From: a virus
DNA: 47,590 bases
IMG/VR virus record: IMGVR_UViG_3300049733_000189
Location: 1 to 47,590 of that record
Direction: 5' to 3' (one strand)
Of the stretch, positions 1 through 47,590 are shown piece after piece (within the stretch, counting starts at the first letter, position 1; each line of letters opens with the position of its first letter). The notes beneath the pieces were generated by a model. It was not told where the DNA came from. It was given only the letters and a program-made list of their open reading frames with translations, and did no database searches. A program made the translations under genes and the position numbers.

Positions 1-392
1 CGGGTGAGCCGCCCGTCAAGCCCTCGCGTCGAATTGCCCAGAAACGCCGCGGGATTCAAACTGTTTACGCACACAACAAGCTCCGTGAAGAGCAGAGGCA
101 GCGTCAACGAGAGCAGTTCGAGCATGAGCGTGCCGACCAAAATCGCCAGTGGTGGCAACGCTACAACGCTTATCTGGCCAGCCCGGAATGGAAGGCCAAA
201 CGGGCAAAGGTTCTCGCCCGCGCGTCCGGCGGCTGCGAGGCATGTGCGAATGCGGCAGCAACCGAGGTTCACCACATCACGTATGCACACGTGTTCGACG
301 AGCCGCTGTTCGACCTGCGAGCGGTCTGCCGGCCGTGTCACGAGAGACTGACGAAACGCGATCGGGAGAACCGGGAAAGGCGTGGCTGGTGA
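1..392 (+). CDS. HNH endonuclease, 5' end outside window
   Basis: Reading from base 3, an open frame without a start codon runs to TGA at 390-392. The N-terminal part is charged and probably helical (REEQRQRQREQFEHER). It is followed by an HNH-type site: a CEAC pair, the core EVHHITY, then the downstream VCRPCHERL pair, which together would bind one zinc and one catalytic metal. Family members nick or cut double-stranded DNA, as homing or packaging-associated nucleases. The stop overlaps the GTG of the next gene (389), so it is coupled to the replication operon. The frame joins in register with the gene open at the right edge (47395-47590), so the full protein may be 195 residues if the molecule is circular. 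Substrate unknown. Confidence 0.8.
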   Translation, partial: GEPPVKPSRRIAQKRRGIQTVYAHNKLREEQRQRQREQFEHERADQNRQWWQRYNAYLASPEWKAKRAKVLARASGGCEACANAAATEVHHITYAHVFDEPLFDLRAVCRPCHERLTKRDRENRERRGW

Positions 393-1294
393 GCTTCTAC
401 AGTTCGATCGACCGCCGCATCAACGCGGACAAGTGGTTTCGTGACCTGTCCCACATGGGCCAGCTCCTGTGGTTCCGTCTGCTCACGGGCCCGCACGTGA
501 CCCCCGTCGCCGGGCTCTGGCCGGCCACCGAGGACGGCTTGGCGCGCGCGTTCAAGATGTCGATCGGGCTGTTCCGAAAGACGTACAGGGAGCTTGCTGG
601 GGCCCAGGACAAGCCGACCGGCAAGGTCCACGCCGATTGGGACGCCGGGGTCATCTGGTTCCCGAAAGCGATTCACGTGCCGGCTAACCAGCCAAAGAAC
701 GAGAACGTGCTGCGCGGATGGATGAAGCATCTCGAGCTGGTTCCCGAGTGTGGGCTTCGTGACCGCGGCGTCACCGAGATCGTGGAATGGGTCAATAGTT
801 CCGGGAAGCGTTTCCCCTACGGACTACCAGCAGGTTTCCCCAAACCATTGCTCAAACAGTTTGGCGAACAGTCCGGCGGACATTCTCCGCGCGCACAGCA
901 GGAGCAGGAACAGGATCAAGAACAGGAGCAGGAGAAGCGAACCGCTGCCGCTTCCGTGGGGTCACTGGATTTGGACCGGGAGATCATTCTGCCACTGGAC
1001 TTCCAACTGCACCCATCAGCCGTCGCGGATCTGGCTTCGTGGTCAGGCTTTTCCGAGGCGGTCGTTCTCGAAGCGGTGCAGGAATTCAAAGCGTATTGGA
1101 CCATCGGCGGCGGTGCCGGAAAGCGCCGAGCTCACTGGCAATCGAGGTGCAGGGACGACGTCAAACGCAAGAAAGAACAGGGAAAACTCGCCGCGATAGC
1201 CCAGAGGCTTGGCGAGTCCGGCGGTGCTCAAACAGACGAAACCGGCGGCTACGGCGACGCCGAGGATTGGCTCAATGAATCCGCTCGCGCTTGA
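389..1294 (+). CDS. Phage replication protein, DnaT/helicase-loader-like
   Basis: A 301-residue protein. The GTG at 389 was chosen because it overlaps the previous TGA and begins a well-formed domain (SFYSSIDRRINADKWFRDL) typical of phage replisome-organiser proteins; in-frame codons further upstream would run through the HNH gene. An N-terminal helical domain (about residues 1-150) is followed by a Gln/Glu-rich linker (about 169-183) and a C-terminal segment containing FKAYWTIGGGAGKRRAHWQ, like the DnaT/primosomal C-terminal fold that binds single-stranded DNA and loads DnaB. It lies directly upstream of primase and helicase genes, which fits a loader role. Exact function is inferred from context and weak motif similarity. 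Confidence 0.65.
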   Translation: MSFYSSIDRRINADKWFRDLSHMGQLLWFRLLTGPHVTPVAGLWPATEDGLARAFKMSIGLFRKTYRELAGAQDKPTGKVHADWDAGVIWFPKAIHVPANQPKNENVLRGWMKHLELVPECGLRDRGVTEIVEWVNSSGKRFPYGLPAGFPKPLLKQFGEQSGGHSPRAQQEQEQDQEQEQEKRTAAASVGSLDLDREIILPLDFQLHPSAVADLASWSGFSEAVVLEAVQEFKAYWTIGGGAGKRRAHWQSRCRDDVKRKKEQGKLAAIAQRLGESGGAQTDETGGYGDAEDWLNESARA

Positions 1295-2309
1295 AATCCG
1301 CCACTCGCTGACCAGCCCAAAGCAGCTTTGCGACGGGCTTGGGCTCAAGGTCGCCGAGAACCGCGGTGAGTACTGTTTCGTGCTCTGCCCGGTTCACAAC
1401 GAGCGCACAGCGTCGTGCTCAGTGCATAAGCGGAACCGGACGATCGCGGTCAGGTGCTGGGGTTGCGACTGGACCGGAGACGCCTTGAGCCTGATCGCCG
1501 CCGTGCGCGGACTGAACCTCGGCCGAGACTTTCGCGAGGTCATGCGCGAGGCCGCGACCATCGCCGGCCGGCTGGACCTACTTGAGCAGTTCGACGACGG
1601 CGCCAAGCGAACGGAAAAGGTCCAGGTAGTTCCGCGCCCGGAGCTGCCGCCCGAGCCCGAGAAGCCGTACCCGGACGCCGCGGAGGTTGCCGCACTGTGG
1701 GACGCTGCTGGACCAATCCGCCACGACCCGGTGACCAGCGCGGCGCTTTCGGCGCGCGGCTTCGATCCGGACATGGTCGACGCCTGGGGGCTCGCCAAGG
1801 CACTCGTGCTCAAGAACGGCCTGTGGTGCCAGCTGCCAGAATGGGCGCGCTGTGACGGCGCGTGGTGGCCGGCTCAGGGATACCGGATGATCGTCCCGGT
1901 CTACGACGCCGCCGGCACGATGCGCGCGGTCCGGGCGTGGCTTACGGATTCGACCAAGCCAAACAAGGCGAAGCGTCGCCCACCCAGCCGGCGCAAACAC
2001 AAGGGCCTGGCCATGGCGAACCCTAAGGCCGTGGCAATGCTCAAGGGCGAGCCGCGGTCGTCCCGCGTAGTGATCGTCGAGGGCGAACCGGACTACATCG
2101 CGCGCAGCCTGATCAATCCAGCGCTACCGGTGATCGGTGTGCTGAGCGGCAGTTGGCACGAAGGCTTTGCGGCGCGTGTCCCGTACGGCGCCGAGGTGCT
2201 CGTGCGGACCCACTTGGACGAGGCCGGCGACGGCTACGCGGCGGAGATCACCGAGACACTACGTTGCCGAGCCCGCGTGTACCGCCGGGCGATTGAATCT
2301 GAGCGCTAG
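1275..2309 (+). CDS. DNA primase with CHC2 zinc finger and Toprim domain
   Basis: A 344-residue protein that should make RNA primers for phage DNA replication. The N-terminal CHC2-type zinc site is visible as CPVH (about residues 38-41) with C61 and C64 (CWGC). The Toprim catalytic motif VIVEGEPD lies at about 266-273, with acidic partners in HLDEAGDGYA (about 313-322). It is shorter than bacterial DnaG (about 580) and lacks the DnaG C-terminal helicase-binding domain, as in many phage primases. ATG 1275 gives a start directly before the conserved part and overlaps the preceding gene by 20 bases. The DnaB-like helicase follows 11 bases downstream. Confidence 0.88.
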   Translation: MNPLALEIRHSLTSPKQLCDGLGLKVAENRGEYCFVLCPVHNERTASCSVHKRNRTIAVRCWGCDWTGDALSLIAAVRGLNLGRDFREVMREAATIAGRLDLLEQFDDGAKRTEKVQVVPRPELPPEPEKPYPDAAEVAALWDAAGPIRHDPVTSAALSARGFDPDMVDAWGLAKALVLKNGLWCQLPEWARCDGAWWPAQGYRMIVPVYDAAGTMRAVRAWLTDSTKPNKAKRRPPSRRKHKGLAMANPKAVAMLKGEPRSSRVVIVEGEPDYIARSLINPALPVIGVLSGSWHEGFAARVPYGAEVLVRTHLDEAGDGYAAEITETLRCRARVYRRAIESER

Positions 2310-2320
2310 GACGAAGCGGC

Positions 2321-3391
2321 ATGACGGCGGCAGAGAAAATCCCCGACGAGGCCGAGCTGCAGCAAGCGGGCAAGCTCGACGCGGACCCGGCGGCGGACGT
2401 CAAAAAGGTCTCCGTGGATGTGCCGCGCGTGCTCACGGTCCGCGACATCCTGAGCGGAAGCATGGCGCGGGCGTTCTCGACGGACCGCCCCGAAGTCTGC
2501 ACTACCGGGCACTATCGCCTGGACAAGATCACGGGCGGCATGCGCCCTGGCTTCGTCTGGGTGCTCGGCGCGGACACCAGCTGGGGCAAGAGCTCGTGGG
2601 TGGTGGCGCTTGCCGACGAGAACATCAAGGCCAAGCGAAAGGTGTTGATCGTCTCAAGCGAGGACACCGAGGAGATCTACGGTGATCGGCTCATGGCCCG
2701 CCGGGCAAAGGTCAGCGCAACGAACCTTCGTGACGGAAAGCTGCAAGCCGAAGAAAAGCAGCGCGTGATGGAAGTCGTGAACGCGGGCGAGTCAATTCCC
2801 GTCTACGTGGATGCGCGTCGTTGGCCGATTGAGAAGCTCGAGCAGCATATCTTGACCATCATTCGCGAGCAGAAGATCGATCTGGTTTGCTGGGACTACT
2901 TGCAAGAGTTCCCGTCGAACCGAAAGCACCAGGACGAGCGCGTCAAGTACCGCGAGATCGCAGCGCGCATGCGACACATCACGAAGTCAACGAAGGTCGC
3001 TGGGCTCATTTTAAGCCAACTCACGATCAGCGAGCCGGGCAAGCTTCCGAACCGCCACAACATCCGAGAGTGCCGAGACGTGGCGAACGCCGCCGAGGTC
3101 ATAGCGATCGGCTTCGAGCCCGAGAAGGACATCAAGGATCGCAACGGTACCGTGGTTGTTGCGGGCGGCACCAAGTCGATGTTCATCGACAAGGTGAAGA
3201 ACGGCCAGCGCGGATCGAAGGTGCCGCTCGAATGGGATTCAAATTCAGCGGCGTTCGTGGCCGTTCAGGATCCAGAGATCAAGCGTCTCGAGAATGTCAT
3301 TAGCAACGCAACCGGCGGTGACAACTTTGACGACGTCGGCGAGAGCTTTCCGGAGCCCGAGCCGCCTGAACACTGGACGGAGCGTTACTGA
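2321..3391 (+). CDS. DnaB-like replicative helicase (SF4)
   Basis: A 356-residue RecA-fold helicase expected to unwind the fork as a hexamer. The Walker A variant GADTSWGKS is at about residues 83-91, the Walker B region LVCWDYLQEF has Asp at about 192, and the SQL motif (LILSQLTI) is at about 230-237. The downstream PNRHNIRECRDVANAAE resembles the DnaB arginine-finger region. The N-terminal extension is only about 60 residues and lacks the full DnaB collar domain, so loading may depend on the upstream DnaT-like protein. The C-terminus is acidic and proline-rich. It lies between primase and resolvase genes in one operon. Confidence 0.87.
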   Translation: MTAAEKIPDEAELQQAGKLDADPAADVKKVSVDVPRVLTVRDILSGSMARAFSTDRPEVCTTGHYRLDKITGGMRPGFVWVLGADTSWGKSSWVVALADENIKAKRKVLIVSSEDTEEIYGDRLMARRAKVSATNLRDGKLQAEEKQRVMEVVNAGESIPVYVDARRWPIEKLEQHILTIIREQKIDLVCWDYLQEFPSNRKHQDERVKYREIAARMRHITKSTKVAGLILSQLTISEPGKLPNRHNIRECRDVANAAEVIAIGFEPEKDIKDRNGTVVVAGGTKSMFIDKVKNGQRGSKVPLEWDSNSAAFVAVQDPEIKRLENVISNATGGDNFDDVGESFPEPEPPEHWTERY

Positions 3392-3431
3392 TGACCGCAC
3401 CCCCGCCCGCTACGGGAACGGAGAGGACGAC

Positions 3432-3935
3432 GTGAGCACATTCGTGATCGGCATCGACCCCGGCATCGTGTGCACCGGCCTAGTCTATGCGTACTTCTCA
3501 ACGGCTGGTCGCCAAATCTACGGAGCCATGTCGCTCCGTGGTGCTTCGGCGCGAACGATAGCCGAGGAAGCCGTACACCGCTCTTGGAAAGAATCCGAGC
3601 CGTCACTCACGGTCATCAGTCTTGAAAACTTCGTCTGGCAAGGACCGCGAACCGCGAACAAGAACGGTTTGAGAGTGTCTCAGTTCGTGGGCGAGATTAA
3701 GGGCGCGCTCGAGAGTCTAGGCAGCTGGCGTGAGTTATTCATGGTGACGAAGTCCGAGTCGAACAGGGCGATCGGGATCCGCTCGGGTGCGGCGCCGAAG
3801 TCTCGGATCAAGCGTGCCGTCGAAGCGATGTTTCCAAACGCCAGTCTGAGTAACGAACACGAACGCGACGCGGTAGCCGTAGCCGTCGCTGGTTGGCAGC
3901 GGTGGTCGGTTGGCGGGTCTCGGAGGTCGGCATGA
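3432..3935 (+). CDS. RuvC-like Holliday junction resolvase
   Basis: A 167-residue RNase H-fold nuclease. The first catalytic Asp is in VIGIDPG (D9), followed by CTG; the Glu is in SLENFVWQ (E65); the last acidic site is in NEHERDAVAVA (H143/D146). This spacing is that of phage and bacterial RuvC, which cut four-way junctions during recombination or before packaging. GTG 3432 was chosen because the fold begins immediately after it; an in-frame upstream start at 3294 would lie inside the helicase gene. The stop overlaps the next gene's ATG by four bases (ATGA). Confidence 0.82.
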   Translation: MSTFVIGIDPGIVCTGLVYAYFSTAGRQIYGAMSLRGASARTIAEEAVHRSWKESEPSLTVISLENFVWQGPRTANKNGLRVSQFVGEIKGALESLGSWRELFMVTKSESNRAIGIRSGAAPKSRIKRAVEAMFPNASLSNEHERDAVAVAVAGWQRWSVGGSRRSA

Positions 3936-4312
3936 CCAGCAGAATCCGCACCGCCCCCGAACGCGCCGCAATCCGCGAGGCCCTCGCCCACGGCCCCCTG
4001 CCGATCCGCTCCCTGGCGTCGGCAATCAAGCGCACCCGGCAGGAAACCGAATCCCTGGTCCGCGACATGAGGCGCAAAGGCGAACTCGAGCGGCGCCGGG
4101 ACCGTGAGCTCGGGCTGTTCGTCTGGGGGCTGCCGGGGCGTGCTGGTGAGCCGGTGCCGGAGCATGCGAGGAAGCCCGTGGTCTCGGTGTTCGTGACGTT
4201 CGAGAGACCCATGCCGAAGCCATTCGTGCGGGAGCCGACGAAGCCGAGTGTTGGTGTTGTGCCGGGGTGGATGATCAAGCCGGAGAAGCCGCCGGCAAGG
4301 AGAGCAGGATGA
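3932..4312 (+). CDS. Small winged-helix-like DNA-binding protein
   Basis: A 126-residue basic protein. Residues about 8-60 (PERAAIREALAHGPLPIRSL, then a second helical stretch ending in RDMRRKGELERR) have the layout of a winged helix-turn-helix in which a lysine/arginine-rich recognition helix leads into a short wing (GLFVWGL). The C-terminal half is proline-rich and looks disordered. Start and stop overlap neighbours by ATGA, so it is coupled to the resolvase gene. It could be a local regulator or an accessory replication factor; no specific family is recognised. Confidence 0.6.
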   Translation: MTSRIRTAPERAAIREALAHGPLPIRSLASAIKRTRQETESLVRDMRRKGELERRRDRELGLFVWGLPGRAGEPVPEHARKPVVSVFVTFERPMPKPFVREPTKPSVGVVPGWMIKPEKPPARRAG

Positions 4313-4656
4313 CCGAAACGGAGCTGTTGGAATCGAGACTTGAGATCGCGTTGGCAGAAATCAAGCATTGCGAGGAGGCCGCCCAACTCTTCCCGTTCCG
4401 AGCCGGCGACCACGTGAAGCACGCGCCAACCGGCGAGACATGGGTGCTCGCATGCGACCAGAACGGCGAATATGTGAACCCTGCGGGCTGGCCCGAATCG
4501 GTGGCCATTGCGCGACACTGCCGGATCGTCAAAGCGGCAACCGACCAAGAGCGGCTCGAGATGCTCCGGGAAGCCGCGAATAGCTCCGGGCAGCGAGCAT
4601 CACTAGCGCGTCACCAGCTCGACGCGGAGTCACCGAAAGGACCCGACCATGACTGA
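4309..4656 (+). CDS. Hypothetical phage protein
   Basis: A 115-residue protein of unknown function. The N-terminus (about residues 1-25) is an acidic amphipathic helix. The middle (FRAGDHVKHAPTGETWVLA) looks like a small beta-barrel or SH3-like segment, and the C-terminal part is helical. It begins with an ATGA overlap on the preceding gene and overlaps the next gene by eight bases, placing it in the early/accessory operon. The coding assignment rests on tight packing and clean start context rather than on homology. Confidence 0.6.
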   Translation: MTETELLESRLEIALAEIKHCEEAAQLFPFRAGDHVKHAPTGETWVLACDQNGEYVNPAGWPESVAIARHCRIVKAATDQERLEMLREAANSSGQRASLARHQLDAESPKGPDHD

Positions 4657-5287
4657 AGCGAAACAGCCGAGTGTGTTGCCTCAAACCGTGCCGATCGGAA
4701 CACGGTTCAATCAGGGTTCGGGCGGCGTGTTTACCGGTGAGGGACTGTTGAACGGGATTCACCGCGCTGAGCTAGCAGCACTGGATGACGGCAATGGTAG
4801 GCATCAATACGTCCTCCGCTCCACCCTGCGCCCGGTGGGGGACGGGGCGAGCAAGGCGTACACGCAGGAAGGCGAGAGGGAAAAGCGGGAGCAACGCCCG
4901 CCCGCCCCCTTCTCCAACATGTCCGAGCGGTGCGCGTTTTGCACTGAGCCGTTGGGTAGCGTGTACTACAACGCGATCGGCACGCTGTATCACATCGACT
5001 GCCACGCCCAGCTCGAACGGCGGAAGGCGGCGGAGGAAGCGGAGCCGGAGCGACGGTGGTGCATCTGGGGTTGCGGCGTCGAGCTGTTCGGCAGGTTCTA
5101 CGAGCGGTGTGACGATCGGCACGCGGCGTATCGCGGTGTGTGCGGCGAGTGCGAGCTGAAGAAAAAGCTCGGGCGCGTGTCGAGCAAAACCGCGTACTCA
5201 CCAATGCCACCGCCCCCTCCCCCCGACCCCGAGCCGGTGCGGGTTTGGGACTGCGAGGACGCGGACTACGTGATTGGGGGTGCGTGA
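4649..5287 (+). CDS. Cysteine-rich zinc-finger-like protein
   Basis: A 212-residue protein of unknown role. After about 90 residues of polar, probably flexible sequence comes a treble-clef or LIM-like cysteine cluster: CAFC (C95, C98) with HIDCH (H115, C118), then CIWGC (C138, C142), C154 and CGEC (C165, C168). That would bind one or two zinc ions. The tail is strongly proline-rich (PMPPPPPPDPEP). The internal ATG at residue 91 (MSERCAFC) could be an alternative start for the zinc domain alone. It overlaps both neighbours (8 bases upstream, 1 base downstream). Confidence 0.6.
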   Translation: MTEAKQPSVLPQTVPIGTRFNQGSGGVFTGEGLLNGIHRAELAALDDGNGRHQYVLRSTLRPVGDGASKAYTQEGEREKREQRPPAPFSNMSERCAFCTEPLGSVYYNAIGTLYHIDCHAQLERRKAAEEAEPERRWCIWGCGVELFGRFYERCDDRHAAYRGVCGECELKKKLGRVSSKTAYSPMPPPPPPDPEPVRVWDCEDADYVIGGA

Positions 5288-5541
5288 TGCTCGCCACACT
5301 CCGAGACCACTTCAGCCCCTTTCCGTCCGACTTCTGCACGATCGTTTATGCAGCGGCCGAAGCCGGCGCGACGACACTCCGCTGCGTTCACTGCGAAGAC
5401 GGCGCGCTGACCCTAGCGGTTGATGATTGGCACGTGGCGGGCAGACTGCTCGACCTGCTGAGGCATCGACTGCCGGTGACGGTGTGCGCGTCGACGACCA
5501 CGGAGACCAATGCGAGGCGGGCAGAAATGGGGCTCAACTGA
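5287..5541 (+). CDS. Small hypothetical protein
   Basis: An 84-residue protein beginning at an ATG that overlaps the previous TGA by one base. It contains a CVHC pair (residues about 33-36) in the middle of an alpha/beta-looking sequence (LTLAVDDWHVAGRLLDLLRH). The first residues, MLATL, recur at the start of the next small gene. No known family recognised. Placement in the unbroken accessory operon supports coding. Confidence 0.5.
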   Translation: MLATLRDHFSPFPSDFCTIVYAAAEAGATTLRCVHCEDGALTLAVDDWHVAGRLLDLLRHRLPVTVCASTTTETNARRAEMGLN

Positions 5542-5642
5542 TGCTCGCTACACTTGAACAACTCGCCCGCCTGCTCGGCGTCCGTCCGTCCGACGCTGAA
5601 GAGGCGATGCGGAGTGAGAGGGCGGCGGACGATAGAGCATGA
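5541..5642 (+). CDS. Very small hypothetical protein (33 residues)
   Basis: A 33-residue reading frame whose ATG shares one base with the stop of the preceding gene and whose TGA overlaps the next ATG (ATGA at 5639). It fills exactly the gap between two genes, the only positive evidence for it. The sequence (LEQLARLLGVRPSDAEEAMR) is predicted helical and could be a helix-turn-helix remnant or a translational coupler. Function unknown. Confidence 0.45.
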   Translation: MLATLEQLARLLGVRPSDAEEAMRSERAADDRA

Positions 5643-6178
5643 GCAAGTTTTACCCAAATGAATCAGAGTGGAACCGACGCCGGCCGCGTCACGAAGTGGA
5701 CGTTGGTCTCGTTACGTTTCCGGGTTGGGAAATTGACGAGACATACGGCGAAGGTGAGCTGCTTTGGGCGGACGATCCGTTCGACGGATCGGGCTATGAC
5801 TGCACTCGCTTCGATCGAGTGACGACCGGGTCCGGCTCAATCGGCGGCAGTGTTGGCGGAGGATTCAGGCTCGCGCGACAACGAGCCAGAGCCGTATGGA
5901 ATGGTGGCAAGGGAGACCTGAAAGAATCCGAGTGGGAATCGATCAGGCGCGCTTTTAAGAACGAGTGTGTCTACTGTGGAATGTGGGGACGGCTTGTCCT
6001 GGAACATGTTGTTCCGATCTATCGCGGCGGCGACACCACGCTAGGCAACTGCGTTCCCGCGTGCTCGGTTTGCAACAACGCCAAGGGTCCGATGCCGCCC
6101 GAAGTGTTTCTGGCCATGTATCCGAAACGCGCCATCGAATTTACACGGCGCGTACTGGAGGCGAACGGCCTGACCTAA
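5639..6178 (+). CDS. HNH endonuclease
   Basis: A 179-residue protein with a canonical HNH site in its C-terminal half: CVYC (C110, C113), LEHVVPIYRGG (H123 as the general base), NCVPACSVCNNAKG (N138, C142, C145, N146). The N-terminal 100 residues are of unknown fold. Homologous domains occur in free-standing homing endonucleases and in packaging-associated phage nucleases. It ends the early operon: two hairpins follow before the next gene. This is one of four HNH-type genes in the window. Confidence 0.85.
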   Translation: MSKFYPNESEWNRRRPRHEVDVGLVTFPGWEIDETYGEGELLWADDPFDGSGYDCTRFDRVTTGSGSIGGSVGGGFRLARQRARAVWNGGKGDLKESEWESIRRAFKNECVYCGMWGRLVLEHVVPIYRGGDTTLGNCVPACSVCNNAKGPMPPEVFLAMYPKRAIEFTRRVLEANGLT

Positions 6179-6187
6179 AAGCGAAAA

Positions 6188-6230
6188 CCCCGCCGGCTTG
6201 CGCCAACGGGGCTCACGACTCGCCCGAGTC
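6188..6230. other. Two consecutive hairpins between operons
   Basis: The first hairpin pairs CCCCG (6188-6192) with CGGGG (6207-6211) and, inside it, GGC with GCC around a TTGC loop. The second pairs GACTC (6217-6221) with GAGTC (6226-6230). On the + strand no T tract follows; on the - strand the first hairpin is followed by TTTTCGCTTTT, so it has terminator form for leftward transcription. It may stop antisense transcription or separate messages. A strong AGAAGGAG ribosome-binding site for the next gene follows. Confidence 0.5.
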
Positions 6231-6246
6231 AGAAGGAGCCTAGCAG

Positions 6247-7050
6247 ATGCAAGCACTCGACAAAAGCCCTAGCGAGCTGGTCTCGCTGGCGCTCGTGTCC
6301 TCGGTGATCAACGCGAACGACGCCGCGGAACTTCGTTGGTATTTCCGAAGCGGCGGTCTCGGGGTATTCGCACAGAGTCCTACAGCGGCGCTCATGGCGC
6401 GGCTCGAGATGTTCGGCAAGACGGCCCGGCCGTGCGAGCGGTGCGGGGGCGACCCCGTGCGCTGGAACGGCGGTAGCGGGTTCGAGGCGAGCAGGCCGGC
6501 ATCGGCTCCGACCGAACGTCAGCAAGCCTACCTGCGGCTGCTCGAGATCGACATCCCGGACCTACTGCCGCCGGCCGGCGACCGCGTGTGCCGCGACTGC
6601 GAGGGGCGCGGCTGGACGCTGCCCCGGTTCCGGACGCACGCCACGGGCAAGCTCACGGCGCAGCCAATGGGCTCGAGCAAGAAAGGCGGGGGCGGTGGCG
6701 TCGAGGTCGACGCAACGGACCTGGCGCGGCTCGGGCGGATCTCGGGACGGCTCTCCGGCGTTCGGGGACAACAGGGCCCGCTGCCGGCGACCGCCGCGCT
6801 CGAAGCATACTACTCGCCGGACGGCGGATCGCTTGGAGCACTCTGGCACCTCGTGCCGGCGGGAAAGACCATGCTCCGGACGAACCCGCAGCGGCTACCG
6901 CCGGCCCAGTTCTTCCAAAACCTACGCGCCACCCAATCCGAGAAGCCGAACGAGAAGCGCGCGGCGCAGTTCCGAGCGGCCGAGGAGCAGGCACGCGAAC
7001 TCAACGACGCAAGCTGCCGGCTCTGGAACAAGCTCGGGGCGCGGTCATGA
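6247..7050 (+). CDS. Zinc-ribbon hypothetical protein
   Basis: A 267-residue protein with two CxxC half-sites, CERCGG (C63, C66) and CRDCEGRG (C115, C118), of the DnaJ-like CxxCxG type, probably binding one zinc. A polyglycine stretch near residue 147 separates this from a C-terminal helical domain. The start is supported by AGAAGGAG eight bases upstream, the best ribosome-binding site in the left arm, suggesting a separately initiated message. Function unknown; similar proteins lie just upstream of terminase genes in other phages. Confidence 0.65.
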   Translation: MQALDKSPSELVSLALVSSVINANDAAELRWYFRSGGLGVFAQSPTAALMARLEMFGKTARPCERCGGDPVRWNGGSGFEASRPASAPTERQQAYLRLLEIDIPDLLPPAGDRVCRDCEGRGWTLPRFRTHATGKLTAQPMGSSKKGGGGGVEVDATDLARLGRISGRLSGVRGQQGPLPATAALEAYYSPDGGSLGALWHLVPAGKTMLRTNPQRLPPAQFFQNLRATQSEKPNEKRAAQFRAAEEQARELNDASCRLWNKLGARS

Positions 7051-7496
7051 GCGAACGGCTTCTCACGCTCGACCAAGCCGCCCAGCAGCTCCACTGGGAG
7101 GGCCGAGGCCGATCCCGACGCCTGAAGCGCTTGCTTTTCGCCAGGGAGCGGCAGACGAAAAAGCGGATCATGACCCGGCTCGGAGGCGATAGGCGCGCGC
7201 GCTACCGCATCACGCTGTCAGCCCTCCGCCGCTACTGCCCCGAGCTCTTCAAGTCCAAAGTCCAGGAGCTGCAGGACAACCTGAAAGGGTTTTTGAAGAG
7301 CATCGACGACCGGATCGCGGACGGGGTCGCCGAGCATGTGACCACGGAGGTTGAACCGAGGCTCCAAGAGCTCTGGGAACGTGACGAGCAACTAGCGGGG
7401 AACATTCAGGAAGTGGCGAGGCGCGTCGAGCAGCTATCGGGCCACGTGAAGCGCCCATCAAAACGGCCGCCAATGACCGCTTTGGACCATGGGTAA
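7047..7496 (+). CDS. Helix-turn-helix protein with coiled-coil tail
   Basis: A 149-residue protein starting with an ATGA overlap on the preceding gene. The N-terminal part (LLTLDQAAQQLHW, then a basic segment RGRSRRLKRLL) resembles excisionase/MerR-type helix-turn-helix domains. Residues about 70-135 form a heptad-rich helical stretch (VQELQDNLKGFLKSIDDRI and later LQELWERDEQLAGNIQEV) compatible with dimerisation through a coiled coil. It could be a regulator of the downstream late genes, being the last clear gene before terminase; this is inference from position. Confidence 0.6.
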   Translation: MSERLLTLDQAAQQLHWEGRGRSRRLKRLLFARERQTKKRIMTRLGGDRRARYRITLSALRRYCPELFKSKVQELQDNLKGFLKSIDDRIADGVAEHVTTEVEPRLQELWERDEQLAGNIQEVARRVEQLSGHVKRPSKRPPMTALDHG

Positions 7497-7908
7497 GCCC
7501 CGGATCCTGAAAGCCCTCGCGCGCGGGATCCCAGAATCCCGGAGCAGAGAGCCAAGGGCTACGAGCCCCCAAGACGCCCCCATCGGCACCCGGCAAACGG
7601 GCGAGTCGAGGGGCGCCCCCGAACGCATGAACGCCCCTCATGACGTCACCGAGCAGGACGACGCCGACGACGCGATCGTCACGGTGCTCTGGTGCGACGA
7701 GGACGACGGCAGACACGTCCCGCGGTACGGCAAACCGCGTCAATCTTCCGCCGCATTCCGCGGCCAGTCAGTAAACCACAGGCGCGAAAGCGCTCCCGTA
7801 CGTCGGACGCGACGGTCTAAACACGGTTGCCGGGAGCGAGGTCGCTATGCCACGCAAGCCCGCAAGCCGTACGGTCACACACGCAGAGCACCCGGAGTGC
7901 CCGGCTGA
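7489..7908 (+). CDS. Doubtful reading frame before terminase
   Basis: A 139-codon frame from ATG 7489, overlapping the preceding gene by eight bases and running 62 bases into the small terminase gene. Composition is low in complexity and Arg/Ser/Pro-rich except for an acidic patch (TEQDDADDAIVTVLWCDEDD). No ribosome-binding site is evident, and an in-frame ATG at 7627 is equally plausible. Its last third covers the structured element at 7791-7838. The stretch 7497-7790 holds nothing else that I can identify. It may be a real short acidic protein or noncoding leader. Confidence 0.3.
   Translation: MGKPRILKALARGIPESRSREPRATSPQDAPIGTRQTGESRGAPERMNAPHDVTEQDDADDAIVTVLWCDEDDGRHVPRYGKPRQSSAAFRGQSVNHRRESAPVRRTRRSKHGCRERGRYATQARKPYGHTRRAPGVPG
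7791..7838 (+). ncRNA. Structured leader element, copy 1 (upstream of small terminase)
   Basis: An outer stem CGCTCCCG (7791-7798) pairs perfectly with CGGGAGCG (7831-7838). Inside are a 5-bp hairpin CGTCG/CGACG with loop GACG and a single-stranded segment containing TAAACACGGTTGC. The same architecture with different stem sequences occurs at 15104-15150. The outer stem ends nine bases before ATG 7847, immediately next to the AGG of the ribosome-binding site, so it could control translation initiation, act as a processing site or bind a protein. An alternative reading as a DNA site (packaging or promoter element) is not excluded. Confidence 0.6.
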
Positions 7909-8278
7909 TAAGCAAGGCCGGATCGACTACATGGTCTCGCTCATGGCCCAGAATCTCTGGGTAACGGGCGTGACGGGTCCTGAGCTCGCGAAGTGCTGGG
8001 AACTCTCGAAAGAGACGATCGAAAAGGACTCGGCCGAGGCCTCGCGGTTCTTCAACACGAACCCGCTAGACCGCGCGTTTCTTCAGGCACGCTGGCACGC
8101 CAAGATCGAAGGCGCCCAGGCGCAAGCGGCTCGCATGGGCCGACTGGAAGCGCTGGCCCAGCTCCTGAAGCTCGAGGGCGACCACCTCGGCACGTTCGAG
8201 GAGCCGAAGCCGGCTGACGGCACGCGCAAGATCGAAGTCGTGTTCACCGACTCGGACCCTGAGCCCGAGGCGGCGTGA
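7847..8278 (+). CDS. terS: Terminase small subunit
   Basis: A 143-residue protein directly upstream of the large terminase, overlapping it by GTGA. The region LWVTGVTGPELAKCWELSKE (about residues 38-58) has helix-turn-helix form for binding the packaging site. It is followed by a helical oligomerisation segment (AKIEGAQAQAARMGRLEAL) and a short acidic tail that in this family contacts the large subunit. Size and position fit small terminases, which recognise concatemeric phage DNA and stimulate the packaging ATPase. Identification is mainly by context and architecture. The ribosome-binding site abuts the structured element at 7791-7838. Confidence 0.7.
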   Translation: MPRKPASRTVTHAEHPECPADKQGRIDYMVSLMAQNLWVTGVTGPELAKCWELSKETIEKDSAEASRFFNTNPLDRAFLQARWHAKIEGAQAQAARMGRLEALAQLLKLEGDHLGTFEEPKPADGTRKIEVVFTDSDPEPEAA

Positions 8279-9621
8279 GTTCGCGGATCGTTTTCAACCC
8301 GCCACAGTCGCGGGCGATGCGCGCGGTCAAGCCCGGCAGGACGATCGTCCTCGCGTTCGGGCGCGGCGTCGGCAAGTCCTGGTTTATCCGGCGACTCGCG
8401 TACATCCTGATTTCGCAGTGGGAGTACCGGGTCAGGCAGACCCCGGGCGGAACGATTCGCGGCATTCGCATCGTCTTCCTGCTGCCCACATTCAAGCAGT
8501 TTCGCGACACACATTCGCGGGCGATGCTGAACGAGCTCCGCGAGGGGTTCGCGTTCCTCGGGGCCGACGTCGATCATACGACGTTCACGGTCACGTTCCC
8601 GGGCGGCTCGAGCATCCAGGTCTTCCCGGCGTCAGAGCACGGCGGACAGAGAGCCCGCGGCATTCGTGCCGACGTGGCCATGGTCGACGAGGGCGACGAC
8701 ACCGAGGCCGAGGTCTTCGACGGCGTAGTGACGCCGTGGTTTACCGAGCCCTGGTCGCTCAAGATTCGCGTCGTCAGCGGCACTCCGAAGCGCGGCCGGC
8801 ACGGGCTGCTCTTCAAGCTTTACGAGGCGGGGCTCAAGGGGGCTCGCATTCGAGCGGGCCAGGTTGACGGATTCACCCCCGAAGAGCTTGACGCGCTGGC
8901 CCGTTTCTACACGGTGCACGCGACCTACCGCGACGCGCCGCTGAACGTTGATCAGCGCGAGGTCGAGACGGCTCGCGTGACGATGCCGCTCGCGACGTTC
9001 GAACGCGAGTACAACTGCAATTTCGACGCAGGCGAAGGCCTCGTCTACCCGTTCGAAGAAGAGTTCCACGTCCGCGAGCCGCCAAGCGGGACACGCTTTC
9101 AAGAGATTCTCATCGGCCAGGACCATGGCTGGACCGACCCCGGCTCACTGATTCGCGCGGGGCTTGTTGGTCACGGCGAGGACGCGATCCTTTGGCTGCT
9201 GGACGAGAGCTACGAGACGGAAGTCCCGAACGACGTCTGGAACGAGCGGGCTCGAGAGTGGCGGGATGGAACGTTCTATCCCGACCCGAGCAGGCCCGAT
9301 CGGATTCACGACCTGCGGAGCATGGGGCTTCGGGTTGCCGAGGTCGACAACGACATTCTTGCTGGTATCAGCCGCGTCGCGAACCTGCTGTTCATTCGCG
9401 AGACCGAGTACGGCGAGCGGTACGCGCGGCTTTACGTCTCGCCCCGCTGCGTGAATACGATTCGCGAATTCGGCTTGTACCGGCGAAAGAAGAATTCGGA
9501 CGGGACCTTCGACGAGCAGCCCGAGGACAAGCATAACCACGCGCTCGACCCAGTTCGCTACATGGCGGTCGGCCGCTTCGGTCGCATGCCGAACTACAGG
9601 CACACCACGAGCGGCCGATGA
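8275..9621 (+). CDS. terL: Terminase large subunit (packaging ATPase/nuclease)
   Basis: A 448-residue motor protein. The ATPase domain has Walker A GRGVGKS (about residues 29-35), Walker B VAMVDE (about 134-139) and the coupling motif SGTP (about 168-171). The RNase H-like nuclease domain shows the first Asp in IGQDHGWTDP (D283) and the last in NHALDPVRYM (D425). It translocates DNA into the prohead and cuts it. The GTG at 8275 overlaps the stop of the small subunit, so the two are translationally coupled; the portal gene starts with an ATGA overlap downstream. Confidence 0.93.
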   Translation: MSSRIVFNPPQSRAMRAVKPGRTIVLAFGRGVGKSWFIRRLAYILISQWEYRVRQTPGGTIRGIRIVFLLPTFKQFRDTHSRAMLNELREGFAFLGADVDHTTFTVTFPGGSSIQVFPASEHGGQRARGIRADVAMVDEGDDTEAEVFDGVVTPWFTEPWSLKIRVVSGTPKRGRHGLLFKLYEAGLKGARIRAGQVDGFTPEELDALARFYTVHATYRDAPLNVDQREVETARVTMPLATFEREYNCNFDAGEGLVYPFEEEFHVREPPSGTRFQEILIGQDHGWTDPGSLIRAGLVGHGEDAILWLLDESYETEVPNDVWNERAREWRDGTFYPDPSRPDRIHDLRSMGLRVAEVDNDILAGISRVANLLFIRETEYGERYARLYVSPRCVNTIREFGLYRRKKNSDGTFDEQPEDKHNHALDPVRYMAVGRFGRMPNYRHTTSGR

Positions 9622-11024
9622 AACCCGAGCAGTACCAGGGCGCCGAGGAAGCCGCACGCATCTTCGCCGCGAACACCTCGCCCCGTTATCGCCAGCTCGA
9701 GTGGCTCGAGAGTTGGGTCGCCGGCACGCAGTACGCCGATCGAGCCTGCGACTGGTTCGACGACGAAAAGCCGCTCTGGGAGCGCCGACCGTGCATTGTC
9801 TACCCGGCGGTAGACCTCGCGATTGGTTCTTACTCAGACCTGCTTTTCGGTGAGTCGCGCTTCCCGGCGTTCTCGTCTCGACCCGGTGAGGACGAAGAGG
9901 ACGACGAAGCGGGCCTTGCGGAAGACGCGAGCCAAACGCTCGATCGGTTTATCGCCAAGTATCACAAGCTGAGCGGCTTCAGAGCGTATTGCCGCGAAGG
10001 TTTGGCGGCGGCCATGGGCTGCGGGACTGCGGTTGGCCTACACGGTCACCGCGGGGGCAAGCCGTTCTCGGAGCTCCAGCCCGCCAAGTGGTGCACGCCG
10101 GAGCTCGACCAGTTCGGCGCTGTTCTGCGGCTCGAGATTCGCTATCCGTATCTCGACACGTACCGTGACGCCCAGGGCAAGTGGGCCGTGCGGGTCAAGC
10201 TCTATCGGCGGGTTATCGACGCGACGAACGACACCACGTTCCTACCGGCCAACGCGACCGAGGACGGGGCCGAGCCGAATTGGCAGGTCGACAATGCGAG
10301 AAGCGTCGCGCACAACCTCGGGTTCTGTCCGTCCGTCTGGTATCCCTTCATGAAGGGGTGCGAGCCGGTCAACGTGATCGACGGCCACGCCATCCACGAA
10401 AAGACCACGGACGAAATTCTACAGCACGACCTAGCCCGATCGCAGTGGCACCGATGTGCACTCTTCAGTGAGCCGCAGATGTGCGAGATCGGAGTGGAGC
10501 CCGGCTACAACCCGACAGCGGAGGGCGTGACGCCCGTCGTGGCGAGCACGGAATTCGGCGGTCATATCGGACCAGGAAACGCTGTCAACGGCGGATTCGT
10601 CTACGGCCCCACACAGAAGCCAGCGCGGAAGAAGGGCCCGGGGTACGTCAATCAGTACACGAACCCAGAGACGAAGGTTCAGATTCTGACGACGCCGTGC
10701 GATTCGCTCGAGGCGCAACATACGAACGTCAGCGATCTACGGCTCAAGGTTCAAGAGGCGCTGTGCGTGGTGTTTCTCGACCCCGAGAACATCAAGTTCG
10801 CGGCCACGACCAGCGGTAAGGCGCTCGAGGCGATCAAGCAAAAGCAGATCGACCGCTGCGGCAAGTACCGCGACGACCTCAGCGAGCGATTCCTCGAGCC
10901 GAGCGTCGACATGCAGCTCCGGATCGCGGCGCGCGCCGGGACGAGTCTTCGGGTACCGCTGATCAAGCAGGCCCTTCCGATCCTGAAGAAGTTCGAGGCT
11001 CCAGATGCCGTGGCAGTCCCCTAG
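9618..11024 (+). CDS. Portal protein, upstream frame (zero-frame product)
   Basis: A 468-residue frame encoding most of a portal, the dodecameric ring through which DNA enters the head and on which the neck assembles. It follows terL with an ATGA overlap and shows portal features: an N-terminal wing region, conserved YPAVDLAIGSYSDLLFGE, and the crown/stem segment with NVSDLRLKVQEAL and FAATTSGKALEAIKQKQ. It stops at TAG 11022-11024 just before the segment that, in relatives, continues as the C-terminal portal domain. That segment is in the +1 frame from 11005 to 11385. A +1 shift at CCC-TAG would give a 588-residue portal of ordinary size. Confidence 0.85.
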   Translation: MKPEQYQGAEEAARIFAANTSPRYRQLEWLESWVAGTQYADRACDWFDDEKPLWERRPCIVYPAVDLAIGSYSDLLFGESRFPAFSSRPGEDEEDDEAGLAEDASQTLDRFIAKYHKLSGFRAYCREGLAAAMGCGTAVGLHGHRGGKPFSELQPAKWCTPELDQFGAVLRLEIRYPYLDTYRDAQGKWAVRVKLYRRVIDATNDTTFLPANATEDGAEPNWQVDNARSVAHNLGFCPSVWYPFMKGCEPVNVIDGHAIHEKTTDEILQHDLARSQWHRCALFSEPQMCEIGVEPGYNPTAEGVTPVVASTEFGGHIGPGNAVNGGFVYGPTQKPARKKGPGYVNQYTNPETKVQILTTPCDSLEAQHTNVSDLRLKVQEALCVVFLDPENIKFAATTSGKALEAIKQKQIDRCGKYRDDLSERFLEPSVDMQLRIAARAGTSLRVPLIKQALPILKKFEAPDAVAVP

Positions 11025-11385
11025 CCTGACGGTCAAATGGGGCCCGTACTTCGCGCCTGACCCTGACGAACAGAACAAGATCGTCACGATGGTTCAAGAG
11101 GCGCTCGGCGGGACGGCGGGAACTCCGCTGATCACGCTTCGGGCGGCGGTCGAGAAGATCGCGCCGATCTTCGGCATCGAGAACATCGACGCCGCGATCG
11201 AGCAGCTCGAAAAAGAGCGCGAAGAGAATGCAAATCGCGAGCTTGATGCCGCAACCGCAGCACTCAACGCGGAGGCTCGAGCTTTCGGGACTGGCCCGAA
11301 TGCTCCGGGCAAGCCTCCCGCCAAGGGTGGCGATAGCGGGCGGCCCCCGGGCGGGCAAAAGCCATCTGGCGGCGGCGCTAAGTGA
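11005..11385 (+). CDS. Portal protein C-terminal segment in +1 frame
   Basis: A 126-codon frame from ATG 11005, overlapping the upstream portal frame by 20 bases. Its sequence (SLTVKWGPYFAPDPDEQNKI, then LRAAVEKIAPIFGIENIDAA) is the pattern found at the C-terminus of related portals, in which a WGPYF motif precedes a helical barrel. No convincing ribosome-binding site precedes the ATG. The most economical reading is that it is made as an extension of the upstream frame by +1 frameshifting; independent initiation, or a one-base sequence error in the CCCC run, are alternatives. The tail is Gly/Pro-rich and overlaps the next gene. Confidence 0.75.
   Translation: MPWQSPSLTVKWGPYFAPDPDEQNKIVTMVQEALGGTAGTPLITLRAAVEKIAPIFGIENIDAAIEQLEKEREENANRELDAATAALNAEARAFGTGPNAPGKPPAKGGDSGRPPGGQKPSGGGAK
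11016..11025 (+). promoter_or_regulatory. Candidate +1 frameshift site (CCC-TAG)
   Basis: Zero-frame codons here read GTC CCC TAG. If the proline tRNA on CCC slips forward by one base onto CCT, the next codon is AGC and the reading continues into the C-terminal portal segment. A slow stop codon directly after a slippable CCC resembles known +1 sites, such as CCC-TGA in Listeria phage PSA structural genes. I see no strong upstream Shine-Dalgarno-like stimulator. Efficiency unknown. Confidence 0.55.
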
Positions 11386-11695
11386 TCTCGGTCACTGGGT
11401 TCGCGCTGCGGACGAGCTCCGCGGCCTTGGCTGGTCGGAGTCGTCGCTGGCCGCGTCAACGTGGTTCGACGAGCCGGGCGCCTGGATTTGCGAAGGCGTC
11501 GCAATGCCGCGAGCTCTTCGCAAGTGGCTAACGCGCAACCCGGAAGGCTCCCCCGCGGATGCAATCGTCTGGATTAACGCGCCGGTCATGAACAGAAGCC
11601 GCGGACAGCATGTGATGGCCGTCGGCTGCGAGACGGTCTGGAACCAGATTCGCCCCGAGCTACTGCGCCGAGAGATCCAGCTTTTCGAGATGTGA
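11300..11695 (+). CDS. P-loop (nucleotide kinase-like) protein
   Basis: A 131-residue protein with a phosphate-binding loop AIAGGPRAGKSHLAAAL (GGPRAGKS at about residues 14-21) near its N-terminus, as in small adenylate/dNMP-kinase-like P-loop proteins. A downstream IVWINAP strand may be the second nucleotide-binding element. Its start lies inside the portal C-terminal frame; ATG 11300 was chosen because the fold begins there, but ATG 11228 or 11246 in the same frame are possible. The overlap is 86 bases or more. Such genes are seen between portal and head genes of some phages; the role (nucleotide metabolism or DNA/protein phosphorylation) is unclear. Confidence 0.65.
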   Translation: MLRASLPPRVAIAGGPRAGKSHLAAALSDLGHWVRAADELRGLGWSESSLAASTWFDEPGAWICEGVAMPRALRKWLTRNPEGSPADAIVWINAPVMNRSRGQHVMAVGCETVWNQIRPELLRREIQLFEM

Positions 11696-11699
11696 TCGC

Positions 11700-11969
11700 A
11701 TGGGCTACCCGAGAACGAACCGCCCGAACGACTGGCTTGGGCCGGCCACGCACGGCGTTGCGGTCGACATCAGCTCAACAGATCACACGTTCGATCATCC
11801 GACCCGCGCGATCTACGTCGGTGGCGGCGGAACGCTGAACGTCAAGCTTCACGGCGACCCGGCGACGACACTTACGCTAGTAGTTGTTGACGGCGCATTC
11901 CTGCCGCTCCGAATCCAGACCGTTGTCAGGGCCAGCACTGACGCGAGCCTCATGGTCGCGCTGTTCTAA
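11700..11969 (+). CDS. Small head/structural protein
   Basis: An 89-residue beta-rich protein with RAIYVGGGGTLNVKLHGD and LPLRIQTVVRA, a pattern common to small proteins in phage head operons that have the form of a single beta-sandwich or spike/fibre knob. It begins four bases after the previous stop and overlaps the next gene by one base. A head decoration or accessory role is suggested by position only. Confidence 0.6.
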   Translation: MGYPRTNRPNDWLGPATHGVAVDISSTDHTFDHPTRAIYVGGGGTLNVKLHGDPATTLTLVVVDGAFLPLRIQTVVRASTDASLMVALF

Positions 11970-12325
11970 TGGCCGGCTTCGTCCTGACGCCCGGCGGAAT
12001 CAAACCGCTGGAAGAAGCGGCAACGCCGGCCGGTGGAGTCGTCCCTGCAGGCCAGTTCGTCGAGACTCTGAAAAACGCGACGGCCGCGCACGAAGAGCAG
12101 CGCGAGGTCACGGCGTCGATCGCAACCCAGAAGGCAAAGGGTCAGCGGCTCGAGCGGCGTCAGTACGCGATAGAGCTCCGCGGCCGGCTTCGTGTCGTCG
12201 AACGCGAGATCAAAGCACTCCGCGCACTCGAAGAAGAGCGCGCCGAAATCAAACGACTCCTGGCAGCGCTGAAGGCGCCTCCCGCCAAGGTCACAGACAT
12301 CAGTAGCGCCCGCAAGTCGGGATAG
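11969..12325 (+). CDS. Coiled-coil hypothetical protein
   Basis: A 118-residue protein. After a short flexible N-terminus, residues about 28-105 are almost uninterrupted charged helix (ELRGRLRVVEREIKALRALE) with heptad spacing, so a coiled coil is likely. Position between two small head genes suggests an assembly or minor virion role; it could also be a scaffold-like or chaperone protein. No family recognised. Confidence 0.55.
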   Translation: MAGFVLTPGGIKPLEEAATPAGGVVPAGQFVETLKNATAAHEEQREVTASIATQKAKGQRLERRQYAIELRGRLRVVEREIKALRALEEERAEIKRLLAALKAPPAKVTDISSARKSG

Positions 12326-12345
12326 CTCCACCATCGAGGAAAAAC

Positions 12346-12723
12346 ATGGCCGTCGTTGCTGCAACCATTGCCGAATGCGTGCTCGTCGAGGGGCCCGCGG
12401 GCTCTATTCAGAATTCTTCTACCGGGTCGCGTAAGACCTACCGCCTGCTGCTGAACATCGGCTCGCAGACGGCCGGCGATACCGGCGCCGTCGTGACGTG
12501 CGACGACAAGATCGAAGCCATCACCAAGCTCGGCAAGACCGTGACGCTGCGCGAAGCCGCGGGCGGACCCGCGGGGCTGACACCGGGCGGCACCGCTGCC
12601 TACGCGATCATCGCCTCGGTCTCGGGTACTACGCTGGCGTTCTCCGTCGGCGGCCCGACCGCTGCGGCGGTGGTCGCTGCTGGCACGCAGGTTCCGATCT
12701 TCGTGACGGTCGACGAGAGCTGA
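12346..12723 (+). CDS. Putative small virion (decoration-type) protein
   Basis: A 125-residue, Ala/Gly/Thr/Val-rich protein with alternating beta-type sequence (LEGS-like turns, TVTLREAAGG, TLAFSVGGPT). It is preceded by a GAGGAAAAAC ribosome-binding region, better than most genes here, consistent with abundant synthesis. Composition and position before the capsid genes suggest head decoration or a similar structural role; this is inference. Confidence 0.5.
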   Translation: MAVVAATIAECVLVEGPAGSIQNSSTGSRKTYRLLLNIGSQTAGDTGAVVTCDDKIEAITKLGKTVTLREAAGGPAGLTPGGTAAYAIIASVSGTTLAFSVGGPTAAAVVAAGTQVPIFVTVDES

Positions 12724-13046
12724 TGGTCGCTGCCAATCCGTTCCCCGACGGCTTCGTCACCCTGGAGCAGGCCGAGCGCTTGCGGCAGGACAACGAGGCC
12801 GGGGCATTCCGGGCAAAGAACCCGGCGGAGTGGGAGCGGCTCACGGCGGCGATCGTTGCGTACAAGAACGCGGCTACCGAGTGGCAAGCCGCCCGCATTG
12901 CCGTTGGAAACGCCACGACATCGAACGTCAACGACCTTGTAGACGCGGCCGAGCGCGAGGCGGGCGCCCAGCTTGCCGAGACCGCGAAACAGCTCTCGGT
13001 TCGCAAGCTCGAGCAGGCTGACAAGCTGAAAAAGTCGAAGAAGTAA
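12723..13046 (+). CDS. Hypothetical helical protein
   Basis: A 107-residue protein that starts on the last base of the preceding stop and ends overlapping the glycosyltransferase start by one base. It is mainly helical and Ala/Glu/Lys-rich (ERLTAAIVAYKNAATEWQAA), with a lysine-rich end (KLKKSKK). It may be a small internal virion or assembly protein; nothing more specific can be read. Confidence 0.5.
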   Translation: MVAANPFPDGFVTLEQAERLRQDNEAGAFRAKNPAEWERLTAAIVAYKNAATEWQAARIAVGNATTSNVNDLVDAAEREAGAQLAETAKQLSVRKLEQADKLKKSKK

Positions 13047-15085
13047 TGGGCAAGAAACCGCGCATCGTTCTGACCATGATTGTCAAGAACGAGGCGAAGG
13101 TTATCCGGCGCTGCCTCGGCTCGATCAAAAAGTACATCGACGCCTGGGCCATCAGCGACACGGGCAGCACGGACGGCACTCAGGAAATCATCCGTCAGGA
13201 GCTGGCAGGGATTCCCGGGGTTCTGCTCGAGCGGCCATGGGTCGACTTCGCCACGAACCGCAACGAGGCGATCGAAGCGGCGGCGGAGTTCAATCCCGAC
13301 TACTGCCTGACGCTCGACGCCGACGAGGAGCTGACGATCGGCCCCGGGTTCTCGCTACGTGACCTTACGTGCGAGACCTACGACGCCATGTTCCAGATTG
13401 CTGGGACGACTGGCAAGTGGCCGCGCAAGTTCCTGTTTCAGCCGCACCTTCGTTACCGCTACGTGCTCGACGAGGTGCTTGAGCAGGGCAAGACGCACGC
13501 CATTCTCCCGGCGTGTCTCGTCGAGTCCCACACGGACGGCGCGCGCAGTGCCGACGGCCTGATCGCCAAGTACAACCGCGACGTTGAAGTGCTTCAGCGC
13601 GCGGTCGAGCGCGAGCCGAACGAATCACGTTATTGGTACTACCTCGCGCAGAGACTGGCCGGCGCCAAGCGCTACGAAGAAGCGATTCAAGCCTACGAGC
13701 GGCGCATCGAGCTGCCCGGAGGAATGCAGGCCGAGCGCGGCTACAGTCAGCTGATGATCGGCCAGTGCCTCGAGGAAATCGGGGCGCCGTTCGAAGCGAT
13801 TCAGGCTGCCTACCTCAAGAGCTGGCAACTCTACCCGCACCGGGCGGAGACGCTTTTTGCTCTCGGCTGCGTGCACTCGGTGCGCGGCGAGCATGCTCTC
13901 GCTGAGCTCTACGCCCGGGCTGCGCAGAAGGTGCCGCGTCCGACCGACCCGCTTCCCGCCGACGAGTCGATCTATGCGTTCCGTGCCGTCGACTTGCTCG
14001 CGGGCGCGCTCTCGGAGCAGGGCAAGCTCGACGAAGCGCTCGACCTGCTCGAGAAACTTTACGCGCTACCACAGCTCCCGGACGAGGAGCGTGGGCGGGT
14101 TCTCGAGAACATCAACAAGATCAAGGCCGCTCAGGCGGAGCCGGACGAAAAGTCAAGCCTCGGTCCAGACGAGCGTGTCTACGAAAACCAGGCGGACATG
14201 GTCCGCCGGCACGGCTTCGGCGGGTTCCGCCGGATGGGCCTCGAGTTCCTGAACAGCTTTCAGGCGCAGTCGCTCCCGAGCCCCCTGCGCTGGCTGTGGC
14301 TGACGCTCTGCGCGCTTATCGGCACGCGGGCGGCCTCGGTAGCCGGGGCGGTCGCAACGGTCCCCGTGACCATCTGGGCGCTTCAGCCGCTCAATGCCAA
14401 CTGGGCTGTGGTGGCAGCGCTCCTCGCGGTCTCCCCGCTCCTGTTTCTGGCGGCTCGCCGCCGGCTCCAAGACGGGCTGGTCGCGGCGCTCACGCTGGCG
14501 GCTACCGGCTTCGCGCTCCGGGCCGACCCGTACGGACTCGGCGCCGTCCTGTTCGCTCTGGTCGCGGTCAAGGAAGCGTCTGTCCTCTGCGTACCGGCGT
14601 TCGCCGTGGCCTGGTGGATCGGCGGCGGCACTCCGATTCCGCTTCTCGCGGCGATCGGCGCGGCCGGACTCGCCAACGGAGCGGCACTTCTCGCGCTGTT
14701 CCGCGGAATGCTCCCCGCCATGCTCAAGGGCGCGGCGGGCGGGCACGCGACGCCCTACACGCTCGACCACCAGCGCGGCAGCTGGCATCGGTTGCTCGTC
14801 GACCTCGTCATGGTCTCGCCCGTGACGACGCTCGCGGCTCTGTTCGGACCGTGGCAGCTACTCCTGATTGCCGCGACGCTACTCGGCGCGCACGCAATCG
14901 CCCCGGTACGCAATGTGCGGCTCGTGATTGCGGTCGACGTCCTGCTCCGCGTAGCCGCTGTCATCGCCTTCGGCTGGTGGGTTCTGCCCGCCGCGGCGAT
15001 CGACATCTACATCTCGCGCAAGCTTCGGCTTGTTTACGACCCGGTGACGGCCGCTCTGGCGTCGCAACTGGGCATGTCTCGATAA
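13046..15085 (+). CDS. GT2 glycosyltransferase with TPR and multispanning membrane domain
   Basis: A 679-residue protein with three parts. Residues 1 to about 170 are a family-2 glycosyltransferase: MIVKNEAKVI at the start, nucleotide-sugar site DTGSTDGT (38-45), metal-binding DADEE (91-95). Residues about 175-370 are tetratricopeptide-like helical repeats (for example YYLAQRLAGAKRYEEAIQAY). Residues about 410-660 are hydrophobic, with roughly six to eight membrane segments (WLWLTLCALIG, VVAALLAVSPLLFLA, LLLIAATLLGA). It should transfer a sugar at the inner face of the host membrane. The place, inside the head operon, is unusual. Possible roles are decoration of virion proteins, or alteration of host surface glycans to block further infection. 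Confidence 0.82.
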   Translation: MGKKPRIVLTMIVKNEAKVIRRCLGSIKKYIDAWAISDTGSTDGTQEIIRQELAGIPGVLLERPWVDFATNRNEAIEAAAEFNPDYCLTLDADEELTIGPGFSLRDLTCETYDAMFQIAGTTGKWPRKFLFQPHLRYRYVLDEVLEQGKTHAILPACLVESHTDGARSADGLIAKYNRDVEVLQRAVEREPNESRYWYYLAQRLAGAKRYEEAIQAYERRIELPGGMQAERGYSQLMIGQCLEEIGAPFEAIQAAYLKSWQLYPHRAETLFALGCVHSVRGEHALAELYARAAQKVPRPTDPLPADESIYAFRAVDLLAGALSEQGKLDEALDLLEKLYALPQLPDEERGRVLENINKIKAAQAEPDEKSSLGPDERVYENQADMVRRHGFGGFRRMGLEFLNSFQAQSLPSPLRWLWLTLCALIGTRAASVAGAVATVPVTIWALQPLNANWAVVAALLAVSPLLFLAARRRLQDGLVAALTLAATGFALRADPYGLGAVLFALVAVKEASVLCVPAFAVAWWIGGGTPIPLLAAIGAAGLANGAALLALFRGMLPAMLKGAAGGHATPYTLDHQRGSWHRLLVDLVMVSPVTTLAALFGPWQLLLIAATLLGAHAIAPVRNVRLVIAVDVLLRVAAVIAFGWWVLPAAAIDIYISRKLRLVYDPVTAALASQLGMSR

Positions 15086-15103
15086 GCCAGAGAACACAAA
15101 CGA

Positions 15104-15150
15104 CTCTCGGTTACGTCCGACGGGACGGCTTAAACACGGTTGCCCGAGAG
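15104..15150 (+). ncRNA. Structured leader element, copy 2 (upstream of scaffold gene)
   Basis: An outer stem CTCTCGG (15104-15110) pairs with CCGAGAG (15144-15150). An inner hairpin CGTCC/GGACG again has loop GACG, and the segment TAAACACGGTTGC is identical to copy 1 at 7791-7838. Stem bases differ between the copies but stay complementary, which argues for selection on structure. It begins 19 bases after the glycosyltransferase stop and is followed at once by AGGGAG, the ribosome-binding site of the scaffold gene. Confidence 0.62.
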
Positions 15151-15162
15151 AGGGAGTGAAGC

Positions 15163-15861
15163 ATGTTCGGTCCCCGATTTGCGGTGTTCAACACCGAAGG
15201 CACAGCTGCGCCAAATGGCGCTCAACCGGCTCCCGTAACGCCACCGGCTACCCCGCCGGCAGCGGCAACCACAGCGATCCCCACGGCGGACGAAAACCCG
15301 GCATGGCTGCCCGTTCGGCTTGAGCAAGCCGCCCGTCTCGCCGTCGAGAATTACGCCAAGTCCCTAGGGATCACCGATCCAGCAAAGGCGAAGGCGGCGC
15401 TGGATGCGGCGAAAAAAGCCGAAGAAGACGCGAAATCCCAGGGCGAGCGACTCGGCGAAACGACCAAGCTGCTCGAAGAGGCAAAAGCGCGAGCTGATCG
15501 CTACGAAGGCGTGACCAAAGAACACGCTGCGCGGCAGATGGGACTGCTCACGGATCTGCAGCGCGAGGCAGTGCGCAGGGTTGCGCCCGATTCCGATCCG
15601 GCGGCGCAGCTCGCGCAGATCGACGCAATGCGACCGACATGGCACGCGCAGCCGGCGCCAGCGGGGCAACCCGCGCCGCCCGCACAGCCGGTCCCGCCAG
15701 CGAGCGGAACAGCGCCGCCACCTACCGCTCCGCCCGGCACGGTGGTTTCACCGCCGAACCACAAAGAGATCCACACGCAGCTCGCGAAGACCAATCCGTT
15801 CGCGGCCGCCAACTACGCGCTGGAGCACCTCGCCGAGGTGTTCCCAGAGCAAACCTCCTGA
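15163..15861 (+). CDS. Putative capsid scaffolding protein
   Basis: A 232-residue protein directly upstream of the major capsid gene. It has a Pro/Ala/Thr-rich flexible N-terminus, a central charged helical stretch (AALDAAKKAEEDAKSQGERL and on to about residue 135) with coiled-coil character, a proline-rich linker, and a basic-hydrophobic C-terminal end (NYALEHLAEVF) of the kind that docks on capsid subunits. These are scaffold traits; scaffold proteins form the inner core of the prohead and leave before or during packaging. The AGGGAG ribosome-binding site is well placed. Confidence 0.7.
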   Translation: MFGPRFAVFNTEGTAAPNGAQPAPVTPPATPPAAATTAIPTADENPAWLPVRLEQAARLAVENYAKSLGITDPAKAKAALDAAKKAEEDAKSQGERLGETTKLLEEAKARADRYEGVTKEHAARQMGLLTDLQREAVRRVAPDSDPAAQLAQIDAMRPTWHAQPAPAGQPAPPAQPVPPASGTAPPPTAPPGTVVSPPNHKEIHTQLAKTNPFAAANYALEHLAEVFPEQTS

Positions 15862-15913
15862 CTCGTTTCCGCGCGACGCGGTGCGAGCACGTCAATCCAA
15901 AGGACACTGAAAA

Positions 15914-16993
15914 ATGAGTGCGTTCTCCCGCGTCACCATGCCCAGCAACTTCTACGACATCACGTCGTCGATGCTGCTCACCGCGCCCGAACCCCAATAC
16001 CTCTACGCCCAGCTGTTCAAGGCTGCGCTCGGCACTGGGCTCGCTGTCCCGAGCGAACTCGGCTTGCCGGGTCGTGCGGTCGGCGGCAATGGCGCCCCGT
16101 ACTCCGCCGCGGAGCGCGATCGGCTGATTCTCTCGAGCGGCCTGCCGAGCTCGCTGTTCGCCACGACGGTGAACTTTCAGGCGATGCCGGGCAGCTCGAT
16201 CCGCATCAATCGCCCGGTCTTCACGAACTCGACCTATACGGCCGTCTCGCGCAAGATTGCAACGGGGACCACGATCAGCACCACGCCGATCACCCCGAGC
16301 GGCGCACAGACCAATCTCACGGTCGAGCGCTTCGGCGGTCCGTACGACAGCACGGTTCAGCCGTACGGCATCGAGGCGTTCGATGCGAGCATGGGCGTGC
16401 ACCGAGCGGCGAGCATCGTCGGCACGCACCTCAAGCGCGACTTCGACAAGTTCCTGGACGCCGTGTGGGTGACCCTGTTCGACCTAGCGGCAACGGCCGT
16501 CTACCCCGAGGGCATGAGCGCGGTGAACGACGCGACTACGGTCGGATCGTTCCCCTTCACGTTCGAGCAGCTCGGGCGCACCGAGCGGCTAATGGACGTG
16601 GCGAACCTGCCCACATTCCCCGACGGCTTCCGCGCGCTCGTGCTGACCCCGATCCAGGTCGAGCAGCTCGGTTTGGATGGCAACTACAACAGCCGCGCCA
16701 AGGAATTCCCGCAGTACAGCTCGCTGTTCCCGCAGTACGTGGCGAGCGTGAAGAAGTTCCATATCTTCAAGTCGAACACGCTGGCGACAACGGCCAACAG
16801 CTCGTCGGTCGCGATCCAGTACGGCCACGCTATTGCCCCCGGAGCTGCCATGGGCGGCATGGGTCGAGCTCCGCGCGTCGCGGCGAACACGAACGACAAT
16901 TACGGCGAAACGGTCCTGGCCTTGTGGCTCGCCGATCTCGCGTTTGCCCTCGCGAACAACGAGTTCGTCTATAGCGTGCGGTCGTCTGCGTAA
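15914..16993 (+). CDS. Major capsid protein
   Basis: A 359-residue protein, with size and position expected for an HK97-fold capsid subunit: it follows the scaffold gene, is preceded by AAAGGA, and is followed by a strong hairpin. The sequence has the alternating alpha/beta composition of such subunits (PFTFEQLGRTERLMDV for a spine helix, RALVLTPIQVEQLGLDGNY, and a C-terminal GETVLALWLADLAFAL). The N-terminal arm is short and the scaffold is a separate gene. No maturation protease gene is seen, so processing is probably absent or done otherwise. Confidence 0.83.
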   Translation: MSAFSRVTMPSNFYDITSSMLLTAPEPQYLYAQLFKAALGTGLAVPSELGLPGRAVGGNGAPYSAAERDRLILSSGLPSSLFATTVNFQAMPGSSIRINRPVFTNSTYTAVSRKIATGTTISTTPITPSGAQTNLTVERFGGPYDSTVQPYGIEAFDASMGVHRAASIVGTHLKRDFDKFLDAVWVTLFDLAATAVYPEGMSAVNDATTVGSFPFTFEQLGRTERLMDVANLPTFPDGFRALVLTPIQVEQLGLDGNYNSRAKEFPQYSSLFPQYVASVKKFHIFKSNTLATTANSSSVAIQYGHAIAPGAAMGGMGRAPRVAANTNDNYGETVLALWLADLAFALANNEFVYSVRSSA

Positions 16994-16998
16994 CCCCG

Positions 16999-17022
16999 GC
17001 GCCCAGCTGACTCTCTGGGCGC
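16999..17022 (+). terminator. Hairpin after capsid gene, possible partial terminator
   Basis: GCGCCCAG (16999-17006) pairs perfectly with CTGGGCGC (17015-17022) around an 8-base loop. A pyrimidine tract (TCTCTTCCTC) rather than a pure T run follows. It may partly terminate transcription or protect the 3' end of the abundant capsid message. Confidence 0.55.
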
Positions 17023-17059
17023 TCTCTTCCTCGCCTGACTCTGTGAAGGAAACAAGCCA

Positions 17060-17470
17060 ATGGCTGCTACCACTCTCCGCTTCAATACGAACATCGTCAC
17101 CGGCACGCTGAGCGGCGCGTCCAACTCGTCGGTTACGGGTGCCGCGGTTTTTCTCGGCACGACATTTCAGAAGGTCGAGCACCTCACTGCGTACCTGATC
17201 GTCACGGCCGCAACGTCGAACCTCGTTGTCACGCCATATTGGCAGGTCTCGAACGACAACTCGACGTACAAGACCATGCACGCTCAGGCCCATGTGCCGA
17301 TCAATCTTCCGATCGCAACCGGCGCCGAGAACGTGACCGAGGTACTCCCGACGCCGAAGGGCATCGAGGGGTACAAGTATGCGCGGTGCATGCTGCTCGT
17401 GAGCGGCGTTACCGGCGGCGCGACCGACCTCTATTCAATCGGCTACAGCTACCGTCAGCACTCGTCCTGA
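17060..17470 (+). CDS. Putative head decoration or capsid-associated protein
   Basis: A 136-residue, beta-rich, Thr/Ser/Val-rich protein just downstream of the capsid gene, with GAAGGAAACAAG as ribosome-binding region. Sequence stretches such as LVVTPYWQVSNDNSTYKTM and YSIGYSYRQHSS are typical of small jelly-roll-like virion proteins. Decoration proteins commonly sit in this position. No specific family is recognised; assignment is contextual. Confidence 0.55.
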   Translation: MAATTLRFNTNIVTGTLSGASNSSVTGAAVFLGTTFQKVEHLTAYLIVTAATSNLVVTPYWQVSNDNSTYKTMHAQAHVPINLPIATGAENVTEVLPTPKGIEGYKYARCMLLVSGVTGGATDLYSIGYSYRQHSS

Positions 17471-17491
17471 TCGAGGCCTGGACCATGAGCC

Positions 17492-18088
17492 ATGCTCCTC
17501 GATTCGGAGATCGCACGCTGCAAAGCTGAACTCGGCTACAATCTGCTGACAGAAGCGGCCGTCCCCTGGATAGGGGTCACGATCGTATTCGAGCAGCTGA
17601 TTCAGCCGTATCTCGGCGGCGGCGCGTCGACCACGTCAGCGACGGACGTCACCGCGGCGAGCACACCGACACCCGTCACGCTCACGCTGGCGAGCGGCAC
17701 GGGGTTCACGTCGGGCGACCGCGTGGTCATCGACGTGGACGACCGGCAAGAGGTCGTGACGGCTCGGCTCGTGTCGGGCGCCGCGCTCACCGCTGACCTT
17801 TCGCTGACACATAGCGGCACGTATCCCGTGACCGTCGAGGGCGGTGAGTCGATCGTCCGCGAGACGCTGCGGCGAATCCGTGACGTCAAAGGGCGGATGG
17901 CAGCGAGCTTCGGTCAGGGCGCGCTGAAGAAGGTCGATGAAGTAGAATTTCATGCTGCAAGCTCGAACCTGTTCGGAAACCTCGGGCCAGAGCTGTCTTA
18001 CTGGAGAGAAGAACTCGCCGCTGCGCTCGGGATTCAGAGTCTCTGGTCCCAGCGTCGTGCGGGCGCCCAACGCATGTCGGTCTATTAG
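17492..18088 (+). CDS. Putative head-tail connector (neck adaptor) protein
   Basis: A 198-residue protein. The helical N-terminus (LDSEIARCKAELGYNLLTEA) and helical C-terminus (IVRETLRRIRDVKGRMAASF) flank a beta-rich Thr/Val insert containing SGDRVVIDVDDRQEVVTARL. The helical parts resemble adaptor proteins of the gp6/gp15 type that extend the portal, and the gene lies in the usual neck position. The insert is unusual for such adaptors. The last 32 bases overlap the assigned start of the next (HNH) gene. Confidence 0.55.
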   Translation: MLLDSEIARCKAELGYNLLTEAAVPWIGVTIVFEQLIQPYLGGGASTTSATDVTAASTPTPVTLTLASGTGFTSGDRVVIDVDDRQEVVTARLVSGAALTADLSLTHSGTYPVTVEGGESIVRETLRRIRDVKGRMAASFGQGALKKVDEVEFHAASSNLFGNLGPELSYWREELAAALGIQSLWSQRRAGAQRMSVY

Positions 18089-18635
18089 ACGCTGTCGCCG
18101 CTGTCGCGAGGTTAGGGATCCATCGGAATTTCATCGTGACCCGCGCTATGCAGATGGGTTGAGCACGTACTGCAAGCCCTGTGCGATAGCGGGGTCGCGC
18201 GCAAACTATTACGCCAATCGCGAAAAGAAGATTGCGCAGTCCAGGGCATGGGCGCTTGCGCACCCCGAGTATCAACGTCGCAAATCCAGAGAGTCTGCGC
18301 GTAGACATAGAGCGAAGCACACGGCCGCAACAAAGCGCTGGAGGAGCGAGAATCCTGAACGCTCCCGTGAGCACGTAAGAAGCCGTAGAGCAAAAACAGT
18401 AGCGTTAGCCGCATCGCTTATTGCAGCTCGATTCGAGGTCTTCGGTAATCACTGCGCCTACTGCGGTCACCCCGGCCCACTCGAGGCCGATCACGTCATC
18501 CCGCTAAATCGCGGCGGGCTTCATGTTGCCGCCAACATTCGACCCGCCTGCAGAACCTGTAACGCATCGAAAGCAGCCCGAACACTCGCCGAGTGGCTAG
18601 CTGACCCAACGAGACTCACCGGAGCTGCGGCCTGA
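18057..18635 (+). CDS. HNH homing-type endonuclease inserted among neck genes
   Basis: About 192 residues. The N-terminal zinc motif has CRRCREV and, after DPSEFHRD, the pair CKPC. A long Arg/Lys-rich linker (KRWRSENPERSREHVRSRRA) follows, then the HNH domain: CAYC, LEADHVIPLNRGG, CRTCNASK. This is the layout of free-standing phage homing endonucleases. GTG 18057 is a tentative start lying inside the connector gene; the open frame extends further up to 17952, and ATT or other starts near 18080 are possible. Its stop overlaps the next ATG by one base. Confidence 0.78.
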   Translation: MRAPNACRSIRRCRRCREVRDPSEFHRDPRYADGLSTYCKPCAIAGSRANYYANREKKIAQSRAWALAHPEYQRRKSRESARRHRAKHTAATKRWRSENPERSREHVRSRRAKTVALAASLIAARFEVFGNHCAYCGHPGPLEADHVIPLNRGGLHVAANIRPACRTCNASKAARTLAEWLADPTRLTGAAA

Positions 18636-19072
18636 TGCCCACCCTCGCCTCCTCCCTCCGCGCGATGCTGCCGGGGATACGGGCAATCCCCGGAACTCTG
18701 GGGTTGAGGCCACATTCGGTGGCGGTGGTCGTCGCGACATGGAGCGGCGGCTACCCTGGCCAGGGCACGAAGACCGAGGAGTCGACGGAGCTAACCGAAA
18801 ACAGTCAGCCGCCAAAAGTCCGCTGGCTGAACGGTGAAGAGCTCGCGGTTGGGCAGCTGGCAAGCGGCACGATCGAAGTCGGACCCATAACTTCGACGGA
18901 CGCGAATCACGCGCTACTCAGCCCGACGCTGACCGACAACCAAACGATTCACCTTCGGATCACCGGCCCGGCGACGGCCGACTCCGGCGATCTCTACGTC
19001 ATCACCGACAAGCGCATGGATCGGGCGCTGCACTTCATGGTGCAAGCGAAGCCCGTCGAGCAAGGAACGTGA
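18635..19072 (+). CDS. Hypothetical neck or tail-completion protein
   Basis: A 145-residue protein. It has an N-terminal basic amphipathic segment, then mainly beta-type sequence (ELAVGQLASGTIEVGPITS and LYVITDKRMDRALHFMVQ). Its position between connector-like and gp10-like genes suggests a neck, stopper or tail-terminator role, but no family motif is clear. GTGA overlap with the next gene indicates coupled translation. Confidence 0.5.
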   Translation: MPTLASSLRAMLPGIRAIPGTLGLRPHSVAVVVATWSGGYPGQGTKTEESTELTENSQPPKVRWLNGEELAVGQLASGTIEVGPITSTDANHALLSPTLTDNQTIHLRITGPATADSGDLYVITDKRMDRALHFMVQAKPVEQGT

Positions 19073-19833
19073 CCGCCGCAGACTCGCTGTTTCGGAGCTT
19101 CGGAAACCTTTCGCTTCCGCTCTCCGCGACCGGCGACACTGATTTTTCGGCGCTCGACCCAGGGCGAACGATCGTCCTCGAGCTGTTTCGCGACGCGCTG
19201 AATTCCGAGCTCGAGCCGATCTGGGCGGCTGCCGTCGCCGGCACACCGCTCGAGGGCTCCGATCCGGTCGAGTCGGTGCTGCCGGCGCTCCCCGACCTGA
19301 CGACGATCCAGCAGGTCAAGAAAACGTTTCCCATGCTCGCGGGCGGCCCGGTTGGCGCCCCGGTCGAGCAGGTTGAGCTGACCCTCTGGCAAGAGCAGGT
19401 CACTCGGATCTGGGAATTCGACTACGTTCTAGGGCCGCTCGAGATCGGCAACCAGCTGAAGCTCGACGCGGTGTTGACGGCGGTCGATCGCATTCTGCGC
19501 ACGGTCATCGCCGAGGGCGGTCACCGCGCATACGAATCTCAGACCTACGGCAACTCGACCTTTCTGAAAAAGGTCCTGGTCGGCCAGGGCGAGGGGCTCA
19601 CGGGCTTCTCCCGCGTCGAGATTGTCTCGTCGGTCTATGGCGCGGCAGCCTTCTCCGAGGGCGGCCCGAAATATCACGCCTACACGCTGACCTGCCGAAT
19701 CAGTGAGCTCGACGGCTTCACCGACGGCGAGGCAGCGCCCTACGACGGCACGACCTTCACGGGCAATACCGGCGACACCAGCGGCACGATCCCGGTCGTC
19801 ATTGGCAACACGAGCATTCCGCTTCCAGACTGA
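19069..19833 (+). CDS. Hypothetical structural protein of the neck region
   Basis: A 254-residue protein beginning at GTG 19069 in a GTGA overlap. It combines helical parts (LELFRDALNSELEPIWAA) and beta-rich parts, with an N-terminal domain followed by a domain containing KLDAVLTAVDRILRTVIAEGG. A tail-terminator or stopper-like role would fit the position just before the gp10-like gene. The C-terminal 40 residues are Gly/Thr-rich and acidic. Confidence 0.45.
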   Translation: MTAADSLFRSFGNLSLPLSATGDTDFSALDPGRTIVLELFRDALNSELEPIWAAAVAGTPLEGSDPVESVLPALPDLTTIQQVKKTFPMLAGGPVGAPVEQVELTLWQEQVTRIWEFDYVLGPLEIGNQLKLDAVLTAVDRILRTVIAEGGHRAYESQTYGNSTFLKKVLVGQGEGLTGFSRVEIVSSVYGAAAFSEGGPKYHAYTLTCRISELDGFTDGEAAPYDGTTFTGNTGDTSGTIPVVIGNTSIPLPD

Positions 19834-20288
19834 TGTTCGCCTGGCAAATCACGAATCTTGACGAGGTTCGGAAGGGTCACGCGGAAGTCATTCAGCAGAC
19901 GGAACGGCTGGTCGTCTCCGAGCTCGACAGAGCCGGGCGATTCGCCGAGAGCCACGTCCGGCGGTTCTCGACGTTCAAGCGGCGGACTGGCGCGACTCAG
20001 GCGGCGACCAAACACCGCGTTCTGCGCAGCGGCGGCAAGCTCATCATCTTCAACACGAAGAAGCATGCCGCGGCGCTCGACAGGGGCGCACACCCGCACC
20101 TGATTGTGGCGCGTCGGCGCAAGGCGCTTGCTTTCCGCGGTGCAGACGGCCGCATGATTTTCCGCCGAGTGGTTCGCCACCCCGGCAATCGCCCGTACAA
20201 ATTCCTCTACAACGCGACGAACGCCGCATACCGCGTGCTCGGTTCGAATCTTGAGCGCGGCATGGCGGCGATTGCTCGGCGGTTCTGA
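19833..20288 (+). CDS. HK97 gp10-like neck/tail-completion protein
   Basis: A 151-residue basic protein. The N-terminal helix (LDEVRKGHAEVIQQTERL) followed by FSTFKRRTGA, a beta-region, and the C-terminal motif RHPGNRPYKFLYNAT correspond to the HK97 gp10 family, which join the tail tube to the head. The motif HPGxxPxxFL is particularly characteristic. The ATG shares one base with the previous stop. A long hairpin lies just behind the gene. Confidence 0.72.
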   Translation: MFAWQITNLDEVRKGHAEVIQQTERLVVSELDRAGRFAESHVRRFSTFKRRTGATQAATKHRVLRSGGKLIIFNTKKHAAALDRGAHPHLIVARRRKALAFRGADGRMIFRRVVRHPGNRPYKFLYNATNAAYRVLGSNLERGMAAIARRF

Positions 20289-20295
20289 CCAACCA

Positions 20296-20336
20296 GCTCG
20301 GCGGCGCGGTCCCTCCCTGCCGCATGTTCGCCGAGC
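20296..20336 (+). other. Long imperfect hairpin between neck and tail genes
   Basis: GCTCGGCG (20296-20303) pairs perfectly with CGCCGAGC (20329-20336), and within it GCGG pairs with CCGC. No T tract follows, so it is probably not a simple intrinsic terminator. It lies in one of the few real intergenic gaps (20289-20364) and may protect or separate messages. Confidence 0.5.
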
Positions 20337-20364
20337 GCCTTCTCGTTCACCCATGAGGGTTTGA

Positions 20365-20718
20365 ATGCTTCTGAAGTTCCACGCGAAGCCAGGGCAGTCT
20401 TGTGCCTGGCCGAATAGCTATTTCCCGGGACAGGCGCGCCGCTTCGTTGGGCGAAAGTTCATCCCAGGAGACTCGCCGCAAGCTCCGTCGCGATACGAGG
20501 CCACCGCGGAGCCCGCCGAACTATCGAGCGACGCGCCGCAGGCGGCCCACCTGATTCGCAAGTGCCAGAAGGGCGAGATCTGGCCCGCCGACAAGGCGAC
20601 GGCCGAGGCGTGCGGCGTCGAGTTCGTGGAGCTCGCGCGGGGCGAAGACGGCGAATGGTTTGCGGCTTCGAAGAAGCCAGCGGCTCCGGCGGCGCCAAAG
20701 CCCGCCAAAAAGGACTGA
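20365..20718 (+). CDS. Hypothetical protein before tail sheath
   Basis: A 117-residue protein with GAGGG as ribosome-binding site. It has a short beta-like N-terminus (LLKFHAKPGQSCAWPNSYF), an acidic middle, and a Lys/Pro/Ala-rich tail (KKPAAPAAPKPAKKD). Small genes in this place in Mu-like phages sit just before the sheath and have unknown roles in tail assembly. Nothing specific is recognised. Confidence 0.55.
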   Translation: MLLKFHAKPGQSCAWPNSYFPGQARRFVGRKFIPGDSPQAPSRYEATAEPAELSSDAPQAAHLIRKCQKGEIWPADKATAEACGVEFVELARGEDGEWFAASKKPAAPAAPKPAKKD

Positions 20719-20723
20719 CCTAG

Positions 20724-22289
20724 ATGGCCAATCAGCCGATCCTCGGCTACCCGAGTAGCTGGCGCGGACCCTTCTCCGCTGTTGAGATTGCCTTCGGGCA
20801 GGGCCCGTCCACCGCCTCCGGCGGCGCACGCAAGGTGATCTACTCCGGACCGAAGACATCGGCCGGCTCGAGCACCAACAACACGGTCTACCCGATCACG
20901 CGCGAGCAGGACGCGATCGAACTCTTCGGGGTCGGTTCGTTTCTGCACCGTATGATCCGGACTCATCTTCTCGTCGACAAGGACGCGAAGATCTACGGCC
21001 AGAGCTACGCGGCGTCCTCGGGCGCGGGCGTTGCAACCGCGACGGGCACGATCACCGTGACCATGGGTTCGGGTTCGAACCCGACGGCAACCGGGCGCGT
21101 CTTCGTGACCATCTGCGGGATCGAACTCGCGATCGGCTACGACATCAGCGACACGGTCACAACGATCGGCGACGACATCGCCGCGCAGATCAACGCCCAG
21201 CAGCACCTGCCGTGCACCGCGGCCAATGCGGGCGGCGTGGTGACGATCACGGCCAAGCATGCGGGAGCATCGTCCGGTGACGGCACCGTCGGCGTGATTC
21301 GCTTCCGGGCCAGCACCGAGAGCGGAAAGAACGTTGTGATCGCGACCTCGGGAGCGGCCCTCGGTCTTGGCACCGGGACGGCCGGCGCGGACGGCGCGAC
21401 CACCGAGACCACGAACCTCACTGCGGCTCTCGCGGTGCTAGCGACCTCGCATTTCCACTACATGGGATTTTCTGTGTGGTCGTCGGCGGCGGTCGCCCCG
21501 ATCAAGACCCACGTCTCGAGCAAGAGCGAGCCAAACCCGGGATTCCGCTGCGTCGCCTTCACTGGCTACACGTACACGCAAGCCGGCCTGACGACGATCG
21601 CCAACGGCTGCAACTACGAGCGCCGGCACTTCGTCTGGCAGGAAAACAGCGAGCACGATCCGGCTGAGCTTGTGGGCCAGACCGTCGGCCTCCACCGCAA
21701 GATCGAAAGCACCCGCGAGAACTTCGTCCCGGACAACTACCGCGGCCCCGATTGGCTCATCAAGCCGCAATACGCAGAGTCGGACTGGCCGACCGAGACC
21801 GAGATCAACGACGCGATTGTCGACGGTATCACGGTCATCGGCTCCGACCCGAACGGTTCCCGCCTCGTGATGAGCGTGAACAGCCGGAGCAAGAACGCTG
21901 GCGGCACGATCGACGACTTCCGCGCCTGCGAGCGTCACCGCGTTTCTTTCATGGATTACTTCGCGGACACCTGGCTCGCCCGCGATCAGGCGACCTATCA
22001 GGGCTTCAAGCTGACCGACGATCGGCGGCTTGCGGACGGCACGGTCGACACGAATCAGCGCGTCCCGCCGCGCACGGTCACGCCGAGCCGATACAAGCCG
22101 TTCGTCGCGAGCATCATCGACGAGTTCATCGACGCCGGTATGTTCCAGGATCGGGACGGCTGGCTGACGTCGCTCCGCGTGAACATCGACCCGCTCAATA
22201 ACTCACGCCTCGAGTCGGGCGCCGCTGGGCGCACGGTCGACATCCGTCATCAGGCAACTCTGCGCCTGGCTGAAACCAGCCCGGGCTGA
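20724..22289 (+). CDS. Contractile tail sheath protein (Mu gpL-like)
   Basis: A 521-residue protein that forms the contractile sheath around the tail tube. It has the N-terminal handshake strand region, a variable middle domain rich in Thr/Gly (residues about 95-225), and a conserved C-terminal domain with FKLTDDRRLADG, PFVASIIDEFIDAGMF and the final strand VDIRHQATLRLAET. The arrangement sheath-tube-chaperone-tape measure fits Mu L-M-41-42. AAAAAGGAC upstream is the ribosome-binding site. It identifies the phage as a myovirus. Confidence 0.9.
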   Translation: MANQPILGYPSSWRGPFSAVEIAFGQGPSTASGGARKVIYSGPKTSAGSSTNNTVYPITREQDAIELFGVGSFLHRMIRTHLLVDKDAKIYGQSYAASSGAGVATATGTITVTMGSGSNPTATGRVFVTICGIELAIGYDISDTVTTIGDDIAAQINAQQHLPCTAANAGGVVTITAKHAGASSGDGTVGVIRFRASTESGKNVVIATSGAALGLGTGTAGADGATTETTNLTAALAVLATSHFHYMGFSVWSSAAVAPIKTHVSSKSEPNPGFRCVAFTGYTYTQAGLTTIANGCNYERRHFVWQENSEHDPAELVGQTVGLHRKIESTRENFVPDNYRGPDWLIKPQYAESDWPTETEINDAIVDGITVIGSDPNGSRLVMSVNSRSKNAGGTIDDFRACERHRVSFMDYFADTWLARDQATYQGFKLTDDRRLADGTVDTNQRVPPRTVTPSRYKPFVASIIDEFIDAGMFQDRDGWLTSLRVNIDPLNNSRLESGAAGRTVDIRHQATLRLAETSPG

Positions 22290-22298
22290 AGGTAAAAG

Positions 22299-22667
22299 AT
22301 GCCTCTTCAAGACCATCTGCGGCTCGCGCTGCTGATCAACGGTGTATTTCAGGTCAAGCCGAGCTCGATCGAGATCGAGTGGGACTCCGGCGCCCAGCGC
22401 GTCGAAACCCTCGAAGGCTTGGCCGGGAAGACGCCGGGCAGCGGCAAGTTCACGATCAACTGCACGGGCGCCGTCGCTACGGGCGGCCCCGAATACGACT
22501 ACTTCACCGCTTGCCAAGACGGGCGGTACGTCGACATGCAAGTCCCCTTCGGCACCAAGAGCTACATCGGAAACGGCTGGTTTCAGACGGCGGGACTCTC
22601 GCAGTCGACCGGCGCAAACACCGAATTCAAGTTCAGCTGGGAAGGCGAATTCAGCAAGCCAAAGTGA
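22299..22667 (+). CDS. Tail tube protein (Mu gpM-like)
   Basis: A 122-residue protein directly downstream of the sheath. Size and sequence (EIEWDSGAQRVETLEGLAGK, then SGKFTINCTGAVATGG) match the small beta-barrel tube subunits of Mu-like tails, which stack in hexamers inside the sheath. AAGGT lies upstream of the ATG. A strong terminator-like hairpin follows at 22733, presumably limiting read-through from the highly expressed sheath/tube message. Confidence 0.82.
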   Translation: MPLQDHLRLALLINGVFQVKPSSIEIEWDSGAQRVETLEGLAGKTPGSGKFTINCTGAVATGGPEYDYFTACQDGRYVDMQVPFGTKSYIGNGWFQTAGLSQSTGANTEFKFSWEGEFSKPK

Positions 22668-22732
22668 CGCTGAAGATCGCGGCGTAGCTCTTGGAGGCAG
22701 AGCGTCGCCAGCCAGTATGTGAGTCAGCGTAA

Positions 22733-22766
22733 GCGCCCCCGGTCCACCAAGGCCGGTGGCGCTTTT
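22733..22766 (+). terminator. Intrinsic terminator candidate after tail tube gene
   Basis: A GC-rich stem of about 12 pairs with one mismatch joins GCGCC (22733-22737) and its following CCCGGTC to GGCCGGTGGCGC (22751-22762) around a 6-base loop, followed by TTTTCGCATTT. This is the best rho-independent terminator form in the window. It lies in the gap 22668-22782, which otherwise holds no gene. Confidence 0.75.
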
Positions 22767-22782
22767 CGCATTTGGGAGGCAC

Positions 22783-23535
22783 ATGAAGGAGATCAAAGCG
22801 GACGAGCTGATCCAGACGCTTCTGGACGGCGCACCCACGAAAGAGTTCGACTTCGTCAAGGTCCAGGCTGACGGACAGCGGGTCACGACGAAGATTAGAA
22901 TGCGCTACCTGAGAGCCGAGGAGACAATCCAGGCTATCAAGGCGGCGCAGCAGTACGCCAAGGACACTGGCGAACTCGATGGGTACGGCGACATTTACCG
23001 CGAGGCGCAGGCATACGAGATTTTGAGGCCGGCTCTCTGCCACCCAGACAAGCGCGAACGCGGCGATAGCACGAGCTACTATCCGCCGCTGTTTACCGAC
23101 ACGCGCCAGCTTCGCGCATCGTTCAACGAGGGCGACATTGCGACACTGCTCAACTGCTATCAGATCACAAAAGGCCTATTCAGCACCGTAGAGGGACTCG
23201 AGGAATCAGATTCCGAGACCTGGATTGCGAGGTTGAGCGATCCGCTCCGCGGCCCTTTTTATCTGTCGCAATTGGACTCGCTTCACTGGCCCGCGTGCAT
23301 CTTCATGTTGGCAAAAGCAGCTCGCGACTTGTACCAATCGGCTGGCCTCCCGTTACCGAGCTTGGACGGTTCTTCGGAGTCAGACCACAAGAGCTCTACC
23401 GGGCTCACTGGCTCCTCTGGCGAGCGGCCATCCGCGTCCAGTACGGAACCTGACGTGAAGCTCGGGCCCGACAAGATTCTGAGCGCTGACGAAGCGCGCG
23501 AGATTATCGCCGAGCGGAAGAAGCCGGCTGAGTAG
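22783..23535 (+). CDS. Tail assembly chaperone (Mu gp41-like position)
   Basis: A 250-residue protein between tube and tape measure genes, where tail chaperones lie. The N-terminal half is alpha/beta, with KIRMRYLRAEETIQAIKAAQ; the C-terminal part after about residue 190 is Ser/Thr-rich and then helical and charged (SADEAREIIAERKK). I see no clear frameshift site giving the usual short and long forms. TTTGGGAGG upstream is a strong ribosome-binding site; an in-frame ATG at 22756 lies inside the terminator stem and is less likely. Confidence 0.6.
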   Translation: MKEIKADELIQTLLDGAPTKEFDFVKVQADGQRVTTKIRMRYLRAEETIQAIKAAQQYAKDTGELDGYGDIYREAQAYEILRPALCHPDKRERGDSTSYYPPLFTDTRQLRASFNEGDIATLLNCYQITKGLFSTVEGLEESDSETWIARLSDPLRGPFYLSQLDSLHWPACIFMLAKAARDLYQSAGLPLPSLDGSSESDHKSSTGLTGSSGERPSASSTEPDVKLGPDKILSADEAREIIAERKKPAE

Positions 23536-23537
23536 CA

Positions 23538-25478
23538 ATGCGCCTTCAGTACGAAATTGCGGCCGTCCAGCGGGGCGGGGCGATCAAGAATGCTCTGCGC
23601 GGCGTGGAGCGCGAGATACTCGCGAGCAACCGGCGCATGGCTTCGGATGCGCAGCGGGCGACGGCCGCCGCAGCCAGGAGCCGCGGGAAGGCCACAGCCG
23701 AGCTCATGGCGGGCCCGGGTCGCAAGGAAGCGGCCAAGTCCGAGGCGCTTCGGCACCGCCAGGCGCTGGCCAATATCCGAACTGAGGAACGAGCAAAGAT
23801 CGCCGCAACGCGCGCGACGGCTCGGGCCTCCGAGTCACTAGACCGTCAGCGGAGCCGGGCAATGGTGGCCCAGTTCCGGGCCGAGGAGCGGGCTCGGGAA
23901 CGGGCCGAGCGTCAGGCGCTCAGAAACACGGCGCTAGTTTCGCGGGCACGCCAGGAGCGCGCAGCGGGCCTAGGGAGAGGGATCCGTCGAGTGGCGGGCG
24001 GCGCCGCGGGTGCCGGTGCTTTGGTTCTGGGCGGCGCGGCAATCGCTGGGGGGTTCGCCGTTGGCAACGCGGTTGCAGAGGGCGCCAGGATCCGACGGTC
24101 AGCCTCGATGCTGGCCAACCAGGCCGGCACCCCCGAAATCAAGGATCAGCTAGCAAAGGAAGCCCTCGGGGTACGCGGCTTCAGCGGGGAAGAGACGCTC
24201 GCGGCAATGTCCGGATTCGTAACGAAGACCGGCGATCTCACCGCTGCGCGCGGAGCGATCCAGGGTCTTGCCGATCTCTCGCTGGCTACAGGCACCGACT
24301 TTGGCGAGATGGGCGAAGCCGCCGGTCAAGCATTCAACGTAATCCGCGACACGATCAAAGATCCAAAAGAACAACTCGCCGCGCTTGCGGAGGTCATGAG
24401 CACGATCGCCGGACAGGGTAACCTGGGCGCGGTCGAGATTCGCGACATGGCGACCGAGCTCGCCGGTCTTGGCGCCGCTACGAGGTCATTCAAGGGCGGA
24501 CCGGTTGAGCTATTGAAGAGCATGGGCGCCATCGCCCAGGCCTCGGTTGCTCGCGGTGGCGCAAAGGACGCAGCAGAGGCAACCACGGCTGTGACGCGCT
24601 TTGCGGCAGACGTTACCAAGCGACCAGCACAGAAGGCGCTGAAGGGTCTCGGGATAGATGTCTTCGCGGACAAGGGTAAAACACAGCTGAAGGACCCCCG
24701 CGAAATCATGGCCGACATTCTCGCCAAGACCGGCGGGGATATGACGCAGATCGAGGAAGTGCTGAACGTCGAGAGCGCGAAGGCGCTTCGCGGCTTCTCG
24801 CCGCTCTTTCTAGAGGCAGAGAGGAACAGAAAGGCCACTGGGCAGGGTCCCACCGGAAAAGAAGCTCTTTTCGCGGAATTTCAGCGCTTCACCGGCGCGA
24901 ATCTTTCGCCTGAAGAGATTCAGAAGCGCGCAGCCTCACGCCTCGAAGATCCCGACCTGCAGTTCTCGGAAGCCGCAAAACAGTTTAACGAGGCTGTTTC
25001 AAAAGACCTGCTGCCGGCACTGACGAAGTTGGTTCCGGAATTCGTGAAGCTGACGCCAGCGCTCGGCGATCTATTCAACGCCATCGCGCGGCTTCTGCGG
25101 CTGCTACCCGGACAGGAAGTCGACCCCAGCACGCTGCCGCCAGAGGAGGCAGCAATGGTCAAGTCGGCGCGTAACACCTCGCTACTCGAGGAGGTTGGAC
25201 ACGGCCTAACGTTCAACCTACTGCGGGACAAGCCATCGAGCTTTGGGCTGCCGTCATGGCTTGATGGGGACGATAAGCCGAAGCTGTCGCCGCCGGGTTT
25301 GCCGGTACCAGAGACCCCGACACGGCAAGCGGCGCCCGTAACGCAGGAAGCAAACAAGGAACTGGCCGCTTTCACCAGTGAAGTATCGAAAGCCAGAAAA
25401 GAACTCGCCGGGTTCAAGGTCCCAGCGAGTCCCGATGCCAGCCGCACTGCTCCCATCATTTCACCCGCTAGAAACTAG
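23538..25478 (+). CDS. Tail tape measure protein
   Basis: A 646-residue protein that sets tail length and is ejected with the DNA. The N-terminal 140 residues are a continuous Arg/Ala/Glu-rich helix (RERAERQALRNTALVSRARQ). A hydrophobic Gly/Ala-rich segment (GAGALVLGGAAIAGGFAVG, about residues 155-175) could insert into membrane. A conserved tape-measure core with TATDFG-like motif (ATGTDFGEMGEAAGQAFN) follows, then a helical/acidic C-terminus. At roughly 1.5 angstrom per residue it implies a tail near 100 nm. Confidence 0.88.
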   Translation: MRLQYEIAAVQRGGAIKNALRGVEREILASNRRMASDAQRATAAAARSRGKATAELMAGPGRKEAAKSEALRHRQALANIRTEERAKIAATRATARASESLDRQRSRAMVAQFRAEERARERAERQALRNTALVSRARQERAAGLGRGIRRVAGGAAGAGALVLGGAAIAGGFAVGNAVAEGARIRRSASMLANQAGTPEIKDQLAKEALGVRGFSGEETLAAMSGFVTKTGDLTAARGAIQGLADLSLATGTDFGEMGEAAGQAFNVIRDTIKDPKEQLAALAEVMSTIAGQGNLGAVEIRDMATELAGLGAATRSFKGGPVELLKSMGAIAQASVARGGAKDAAEATTAVTRFAADVTKRPAQKALKGLGIDVFADKGKTQLKDPREIMADILAKTGGDMTQIEEVLNVESAKALRGFSPLFLEAERNRKATGQGPTGKEALFAEFQRFTGANLSPEEIQKRAASRLEDPDLQFSEAAKQFNEAVSKDLLPALTKLVPEFVKLTPALGDLFNAIARLLRLLPGQEVDPSTLPPEEAAMVKSARNTSLLEEVGHGLTFNLLRDKPSSFGLPSWLDGDDKPKLSPPGLPVPETPTRQAAPVTQEANKELAAFTSEVSKARKELAGFKVPASPDASRTAPIISPARN

Positions 25479-25480
25479 CC

Positions 25481-26410
25481 GTGACCGACATCCTGAAGCA
25501 GCTGATCCGCGGCTCCTGGCGCGAGATCGAATACCCGATCAGCGGCCGTGAGTACGGCTTTGCCCAGGAGCAGGCGCGGCACCGGTTCATTTTCCGTGAC
25601 AACCAACTGATCGAATCCCTCGGTCGCGAGAGCCCGACCTATCGCTACACGATCCCGTTCCGCGAGGACATCGCAAAAGGCCCATACGAGAACCTGTTCA
25701 CGCGGGTTTACCCGGACTTTCTCGATGCGTGCCTCGACCGCACGCGCGGGGTGCTGACAGACCCGGTACACGGCAGCCTTCCCGCGAAGTGCGTCTCGCT
25801 CCGTGAGATTCTCGACGTCAACAAGCGCGACGGCATCGACGTCGAAGTCGAGTTCATCAAAGCGCCGCAAGAGTCGGACTTTGCCGAGAACCTCGGCACA
25901 CAGCTCCGAACGCTCGAGGGGGCAAAGGGCGCCGCGGGACTGTTCGATCAGGAGCTGCAAAAGATCGACTGGAAGCAGGAGCTGCCGCCCGAAAACACGA
26001 TCAACCCGCTGGACTTTGCGAGTTCGGTCGGCAATCAGATCGAGGTTGCGGGTGGGCAGGTCTCGGCACAGCTCGCCGACATGGCGTTCAGGCTTGAGAA
26101 GTCCGTCGCCACGATCGACCGCCTCCGAAACCCGAACCTTGCGCCGACACGTCAACGTGCTCGACGGCTACAGGGCGCGATCCTGGCGCTCGAGGACCGC
26201 GTCGACATTACGGGCACCAAGCCGCTACGCAAGGTCGAGGTCAGCGCGAACATGACGATCTCGGCGCTCGCAGCCAAAGTGAACATGACGGTCGAGCAGC
26301 TTTTGAAGCTCAACCCGCACCTACGCCGCGGGCCACTCGTGAAGGCCGGGACCGAGATCAAGGTGACAGCCGACACGCTGGCCAAGCCGGCGCCTAGCGC
26401 ACGGCCGTGA
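25481..26410 (+). CDS. DNA-circularisation/baseplate hub linker with LysM domain (Mu gpN-like)
   Basis: A 309-residue protein starting at GTG 25481. The N-terminal region (WREIEYPISGREYGFAQEQA, then FIFRDNQLIESLGRESPTY) matches the N-terminal domain of Mu gpN/gp43-type proteins, named DNA circularisation but acting at the hub between tape measure and baseplate. The C-terminal part (about residues 247-298) has a LysM-like repeat (LAAKVNMTVEQLLKLNPHL) that may bind peptidoglycan or serve as hub fold. It overlaps the next gene by GTGA. Confidence 0.78.
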   Translation: MTDILKQLIRGSWREIEYPISGREYGFAQEQARHRFIFRDNQLIESLGRESPTYRYTIPFREDIAKGPYENLFTRVYPDFLDACLDRTRGVLTDPVHGSLPAKCVSLREILDVNKRDGIDVEVEFIKAPQESDFAENLGTQLRTLEGAKGAAGLFDQELQKIDWKQELPPENTINPLDFASSVGNQIEVAGGQVSAQLADMAFRLEKSVATIDRLRNPNLAPTRQRARRLQGAILALEDRVDITGTKPLRKVEVSANMTISALAAKVNMTVEQLLKLNPHLRRGPLVKAGTEIKVTADTLAKPAPSARP

Positions 26411-27627
26411 GTGATTTTGACCTTGAGACGTTCGAAGTAGAGATCGAGCGCTCCGACGAGACCGTCCGCTACCGCGACGGATTCGAGAGCTATCGGCTGA
26501 CATCGAACTACATGACGCCCACGGATGCGTGGGAGTTCACGGTATTCTCGGACGACAACCCGTTCGAACTCCGCCGCCGCTGGCGACCACTGCAACCCGT
26601 CAAGCTCTACATCTCGGGTAACCTTCAGGTAATCGGGCGGATCGACGGCATCGAGGGCGTAGGAGATGGCGGCACGAAGCTCCGCGTCTGGGGCCGTGAC
26701 TACCTGGCCGATCTCGTTGACGCCACGGTCGACCCCCAGTTTCAGGTTAAAAAGGGCCAGGACATCGGCGCGGTTTTCGAAGAGCTCTTCGCGCCGTTCG
26801 GCATCAAGACGATTCTCGGTAGCTTCAATCTCACGCGCGACCTGCTGACGGGTAAGCGCCCGTACTTTGGCGAACCTGAACGCAGCTTCCGAGCAGCCCA
26901 GCTCGACGACTTCAAGGCCGAGGATAACCAGGGCGTGATGGAATTCGCGATGAAGATCGCGAGCCGCCACGGCTTCACGATCCTTCCGGGCGGGACCCGT
27001 GACTCGATCGTCATCGATCGCCCGAACTACCTACAAGCGCCGCTGCTCGAGCTGAGCCGGCCAGGCAACATCATCTCAGCGTCGGCTCGCCGCGACTACT
27101 CCAGCGTCCCGACGGTGACCATCGCACGCGGGCGTGGCGGCGACGCAAGTGGCGGTGCAAAAGGCGAGTTCCCGACGTTTGACAAGTCCGGCGGTGCGCC
27201 GAGCTCGATCGGCTCCGTCCCCGAAGTCCAGCGCACGATCACCGCCGAAAACAACATTATTGCGGTTCGTGAAACTCGTTGGGACCCGAAGAAACCAGAC
27301 CGCACGATCTACGGATTCGACCCGCCGCTCTATCGCCCGCTGTTCTACCGAGACCGTGATGCGCGCAATGGCGAGCAGCTCGACTACTCGGTGCGCAAGA
27401 TGATCGCCGAACGGCTGCGCGACACGCTGACATATTCGGTCGAGATGCGTGGGCACACGGAGACAACGAGCGGCGCGGTCTATGCGGTCGATACAATCGC
27501 GCGGGTCAACGACACGATCGAAGACGTGAACGAAAACCTCTGGGTGCTCGAGCGCACATTCGAAAACATGGGCGGCGGTCCACGGACGACGATGGAGCTT
27601 TTGAGGCCAGAAAGCTACGTGCTCTAG
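26407..27627 (+). CDS. Baseplate hub protein (Mu gp44/gpP-like)
   Basis: A 406-residue protein, in the place and of the size of Mu gp44, which forms the trimeric hub at the tube tip. N-terminal beta-barrel sequence (FEVEIERSDETVRYRDGFES) and a central alpha/beta part containing KKGQDIGAVFEELFAPFGI match this family; the C-terminal strand region includes LWVLERTFENMGGGP. The GTG start overlaps the preceding stop, and its own stop shares bases with the next GTG. Confidence 0.8.
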   Translation: MSDFDLETFEVEIERSDETVRYRDGFESYRLTSNYMTPTDAWEFTVFSDDNPFELRRRWRPLQPVKLYISGNLQVIGRIDGIEGVGDGGTKLRVWGRDYLADLVDATVDPQFQVKKGQDIGAVFEELFAPFGIKTILGSFNLTRDLLTGKRPYFGEPERSFRAAQLDDFKAEDNQGVMEFAMKIASRHGFTILPGGTRDSIVIDRPNYLQAPLLELSRPGNIISASARRDYSSVPTVTIARGRGGDASGGAKGEFPTFDKSGGAPSSIGSVPEVQRTITAENNIIAVRETRWDPKKPDRTIYGFDPPLYRPLFYRDRDARNGEQLDYSVRKMIAERLRDTLTYSVEMRGHTETTSGAVYAVDTIARVNDTIEDVNENLWVLERTFENMGGGPRTTMELLRPESYVL

Positions 27628-27944
27628 TGCCGTGCAACTTCAAGCTGCCGGAGATTCCGTTTCCGGCGCTTAGCCTTGCCTTGCCGGAGCTGCCTTCGCT
27701 GCCAGTGTTCGCGGTGCGGATTCCCGGTGTTCGGCTCAATCTGCAGCTTCCAGAAATCCCGTTTCCTGCGCTTAGTTTGGCGCTGCCGGAGTTGCCGAGC
27801 CTGCCGTTTTTCTCGGTGCGAATTCCTGGCGTAAAGCTCAACCTGCAGCTGCCCGAGATTCCTTTTCCCGCGCTGAGTCTCGCGCTTCCTGAGATTCCGT
27901 CGATTCCCTTTTTCAAACTGCGCTGTCCGCTTGATGCGTCATGA
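27627..27944 (+). CDS. Three-repeat Pro/Leu-rich baseplate-region protein
   Basis: A 105-residue protein built almost wholly of three copies of a 34-residue unit beginning LPEIPFPALSLALPE and ending VRIPGV-LNLQ; the third copy lacks the last residues. There is no signal peptide and no cysteine pair. Proline recurs about every three to five residues between hydrophobic ones, which would favour an extended or beta-solenoid-like form. It lies between hub and spike genes and overlaps both (GTG on the hub stop; ATGA into the spike gene), so a baseplate or spike-tip role is likely. I do not recognise a family. Confidence 0.7.
   Translation: MPCNFKLPEIPFPALSLALPELPSLPVFAVRIPGVRLNLQLPEIPFPALSLALPELPSLPFFSVRIPGVKLNLQLPEIPFPALSLALPEIPSIPFFKLRCPLDAS
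27645..27941 (+). repeat. Three tandem 102-bp repeats
   Basis: Units at 27645-27746, 27747-27848 and 27849-27941 encode the same 34-residue motif in frame (the last unit is 93 bases). Codon third positions differ widely between units (for example CTGCCGGAGATT, CTTCCAGAAATC and CTGCCCGAGATT for LPEI), while the amino acids are nearly unchanged. The repeats are therefore old and kept at protein level rather than recent DNA slippage. Confidence 0.85.
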
Positions 27945-28573
27945 CCGACATACTCGACATCGGCTCAGCGGTTCGCGACCCAAATACGAACGAGATCAAG
28001 GTCCAAGCCAAGTCCGCGCCGATCGGCAATGATGCCGACGACGCACCGGGCTTCGACGGCATCCCGCTGGTCTGCGCGCTTGGCGTCTCGGCGATGCCGT
28101 GGCCGCAAACGGCCGAAGGTAACGCCCAGTGTGTCGTCGACCCGAGCCTGCCCGGCACGAACGGCTGGGCCACGTGTGCCCGTGACCAGCGCAAAGCGGC
28201 TGCCGGCGTCGTCGAGGAACTCGGGCCTGGGGAGACGGCGCTGCACTCGACGGGCGAAGGTTTTGACGCGCGGGTGTTTTGCAAGAACCAGCTGATCGCG
28301 CTGATGGTGGGCGATGACACCGCGATCGTTATTGACCGACAGGAAGAGCAGATCACGATATCGATCGCTGGCATGCACATCGAAGCCAGCAAGAAAAACG
28401 GTGCGGTGCTGACCAGTGGGAATGCCACGGTCCAGGTTAAGGACTCAGTTGCAACGATCACGGCCCCGCAGATTGTCCTGGGTGGACGTACACCGATTGG
28501 CAACGTGCTGTACTCGACACCTGCGGCTCCGGGTGTCCCGGTGCCAGCTCCAGGCGTTTTTATTGGGGCCTAG
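27941..28573 (+). CDS. Baseplate central spike protein (Mu gp45-like)
   Basis: A 210-residue protein with the properties of the membrane-piercing spike: an N-terminal OB-like part followed by repetitive beta sequence (TITSIAGMHIEASKKNGAVL-like strands, ATVQVKDSVATITAPQIVLG) that would form a trimeric beta-helix needle. Mu gp45 lies in the same place after gp44. The ATG overlaps the previous stop by ATGA. The stop TAG is part of a CTAG that also supplies the stop of the convergent minus-strand gene. Confidence 0.78.
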   Translation: MTDILDIGSAVRDPNTNEIKVQAKSAPIGNDADDAPGFDGIPLVCALGVSAMPWPQTAEGNAQCVVDPSLPGTNGWATCARDQRKAAAGVVEELGPGETALHSTGEGFDARVFCKNQLIALMVGDDTAIVIDRQEEQITISIAGMHIEASKKNGAVLTSGNATVQVKDSVATITAPQIVLGGRTPIGNVLYSTPAAPGVPVPAPGVFIGA

Positions 28574-29070
28574 GCCGGAGGAACGATGAACGTGACCATT
28601 CGCGTTTCGTCCGTCCCGCACAGCGCCGCGACTCCGCCGTCGCGGATCGCTAGGTACGCCACGACGAAATGGTCGTAACCCTCCGTGGTTTCTGCGTTCA
28701 TGAGGGCGACGGTTCGAGCAAGCGAAGCCGCACTACGTCCGGGGAGTGACAGCTCGGCGAAGTCCTGGTTGACCCCGGCGTACGCAAGCGTAGAAGAGCA
28801 AGGCGCCGTCACCACTGTGTCTGCCGGCGGGTTCGTCTGCGCATCGGCATCCGGCACCGGATCGACCATCGCGTCGAGCGCATCGGCGACGGCATCCGCG
28901 AGCCCGCTATCCTGAGCGGTCCCGCCCGCGCCCATCACACCGCCCGTTCCCGCGCCGGAGTCGACCACGGGACGCGGTTTCAGTGAGCCGCCGGGGTCTA
29001 TGCCGCCGCAAGCTGCCACGACCGCGTAAACGAGAACCGAACCGCCTAGCCACTCTAGAGCCTTGCCCAT
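28570..29070 (-). CDS. Predicted lipoprotein, candidate moron
   Basis: A 166-residue protein on the opposite strand to the tail genes. Residues 1-20 are a lipoprotein signal peptide (MGKALEWLGGSVLVYAVVAA) with lipobox ending at C21. Next is a Gly/Ala/Asp/Ser-rich low-complexity linker (VDSGAGTGGVMGAGG) of the style common in myxobacterial lipoproteins. The C-terminal 90 residues include two cysteines and a beta-rich end (RMVTFIVPPA). ATG at 29068-29070 was chosen because the signal begins there; the open frame extends upstream without one. Reverse orientation suggests separate expression, perhaps during lysogeny or early, as with exclusion lipoproteins (T5 Llp, Cor). Function inferred, not shown. 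Confidence 0.75.
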   Translation of the reverse strand: MGKALEWLGGSVLVYAVVAACGGIDPGGSLKPRPVVDSGAGTGGVMGAGGTAQDSGLADAVADALDAMVDPVPDADAQTNPPADTVVTAPCSSTLAYAGVNQDFAELSLPGRSAASLARTVALMNAETTEGYDHFVVAYLAIRDGGVAALCGTDETRMVTFIVPPA

Positions 29071-29110
29071 AACCGGATAGGTTGGGGTCTCGCGGGCGGG
29101 CGCGCAAGGG

Positions 29111-29341
29111 CTATCGCTTCGAGCGGCTGGTCCGGTACCAGAACAGCCAGCCAAGGGCGCCCGGCGGCACCAGGGCAAGGAGAGCCTCGGAGGTATGTCC
29201 CGAGGCCACGGCCGAGCCGAAAACACCTAGCAGTGCCAGCGTGACGACTGCCCCGAGACATCCGCAGCCGAACTGCTTACCCGCCGCTGACTGCCCGCGG
29301 GCGCTCGCGCGGTAGGCGCCCAAGTCATCCGAAACATCCAC
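29111..29341 (-). CDS. Small membrane protein paired with the lipoprotein
   Basis: A 76-residue protein from GTG at 29341. A polar N-terminus leads to two hydrophobic spans (CLGAVVTLALLGVFGSAVA and LLALVPPGALGWLFW) ending in a basic tail (YRTSRSKR), so both ends should face the cytoplasm. It ends 40 bases before the lipoprotein start and probably forms one message with it. Such small two-span proteins accompany exclusion or holin-like systems; a role in host envelope alteration is a hypothesis. No alternative ATG is available. Confidence 0.6.
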   Translation of the reverse strand: MDVSDDLGAYRASARGQSAAGKQFGCGCLGAVVTLALLGVFGSAVASGHTSEALLALVPPGALGWLFWYRTSRSKR

Positions 29342-29449
29342 GGCGCCCGAGCCAAGTCTGCCCGATTGCCGCCGTCAACCAAGACTCCACGCCGCCCGGC
29401 TCTAGCCTTGCCCCCCAGGACGAGAGCCGGCGCGGCGGGACCTATTCTC
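29342..29449. promoter_or_regulatory. Divergent intergenic region with perfect inverted repeat
   Basis: This 108-base gap separates the minus-strand membrane/lipoprotein genes from a rightward winged-helix-like gene. CCGGCTCT (29396-29403) and AGAGCCGG (29423-29430) form an 8-bp perfect inverted repeat with a 19-base spacer. It could be an operator for the adjacent regulator or an RNA hairpin. Clear -35/-10 boxes are not obvious on either strand. Confidence 0.4.
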
Positions 29450-29731
29450 ATGAGCAGACCCGATCCAATCTATCCGGCGACTAAGGCGCTCAGCGTCTAC
29501 AACGTACTGGCCGGCGCTGGACGACCGCTGACCGCGGCCGAAGTGCTGTGGTGGCTCCGGCAAAACTGGGACCGGAAGCTGCCCGACGACTACGCCGAGC
29601 ACGGCGCCGCTTACCTGCTCGAGCACGGATTTGCGCGGCAGCGGGACGGCAAGCTTTCGGTTCCGCATGTCGGCGGCAAACCGAAGCGCATCAAGCGCAC
29701 GAACGACGATCACGATCTCGCGTGGGCATAG
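29450..29731 (+). CDS. Small winged-helix-like protein
   Basis: A 93-residue protein. LSVYNVLAGAGRPLTAAEVL and YLLEHGFARQRDGKLSVP give the helix-turn-helix plus wing layout of small winged-helix regulators; the C-terminal end is basic (KPKRIKRTNDDHD). It is transcribed away from the minus-strand pair, as is common for a local regulator and its target. It could instead be an unrelated virion or accessory protein in the tail operon. ATG 29450 was chosen over the longer frame from 29366 for its position after the gap. Confidence 0.5.
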   Translation: MSRPDPIYPATKALSVYNVLAGAGRPLTAAEVLWWLRQNWDRKLPDDYAEHGAAYLLEHGFARQRDGKLSVPHVGGKPKRIKRTNDDHDLAWA

Positions 29732-29737
29732 AAGACC

Positions 29738-30448
29738 ATGGCAGGTATCATTGCAATCGCAGCGACGGGCCAGGTTCAATCCGGCGACACGTCCGCGGAC
29801 AACAACGCTTCCGGCTTCCTGACGGCCGAGCAGATCGCTCTAGCCACGACGCCGACGGGCTCGAGCTACAGCTGGGGGCTATCGAGGCCGCAGGGCTCGA
29901 CGGCTCGCGCTGATCTGAATTCACTGACGGACGCGACCCCGGTTTTCACGCCGGACGTTGCGGGAGTCTACTGCATCACCTGCGACGTCGACGGGACGCC
30001 GTACACGCTCCGGCTGTCCGTGACCCAGCTCGCGGTGAGTCACCCGCTCGAGGCGCTGAGGTTTTCCCCGGTCACTGACGCCCAGGTCGAGGCGCCAACG
30101 CTCGGCGCGGCCATGTACTATTCGAGCGACCAGGGCCGGCTAGTAACGAAGCTGACCGACGACACGGTCGTAATCACCCCGTACGTCCTGCGGTTTGCTG
30201 ACGTCGCCGTTACCGCGTTCACGATCGACAGCACATTCCAGACCGCCGTTTCGGTTCCAGGGATGGTGCCGAGCCAGAATGCAAACGGAACCATCCGTGC
30301 GCAGTCGGTCGGGGCGCCTCTGGTTCTGATCACCACCCGCCCAGACGAAGACGAGCTGATTCTGGTGTTCGGTGTTCTCGGCTCAGTCAATTGGGTTGGC
30401 GGGACGGTCGATGTTTCGGTCGAGATTCTTCCGCCTGACGTGTCATGA
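29738..30448 (+). CDS. Putative tail/baseplate protein with Ig-like domain
   Basis: A 236-residue beta-rich protein. Residues about 40-95 (YSWGLSRPQGSTARADL, then FTPDVAGVYCITCDVDGTPY) resemble an Ig- or PKD-like domain of the kind attached to phage tail proteins for weak carbohydrate binding. The C-terminal half is a second beta-domain. It lies between spike and gp46-like genes, where Mu has no counterpart, and overlaps the gp46-like start by ATGA. Probably virion-associated. Confidence 0.6.
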   Translation: MAGIIAIAATGQVQSGDTSADNNASGFLTAEQIALATTPTGSSYSWGLSRPQGSTARADLNSLTDATPVFTPDVAGVYCITCDVDGTPYTLRLSVTQLAVSHPLEALRFSPVTDAQVEAPTLGAAMYYSSDQGRLVTKLTDDTVVITPYVLRFADVAVTAFTIDSTFQTAVSVPGMVPSQNANGTIRAQSVGAPLVLITTRPDEDELILVFGVLGSVNWVGGTVDVSVEILPPDVS

Positions 30449-30888
30449 CGATCGGATTTGGTGGGCTCGCAATCGGCTCGACGCCGTTCGGCTCAGGAAC
30501 GCCCGCAGAGGCCATCGAGCCGCCCGACGGCCCTCCCGAGGCCGCGCGGTTCATTGACCCGACGACGCGCGATTGGGTGGTCGCCGAGGACGGCGCCTAT
30601 CAGCGAATGCCGATGGTTAGGCAGCGGGTTCTCTTACGCCTTGCAACGCTGCTCAGGAGCTCTTCTGTGCTCCCCGGCTTCGGTACGCGCCTCCCAGAAC
30701 GCATCGACGATCGCTACGAGCAGAAGGCCGAGCAAGCGATCCGCGCAGCACTCGCGGACATGGTTCTCGCTCAGGAGATCAAGATCCTGCGCATCGACAC
30801 GAAGCTCGGAAATCCGACGGGGCGCGTCGAGCACACGGTTAGCTACATGGATCTGACTACCGGCAATAGCGACACGGTTACCGTCTGA
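30445..30888 (+). CDS. Baseplate wedge protein (Mu gp46, gpW/gp25-like)
   Basis: A 147-residue protein. The C-terminal region (VLLRLATLLRSSSVLPGFGT, then YEQKAEQAIRAALADMVLAQ) is the gp25/gp46 fold that attaches the sheath to the baseplate. The N-terminal 45 residues with TTRDWVVAEDGAYQRMP match the Mu gp46 start. It is placed just before the gp47/J-like gene, with which it shares one base. Confidence 0.83.
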   Translation: MTIGFGGLAIGSTPFGSGTPAEAIEPPDGPPEAARFIDPTTRDWVVAEDGAYQRMPMVRQRVLLRLATLLRSSSVLPGFGTRLPERIDDRYEQKAEQAIRAALADMVLAQEIKILRIDTKLGNPTGRVEHTVSYMDLTTGNSDTVTV

Positions 30889-32405
30889 TGGCTGAGCCGC
30901 TTTTCATTCCCGACAGCGCGGACGTCATCCGCGATGATCTGCTCACCGACTTTCGCCTAGAAGCCCTCAAATTTGGGGTCACTCAACCAAACGTCGGCCC
31001 CGGCTCGGACGACTGGATCTTTTTCACGGCCGTCGCAAACGCCGGAATGCTCCAATACGCGGGCATCGCTGGCGTCCGTCCTGCAATCACGCCGCTTACA
31101 GCGACGGGGGACGACCTCGAGAACTGGCGCGCACAGCTCGGTCTGCCGGTCGTCTCCGCATCGCCCGCATCGGGAAAGCTCACGGTCACGGTTGCGGCCG
31201 GCGCGTCTGCCACGATCCCGACCAACCAGCAGTTCATTCTGCCGAACGGCAAGCGCGGGAAGACGAACGCGCCGCACGTGGGCGTTACCGACGAGTCCGA
31301 CGTTTCGGTCGTCATGATCGACACGGGCGAACTGAGCAACGCCGAAGCGGGGACCAAGGTCCGCTGGATCAATCCGCCGTTCAACGTGGCGACCGAGGCG
31401 CGCGTCTCCGTGAACGAGCCACTGACCGGCGGCTTCGACGCCGAGACCGAGCCACGTAAGCGAGCGCGAATCCTGAACCGGCTCGGCAATACTCCGGGCG
31501 GCGGTAACTGGGGGCATATTCGAGAGATCGCGTTCAACGAACTCGCCACGGTTCAGGACTGCTACGTCTATCCCGCGCTCGGCGGGCCAGCGTCGTCGAA
31601 GACCACGATCATCAAGGCGTTTGATCCGAAGCGGAACGACTTCAATCGGGCATTTAGCTCGGCTGCCATCGAAGTCGTCCGCAACGCTCTGCACCGCGAG
31701 CTGCCGAGCCCAATGGAAACGGTGATCGGCACCGTCGCCGAGGAGTCGGTTGACATCGCCCTTGCGATCGAAATACCTGATTCGTCACTGGCCGGCGGCA
31801 ATGGCCTAGGCTGGACCGATCAAGAGCCCTGGCCGAACTCCGGGAACCTCGTGAGCGGGCGAGTTCAGGTTACGACTGTCACGAGCAGCACGGCGATCCG
31901 CGTTACCACAACGGCGGCATCGGACGATCCGATCGCGGGCCAAACGCACGTCATGTGGTGGTCGCGAAACGACCAGCGGTTCCGCGTCGCGCTCATCGTC
32001 ACCGCAACCGAGACCGGCGCGGGGACGGGCGTTTGGGACATCGAGCTTGATAAGCCTTTCGTCGACAGCAACGCCGAGATGGTCCAGGTCGGCGACTTCA
32101 TCTCACCGGCCGCCGAGGGGTACGCAAATTACCGCGAGACCTTCCTGGCTCTCATGGGCGAACTCGGTGCTGGCGAGAACGTGAACACCACGAATCCGCG
32201 TTACAAGCGGCACCCGTTCGTCGAGGACGGTGGCGCGGCGATCAGCATCACGTTCGCGTGGCTCTCGCGGTTCATCGAAGCGCACGACGAGGTCACCGAC
32301 GCATCGTTTGGGTATCGCAGCGCCACGACGCCGACGATTCCAGCGAGCATTGACGACGATCCGAACGTGCTCGCGCCTCGCAATTTTGGAGTGTATCCGA
32401 CGTGA
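30888..32405 (+). CDS. Baseplate J-like protein (Mu gp47)
   Basis: A 505-residue wedge protein. It shows the sequence order of the J family: an N-terminal helical part, the conserved central ITPLTATGDDLENWRAQLGL and PTNQQFILPNG region, then TPGGGNWGHIREIAFNEL. The C-terminal third contains an added beta-rich insertion (about residues 300-385) compared with short J proteins. It forms the wedge ring that triggers sheath contraction. GTGA overlap with the next gene. Confidence 0.87.
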   Translation: MAEPLFIPDSADVIRDDLLTDFRLEALKFGVTQPNVGPGSDDWIFFTAVANAGMLQYAGIAGVRPAITPLTATGDDLENWRAQLGLPVVSASPASGKLTVTVAAGASATIPTNQQFILPNGKRGKTNAPHVGVTDESDVSVVMIDTGELSNAEAGTKVRWINPPFNVATEARVSVNEPLTGGFDAETEPRKRARILNRLGNTPGGGNWGHIREIAFNELATVQDCYVYPALGGPASSKTTIIKAFDPKRNDFNRAFSSAAIEVVRNALHRELPSPMETVIGTVAEESVDIALAIEIPDSSLAGGNGLGWTDQEPWPNSGNLVSGRVQVTTVTSSTAIRVTTTAASDDPIAGQTHVMWWSRNDQRFRVALIVTATETGAGTGVWDIELDKPFVDSNAEMVQVGDFISPAAEGYANYRETFLALMGELGAGENVNTTNPRYKRHPFVEDGGAAISITFAWLSRFIEAHDEVTDASFGYRSATTPTIPASIDDDPNVLAPRNFGVYPT

Positions 32406-32941
32406 CCCTAGTGCCTACAGGTAACCCAGCGTGGACTCGTTCGGTTAGCCACGAGGACTATGGCGGCTCGGTTGATAAGCAGAATTATCAATCTCTTGGC
32501 GTCGTCAATGCTCGCACAGACGTTGGCGCCGAAGGCTTCTCGCGCCAGGTCTCAGACCAGGCTGCGGCTGTGCGCACCGCCGAGTTCGCGGTCATCACGT
32601 ATCTGAACAACGATACCGGCACCGACCCGCCGACGATCGAGTCGTGTCTCTTGATGACCGGCATCGCGTCGGCTTCGTACGAGGGTGACTCGCCGCCGAC
32701 AGGTTTCCCGTCTGCCGAGCGCAACGGCGACGGCGACGTTACGTTCACGTTCGCGGCGTCCTACGACGACGAATACGGCGTGACCGCAGAATTCACGCCG
32801 ACACAGTGTCAGGTCAGCTGCGGCGGATCGGCATTTGCGGATGCCACGTACGTCATCTCTGGGCAGACCGTGCGCGTGCGCGTGTTCGATGCAGCGGGCG
32901 CCGCAGAGACCGACGTTCGCGTGACGCTGACCGTTTGGTAG
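32402..32941 (+). CDS. Hypothetical tail protein sharing a domain with the next gene
   Basis: A 179-residue beta-rich protein from GTG 32402. Its last 75 residues (from GDGDVTFTFAASYDDEYGVT to VRVTLTVW) match a stretch in the N-terminal part of the downstream gp48-like protein in spacing and many residues, including the closing VTLTVW/VTVTLW. It is probably a free copy of a tail-attachment or adaptor domain. Placed between gp47-like and gp48-like genes. Function unknown. Confidence 0.6.
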   Translation: MTLVPTGNPAWTRSVSHEDYGGSVDKQNYQSLGVVNARTDVGAEGFSRQVSDQAAAVRTAEFAVITYLNNDTGTDPPTIESCLLMTGIASASYEGDSPPTGFPSAERNGDGDVTFTFAASYDDEYGVTAEFTPTQCQVSCGGSAFADATYVISGQTVRVRVFDAAGAAETDVRVTLTVW

Positions 32942-32944
32942 CCG

Positions 32945-34138
32945 ATGCCCCACGGAGGATTTGCCCCGTTCCCGCGCCGGCACTCGAGCGGGTCGACGGT
33001 CTACGGTGAGAGTGCGTCACACTACGCGCGCCAGGTAGCCGACAACGTAGCGGTCAAGCGTACGCGGAAGCTCTGCGTCCTGACGTTCACAACGGACGGT
33101 GCGTCCTCAAGTATCACCGCCTATCTCGGCTTCAACGGCAATGGTCTGTTCCACAAGCCGGACACGATCACCGTGAACGGTACGGGCGACACGTCGCTAG
33201 AGTGGACCGACATTGCATCGTTCGTTGACGACTACGAAGTCGTCCACTCGCTAAAGCCGCGCGCGGCGGTCTGCACTTCGATCGGTTCGACCTATTCGCG
33301 GCCGGTCTGGGAGCTGTTAGACACGGGTGTCCGAATCCGTACGTTCAACGCATCCGGCGTGGCGGTCAACGCCGACGTGACGGTCACACTCTGGGGCTCA
33401 GAGAACGCGAGGATCAGCGACTACGACGGCGCACTCGACAAGCTCGACAGTGAGACCGAGGGCGAGGTTCCCTATGCCTGGTCATGGTACCGCGACTATA
33501 CGGCCATGCTCGGCTCGGCGTTCACCGTCGAGCGCGACACGCTGGTCCACGCTCGGAAGGTCGCGTTAGCCCGTTCGGAGGCGGCACGGACACGCGCGTC
33601 GGAAAGGGCCATTGCGAACAGCCTGCCCGGTACTGCCGACGAGGCGATCTACGACTGGGCCAAGGTCCTGAGGATTCCGATTGGTCCGAACGATCGGCGC
33701 CACGACATCCGCGTCAAGTGCGCGGCAAAGTTCGAGGCGTCACGCGGGCCGACGATGACCGCAACGGACGCGGCACTCGAAAGCCTACTGGCCTCGCGCT
33801 TCGTCACGACGCATCGACAGATCGGCGCATCGCTTTCCGTTCCACCGACGCTGACGTTTTGGCCCGACGGCACGCCGGGCGATCCGTCGATGTCGCTAGG
33901 TGGTGGCACGTGGCAGAGCGAACGGGCGCATCTCGTTGTTCAGCTCACACCGCCAACGGACGGCGACATCACCGAGTTTCTCAGGCTCTCTAACGTCGTG
34001 CTTTTTCAGCACCTCGATCGCGTTCTGCCTGCATGGGCAACGTTCAACTGGGCATCGTGGCCGACTGACGTTCTCGGCTTCTACCTCGATGGCGCGCACG
34101 GATCGCGCCTCGACTTCACCGGGCTGACCCCGAGCTAG
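32945..34138 (+). CDS. Baseplate/tail protein, gp48-like with extra N-terminal domain
   Basis: A 397-residue protein. The C-terminal two thirds (YTAMLGSAFTVERDTLVHA, GPNDRRHDIRVKCAAKFEAS) resembles Mu gp48/tail protein I, which links fibres to the baseplate. The first 150 residues are an extra beta-domain related to the preceding gene. Fusion of an adaptor domain here suggests that both attach to the same site. The stop TAG (34136-34138) is in a CTAG shared with the convergent HNH gene. Confidence 0.7.
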   Translation: MPHGGFAPFPRRHSSGSTVYGESASHYARQVADNVAVKRTRKLCVLTFTTDGASSSITAYLGFNGNGLFHKPDTITVNGTGDTSLEWTDIASFVDDYEVVHSLKPRAAVCTSIGSTYSRPVWELLDTGVRIRTFNASGVAVNADVTVTLWGSENARISDYDGALDKLDSETEGEVPYAWSWYRDYTAMLGSAFTVERDTLVHARKVALARSEAARTRASERAIANSLPGTADEAIYDWAKVLRIPIGPNDRRHDIRVKCAAKFEASRGPTMTATDAALESLLASRFVTTHRQIGASLSVPPTLTFWPDGTPGDPSMSLGGGTWQSERAHLVVQLTPPTDGDITEFLRLSNVVLFQHLDRVLPAWATFNWASWPTDVLGFYLDGAHGSRLDFTGLTPS

Positions 34139-34962
34139 GCGTGCTTGCGTGGCCGGGCCGGTTTGGTGAGAGCCTCAAGCGGATCCCAGCCCCAGCGAAG
34201 CCGGTCCTTTACCAGTTGGTAAGGTTGGCGGTAACGCTCGCACCAGGCGACCAGCGGCAGCTTTTCGCCGTTCAGGGTTAGATAGTGTGAGCGGCGCGTG
34301 TGCCGGGTTTGCTCTGAGCCGGTAGCCCAGCGGCTGTTGCTGGGCTCGTAATCGCCGTCATTGTTGATGCGGTCGATGCTGTGTTGTTCGGACGGCGGAT
34401 CACCCATATCGGCGTAGAAGTTTTCGAAATTGCGCCAGCGCGCACAGACCTTGATGCCGCGGCCGCCATACCGTGAGTAACACTTCGTCCGCGGATTGAG
34501 GCAGCGCGTCAGCATCCCTTTCCAGATCCGGTGGACGCGCGTGCCGCTCATGCCGTGCGTGGTGCTGCGCTCAACGATGGTTTCGCGCATACGGCAACCA
34601 CAGGAAACCGTCAAACCGCTCTTGAGTGTGTGTCCGCGCACGTCGCGTGAAGTACCGCAGTCACACAGGCAGCTCCAGGCCGCGTTCCTCGCCCCAGAAG
34701 ACTCCACAAGGTAGCCCGCGAACGCCGTGACCAATAGGCGACCGAACCTGCGACCAACTAGACTTGTTTGCGGATAATTCCTGCGGGCAATGCAACCACA
34801 TGACTTTGTGTTTCCACTCGTCAGATTTCCTGATGCCACCTCAACCGTGACGCCGCAGTCGCAAATGCAAATCCAGGTAGGTCTCCCGCGTTTCCCCGAG
34901 CCCGCACATTGCACGCTAAGGCTACTGAATCGCAGTCCCGTCAAGTCGCGTTTCTTGGGCAT
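34135..34962 (-). CDS. HNH-type endonuclease on the opposite strand
   Basis: A 275-residue protein. Two copies of a cysteine module (CICDCGVTVEVASGN...CGC and CLCDCGTSRDVRGHT...CGC) form the N-terminal DNA-binding part. The C-terminal part has the sequence QHSIDRINNDGDYEPSNSRW, an HNH-related active site seen in phage homing endonucleases, next to RNFENFYADM. It is oriented against the tail genes and is less GC-rich than its neighbours, in line with recent insertion between gp48-like and tailspike genes. ATG 34960-34962 is preceded by an AT-rich region. Confidence 0.83.
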   Translation of the reverse strand: MPKKRDLTGLRFSSLSVQCAGSGKRGRPTWICICDCGVTVEVASGNLTSGNTKSCGCIARRNYPQTSLVGRRFGRLLVTAFAGYLVESSGARNAAWSCLCDCGTSRDVRGHTLKSGLTVSCGCRMRETIVERSTTHGMSGTRVHRIWKGMLTRCLNPRTKCYSRYGGRGIKVCARWRNFENFYADMGDPPSEQHSIDRINNDGDYEPSNSRWATGSEQTRHTRRSHYLTLNGEKLPLVAWCERYRQPYQLVKDRLRWGWDPLEALTKPARPRKHA

Positions 34963-35002
34963 GTGAACCTATACCATGTATTTAAAAAAAGGAAAACCCT
35001 AA
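34963..35002. promoter_or_regulatory. AT-rich island between divergent genes
   Basis: This 40-base gap between the minus-strand HNH gene and the tailspike gene contains TATACC, TGTATTTAAAAAAAGG and AAAACCC, strikingly AT-rich for this genome. It may hold divergent promoters; TGTATT (34976-34981) lies 15 bases after TTGGGC (34955-34960), a poor but possible pair. AAGGA gives the ribosome-binding site for GTG 35003. Confidence 0.35.
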
Positions 35003-36355
35003 GTGTTCACGTCTCCGAAACTCGGCGGGTTCGCGTTCGGCGAGATCCTCACGTCCGCCCAAATGAACCAGTTCAACACGGACCACCCGAACACGATCGA
35101 TGGTCTGGACGGTGGCGAATACAACCCGACGTCCGCGCTTTTGCTCGGAGGCATGTTTAGTCCGACGGCGCTGAGCGTTTACAACGTAAAGTCGTATGGG
35201 GCTGAGCTTGACGGAATCACCGACGATACGACAGCGCTAACCGATACGATCGCGGCGGCAGCTGCGGACCCGGGTGGTGGCGGTGTTGTCTATGTGCCGG
35301 CAGGCTCGCTGCTGACGTCCTCAGCCGTGGCCTGGACAGCCGGCGTCAGTTTCCTTGGCGCAGGCTCCGGCGCGAGCTCGATTGTGCTCGATCACGCATC
35401 GGCAAACATGTTCACGCTAACCACGACGGGGCGGCGATTCATGAGGGGGCTTGCGCTGACACACGAGCAGGCCAACTCGGGGAATATCCTAGCGGTCAGC
35501 GGTGCCAGCGCAATCACGCATGTAACAGTGAGGGATTGCGCCATCGGTAGCGGTGATAGCGACGGAAACCTCGTGACCATTGCGGGCTCGCCAACGGCGC
35601 ACCGCATCTCGTTTCTAAACAACAGGTTTCTGATTTCGGGGGCTACCAACCGCGCCATTTCTTGCACGGACACCACGTCGAACATTGTCCTGGCCGGCAA
35701 CGAGTTTTTTATGAACCAGAGCACCTACAACGGTGCGCTGGTCAACTCGTCTGGTCATGTGCAGGCAACGGGCAACACCTTCAGTTTCAGTGACCACACG
35801 AGCGGCACACTGGTCGCACTGCAGAACGATAACGCCGCGGGCTCTCTGGCTGTCAGCGGCAATCGCTTCTACTTCGGCACCGGCGCGGGCGGCACAGAAT
35901 ACGGCGCCGGGTGGGTGACGTCCGCTCGTGTAAATATCGGCGCTAACTCTTGGTTTCCAACACAGGGCACTCACCGACGCTATACAGCTAGCGGTGTAGC
36001 CGAACAGGGCTCGAGCATTGCTGATCTCGACTATGCCGACGCCACGATCAGCGGCACCACAGCGACGGTTCCCGATGGCTTCGGTACCTATGCCATTGAT
36101 TCCACCAACGCAACGGCACCAACCGTCACGCTGCCAACAAAGCTATTCCCGGGTCAGCGCCTAACCCTCTCCATACGCAACGGCTCCGGCGGTAACTGGG
36201 GCGGCGCATACGTGTTCACTGGAGCCAATGCGGTTTCAAATGTGTACGTCGAGGCACTCGTGAATCTGCAGAACGGCGAGGTCGGTATTCACGATTTCAT
36301 CGTCATCGACATCGACAATGGCGGCACCTATGCGTGGGTGCGCTGGCTGCCATAG
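35003..36355 (+). CDS. Tailspike with pectate-lyase-like beta-helix
   Basis: A 450-residue protein. The N-terminal 65 residues form an attachment domain. From about residue 62, VYNVKSYGAELDGITDDTTA is the classic entry of right-handed beta-helix tailspikes, followed by GGVVYVPAG and many short strand repeats (NSGNILAVSGAS, GNLVTIAGSPT, NRAISCTDTTSNIVLAGN). The C-terminal 100 residues are a beta-sandwich-like end. Such spikes bind or cleave host surface polysaccharide; the active-site residues cannot be assigned by eye. Start is GTG with AAGGA upstream. Confidence 0.8.
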   Translation: MFTSPKLGGFAFGEILTSAQMNQFNTDHPNTIDGLDGGEYNPTSALLLGGMFSPTALSVYNVKSYGAELDGITDDTTALTDTIAAAAADPGGGGVVYVPAGSLLTSSAVAWTAGVSFLGAGSGASSIVLDHASANMFTLTTTGRRFMRGLALTHEQANSGNILAVSGASAITHVTVRDCAIGSGDSDGNLVTIAGSPTAHRISFLNNRFLISGATNRAISCTDTTSNIVLAGNEFFMNQSTYNGALVNSSGHVQATGNTFSFSDHTSGTLVALQNDNAAGSLAVSGNRFYFGTGAGGTEYGAGWVTSARVNIGANSWFPTQGTHRRYTASGVAEQGSSIADLDYADATISGTTATVPDGFGTYAIDSTNATAPTVTLPTKLFPGQRLTLSIRNGSGGNWGGAYVFTGANAVSNVYVEALVNLQNGEVGIHDFIVIDIDNGGTYAWVRWLP

Positions 36356-36361
36356 TGCGCG

Positions 36362-37465
36362 ATGTCCGTCACTATAGCCACAATCCCGAGCCCCGCGCTC
36401 GGCGGGAAGACATGCAAACTCGCGCTGACAGCGAGCACCGGCAACTTCGTCAAGGTCTGGTGTACGAACGCACCAGTAGGATCTAAGCTCCGAAAGGCGC
36501 TGGACGACTCGGGCGCTTCCCGCGTGATCGTGCTCGGCGGCGTCGATAGCGAATCTCAGACAGACTTCACACCGGACAAGGGCGGCGGCTACGTCTTCGT
36601 GCTCGAGGAGTTCGAGAAGGGCGCGGCGGCATACGGCGGCGGTTACCTCGGCGATCCGAACGCCGCACCGGCCGAGGAGCTGCTGAGCACGACGACGACG
36701 ACCGTTTACTTTGCCTCACAGCTGACGTGCAAAATTGGGGTTGCTGGGGACACGGCCGAATTACTGCTTTACGTCAACGACGATCAGATCATCGTCACGA
36801 CCGAGAAGGATCACGGGGTTCTTTCGCCGGCAATTCGTAACCCTGTGACGCCTAAAGCCAGACTTTCCGCCGAGCTAACGACGGTGCGCGCGGCGGTCGC
36901 TGATCTAGCGGGAACAGCTACGACAACCCTTGGCGACCTCGGCGACGAGATCGACGCATTCATATCTGTATACAACGCGCATTTAGTCGAGTCCGGAGTC
37001 CACGACGCCAACGACACGGACAACGCGATCACGGCGAGCTTCCTCGGAGCTGAGAATCCCGAAGGCCAGAAGCGGGCTCTCGCCAGGATCCGCGACGCAC
37101 TAGACCACCACATCCGCACCGACAATCCGAATGCCACGCCGACGGGCACGGGCACCGGTGACTACCACGACACCGGTTCGGTTGTCGCGGACCTCAGCAA
37201 TCTACTTCTGAACGCCCAGCCGTCGAGCGACATCGCTGGCCTGTTCTCGTCATTCGCCGACGCGATCCGCGCGTACGAAGCGCACCGCGTTTCAGGCGTG
37301 CACGACTCCGCGGACGCGACGAATACATTCACGGCGACCGCGCCACTCCTGTTGCTGCACATCGCATTCAACGAGCAGCTCGCCAAGTACACACCGACCA
37401 CGCCACCGAACGAGCACAGCGCAAAGGCTCTGCTCATAAACGGCGGCGGATTCAAGGAAGCGTAA
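36362..37465 (+). CDS. Tail-associated protein with two AH..GVHD repeats
   Basis: A 367-residue protein. The N-terminal 150 residues are a beta-domain. The C-terminal half holds two related segments, YNAHLVESGVHDANDTDNAI and YEAHRVSGVHDSADATNTF, each in helical surroundings, plus a third weaker HHIRTDNPNATPT. The motif AH-x-V-x-GVHD occurs in tail-fibre-associated proteins of phages; its conserved His/Asp could bind metal. It lies between tailspike and fibre-like genes. Confidence 0.6.
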   Translation: MSVTIATIPSPALGGKTCKLALTASTGNFVKVWCTNAPVGSKLRKALDDSGASRVIVLGGVDSESQTDFTPDKGGGYVFVLEEFEKGAAAYGGGYLGDPNAAPAEELLSTTTTTVYFASQLTCKIGVAGDTAELLLYVNDDQIIVTTEKDHGVLSPAIRNPVTPKARLSAELTTVRAAVADLAGTATTTLGDLGDEIDAFISVYNAHLVESGVHDANDTDNAITASFLGAENPEGQKRALARIRDALDHHIRTDNPNATPTGTGTGDYHDTGSVVADLSNLLLNAQPSSDIAGLFSSFADAIRAYEAHRVSGVHDSADATNTFTATAPLLLLHIAFNEQLAKYTPTTPPNEHSAKALLINGGGFKEA

Positions 37466-37471
37466 AGCCCG

Positions 37472-38776
37472 ATGGCTTCAGCCGATTTCACCGTCCAAGC
37501 GCAGGCGGTTCCGCCGGAGTATGCCGGCAGCTATGACGAGACCATCGATCTCGAACTCGTCAGCACGTCGGGGGTTCGTACAGTAACCTGGTCGATCGTT
37601 GGCGTTTCGCGCGCCGGGCTAGCGTCGCCGGCTATTACGTCGGCCGGCTCACCATCGGGCGCTACCGCTTCGTTCGACATCGGATCGACCCCTGGCGACT
37701 CGATCGGGATTTCGTATCTCGTTCAGTGTCAGGTGAACGGCGGTAGGGACGATGAGGGCGTAGAAGACTCGAACCTGACCAAGCGCGCCGTTATCGGCGT
37801 GGCAAACAGCGGCGGCATTGTGCCGGTTCCGTTAGGTGAAACCTTCGAGCGTGATGCGGAGGTTGGCTGGACAGAAGTTTTCAACGACGCATTGAACCAA
37901 TCCGCAAGCGTCGGAGGGGGCGGGGGCGGCGGTCACGGCTTCCGCTACACTTTCAGCACGACGACAGCCGACGCGGACCCAGGCGCCGGCACGTTCCGCG
38001 CGAACAACGCTACGCTAAGCTCGGCGACGCAGCTCTATGTCGACCTAGCCGAATACGGCGGCACCGACGTTACCGACTGGCTAGACCAGATCGACGACTA
38101 TGCGGGGGCGATCAAGGGCGTCATTCGCCTTCGCAGCCTAAGCGACGAAACCAAGTGGATCGAATACACGGTTACGGAGTGGACGACCGCGGCCGGCTAT
38201 CGAAAGCTCACTGTTGCTTATAAGGACGGACCTGGCGGGATCCTAACGACGGCGGGCGACACCTTCCTAAGCTTCGACTACGCAACCAGCATCGTTGCCG
38301 GGGACTCGACAGTAACAGTCTCAGCGGCTGGTGCGGTTGCGCGCGCTGCAATATCTGGCGACATCACGATCGCCGGGGGCTCGAACACCGCCGCAATCGC
38401 GACCGGCGCGGTCGTGAATGCCGACGTCAACTCGGCGGCGGGAATCGAACTCTCAAAGCTCGAGGCGGCGATCACTGAGGGAACTGATCTTACGGACGCC
38501 GACCAGACGCTTTCGATCGCGGACGGCACGCGGCGCAGTATGGCGGCGAGCACGACCAGCACCGCGCGCACCAAGACTCTTGGCACGGGTGGCACGCCAG
38601 AGACGGACGAGGTTTTCGAGATCATCGTCTACTCACAGGGTCACAACGTTCTGATCGTCAACGGCGGCCCGCTCGCCGGCACACTTTACACGGTCGTCGC
38701 CGGAACCAAGCGCGTCTGTCAGGCCATGTGGAACGGAACGGATTGGGCGCCCGCGGGTAAGGCGCGGCTGACGTGA
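37472..38776 (+). CDS. Tail fibre-like protein
   Basis: A 434-residue protein. An N-terminal Ig-like domain (about residues 5-115, TVTWSIVGVSRAGLASPA) is followed by a polyglycine hinge (GGGGGGGHG), a domain with YTFSTTTADADPGAGTFRAN and WLDQIDDYAGAIKGVIRLRS that recurs in phage fibre proteins, and a C-terminal Ala/Thr-rich stretch ending in a small beta-domain. It is probably a virion fibre; receptor unknown. It overlaps the next gene by GTGA. Confidence 0.65.
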   Translation: MASADFTVQAQAVPPEYAGSYDETIDLELVSTSGVRTVTWSIVGVSRAGLASPAITSAGSPSGATASFDIGSTPGDSIGISYLVQCQVNGGRDDEGVEDSNLTKRAVIGVANSGGIVPVPLGETFERDAEVGWTEVFNDALNQSASVGGGGGGGHGFRYTFSTTTADADPGAGTFRANNATLSSATQLYVDLAEYGGTDVTDWLDQIDDYAGAIKGVIRLRSLSDETKWIEYTVTEWTTAAGYRKLTVAYKDGPGGILTTAGDTFLSFDYATSIVAGDSTVTVSAAGAVARAAISGDITIAGGSNTAAIATGAVVNADVNSAAGIELSKLEAAITEGTDLTDADQTLSIADGTRRSMAASTTSTARTKTLGTGGTPETDEVFEIIVYSQGHNVLIVNGGPLAGTLYTVVAGTKRVCQAMWNGTDWAPAGKARLT

Positions 38777-39792
38777 GGCTCGGCGCTTCTGTCCTGGGTC
38801 GCCTGAGCAACCCGAACCCGCTCACGTTGCCCGGCGGGTCGTCCCTCTTAAGCTGGCTCCGGCCGACTCGCGGGGTCACGCTCGCGACGGCGACGGTCGA
38901 GAGCGGGACGACACCGCCCGATGTCACCCTCTCTGGGACGCTCACTCAGTCTGTGGACCTTCGGATCGAGATCACGACCAGTGGCCCCAGGGGCACGGCC
39001 GTCTTCCGCTGGTCGGTCAACGGCGGCGCCAGCTACACGAGCGGGATCACAACCGCAGCATCTGTTGCCTTGGGGTCGACCGGCATCACTGCGAACTTCG
39101 CGACCGGCACAGACTACACGAACGACAACGTTTATCGCAGCGCTATCGAATCGTGGGTCTGTTCTCACGCCCACAGCTTCACCAATTCCGGCGGCACGAT
39201 CGCGCTTCGTCCGTTCTACTCGATGGACGAGCTCAACGGGCGCCCCGGCGTCTCGTTCGACGGCACAGCTCAAACGCTCCACACGACGACCGGCGGACTA
39301 GCCGACGCGCTTGTCGGCGGCTCAGACACCCCATGCACGATGATGGGTGTTTTCAAGTATCGCGGTGACACGACGCCGCCGAGCACCGCGCGCATGTGGG
39401 GCATTTCGAACGGCGCGACGGATAACTCGTTTCTTAGTTTCGCGGCCGGCACTAGTGGGGCTTATCGCACCTCAAAGCGGGCAGTTGCGGGCAGCGCCAA
39501 CACCGATGAGGGCGGGACCGTCGACAACGACATCCACCTCGTTGAGTTCCTGCACTCGGGCACCGAGATCACCGTCGCGATTGATCAGGTCGAGGTGATC
39601 AGCGCGGCGAGCCAGGACGTCGACTCCCTGACGGTCACTAGTGTTTGGCTCGGCCACGTCAACACGCCGGGGGCTCCCGCGGATCTATATGCTGACGTGG
39701 TCTGGGGTGAGATCGCGATGTGGGCGGGCGTTATAGACGACGTTGCCCGTGGCTACAACGCGCAGCGTTTGATCAACAACTACGGGCTCTGA
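38773..39792 (+). CDS. Lectin-like (LamG/ConA) tail protein with inserted beta-domain
   Basis: A 339-residue protein from GTG 38773. The start SSLLSWLRPTRGVTLA and the later FYSMDELNGRPGVSFDGTAQ are parts of one concanavalin/LamG-like jelly-roll, typical of phage adhesins. Between them sits an extra beta-domain of about 80 residues (DLRIEITTSGPRGTAVFRWS ... FATGTDYTNDNVY). The C-terminal part (IAMWAGVIDDVARGYNAQRL) ends the jelly-roll. It should bind carbohydrate on the host. Confidence 0.65.
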   Translation: MRLGASVLGRLSNPNPLTLPGGSSLLSWLRPTRGVTLATATVESGTTPPDVTLSGTLTQSVDLRIEITTSGPRGTAVFRWSVNGGASYTSGITTAASVALGSTGITANFATGTDYTNDNVYRSAIESWVCSHAHSFTNSGGTIALRPFYSMDELNGRPGVSFDGTAQTLHTTTGGLADALVGGSDTPCTMMGVFKYRGDTTPPSTARMWGISNGATDNSFLSFAAGTSGAYRTSKRAVAGSANTDEGGTVDNDIHLVEFLHSGTEITVAIDQVEVISAASQDVDSLTVTSVWLGHVNTPGAPADLYADVVWGEIAMWAGVIDDVARGYNAQRLINNYGL

Positions 39793-39811
39793 TTCTCCAA
39801 AGGTACGAGCA

Positions 39812-40690
39812 ATGACAGCAATCGGGATCGGGATCGGTGTGCCGTTTATCCAGGGCGGCGCAAGCGATCCCCCCCTCAACTTCCTCCAAACCGCCCAGGC
39901 CTCGCTGCTCTACCGCCCGCGCGCGTCCCTGAGCTTCGCCCAGACCGGCGAGTGTTCGCTAGTCCCGCGCGTCGCGATCGTCGCTGGTTTCGATGCGCTC
40001 GCGTGGCGCGACATTCTGACCGGCGCCGGCCACACGGTGCATTACTACCTGAACGCATCGGCTGGGCTCACCGAATCCGGGGGAGCGGTCACGGATTGGG
40101 TCGATCAGGCAGCCTCGCCCAAGACGATGACGATCGTCGATGCGCCGGCCTACAACGCGACGGGGCTCAACAACCGACCGATCGTCTCAACCGACGGATC
40201 GAACGACGCGATCGACGTGACGTGGAACCCCGATCCGCCGGGGACAACGAGCGTTGGGTTCTATGCCGTCGTCCGTATGAACGCCGGGAACGCGGCGGGC
40301 GATCGATTCTTTGGCGGCGGCGGAAACCAACTAAGCATGCGCCGCGCTGGGTCCGACGGGACGGTCAACATAAACAGCGGCACGGCGTCCTTCGATCTGA
40401 CGATGACCGTAGCGACATGGTACCGCATTTGGGGCTTTTTCAACGACTCGGCGACCCTCGACGAGTTCGTAGTCGGCGGCAGCTCGACGGGGACCGGCGT
40501 GAGCTTCGGCAACGGCAACGCGGGCGCGTTCGCAATCGGACACGCCGCGGGCACCGCAAACTTCGGCGCCTGGTCGTTCCCGCTAATCACGAAGTTCACG
40601 GGCAAGCCTTCGGGCACGACTATCGCCGCGCTCGATGCGGTGACGGTGCACGATACCAACGGGTACGGCTCCGGGGTGGTGGTGGCGTGA
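39812..40690 (+). CDS. Second lectin-like (LamG/ConA) tail protein
   Basis: A 292-residue protein. The N-terminal 60 residues are short repeats (TAQASLLYRPRASLSFAQTG). The rest is one jelly-roll domain: GGAVTDWVDQAASPKTMTI, GLNNRPIVSTDGSNDAIDV, MTVATWYRIWGFFNDSATLD. It is the same fold class as the preceding gene but lacks the insertion. AAAGG precedes the ATG. Probably a host-binding fibre or spike component. Confidence 0.62.
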   Translation: MTAIGIGIGVPFIQGGASDPPLNFLQTAQASLLYRPRASLSFAQTGECSLVPRVAIVAGFDALAWRDILTGAGHTVHYYLNASAGLTESGGAVTDWVDQAASPKTMTIVDAPAYNATGLNNRPIVSTDGSNDAIDVTWNPDPPGTTSVGFYAVVRMNAGNAAGDRFFGGGGNQLSMRRAGSDGTVNINSGTASFDLTMTVATWYRIWGFFNDSATLDEFVVGGSSTGTGVSFGNGNAGAFAIGHAAGTANFGAWSFPLITKFTGKPSGTTIAALDAVTVHDTNGYGSGVVVA

Positions 40691-40691
40691 C

Positions 40692-42881
40692 GTGTGGGCG
40701 TTCGCTCTTCTGCTGGCTCTTCTCGGCTGCTCGCCAATGGGGGGCTCTGCTGTGACGGTCCCGGTTCCCAACATTTCGATCGATCTGGGTTCGCCGCTCA
40801 CGACGACCGCGCACACAGCCAAGGTCCAATGGGTCCCGCATGCGAGCAACCCGTTTACCGATCCAGTTGCGCGCGGCGGAGTGATCCGGCAGTTCGTCGC
40901 CTACTTCGACAGCGAGCCCGCAGCCTCGAGGATATTCCTCGCGCGCCGGACGCGGCCCGAGGCCGAGCTCAACAACTGGTCGGCGTGGACCATTCAGCAG
41001 GCCGATTCTGAGCTCAGCTACGGCGCGCTGGTATCTGATAACCACTTCAATCTCTCGATCGGCGTGCTGTCCGATGGGCGTCCGGTCGTCACGCTCCGCG
41101 CGCACAACGCCGACGAGGCATTCCGGTGGATTGGCGCGGATGAAGACGCTCTAGAGATCGACGCATTCGACGCGACGTTTACGACCGAAGGGCTCGAGAG
41201 CGAGTCCACTTATTGGCGCTACAACTACGACACCGAGGGCAATCTATTTTACACGCACCGTGTAGGCTCTGCCGGCGGTGACGCGCAACAGATCGTCGCG
41301 GTGGAGAACGGTGGCGATCCGCCGTTCACGACGCTTCACACCGCAACTGGCGGGCCAAATGTGGGCTTTATCGATTGGCCCGCGGGCGGCGACCACGAGA
41401 GCCCGTACATGGATCGGCCGTTCGTCAACCGGCTGACGGGCGTCATTCACTGGCCGTGGATGTGGGCGCGAGGCGGGCAGATCACAACGCACCACGACAA
41501 GTTTTATGTCCGGTCTCGCGACAATAACCAGACGTTCGAGTACGCGGACGGGGCGCCCGTAACGCTACCGATCGGCGGGTTCGCGACGCACCCCAAGGCG
41601 CGCGCGTTCGAGATCCCCGAGGGCTCGGCGTTTGCCGTGCACAACGGCTTTGCCTGTTTCGACGACGATCAGCCGATCCTCGTCTGGTACCAGGAGGACC
41701 CCGAATCCCTCGGCGATACCGTGATGTACGCGGGGACCTACGTCAACGGCGAGTGGGTCAAGCACGAGATCCACCGTCGAGTGGGCTGGACGTATACCGA
41801 TCCGCCGCTCGAGCACGAGATCACGCAGCCGATGGTCAGGCAGCGCAACGGTCGCGTGTACGTTTGGTTTTCCGATACGGCGCTGGGCTCCGGGATCTGG
41901 ATGGTTCAATGCCCCGATCGAACGCTCGCCGAGTGGTCGGCCCCGGTCCAGGTGACGAGCGCGAACAACGTCGATTTCGGCGTCGCGGTCTCCGACGATC
42001 CGGCGTGGGACTTCTTCGGGGAACTTTATTGGTTTGTTCTCGACGCGGCGAGCTTCGGCACCGTCTACGTCGCGAAGGTCACGATCACGGAGACATACAT
42101 GGGCTCACCCACAACCTACGCGCTCAATCAATTTCAACGCCTGCGCCACGGTCTGAGCGTCGATGCGACGCCTGCAAACTGGTACCTCAGGCTTTTCCTC
42201 GCGGGCGTCGAGTGCTCGGGCAACGGATACGCGGCGTGCGAGGTCGCCAACAACACGACCAATTGGCCAGGGGCGGCATCGAGGGCAACTGAGCTCGCGG
42301 AGACGCACGAGATCGGGCCGGCGGACGGCGGAGACATCGAGTTTGACGAGGTGCGCATCTACGACCACGCGACCGTCGGCAACTCCTGGTGGACGCATAC
42401 GCTGGGCGCCCCCGTGACCCTCAGCGGCTCGACGGGACAATCGGCGGTATTCGACGGCACAGGCGGGAGCGAGGTGATCTTGGAGTTCCCGGCCGGCGCG
42501 TGGCCGGACGCCGAGGCCGAGGCGGTGCTCGATCACTGGTTCGGTGACACCGCGTACACGCCAGCGACAGACGTGGAGTTCGCCTACTTCGCGGACGCAT
42601 CGACGGAGATCACCGGAACCGGCTACGCCAGGCACACCTACCTCAACGACGACACCGAGAACTCGGCGCCTTCCGGTGGCCAAAGCGTACTGCTGAACGA
42701 CGTCGACCTGGGCACCGCCGCTGCGGCCGATTGGGACGAAGCGACGATCGCCGTCAAGTTCCGCGAGGACGGTACGACGGAGCTCGAGCGCTGCACGCTA
42801 CCGGAAGCTCGGCAGGTGGCGGACGGCGAAAACGAAACGATCAGAGGTGCGCGCGTCAGGTCGCAGCTAACGGCGGCGTGA
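40692..42881 (+). CDS. BNR/propeller-like protein with lipobox-like N-terminus
   Basis: A 729-residue protein. Residues about 40-480 have Asp/Trp-rich repeats of the BNR_4 propeller type (NNWSAWTIQQADSELSYGAL, DGRPVVTLRAHN, LVWYQEDPESLGD, RQRNGRVYVWFSDTALGSGI), found in glycan-cleaving or binding proteins. The C-terminal 250 residues are LamG-like. From GTG 40692, preceded by GGGGTGGTGG, the protein starts MWAFALLLALLGCS, a lipobox-like segment but without basic residues. ATG 40737 (MGGSAV) would remove it. It is either a tail glycosidase/fibre or an exported phage-encoded lipoprotein. Confidence 0.68.
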   Translation: MWAFALLLALLGCSPMGGSAVTVPVPNISIDLGSPLTTTAHTAKVQWVPHASNPFTDPVARGGVIRQFVAYFDSEPAASRIFLARRTRPEAELNNWSAWTIQQADSELSYGALVSDNHFNLSIGVLSDGRPVVTLRAHNADEAFRWIGADEDALEIDAFDATFTTEGLESESTYWRYNYDTEGNLFYTHRVGSAGGDAQQIVAVENGGDPPFTTLHTATGGPNVGFIDWPAGGDHESPYMDRPFVNRLTGVIHWPWMWARGGQITTHHDKFYVRSRDNNQTFEYADGAPVTLPIGGFATHPKARAFEIPEGSAFAVHNGFACFDDDQPILVWYQEDPESLGDTVMYAGTYVNGEWVKHEIHRRVGWTYTDPPLEHEITQPMVRQRNGRVYVWFSDTALGSGIWMVQCPDRTLAEWSAPVQVTSANNVDFGVAVSDDPAWDFFGELYWFVLDAASFGTVYVAKVTITETYMGSPTTYALNQFQRLRHGLSVDATPANWYLRLFLAGVECSGNGYAACEVANNTTNWPGAASRATELAETHEIGPADGGDIEFDEVRIYDHATVGNSWWTHTLGAPVTLSGSTGQSAVFDGTGGSEVILEFPAGAWPDAEAEAVLDHWFGDTAYTPATDVEFAYFADASTEITGTGYARHTYLNDDTENSAPSGGQSVLLNDVDLGTAAAADWDEATIAVKFREDGTTELERCTLPEARQVADGENETIRGARVRSQLTAA

Positions 42882-42891
42882 AAGGAAAGCC

Positions 42892-43089
42892 ATGCAAGAA
42901 GTAATCACCACCTACGGCCCGATCGTGGCCATCGCCTGGCCGCTCGTCGGCGTCGTCGGCTCCGTTCTCGAAGGGCTCGGAGCGCACTTCAAAAAGCCCT
43001 GGCTCGAGAAGCTCGGACAGAGGCTCGAGGGCGCGTCGACGGACCTGCCCAAGCTGTGGCGTGCGTCGCGTACTCAGGTGAGCAAGTGA
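42892..43089 (+). CDS. Small membrane protein, holin candidate
   Basis: A 65-residue protein with AAAGGAAAG upstream. One hydrophobic span (YGPIVAIAWPLVGVVGSVLE, about residues 8-27) with few charges before it is followed by an amphipathic basic part (FKKPWLEKLGQRL). It is the first gene after the tail genes and the first of the lysis-like cluster, so a holin or pinholin role is plausible but unproven. GTGA overlap with the next gene. Confidence 0.5.
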   Translation: MQEVITTYGPIVAIAWPLVGVVGSVLEGLGAHFKKPWLEKLGQRLEGASTDLPKLWRASRTQVSK

Positions 43090-43286
43090 CCCGCTGGCTC
43101 GCTCTGCTCTTGGTCGGTTGTGGCGGCTCTAGCTTGCCGGCAGACCATCCGTGCAAGACGGAGAACAACGCGGCGTTCGTCGCTGAGTGCAACCTTCGGA
43201 TCGTTGCCGCCTACGAGGAGAGCGTCGAGGCGGGCGACAAGCAGAAGGCCGAGTGCGACCGGCTGCAAAAGGAGCGCTGCAAATGA
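43086..43286 (+). CDS. Small lipoprotein, outer-spanin candidate
   Basis: A 66-residue protein from GTG 43086. The N-terminus MTRWLALLLVGCGG is a very short lipoprotein signal with the lipobox LVGC (C12). The mature part has three more cysteines and a charged helical C-terminus (ESVEAGDKQKAECDRLQKER). In lysis clusters of Gram-negative phages, such small lipoproteins are usually o-spanins, which fuse outer and inner membrane; this one is not proline-rich, and no evident i-spanin partner is encoded beside it. Confidence 0.55.
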   Translation: MTRWLALLLVGCGGSSLPADHPCKTENNAAFVAECNLRIVAAYEESVEAGDKQKAECDRLQKERCK

Positions 43287-43519
43287 GTCTCGGCGGACTA
43301 CTCAAGGAAATCGGAACCGAAGCGGCGGAAGCGGCGCTGAAGGATCCCGATCTGCTCACGAGCATTTTCGAGACGGTCAAGCGCATCGTTTCGGGCGACG
43401 CAGACGGCGCCAAGGCCGAAGCTGAGAAGGCTGCGAACCGTGCTGCCGGGCTTGCGTCGTTCGAGGCTACGGCGAATGCTGCGCGGGAACGGGCGCTGGC
43501 TAGGGAGCGGGGCGGATGA
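43283..43519 (+). CDS. Small amphipathic helical protein
   Basis: A 78-residue Ala/Glu-rich protein, with almost all residues in predicted helix (GLLKEIGTEAAEAALKDPDL, then AKAEAEKAANRAAGLASFEA). No signal peptide or membrane span. It starts in an ATGA overlap on the lipoprotein gene and ends in an ATGA overlap on the next. It may be a lysis regulator or virion protein; unknown. Confidence 0.45.
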   Translation: MSLGGLLKEIGTEAAEAALKDPDLLTSIFETVKRIVSGDADGAKAEAEKAANRAAGLASFEATANAARERALARERGG

Positions 43520-43632
43520 ATAGGATTGGTACCGTCGCTGCATACCTCTGCGCCTACTCGATCGCGGCGGCCGTCGTGTGCGCCGGGATCGTGGTGATCG
43601 GCGTCGCGAAGATCGTTGAGCGTTTCACGTGA
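43516..43632 (+). CDS. Tiny single-span membrane protein (38 residues)
   Basis: A 38-residue reading frame between two ATGA/GTGA overlaps. Almost the whole sequence is one hydrophobic span (AAYLCAYSIAAAVVCAGIVV) with a short basic N-terminus (MNRIG) and a C-terminal KIVERFT. The exact fit between neighbours and the membrane character support it as real. A holin, antiholin or i-spanin-like role is possible in this cluster. Confidence 0.5.
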   Translation: MNRIGTVAAYLCAYSIAAAVVCAGIVVIGVAKIVERFT

Positions 43633-43817
43633 AGCGCAAGTTCGTCCCCGAGTTCGAGGTTCGCGAGAAGCGGCGCCGAGCTGGGTTTGTGCCGTCCGAA
43701 CGCGACGACGTGGATACGGAACTTTGGCAGGTGTGGTGCCGCAGTTCGGCAGGTGAAGAACGACGTGCAACGTTCCAGGACATGCGCCGGGCCGGGCTCG
43801 CCAAGAGGAAACGATGA
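43629..43817 (+). CDS. Small basic protein
   Basis: A 62-residue strongly basic protein (start KRKFVPEFEVREKRRRAG; end MRRAGLAKRKR) from GTG 43629. It has no membrane span. It overlaps both neighbours (GTGA, ATGA) and could bind nucleic acid. Function unknown; the coding claim rests mostly on exact packing. Confidence 0.4.
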   Translation: MKRKFVPEFEVREKRRRAGFVPSERDDVDTELWQVWCRSSAGEERRATFQDMRRAGLAKRKR

Positions 43818-44407
43818 AACCCGACTCCGCCCTAACCGCGTTCTGCATCTTCCTGGCAGGCGCGCTGGCGTTTGGGGCGTTGCTCTATACGTGCCAGGCG
43901 AAGGGGAGCGAACAGCGCGGGACGCTGGCGGCCTTGCGGGCGTTGCCGGTATTCCACGCCGATCGCGCCCCTGAGCTCGCCGACGAGAAGCGCGCCCAGC
44001 TCGAAGCGTTCGCTACGGCGATCGATCGGCACGCCACGGACAAGCGGGTGCGGGCGTTTCTGATCGCGTGGGGCTGGCATGAAAGCGCATTCAGTTTGGC
44101 GATCACCGATGGCCAGTGCGACCGTCACCAATGCGACTACTCGCAGCGGCTCAAGCGGCACCTTGCGAGCGGGGCGTTTCAAGAGCACCAAAACGGACGT
44201 CCCGATGCGGAGTGGAGCCGGTTGCGCGGGCTCGAGAATATCGATCATCAGGTCGCATCGGCGAGCCGCCGCGCGCGTGGTTTCATCGGCATGTGCCCAA
44301 CGATCGAGGGCGCTTTCCGTGCTCTTGGTGGCCGCGGGTGTGATGGGCGGCTGCCGGATGCGGGGAAGCGCGTTGCGACTTACCAGCGAACGCTTGGGAG
44401 GCTTTGA
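43814..44407 (+). CDS. Membrane-anchored lysozyme/transglycosylase-like protein
   Basis: A 197-residue protein. The N-terminal span (FCIFLAGALAFGALLYTC) could be a signal anchor. The catalytic-looking part has WGWHESAFSLAITDG, with Glu about residue 90 as in soluble lytic transglycosylases, and ASGAFQEH at about 118-125, which resembles the G-x-x-Q motif of that fold. It may cleave peptidoglycan for lysis or for entry. It lies directly before the endolysin gene, with which it shares one base (stop TGA/ATG at 44407). Confidence 0.6.
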   Translation: MKPDSALTAFCIFLAGALAFGALLYTCQAKGSEQRGTLAALRALPVFHADRAPELADEKRAQLEAFATAIDRHATDKRVRAFLIAWGWHESAFSLAITDGQCDRHQCDYSQRLKRHLASGAFQEHQNGRPDAEWSRLRGLENIDHQVASASRRARGFIGMCPTIEGAFRALGGRGCDGRLPDAGKRVATYQRTLGRL

Positions 44408-44715
44408 TGCACGACTCGGTAAAAGCTATCTGGCATGCCTTCAGTCAGCCGCTCGAAGGCAGAACTCACTCGATGTATGTCGACGTGAAAAACCTTGTCA
44501 CATGCGGCGTGGGAAATTTGATCGATCCAGTCGGTCTAGCCCTGCAACTCCCATGGAAACATGAGTCAACCGGTACAGTCGCAACACCCGCAGAGGTGAC
44601 AGCCGCGTGGTCAGCACTGAAGAACCACCCGGGGCTGCCCGGAAAAGACGGCAAGCTCGTACACTTCCCAAGTTGCACTTCAAGTACGCCGCGAAGCTCA
44701 ACGACCTCCGTCTGA
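44407..44715 (+). CDS. Endolysin, N-terminal frame
   Basis: A 102-codon frame from ATG 44407. HDSVKAIWHAFSQPLEGRTH followed by MYVDVKNLVTCGVGNLIDP is the N-terminal half of a lysozyme-like phage endolysin in which the Glu of the F-E/L-E-G segment is catalytic (here LEG). It runs into an unrelated tail after about residue 88 (LVHFP) and stops at 44713-44715. The C-terminal half is in another frame from about 44670. The two halves together would form a 275-residue enzyme of normal size. Confidence 0.75.
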   Translation: MHDSVKAIWHAFSQPLEGRTHSMYVDVKNLVTCGVGNLIDPVGLALQLPWKHESTGTVATPAEVTAAWSALKNHPGLPGKDGKLVHFPSCTSSTPRSSTTSV

Positions 44716-45233
44716 CCGACGAGGACATTGACGCTCTGGTCGAGAAAAAGCTTCACGAGTTCGAAGCGCATCTTCAGAAGCACCACTTCCCGGAGTTCGA
44801 CTTGTTCCCGGCGGATGCGCAGCTCGGGATTCTGTCGATGTCCTGGGCGTGCGGACCGGGCTTTCCCGCAACGTTCAAGAACTTCAAGCGGGCGGCGCTG
44901 GCTAGGGATTGGGTGGCGGCGAAAGCGACGTGCGACATCCGAACCGAGTCCAATCCAGGAGTTGTGCCGCGCAACACCAACAATCGCCGTTGCTTCCTGA
45001 ACGCCGCAACCGTCCACGATCGCGGACTCGACCCGTCGATTCTCTACTGGCCGAACGAAGCGCCGCTCGACGGCCCCATCGCCCCGCCCCTCAGCGACTC
45101 CGACCGCGCCCGCATCGAAGCGTTGCGCGCCGAGCATGTTCACGACCTGTTCGAGATGAACCAGCGAGACAAGCACGATACCGAGCCGCCGGATACGGAG
45201 CCCGACCCGAGTCCACCGGAGTCCGCCGCATGA
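44670..45233 (+). CDS. Endolysin, C-terminal frame
   Basis: From about 44670 this frame encodes KLHFKYAAKLNDLRLTDEDI, FPADAQLGILSMSWACGPGF and NPGVVPRNTNNRRCFLNAAT, the conserved C-terminal half of the same endolysin family. The open frame extends up to ATG 44607, but the residues before 44670 do not fit the family. A shift of -1 at TTC-CCA-AGT, where proline tRNA could move from CCA to CCC, would rejoin the halves; a one-base loss by mutation or sequence error is also possible. The tail after about 45100 is acidic and proline-rich. Confidence 0.7.
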   Translation, partial: KLHFKYAAKLNDLRLTDEDIDALVEKKLHEFEAHLQKHHFPEFDLFPADAQLGILSMSWACGPGFPATFKNFKRAALARDWVAAKATCDIRTESNPGVVPRNTNNRRCFLNAATVHDRGLDPSILYWPNEAPLDGPIAPPLSDSDRARIEALRAEHVHDLFEMNQRDKHDTEPPDTEPDPSPPESAA

Positions 45234-45589
45234 CGGACGATCCGACGCTGCGCATCACCATCCCGGCGCCGCCGACGATCGCCGAGGTGTACGACCTTCT
45301 CCGTGCGGTGCGGGAAGAGGTGCGGAACGGCTTCACGAACGAATCGCTGGCCCGCCATGAGATGCAGCGCCGTCTCGAGTCGATCGACCGTGGGCTGGCT
45401 GCAGCGAATGACGAACTCGACCTGGTCAGCAAGAATGCCGTCGAGAGCCGTGCGCTACAGGCCAGCATGAACCGCCGGCTTGACGAAGTGCTCGACGGCT
45501 TGCGGCTGGCCCAGGACGATTTGCGCGAACGGGTCGAAAAGCTCGAGGGACACCCGGCGCACCCGGCAAACGGCCAGGCGGAGGACTAA
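45230..45589 (+). CDS. Coiled-coil protein
   Basis: A 119-residue protein that starts in an ATGA overlap on the endolysin stop. Residues about 20-105 are one long charged helix (YDLLRAVREEVRNGFTNESL and later LDGLRLAQDDLRERVEKLEG) with heptad pattern. It may be an oligomeric virion or regulatory protein. It ends overlapping the metallophosphoesterase start by one base. Confidence 0.5.
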   Translation: MTDDPTLRITIPAPPTIAEVYDLLRAVREEVRNGFTNESLARHEMQRRLESIDRGLAAANDELDLVSKNAVESRALQASMNRRLDEVLDGLRLAQDDLRERVEKLEGHPAHPANGQAED

Positions 45590-46806
45590 TGCCTTTCGAC
45601 GACACGCACCTAGCCGAGCGAATCGCAGTCCTTCGGCGGTGCGTGTCACTCGGCGAAGCGGCGCGGGAACTCGACATGAATCGGGCCGCCCTGACCCGAT
45701 ACTTCAGAGCGCGCGGGATTGACCCGACCAGCCTTCTCGCGGTTGAAAAGCCATACGCGCCACAAGGCGTCCCGGAACCTTCCCGCCCCGGTGTTGTCGG
45801 CACATTCTCCCGGCTCGTCGATGTCCTGAAGAAGGGCCCGATCGGATTCAACGAGCTATGCGACAAGCTCGACCTGTCCCCGCGCCGAGCTCGCGAACTT
45901 GTAGAAGCTGCCCAGGAAGAGGGCCTCCAGGTTCATCTTGAGAACGAGCACGCCGGCCTGCGCAATCAGCAGCAAGACGACCGCGTCCAGCCTATCAGCT
46001 CGGTTCCGCCGACCGTTGGCGAAGTGCAGCGCGTGGCGGTAATCAGCGACACGCATGCCGGCTCAAAGTTCGTTCTGAAAGACCAGCTGCGGGAGTTCGT
46101 TCAGTACGCTTACGACCAGGGCATCCGAACTGTGCTGCACCCAGGCGATGTGCTCGATGGCTGCTATCGGCACGGCGTGTTCGAGGTGACGCATACCGGA
46201 GCCGATGAGCAGTGCCAAGACGCGGTCGAGACACTCCCGCACCTTCCGGGCCTCCGATACCACTTCATCACGGGAAACCACGACTTTACGTTCCAGGAAC
46301 GGTCCGGCTTCAGCATCGGCCAGCACATCGTCAGCTACTTTCGGAACGCAGGGCGCAACGACATCACGCATTATGGCGACCGGTCCGCATTCCTCGAGGT
46401 TGGCGGCGCGGTTGTGCACCTCTGGCACCCGAAGCAAGGGACGTCCTACGCGCGAAGCTACGTCATCCAGAAGAAGATCGAGGGCTACAGTTCGATCAAG
46501 CCGCAGATTCTGCTGATCGGGCATTGGCACGTCTTTGCGCATGTCTACGAACGCGGCGTGCGGGGTATCGCGTGCCCCACGTTCCAAGGCGGCGGCTCAG
46601 CTTTCGGCAAGTCTCTCACGTCACCGGCCCCGGCGATCGGCGGGCTGATTCTGGAGTGGCGGCTGACCGAGCACGGCACGATCCGAGAGTTCACGCTTCG
46701 AGACCGGTTCTACTTCGAGAAGGAAGAGCCGGTGAAGATCTACAACGCGCTGGACGCGGAACCCGTGGCGCCCACGCTTTACCGAGCTTCGGCGGTGCGG
46801 AGATGA
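45589..46806 (+). CDS. Metallophosphoesterase with N-terminal DNA-binding-like domains
   Basis: A 405-residue protein. Residues about 5-45 (RRCVSLGEAARELDMNRAAL) form a helix-turn-helix and about 70-125 (VGTFSRLVDVLKKGPIGFNE ... RRARELVEAAQEEGL) a winged-helix-like unit. The catalytic part has the metallophosphoesterase motifs in order: SDTHAGS (D154, H156), HPGDVLDG (D187), TGNHDF (N230, H231), GHWHVFAH (H312, H314). It should hydrolyse phosphodiester or phosphomonoester bonds with two metals. The nucleic acid-binding front end suggests a nuclease or RNA/DNA end-processing role in replication. Confidence 0.8.
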   Translation: MPFDDTHLAERIAVLRRCVSLGEAARELDMNRAALTRYFRARGIDPTSLLAVEKPYAPQGVPEPSRPGVVGTFSRLVDVLKKGPIGFNELCDKLDLSPRRARELVEAAQEEGLQVHLENEHAGLRNQQQDDRVQPISSVPPTVGEVQRVAVISDTHAGSKFVLKDQLREFVQYAYDQGIRTVLHPGDVLDGCYRHGVFEVTHTGADEQCQDAVETLPHLPGLRYHFITGNHDFTFQERSGFSIGQHIVSYFRNAGRNDITHYGDRSAFLEVGGAVVHLWHPKQGTSYARSYVIQKKIEGYSSIKPQILLIGHWHVFAHVYERGVRGIACPTFQGGGSAFGKSLTSPAPAIGGLILEWRLTEHGTIREFTLRDRFYFEKEEPVKIYNALDAEPVAPTLYRASAVRR

Positions 46807-47078
46807 CCCCGGCAGCCCGTGAACATCGCTTGCTCGAGCTCCGCGCCGAAGCGGTAACGCGGATGCTTCAGGCGCTGGACCAGCTCTGCGACGAGTTCCC
46901 GGACGAGTCTTTCGCGACGATCGTTTTGGCGCTTGCCCTTGTCGAACGTAGCGGGCGCCATAACAAGCGCAACACGAGCCAGCTGCTTCGGGCTGCTCGG
47001 GAGATGGTTACTGAGGCCCTAAAGCGGGTTGGTCCGGACGCGACTGTCTTCGAGCTGATTGTCGAGGCGCACCTGTGA
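46803..47078 (+). CDS. Small helical protein
   Basis: A 91-residue predominantly helical protein (LRAEAVTRMLQALDQLCDEF and NTSQLLRAAREMVTEALKRV), without membrane span or cysteine pairs. It overlaps the metallophosphoesterase stop by ATGA and the next gene by GTGA. Function unknown. Confidence 0.5.
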   Translation: MTPAAREHRLLELRAEAVTRMLQALDQLCDEFPDESFATIVLALALVERSGRHNKRNTSQLLRAAREMVTEALKRVGPDATVFELIVEAHL

Positions 47079-47398
47079 AAAAGCCCGACTTCCCCACCAT
47101 CGAGAGCTTCAACGCGGAGCCGTGCATCGTCTACTGGTGGGACGCCGCCGGCCACGCCAAGGACGATGTCACCGAAGCCGAGCTGGACGACCTGGCCAAC
47201 ACGCACCGGGTAACGTTCGGGCATCTCGTCAAGCGGGATCGGCGCGGCGTGTGGGTTGCCGGGACGCTGGACACGGACGGAATCTCGGAAGTGACGTTCG
47301 TTGCGCGCGGGATGATTCACGCTATCGTCATGCTCGCGCCGAGCGGGGAGCCTCCGCCGAAGAAGAAGGCGTCGAAGGCGAAGGAGCCGGAGCCGTGA
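47075..47398 (+). CDS. Hypothetical alpha/beta protein
   Basis: A 107-residue protein from GTG 47075. It has an acidic helical/beta start (DFPTIESFNAEPCIVYWWDA), a beta-rich centre (HRVTFGHLVKRDRRGVWVAG, then GISEVTFVARGMI) and a Lys/Pro/Glu tail (PPKKKASKAKEPEP). It resembles small phage proteins of unknown role that lie near replication genes. GTGA overlap with the next gene. Confidence 0.5.
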   Translation: MKKPDFPTIESFNAEPCIVYWWDAAGHAKDDVTEAELDDLANTHRVTFGHLVKRDRRGVWVAGTLDTDGISEVTFVARGMIHAIVMLAPSGEPPPKKKASKAKEPEP

Positions 47399-47590
47399 AC
47401 GCAGGACCCACGCTAGACGGCAAGCCCATGCCGCCCACGTTCGGCACCCTTCAGCTCGCCGACGTTCTGACGGCCATCCTTGAGCTGCTCCGGGAGACCG
47501 AACGCAAGCACCCCGGCAACGCATGGGCGAGGAGCACGGTTGAGCACCAGCACGAGAAGCTTCTTCGGCACCTTGAGCGCTGGGAGGCCG
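47395..47590 (+). CDS. Gene open at right edge, may continue into the HNH gene at base 1
   Basis: Starts at GTG 47395 in a GTGA overlap; 65 full codons are visible without a stop. The sequence is helical (LADVLTAILELLRETERK, EHQHEKLLRHLERWEA). If base 47590 is followed by base 1, the frame goes on without a break (…RWEA, A, GEPPVKPS…) into the HNH nuclease ending at 392, giving 195 residues. If the molecule is not circular, it is simply a truncated hypothetical gene. Confidence 0.55.
   Translation, partial: MNAGPTLDGKPMPPTFGTLQLADVLTAILELLRETERKHPGNAWARSTVEHQHEKLLRHLERWEA

Follow-up and report, generated by a model that had tools for sequence, protein, structure and literature searches.

Small folded RNA leaders with two interchangeable cores before the terminase small subunit and scaffold genes of phages, and their possible role in translation

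The window, i.e., the whole stretch of 47,590 nucleotides that was analyzed (positions 1 to 47,590 of the IMG/VR virus record IMGVR_UViG_3300049733_000189), carries two copies of a small structured element, each directly before a phage head gene (Table 1). Copy 1 ends 8 nt before the start of the probable terminase small subunit gene (terS), which is followed by terL, and copy 2 ends 12 nt before the probable scaffold gene, behind which the probable major capsid gene lies. The ORF at the terS position has no PHROG or Pfam match, and neither the scaffold ORF nor the capsid ORF matches a known family. Between the packaging genes and the scaffold gene lies a 679-aa glycosyltransferase-like gene (13046-15085) that matches phrog_13126 and Glycos_transf_2, with TPR matches. 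An ORF running through copy 1 (7489-7908) is probably spurious; the corresponding frames are not regularly open in relatives.

Table 1. Features of the two leader copies and of the genes behind them in the window
Feature	Position	Strand	Basis or remark
P0 hairpin GCGC-GAAA-GCGC, copy 1	7782..7793	+	sequence
Leader, copy 1	7791..7838	+	checked in window sequence
P1 5' arm, copy 1, CGCTCCCG	7791..7798	+	sequence, flank-swap test
P2 hairpin A-CGTCG-GACG-CGACG-G, copy 1	7800..7815	+	sequence, covariation
P2 arms CGTCG and CGACG, copy 1	7801..7805, 7810..7814	+	
P2 loop GACG, copy 1	7806..7809	+	
Conserved A-rich strand TAAACACGG, copy 1	7818..7826	+	core found in all members
P1 3' arm, copy 1, CGGGAGCG	7831..7838	+	contains SD-like GGGAG, overlaps start of GAGGT
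Probable terminase small subunit terS, 143 aa	7847..8278	+	immediately precedes terL; alignable with ORFs at the terS position in relatives
Terminase large subunit terL	8275..9621	+	phrog_2, E 4e-30; Terminase_6N
Leader, copy 2	15104..15150	+	checked in window sequence
P1 5' arm, copy 2, CTCTCGG	15104..15110	+	sequence, flank-swap test
P2 hairpin A-CGTCC-GACG-GGACG-G, copy 2	15113..15128	+	sequence, covariation
P2 arms CGTCC and GGACG, copy 2	15114..15118, 15123..15127	+	
P2 loop GACG, copy 2	15119..15122	+	
Conserved strand TAAACACGG, copy 2	15131..15139	+	sequence
P1 3' arm, copy 2, CCGAGAG	15144..15150	+	overlaps start of SD region GAGGGAG (15150-15156)
Probable capsid scaffold, 232 aa, Pro/Ala-rich	15163..15861	+	role from position and composition
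Probable major capsid protein	15914..16993	+	role from position, downstream of scaffold

A sequence-only reading of this DNA had placed two copies with the same core and layout at exactly these positions, where they are indeed present. An outer stem, P1, encloses the hairpin P2, from which it is separated by the linker TA in copy 1 and TTA in copy 2; P2 is followed by GTC, TAAACACGG, and TTGC in copy 1 and by GCT, TAAACACGG, and TTGC in copy 2, where the last T of GCT/TC is counted also in TAAACACGG as the alignment writes it. The core string TAAACACGGTTGC is present exactly twice in the record. The A-rich strand TAAACACGG may make a 2-bp contact with the GACG loop. At copy 1, the P0 hairpin overlaps the P1 5' arm and forms an alternative, mutually exclusive pairing. 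Small hairpins of the P0 type, often with a GNRA loop, also stand directly before the element in the terS leaders L020, L109, L117, L175, L051, L013, L168, and L021, and in several terS leaders they overlap the P1 5' arm so that P0 and full P1 exclude each other, which is possibly a switch. Single-sequence folding of either copy is only moderately better than that of shuffles (z of -1.0 to -1.9). Since the thermodynamics are unremarkable and two copies alone are weak evidence, relatives were needed.

Pattern scans of IMG/VR recovered the same core in about 30 contigs. The pattern, which both window copies fit, consists of an A, a 5-bp stem with a GACG loop, a G, two or three bases, and (A/T)AAACACGG. 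The P2 stem varies among the members (CGUCG/CGACG, CGUCC/GGACG, CGCCG/CGGCG, CCUCG/CGAGG, CGCCC/GGGCG, CGAGC/GCUCG, and CGUCU/AGACG), while the GACG loop, the flanking A and G, and AAACACGG are invariant, AAACACGG being replaced by AAAUACGG in L053 and L114. A scan whose pattern left pairing free returned 15 matches with all five pairs, each including the same core and the flanking A, whereas the 13 matches with 0-4 pairs (a few of them from other scans) all lack the flanking A; full P2 pairing and the other core features are thus present together or absent together. Among 21 aligned members, P2 is 100% paired compared with 81% in shuffles, with changes on both sides in four of the five pairs, although the choice of these members partly required pairing, so that the pairing-free scan is the cleaner test of P2. 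P1 pairing played no part in choosing members for the flank-swap test, in which the mean P1 pairing score is 6.0 versus 4.1 with flanks swapped among members, none of 2000 swaps reaching the score of the real flanks. A covariance model built from seven sequences, i.e., six natural ones and one from which a linker base was removed to keep register, recovers the remaining members, its own input sequences matching by construction. The covariation that the sequence-only reading had seen in the stems of two copies therefore extends to relatives, and the covariance-model search and covariation test that it had proposed as checks yielded further members and pairing beyond that of shuffles and swaps. 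The first core scan was mostly chance, with only L003 and L013 real among 14 matches, and in L010 the core is part of a tandem repeat.

The genomic position of the members is equally regular. Every full-length GACG copy lies a few bases upstream of a terS or scaffold gene, and copies stand at both genes in six contigs: the window, 3300045391_003319 (L003/L168), 3300012041_000282 (L013/L174), 3300045391_003145 (L069), 3300045391_001980 (L019), and 3300037511_000456 (L375). Lineages whose capsid proteins are unrelated also have the core (the L030 group, L047, L170, and the L045/L068/L114 group). The two hairpins of the window are real members of a family of small folded RNA leaders, and the earlier claim that RNA structure is under selection at a regulatory site of late genes is upheld in these relatives.

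The 74 relatives of the window capsid protein in IMG/VR, which were found without using the RNA, revealed a second core. Relatives recognized solely by their capsid protein mostly carry, at the same site and enclosed by P1, an H-type pseudoknot of the layout A-C(G/C)N-loop(7-8)-N(C/G)G-G-YAA...-strand, in which the strand pairs with the loop. The pseudoknot helix differs from leader to leader (CGCGA/UCGCG in L404, CGUGA/UCACG in L405, UGUGA/UCACA in L417, CGCUG/CAGCG in L421, and CGAC/GUCG in L420). In 35 leaders, the mean match of strand to loop is 4.14 versus 2.75 when swapped (0/5000), and 4.25 versus 2.35 once the majority CGCC/GGCG class is removed; the swap test parsed P2 blind to the pseudoknot, with a mild bias in that it was a pseudoknot descriptor that first pointed to some of the 35 leaders. 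Compensatory changes affect all five pseudoknot pairs in the class with an 8-nt loop, a descriptive count, as these members were picked by their pseudoknot. The cleanest test of the pseudoknot type is the descriptor rate among 49 scaffold leaders of capsid-homologous phages, which were chosen without the RNA: 20 score as pseudoknot type and nine as GACG type, compared with 1.1% and 0.12% of random windows, respectively. Two further GACG-type leaders, L373 and L375, were missed by the strict regular expression, and most of the remaining scaffold leaders show, by eye, the same layout with shorter helices. P1 pairs beyond chance in the pseudoknot type as well (0/3000 swaps). The pseudoknot is the commoner of the two cores in this lineage, and the GACG hairpin is the other.

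The two core types are interchangeable at the same site, as judged by comparing contigs. L402 (on the same contig as L117) and L109 combine a GACG core at terS with a pseudoknot at the scaffold gene, whereas L377 and L379 have the reverse arrangement, and L389, L387, L399, and L403 have a pseudoknot at both genes (partly by eye). Within the L030 group, L296 apparently has a pseudoknot-like form in place of the GACG hairpin (by eye). The bases common to both cores are the A before P2, the CG closing pairs, the G after P2, and YAA, i.e., A-CG...CG-G-YAA. We infer that the GACG core may be a minimal pseudoknot, formed by the CG of the loop and the CG of ACGG.

The location of the Shine-Dalgarno sequence (SD) links the fold to translation. 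In 44 of 46 leaders of both core types, the SD and the P1 3' arm overlap or are at most 3 nt apart: the best SD match overlaps the arm by at least three bases in 33, by one or two in six, and abuts it within 3 nt in five, while the SD stands apart in one leader and was not found in another. In both window copies P1 overlaps the best SD match by 1-2 nt, and copy 1 additionally has a GGGAG inside P1 at a spacing of 10. In the predicted structures, the SD of the folded leader is accordingly paired or blocked. Sequence comparison shows the structures and their covariation, where the SD lies, with which genes the leader is associated, and that the two cores interchange; a translational role is favored mainly because of the SD position at the P1 3' arm. 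That position and the second, interchangeable core are what we add to the late-gene regulatory RNA proposed by the sequence-only reading, which is otherwise supported. With a probability of roughly 0.5, we propose that the leader acts in cis to gate the translation of phage head genes. Its compact core, either the GACG hairpin plus the A-rich strand 3' of it or the H-type pseudoknot, would be closed by P1, the 3' arm of which contains or touches the SD of terS or the scaffold gene; the folded leader would hinder the 30S subunit and presumably lower translation, and the opening of P1 would allow the gene to be translated. The two sites of a genome could then set the timing or amounts of packaging and shell proteins together. 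The simplest guess for the agent that opens or closes the gate would be a trans-acting protein recognizing the A-CG...CG-G-YAA core. Strict autoregulation is less likely because the same core precedes different genes, and an SD that is off by default is not an obvious design, since scaffold and capsid are made in large amounts.

A site acting as DNA, for example in packaging (pac/cos) or as a hairpin promoter, is very improbable: one copy does adjoin terS, a usual place for packaging sites, but the second lies at the scaffold gene, and the fixed strand, the short spacing to the start codon, the SD pairing, and the pseudoknot variants all speak against it, the last of these also disfavoring the cruciform DNA that had been offered as an alternative to RNA. 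A metabolite riboswitch with translational output would agree with the small size, the SD-sequestering stem, the strict sequence of the GACG type, and an H-type topology similar to that of known small riboswitches. It is nevertheless improbable, as very few unpaired bases are kept in the pseudoknot type, whose loops and helices differ in length, the genes under control are all phage head genes, and a weak search found no cellular copy. The preQ1-I and SAM-II riboswitches of Rfam likewise have an H-type fold and an A-containing loop near the SD; unlike them, the present leaders have no Rfam match at the gathering threshold, and the pseudoknot type lacks aptamer-like conservation.

Several lineages depart from the usual arrangement. 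The L030 group has a TATAAT-like -10 box some 7-8 nt ahead of the A of P2, which puts the predicted transcript start at this A and would leave the P1 5' arm untranscribed; the start codon is about 90-110 nt from the core, and a longer enclosing stem (UUAGGAC/GUUCUAA) would be possible only with an earlier transcription start. The capsid leaders of this group (L030:170-290 and L023, L026, L028, L031, L032, and L040) carry hairpins in tandem, with GACG or GCAC as the loop and with AAAC(AC)GG or a close variant after each, as well as further hairpins. In L045 (5171-5214, plus strand), L068 (6635-6669, minus strand), and L114 (11303-11329, plus strand), the core lies inside the N-terminal scaffold coding sequence and encodes TSDGTGQNTG, TSDATAQNTG, and TSDGDGKNTG, respectively; L045 and L068 differ by a C-G to G-C change (TCC..GGG versus TCG..GCG) that is compensatory, keeping P2, and alters an amino acid, and L114 has a leader copy besides the one in the coding sequence. 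The L030 group and the coding-sequence copies suggest that the core has value without P1. The sequence-only reading had named relatives with the core but no flanking pairing as a refutation, and this partly applies: P1 is usual but not universal, the L030 group and the L045 and L068 coding copies having the core without it. Directly upstream of the element, L434 (about 9190-9268) and L142 (minus strand, upstream of 4435) have a terminator-like hairpin with a T run, and in L434 the T run itself is the P1 5' arm and pairs with the SD region. In L170, a promoter-like TTGATT-17-TATCAT lies just upstream of the element.

These arrangements bear on two serious rivals of the translational gate. The leader could be an mRNA protection or processing element, its 5' hairpin or pseudoknot blocking 5'-end-dependent decay or marking a processing site of late transcripts. 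The -10 box of the L030 group would put the hairpin at the very 5' end, L170 has its promoter-like sequence just before the element, and pseudoknots of low conservation would suit a mechanical block; we consider this explanation unlikely, since it leaves unexplained both the pairing of P1 with the SD in nearly all leaders and the strict GACG/AAACACGG sequence. Alternatively, the element could act on RNA polymerase to allow read-through of late operons, as does the HK022 put RNA, in which two stem-loops at the start of the phage transcript bind RNA polymerase and cause antitermination. The element does stand at the start of late gene blocks, with a terminator-like hairpin (L434 and L142) or a promoter (the L030 group, with a second GACG hairpin) directly before it; a core conserved in phages with unrelated capsids would fit a host target, and copies in coding sequence, as in L045 and L068, would be tolerable. 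Antitermination does not, however, require consistent SD pairing, which has no part in put function, and it is judged distinctly unlikely.

The translational gate has partial parallels in other phages. The Mu mom leader is controlled by Com, and its likeness would lie in being a phage translational switch opened by a protein, at a single gene. The T4/T2 gene 32 leader is likewise a phage 5' leader with an H-type pseudoknot that controls translation; this pseudoknot is located 67 nt ahead of the start and serves as the nucleation site for gp32, which in autoregulation binds over an A+U-rich ribosome binding site (PMC3014915), whereas the present one is nested in a stem that pairs with the SD, has a high GC content, stands before terS and scaffold genes, and has an interchangeable hairpin form. 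The T4 genes e, soc, 49, and I-TevI hide the SD and/or start codon in an mRNA helix and thus share SD sequestering with the present leaders (PMC3014915). Late promoters lift the block on gene e by producing transcripts that lack the 5' arm (PMC3014915). Unlike the present family, the T4 hairpins have no described conserved core common to genes and unrelated phages.

When capsids from three lineages with the element are compared with those of named phages, the nearest relatives are largely actinophages. The terS leaders of Mycobacterium cluster F, Avanivirus, and Gordonia phages are pseudoknot-like (A-CGC-yGACGyCGG-GCG-G-(U)YAA-CCGG) and show no clear P1; they probably belong to the family. In L446 (374-450) and its Mycobacterium/Gordonia relatives L452-L460, the conserved pseudoknot-like leader lies between an HNH gene and terS and is preceded by a hairpin. 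Some named actinophages (Coco12 at the scaffold gene, and AGM1) show simple leader pairing, which was not taken as membership. A BLAST search of the core against named phages gave chance matches only. A search of the window, 10 GACG-type loci, and 10 capsid-relative loci (most of the pseudoknot type) against Rfam 15 returned nothing above the gathering score, and a permissive search of the element gave only chance-level matches, in agreement with the sequence-only reading, which did not recognize the element as a known riboswitch, ribozyme, or terminator. Neither copy has a site resembling an intrinsic terminator (a GC hairpin with a T run), a tRNA was ruled out, and CsrA-type and guanidine-II-like loops were rejected by inspection. 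None of the 118 loci listed from a scan of genome contigs with too loose a pattern has the element, and 296 sampled genomes from the phylum of one actinobacterial MAG contained neither core nor capsid relatives, in a weak search that had no positive control; weak model matches in two other genomes were due to chance. No description of the leader was found in the open-access literature, where absence is no proof, and the family is probably undescribed.

A wider and more tentative view is that the leaders form a superfamily, in which the two folds would serve as interchangeable gates for one common factor and coordinate the translation of packaging and shell proteins across unrelated lineages; they would then be new and widespread phage cis-regulatory RNAs, the GACG hairpin perhaps being the minimal pseudoknot. 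The swapping of folds at one site offers a natural test of what the recognizing factor reads. The idea is directly testable, given that dozens of phage contigs have pseudoknot leaders and that named M. smegmatis phages have similar ones before terS. Promoters and antitermination are the usual explanation for the control of late genes in tailed phages; if the gate is real, its sharing by terS and scaffold genes would constitute a post-transcriptional layer of head assembly.
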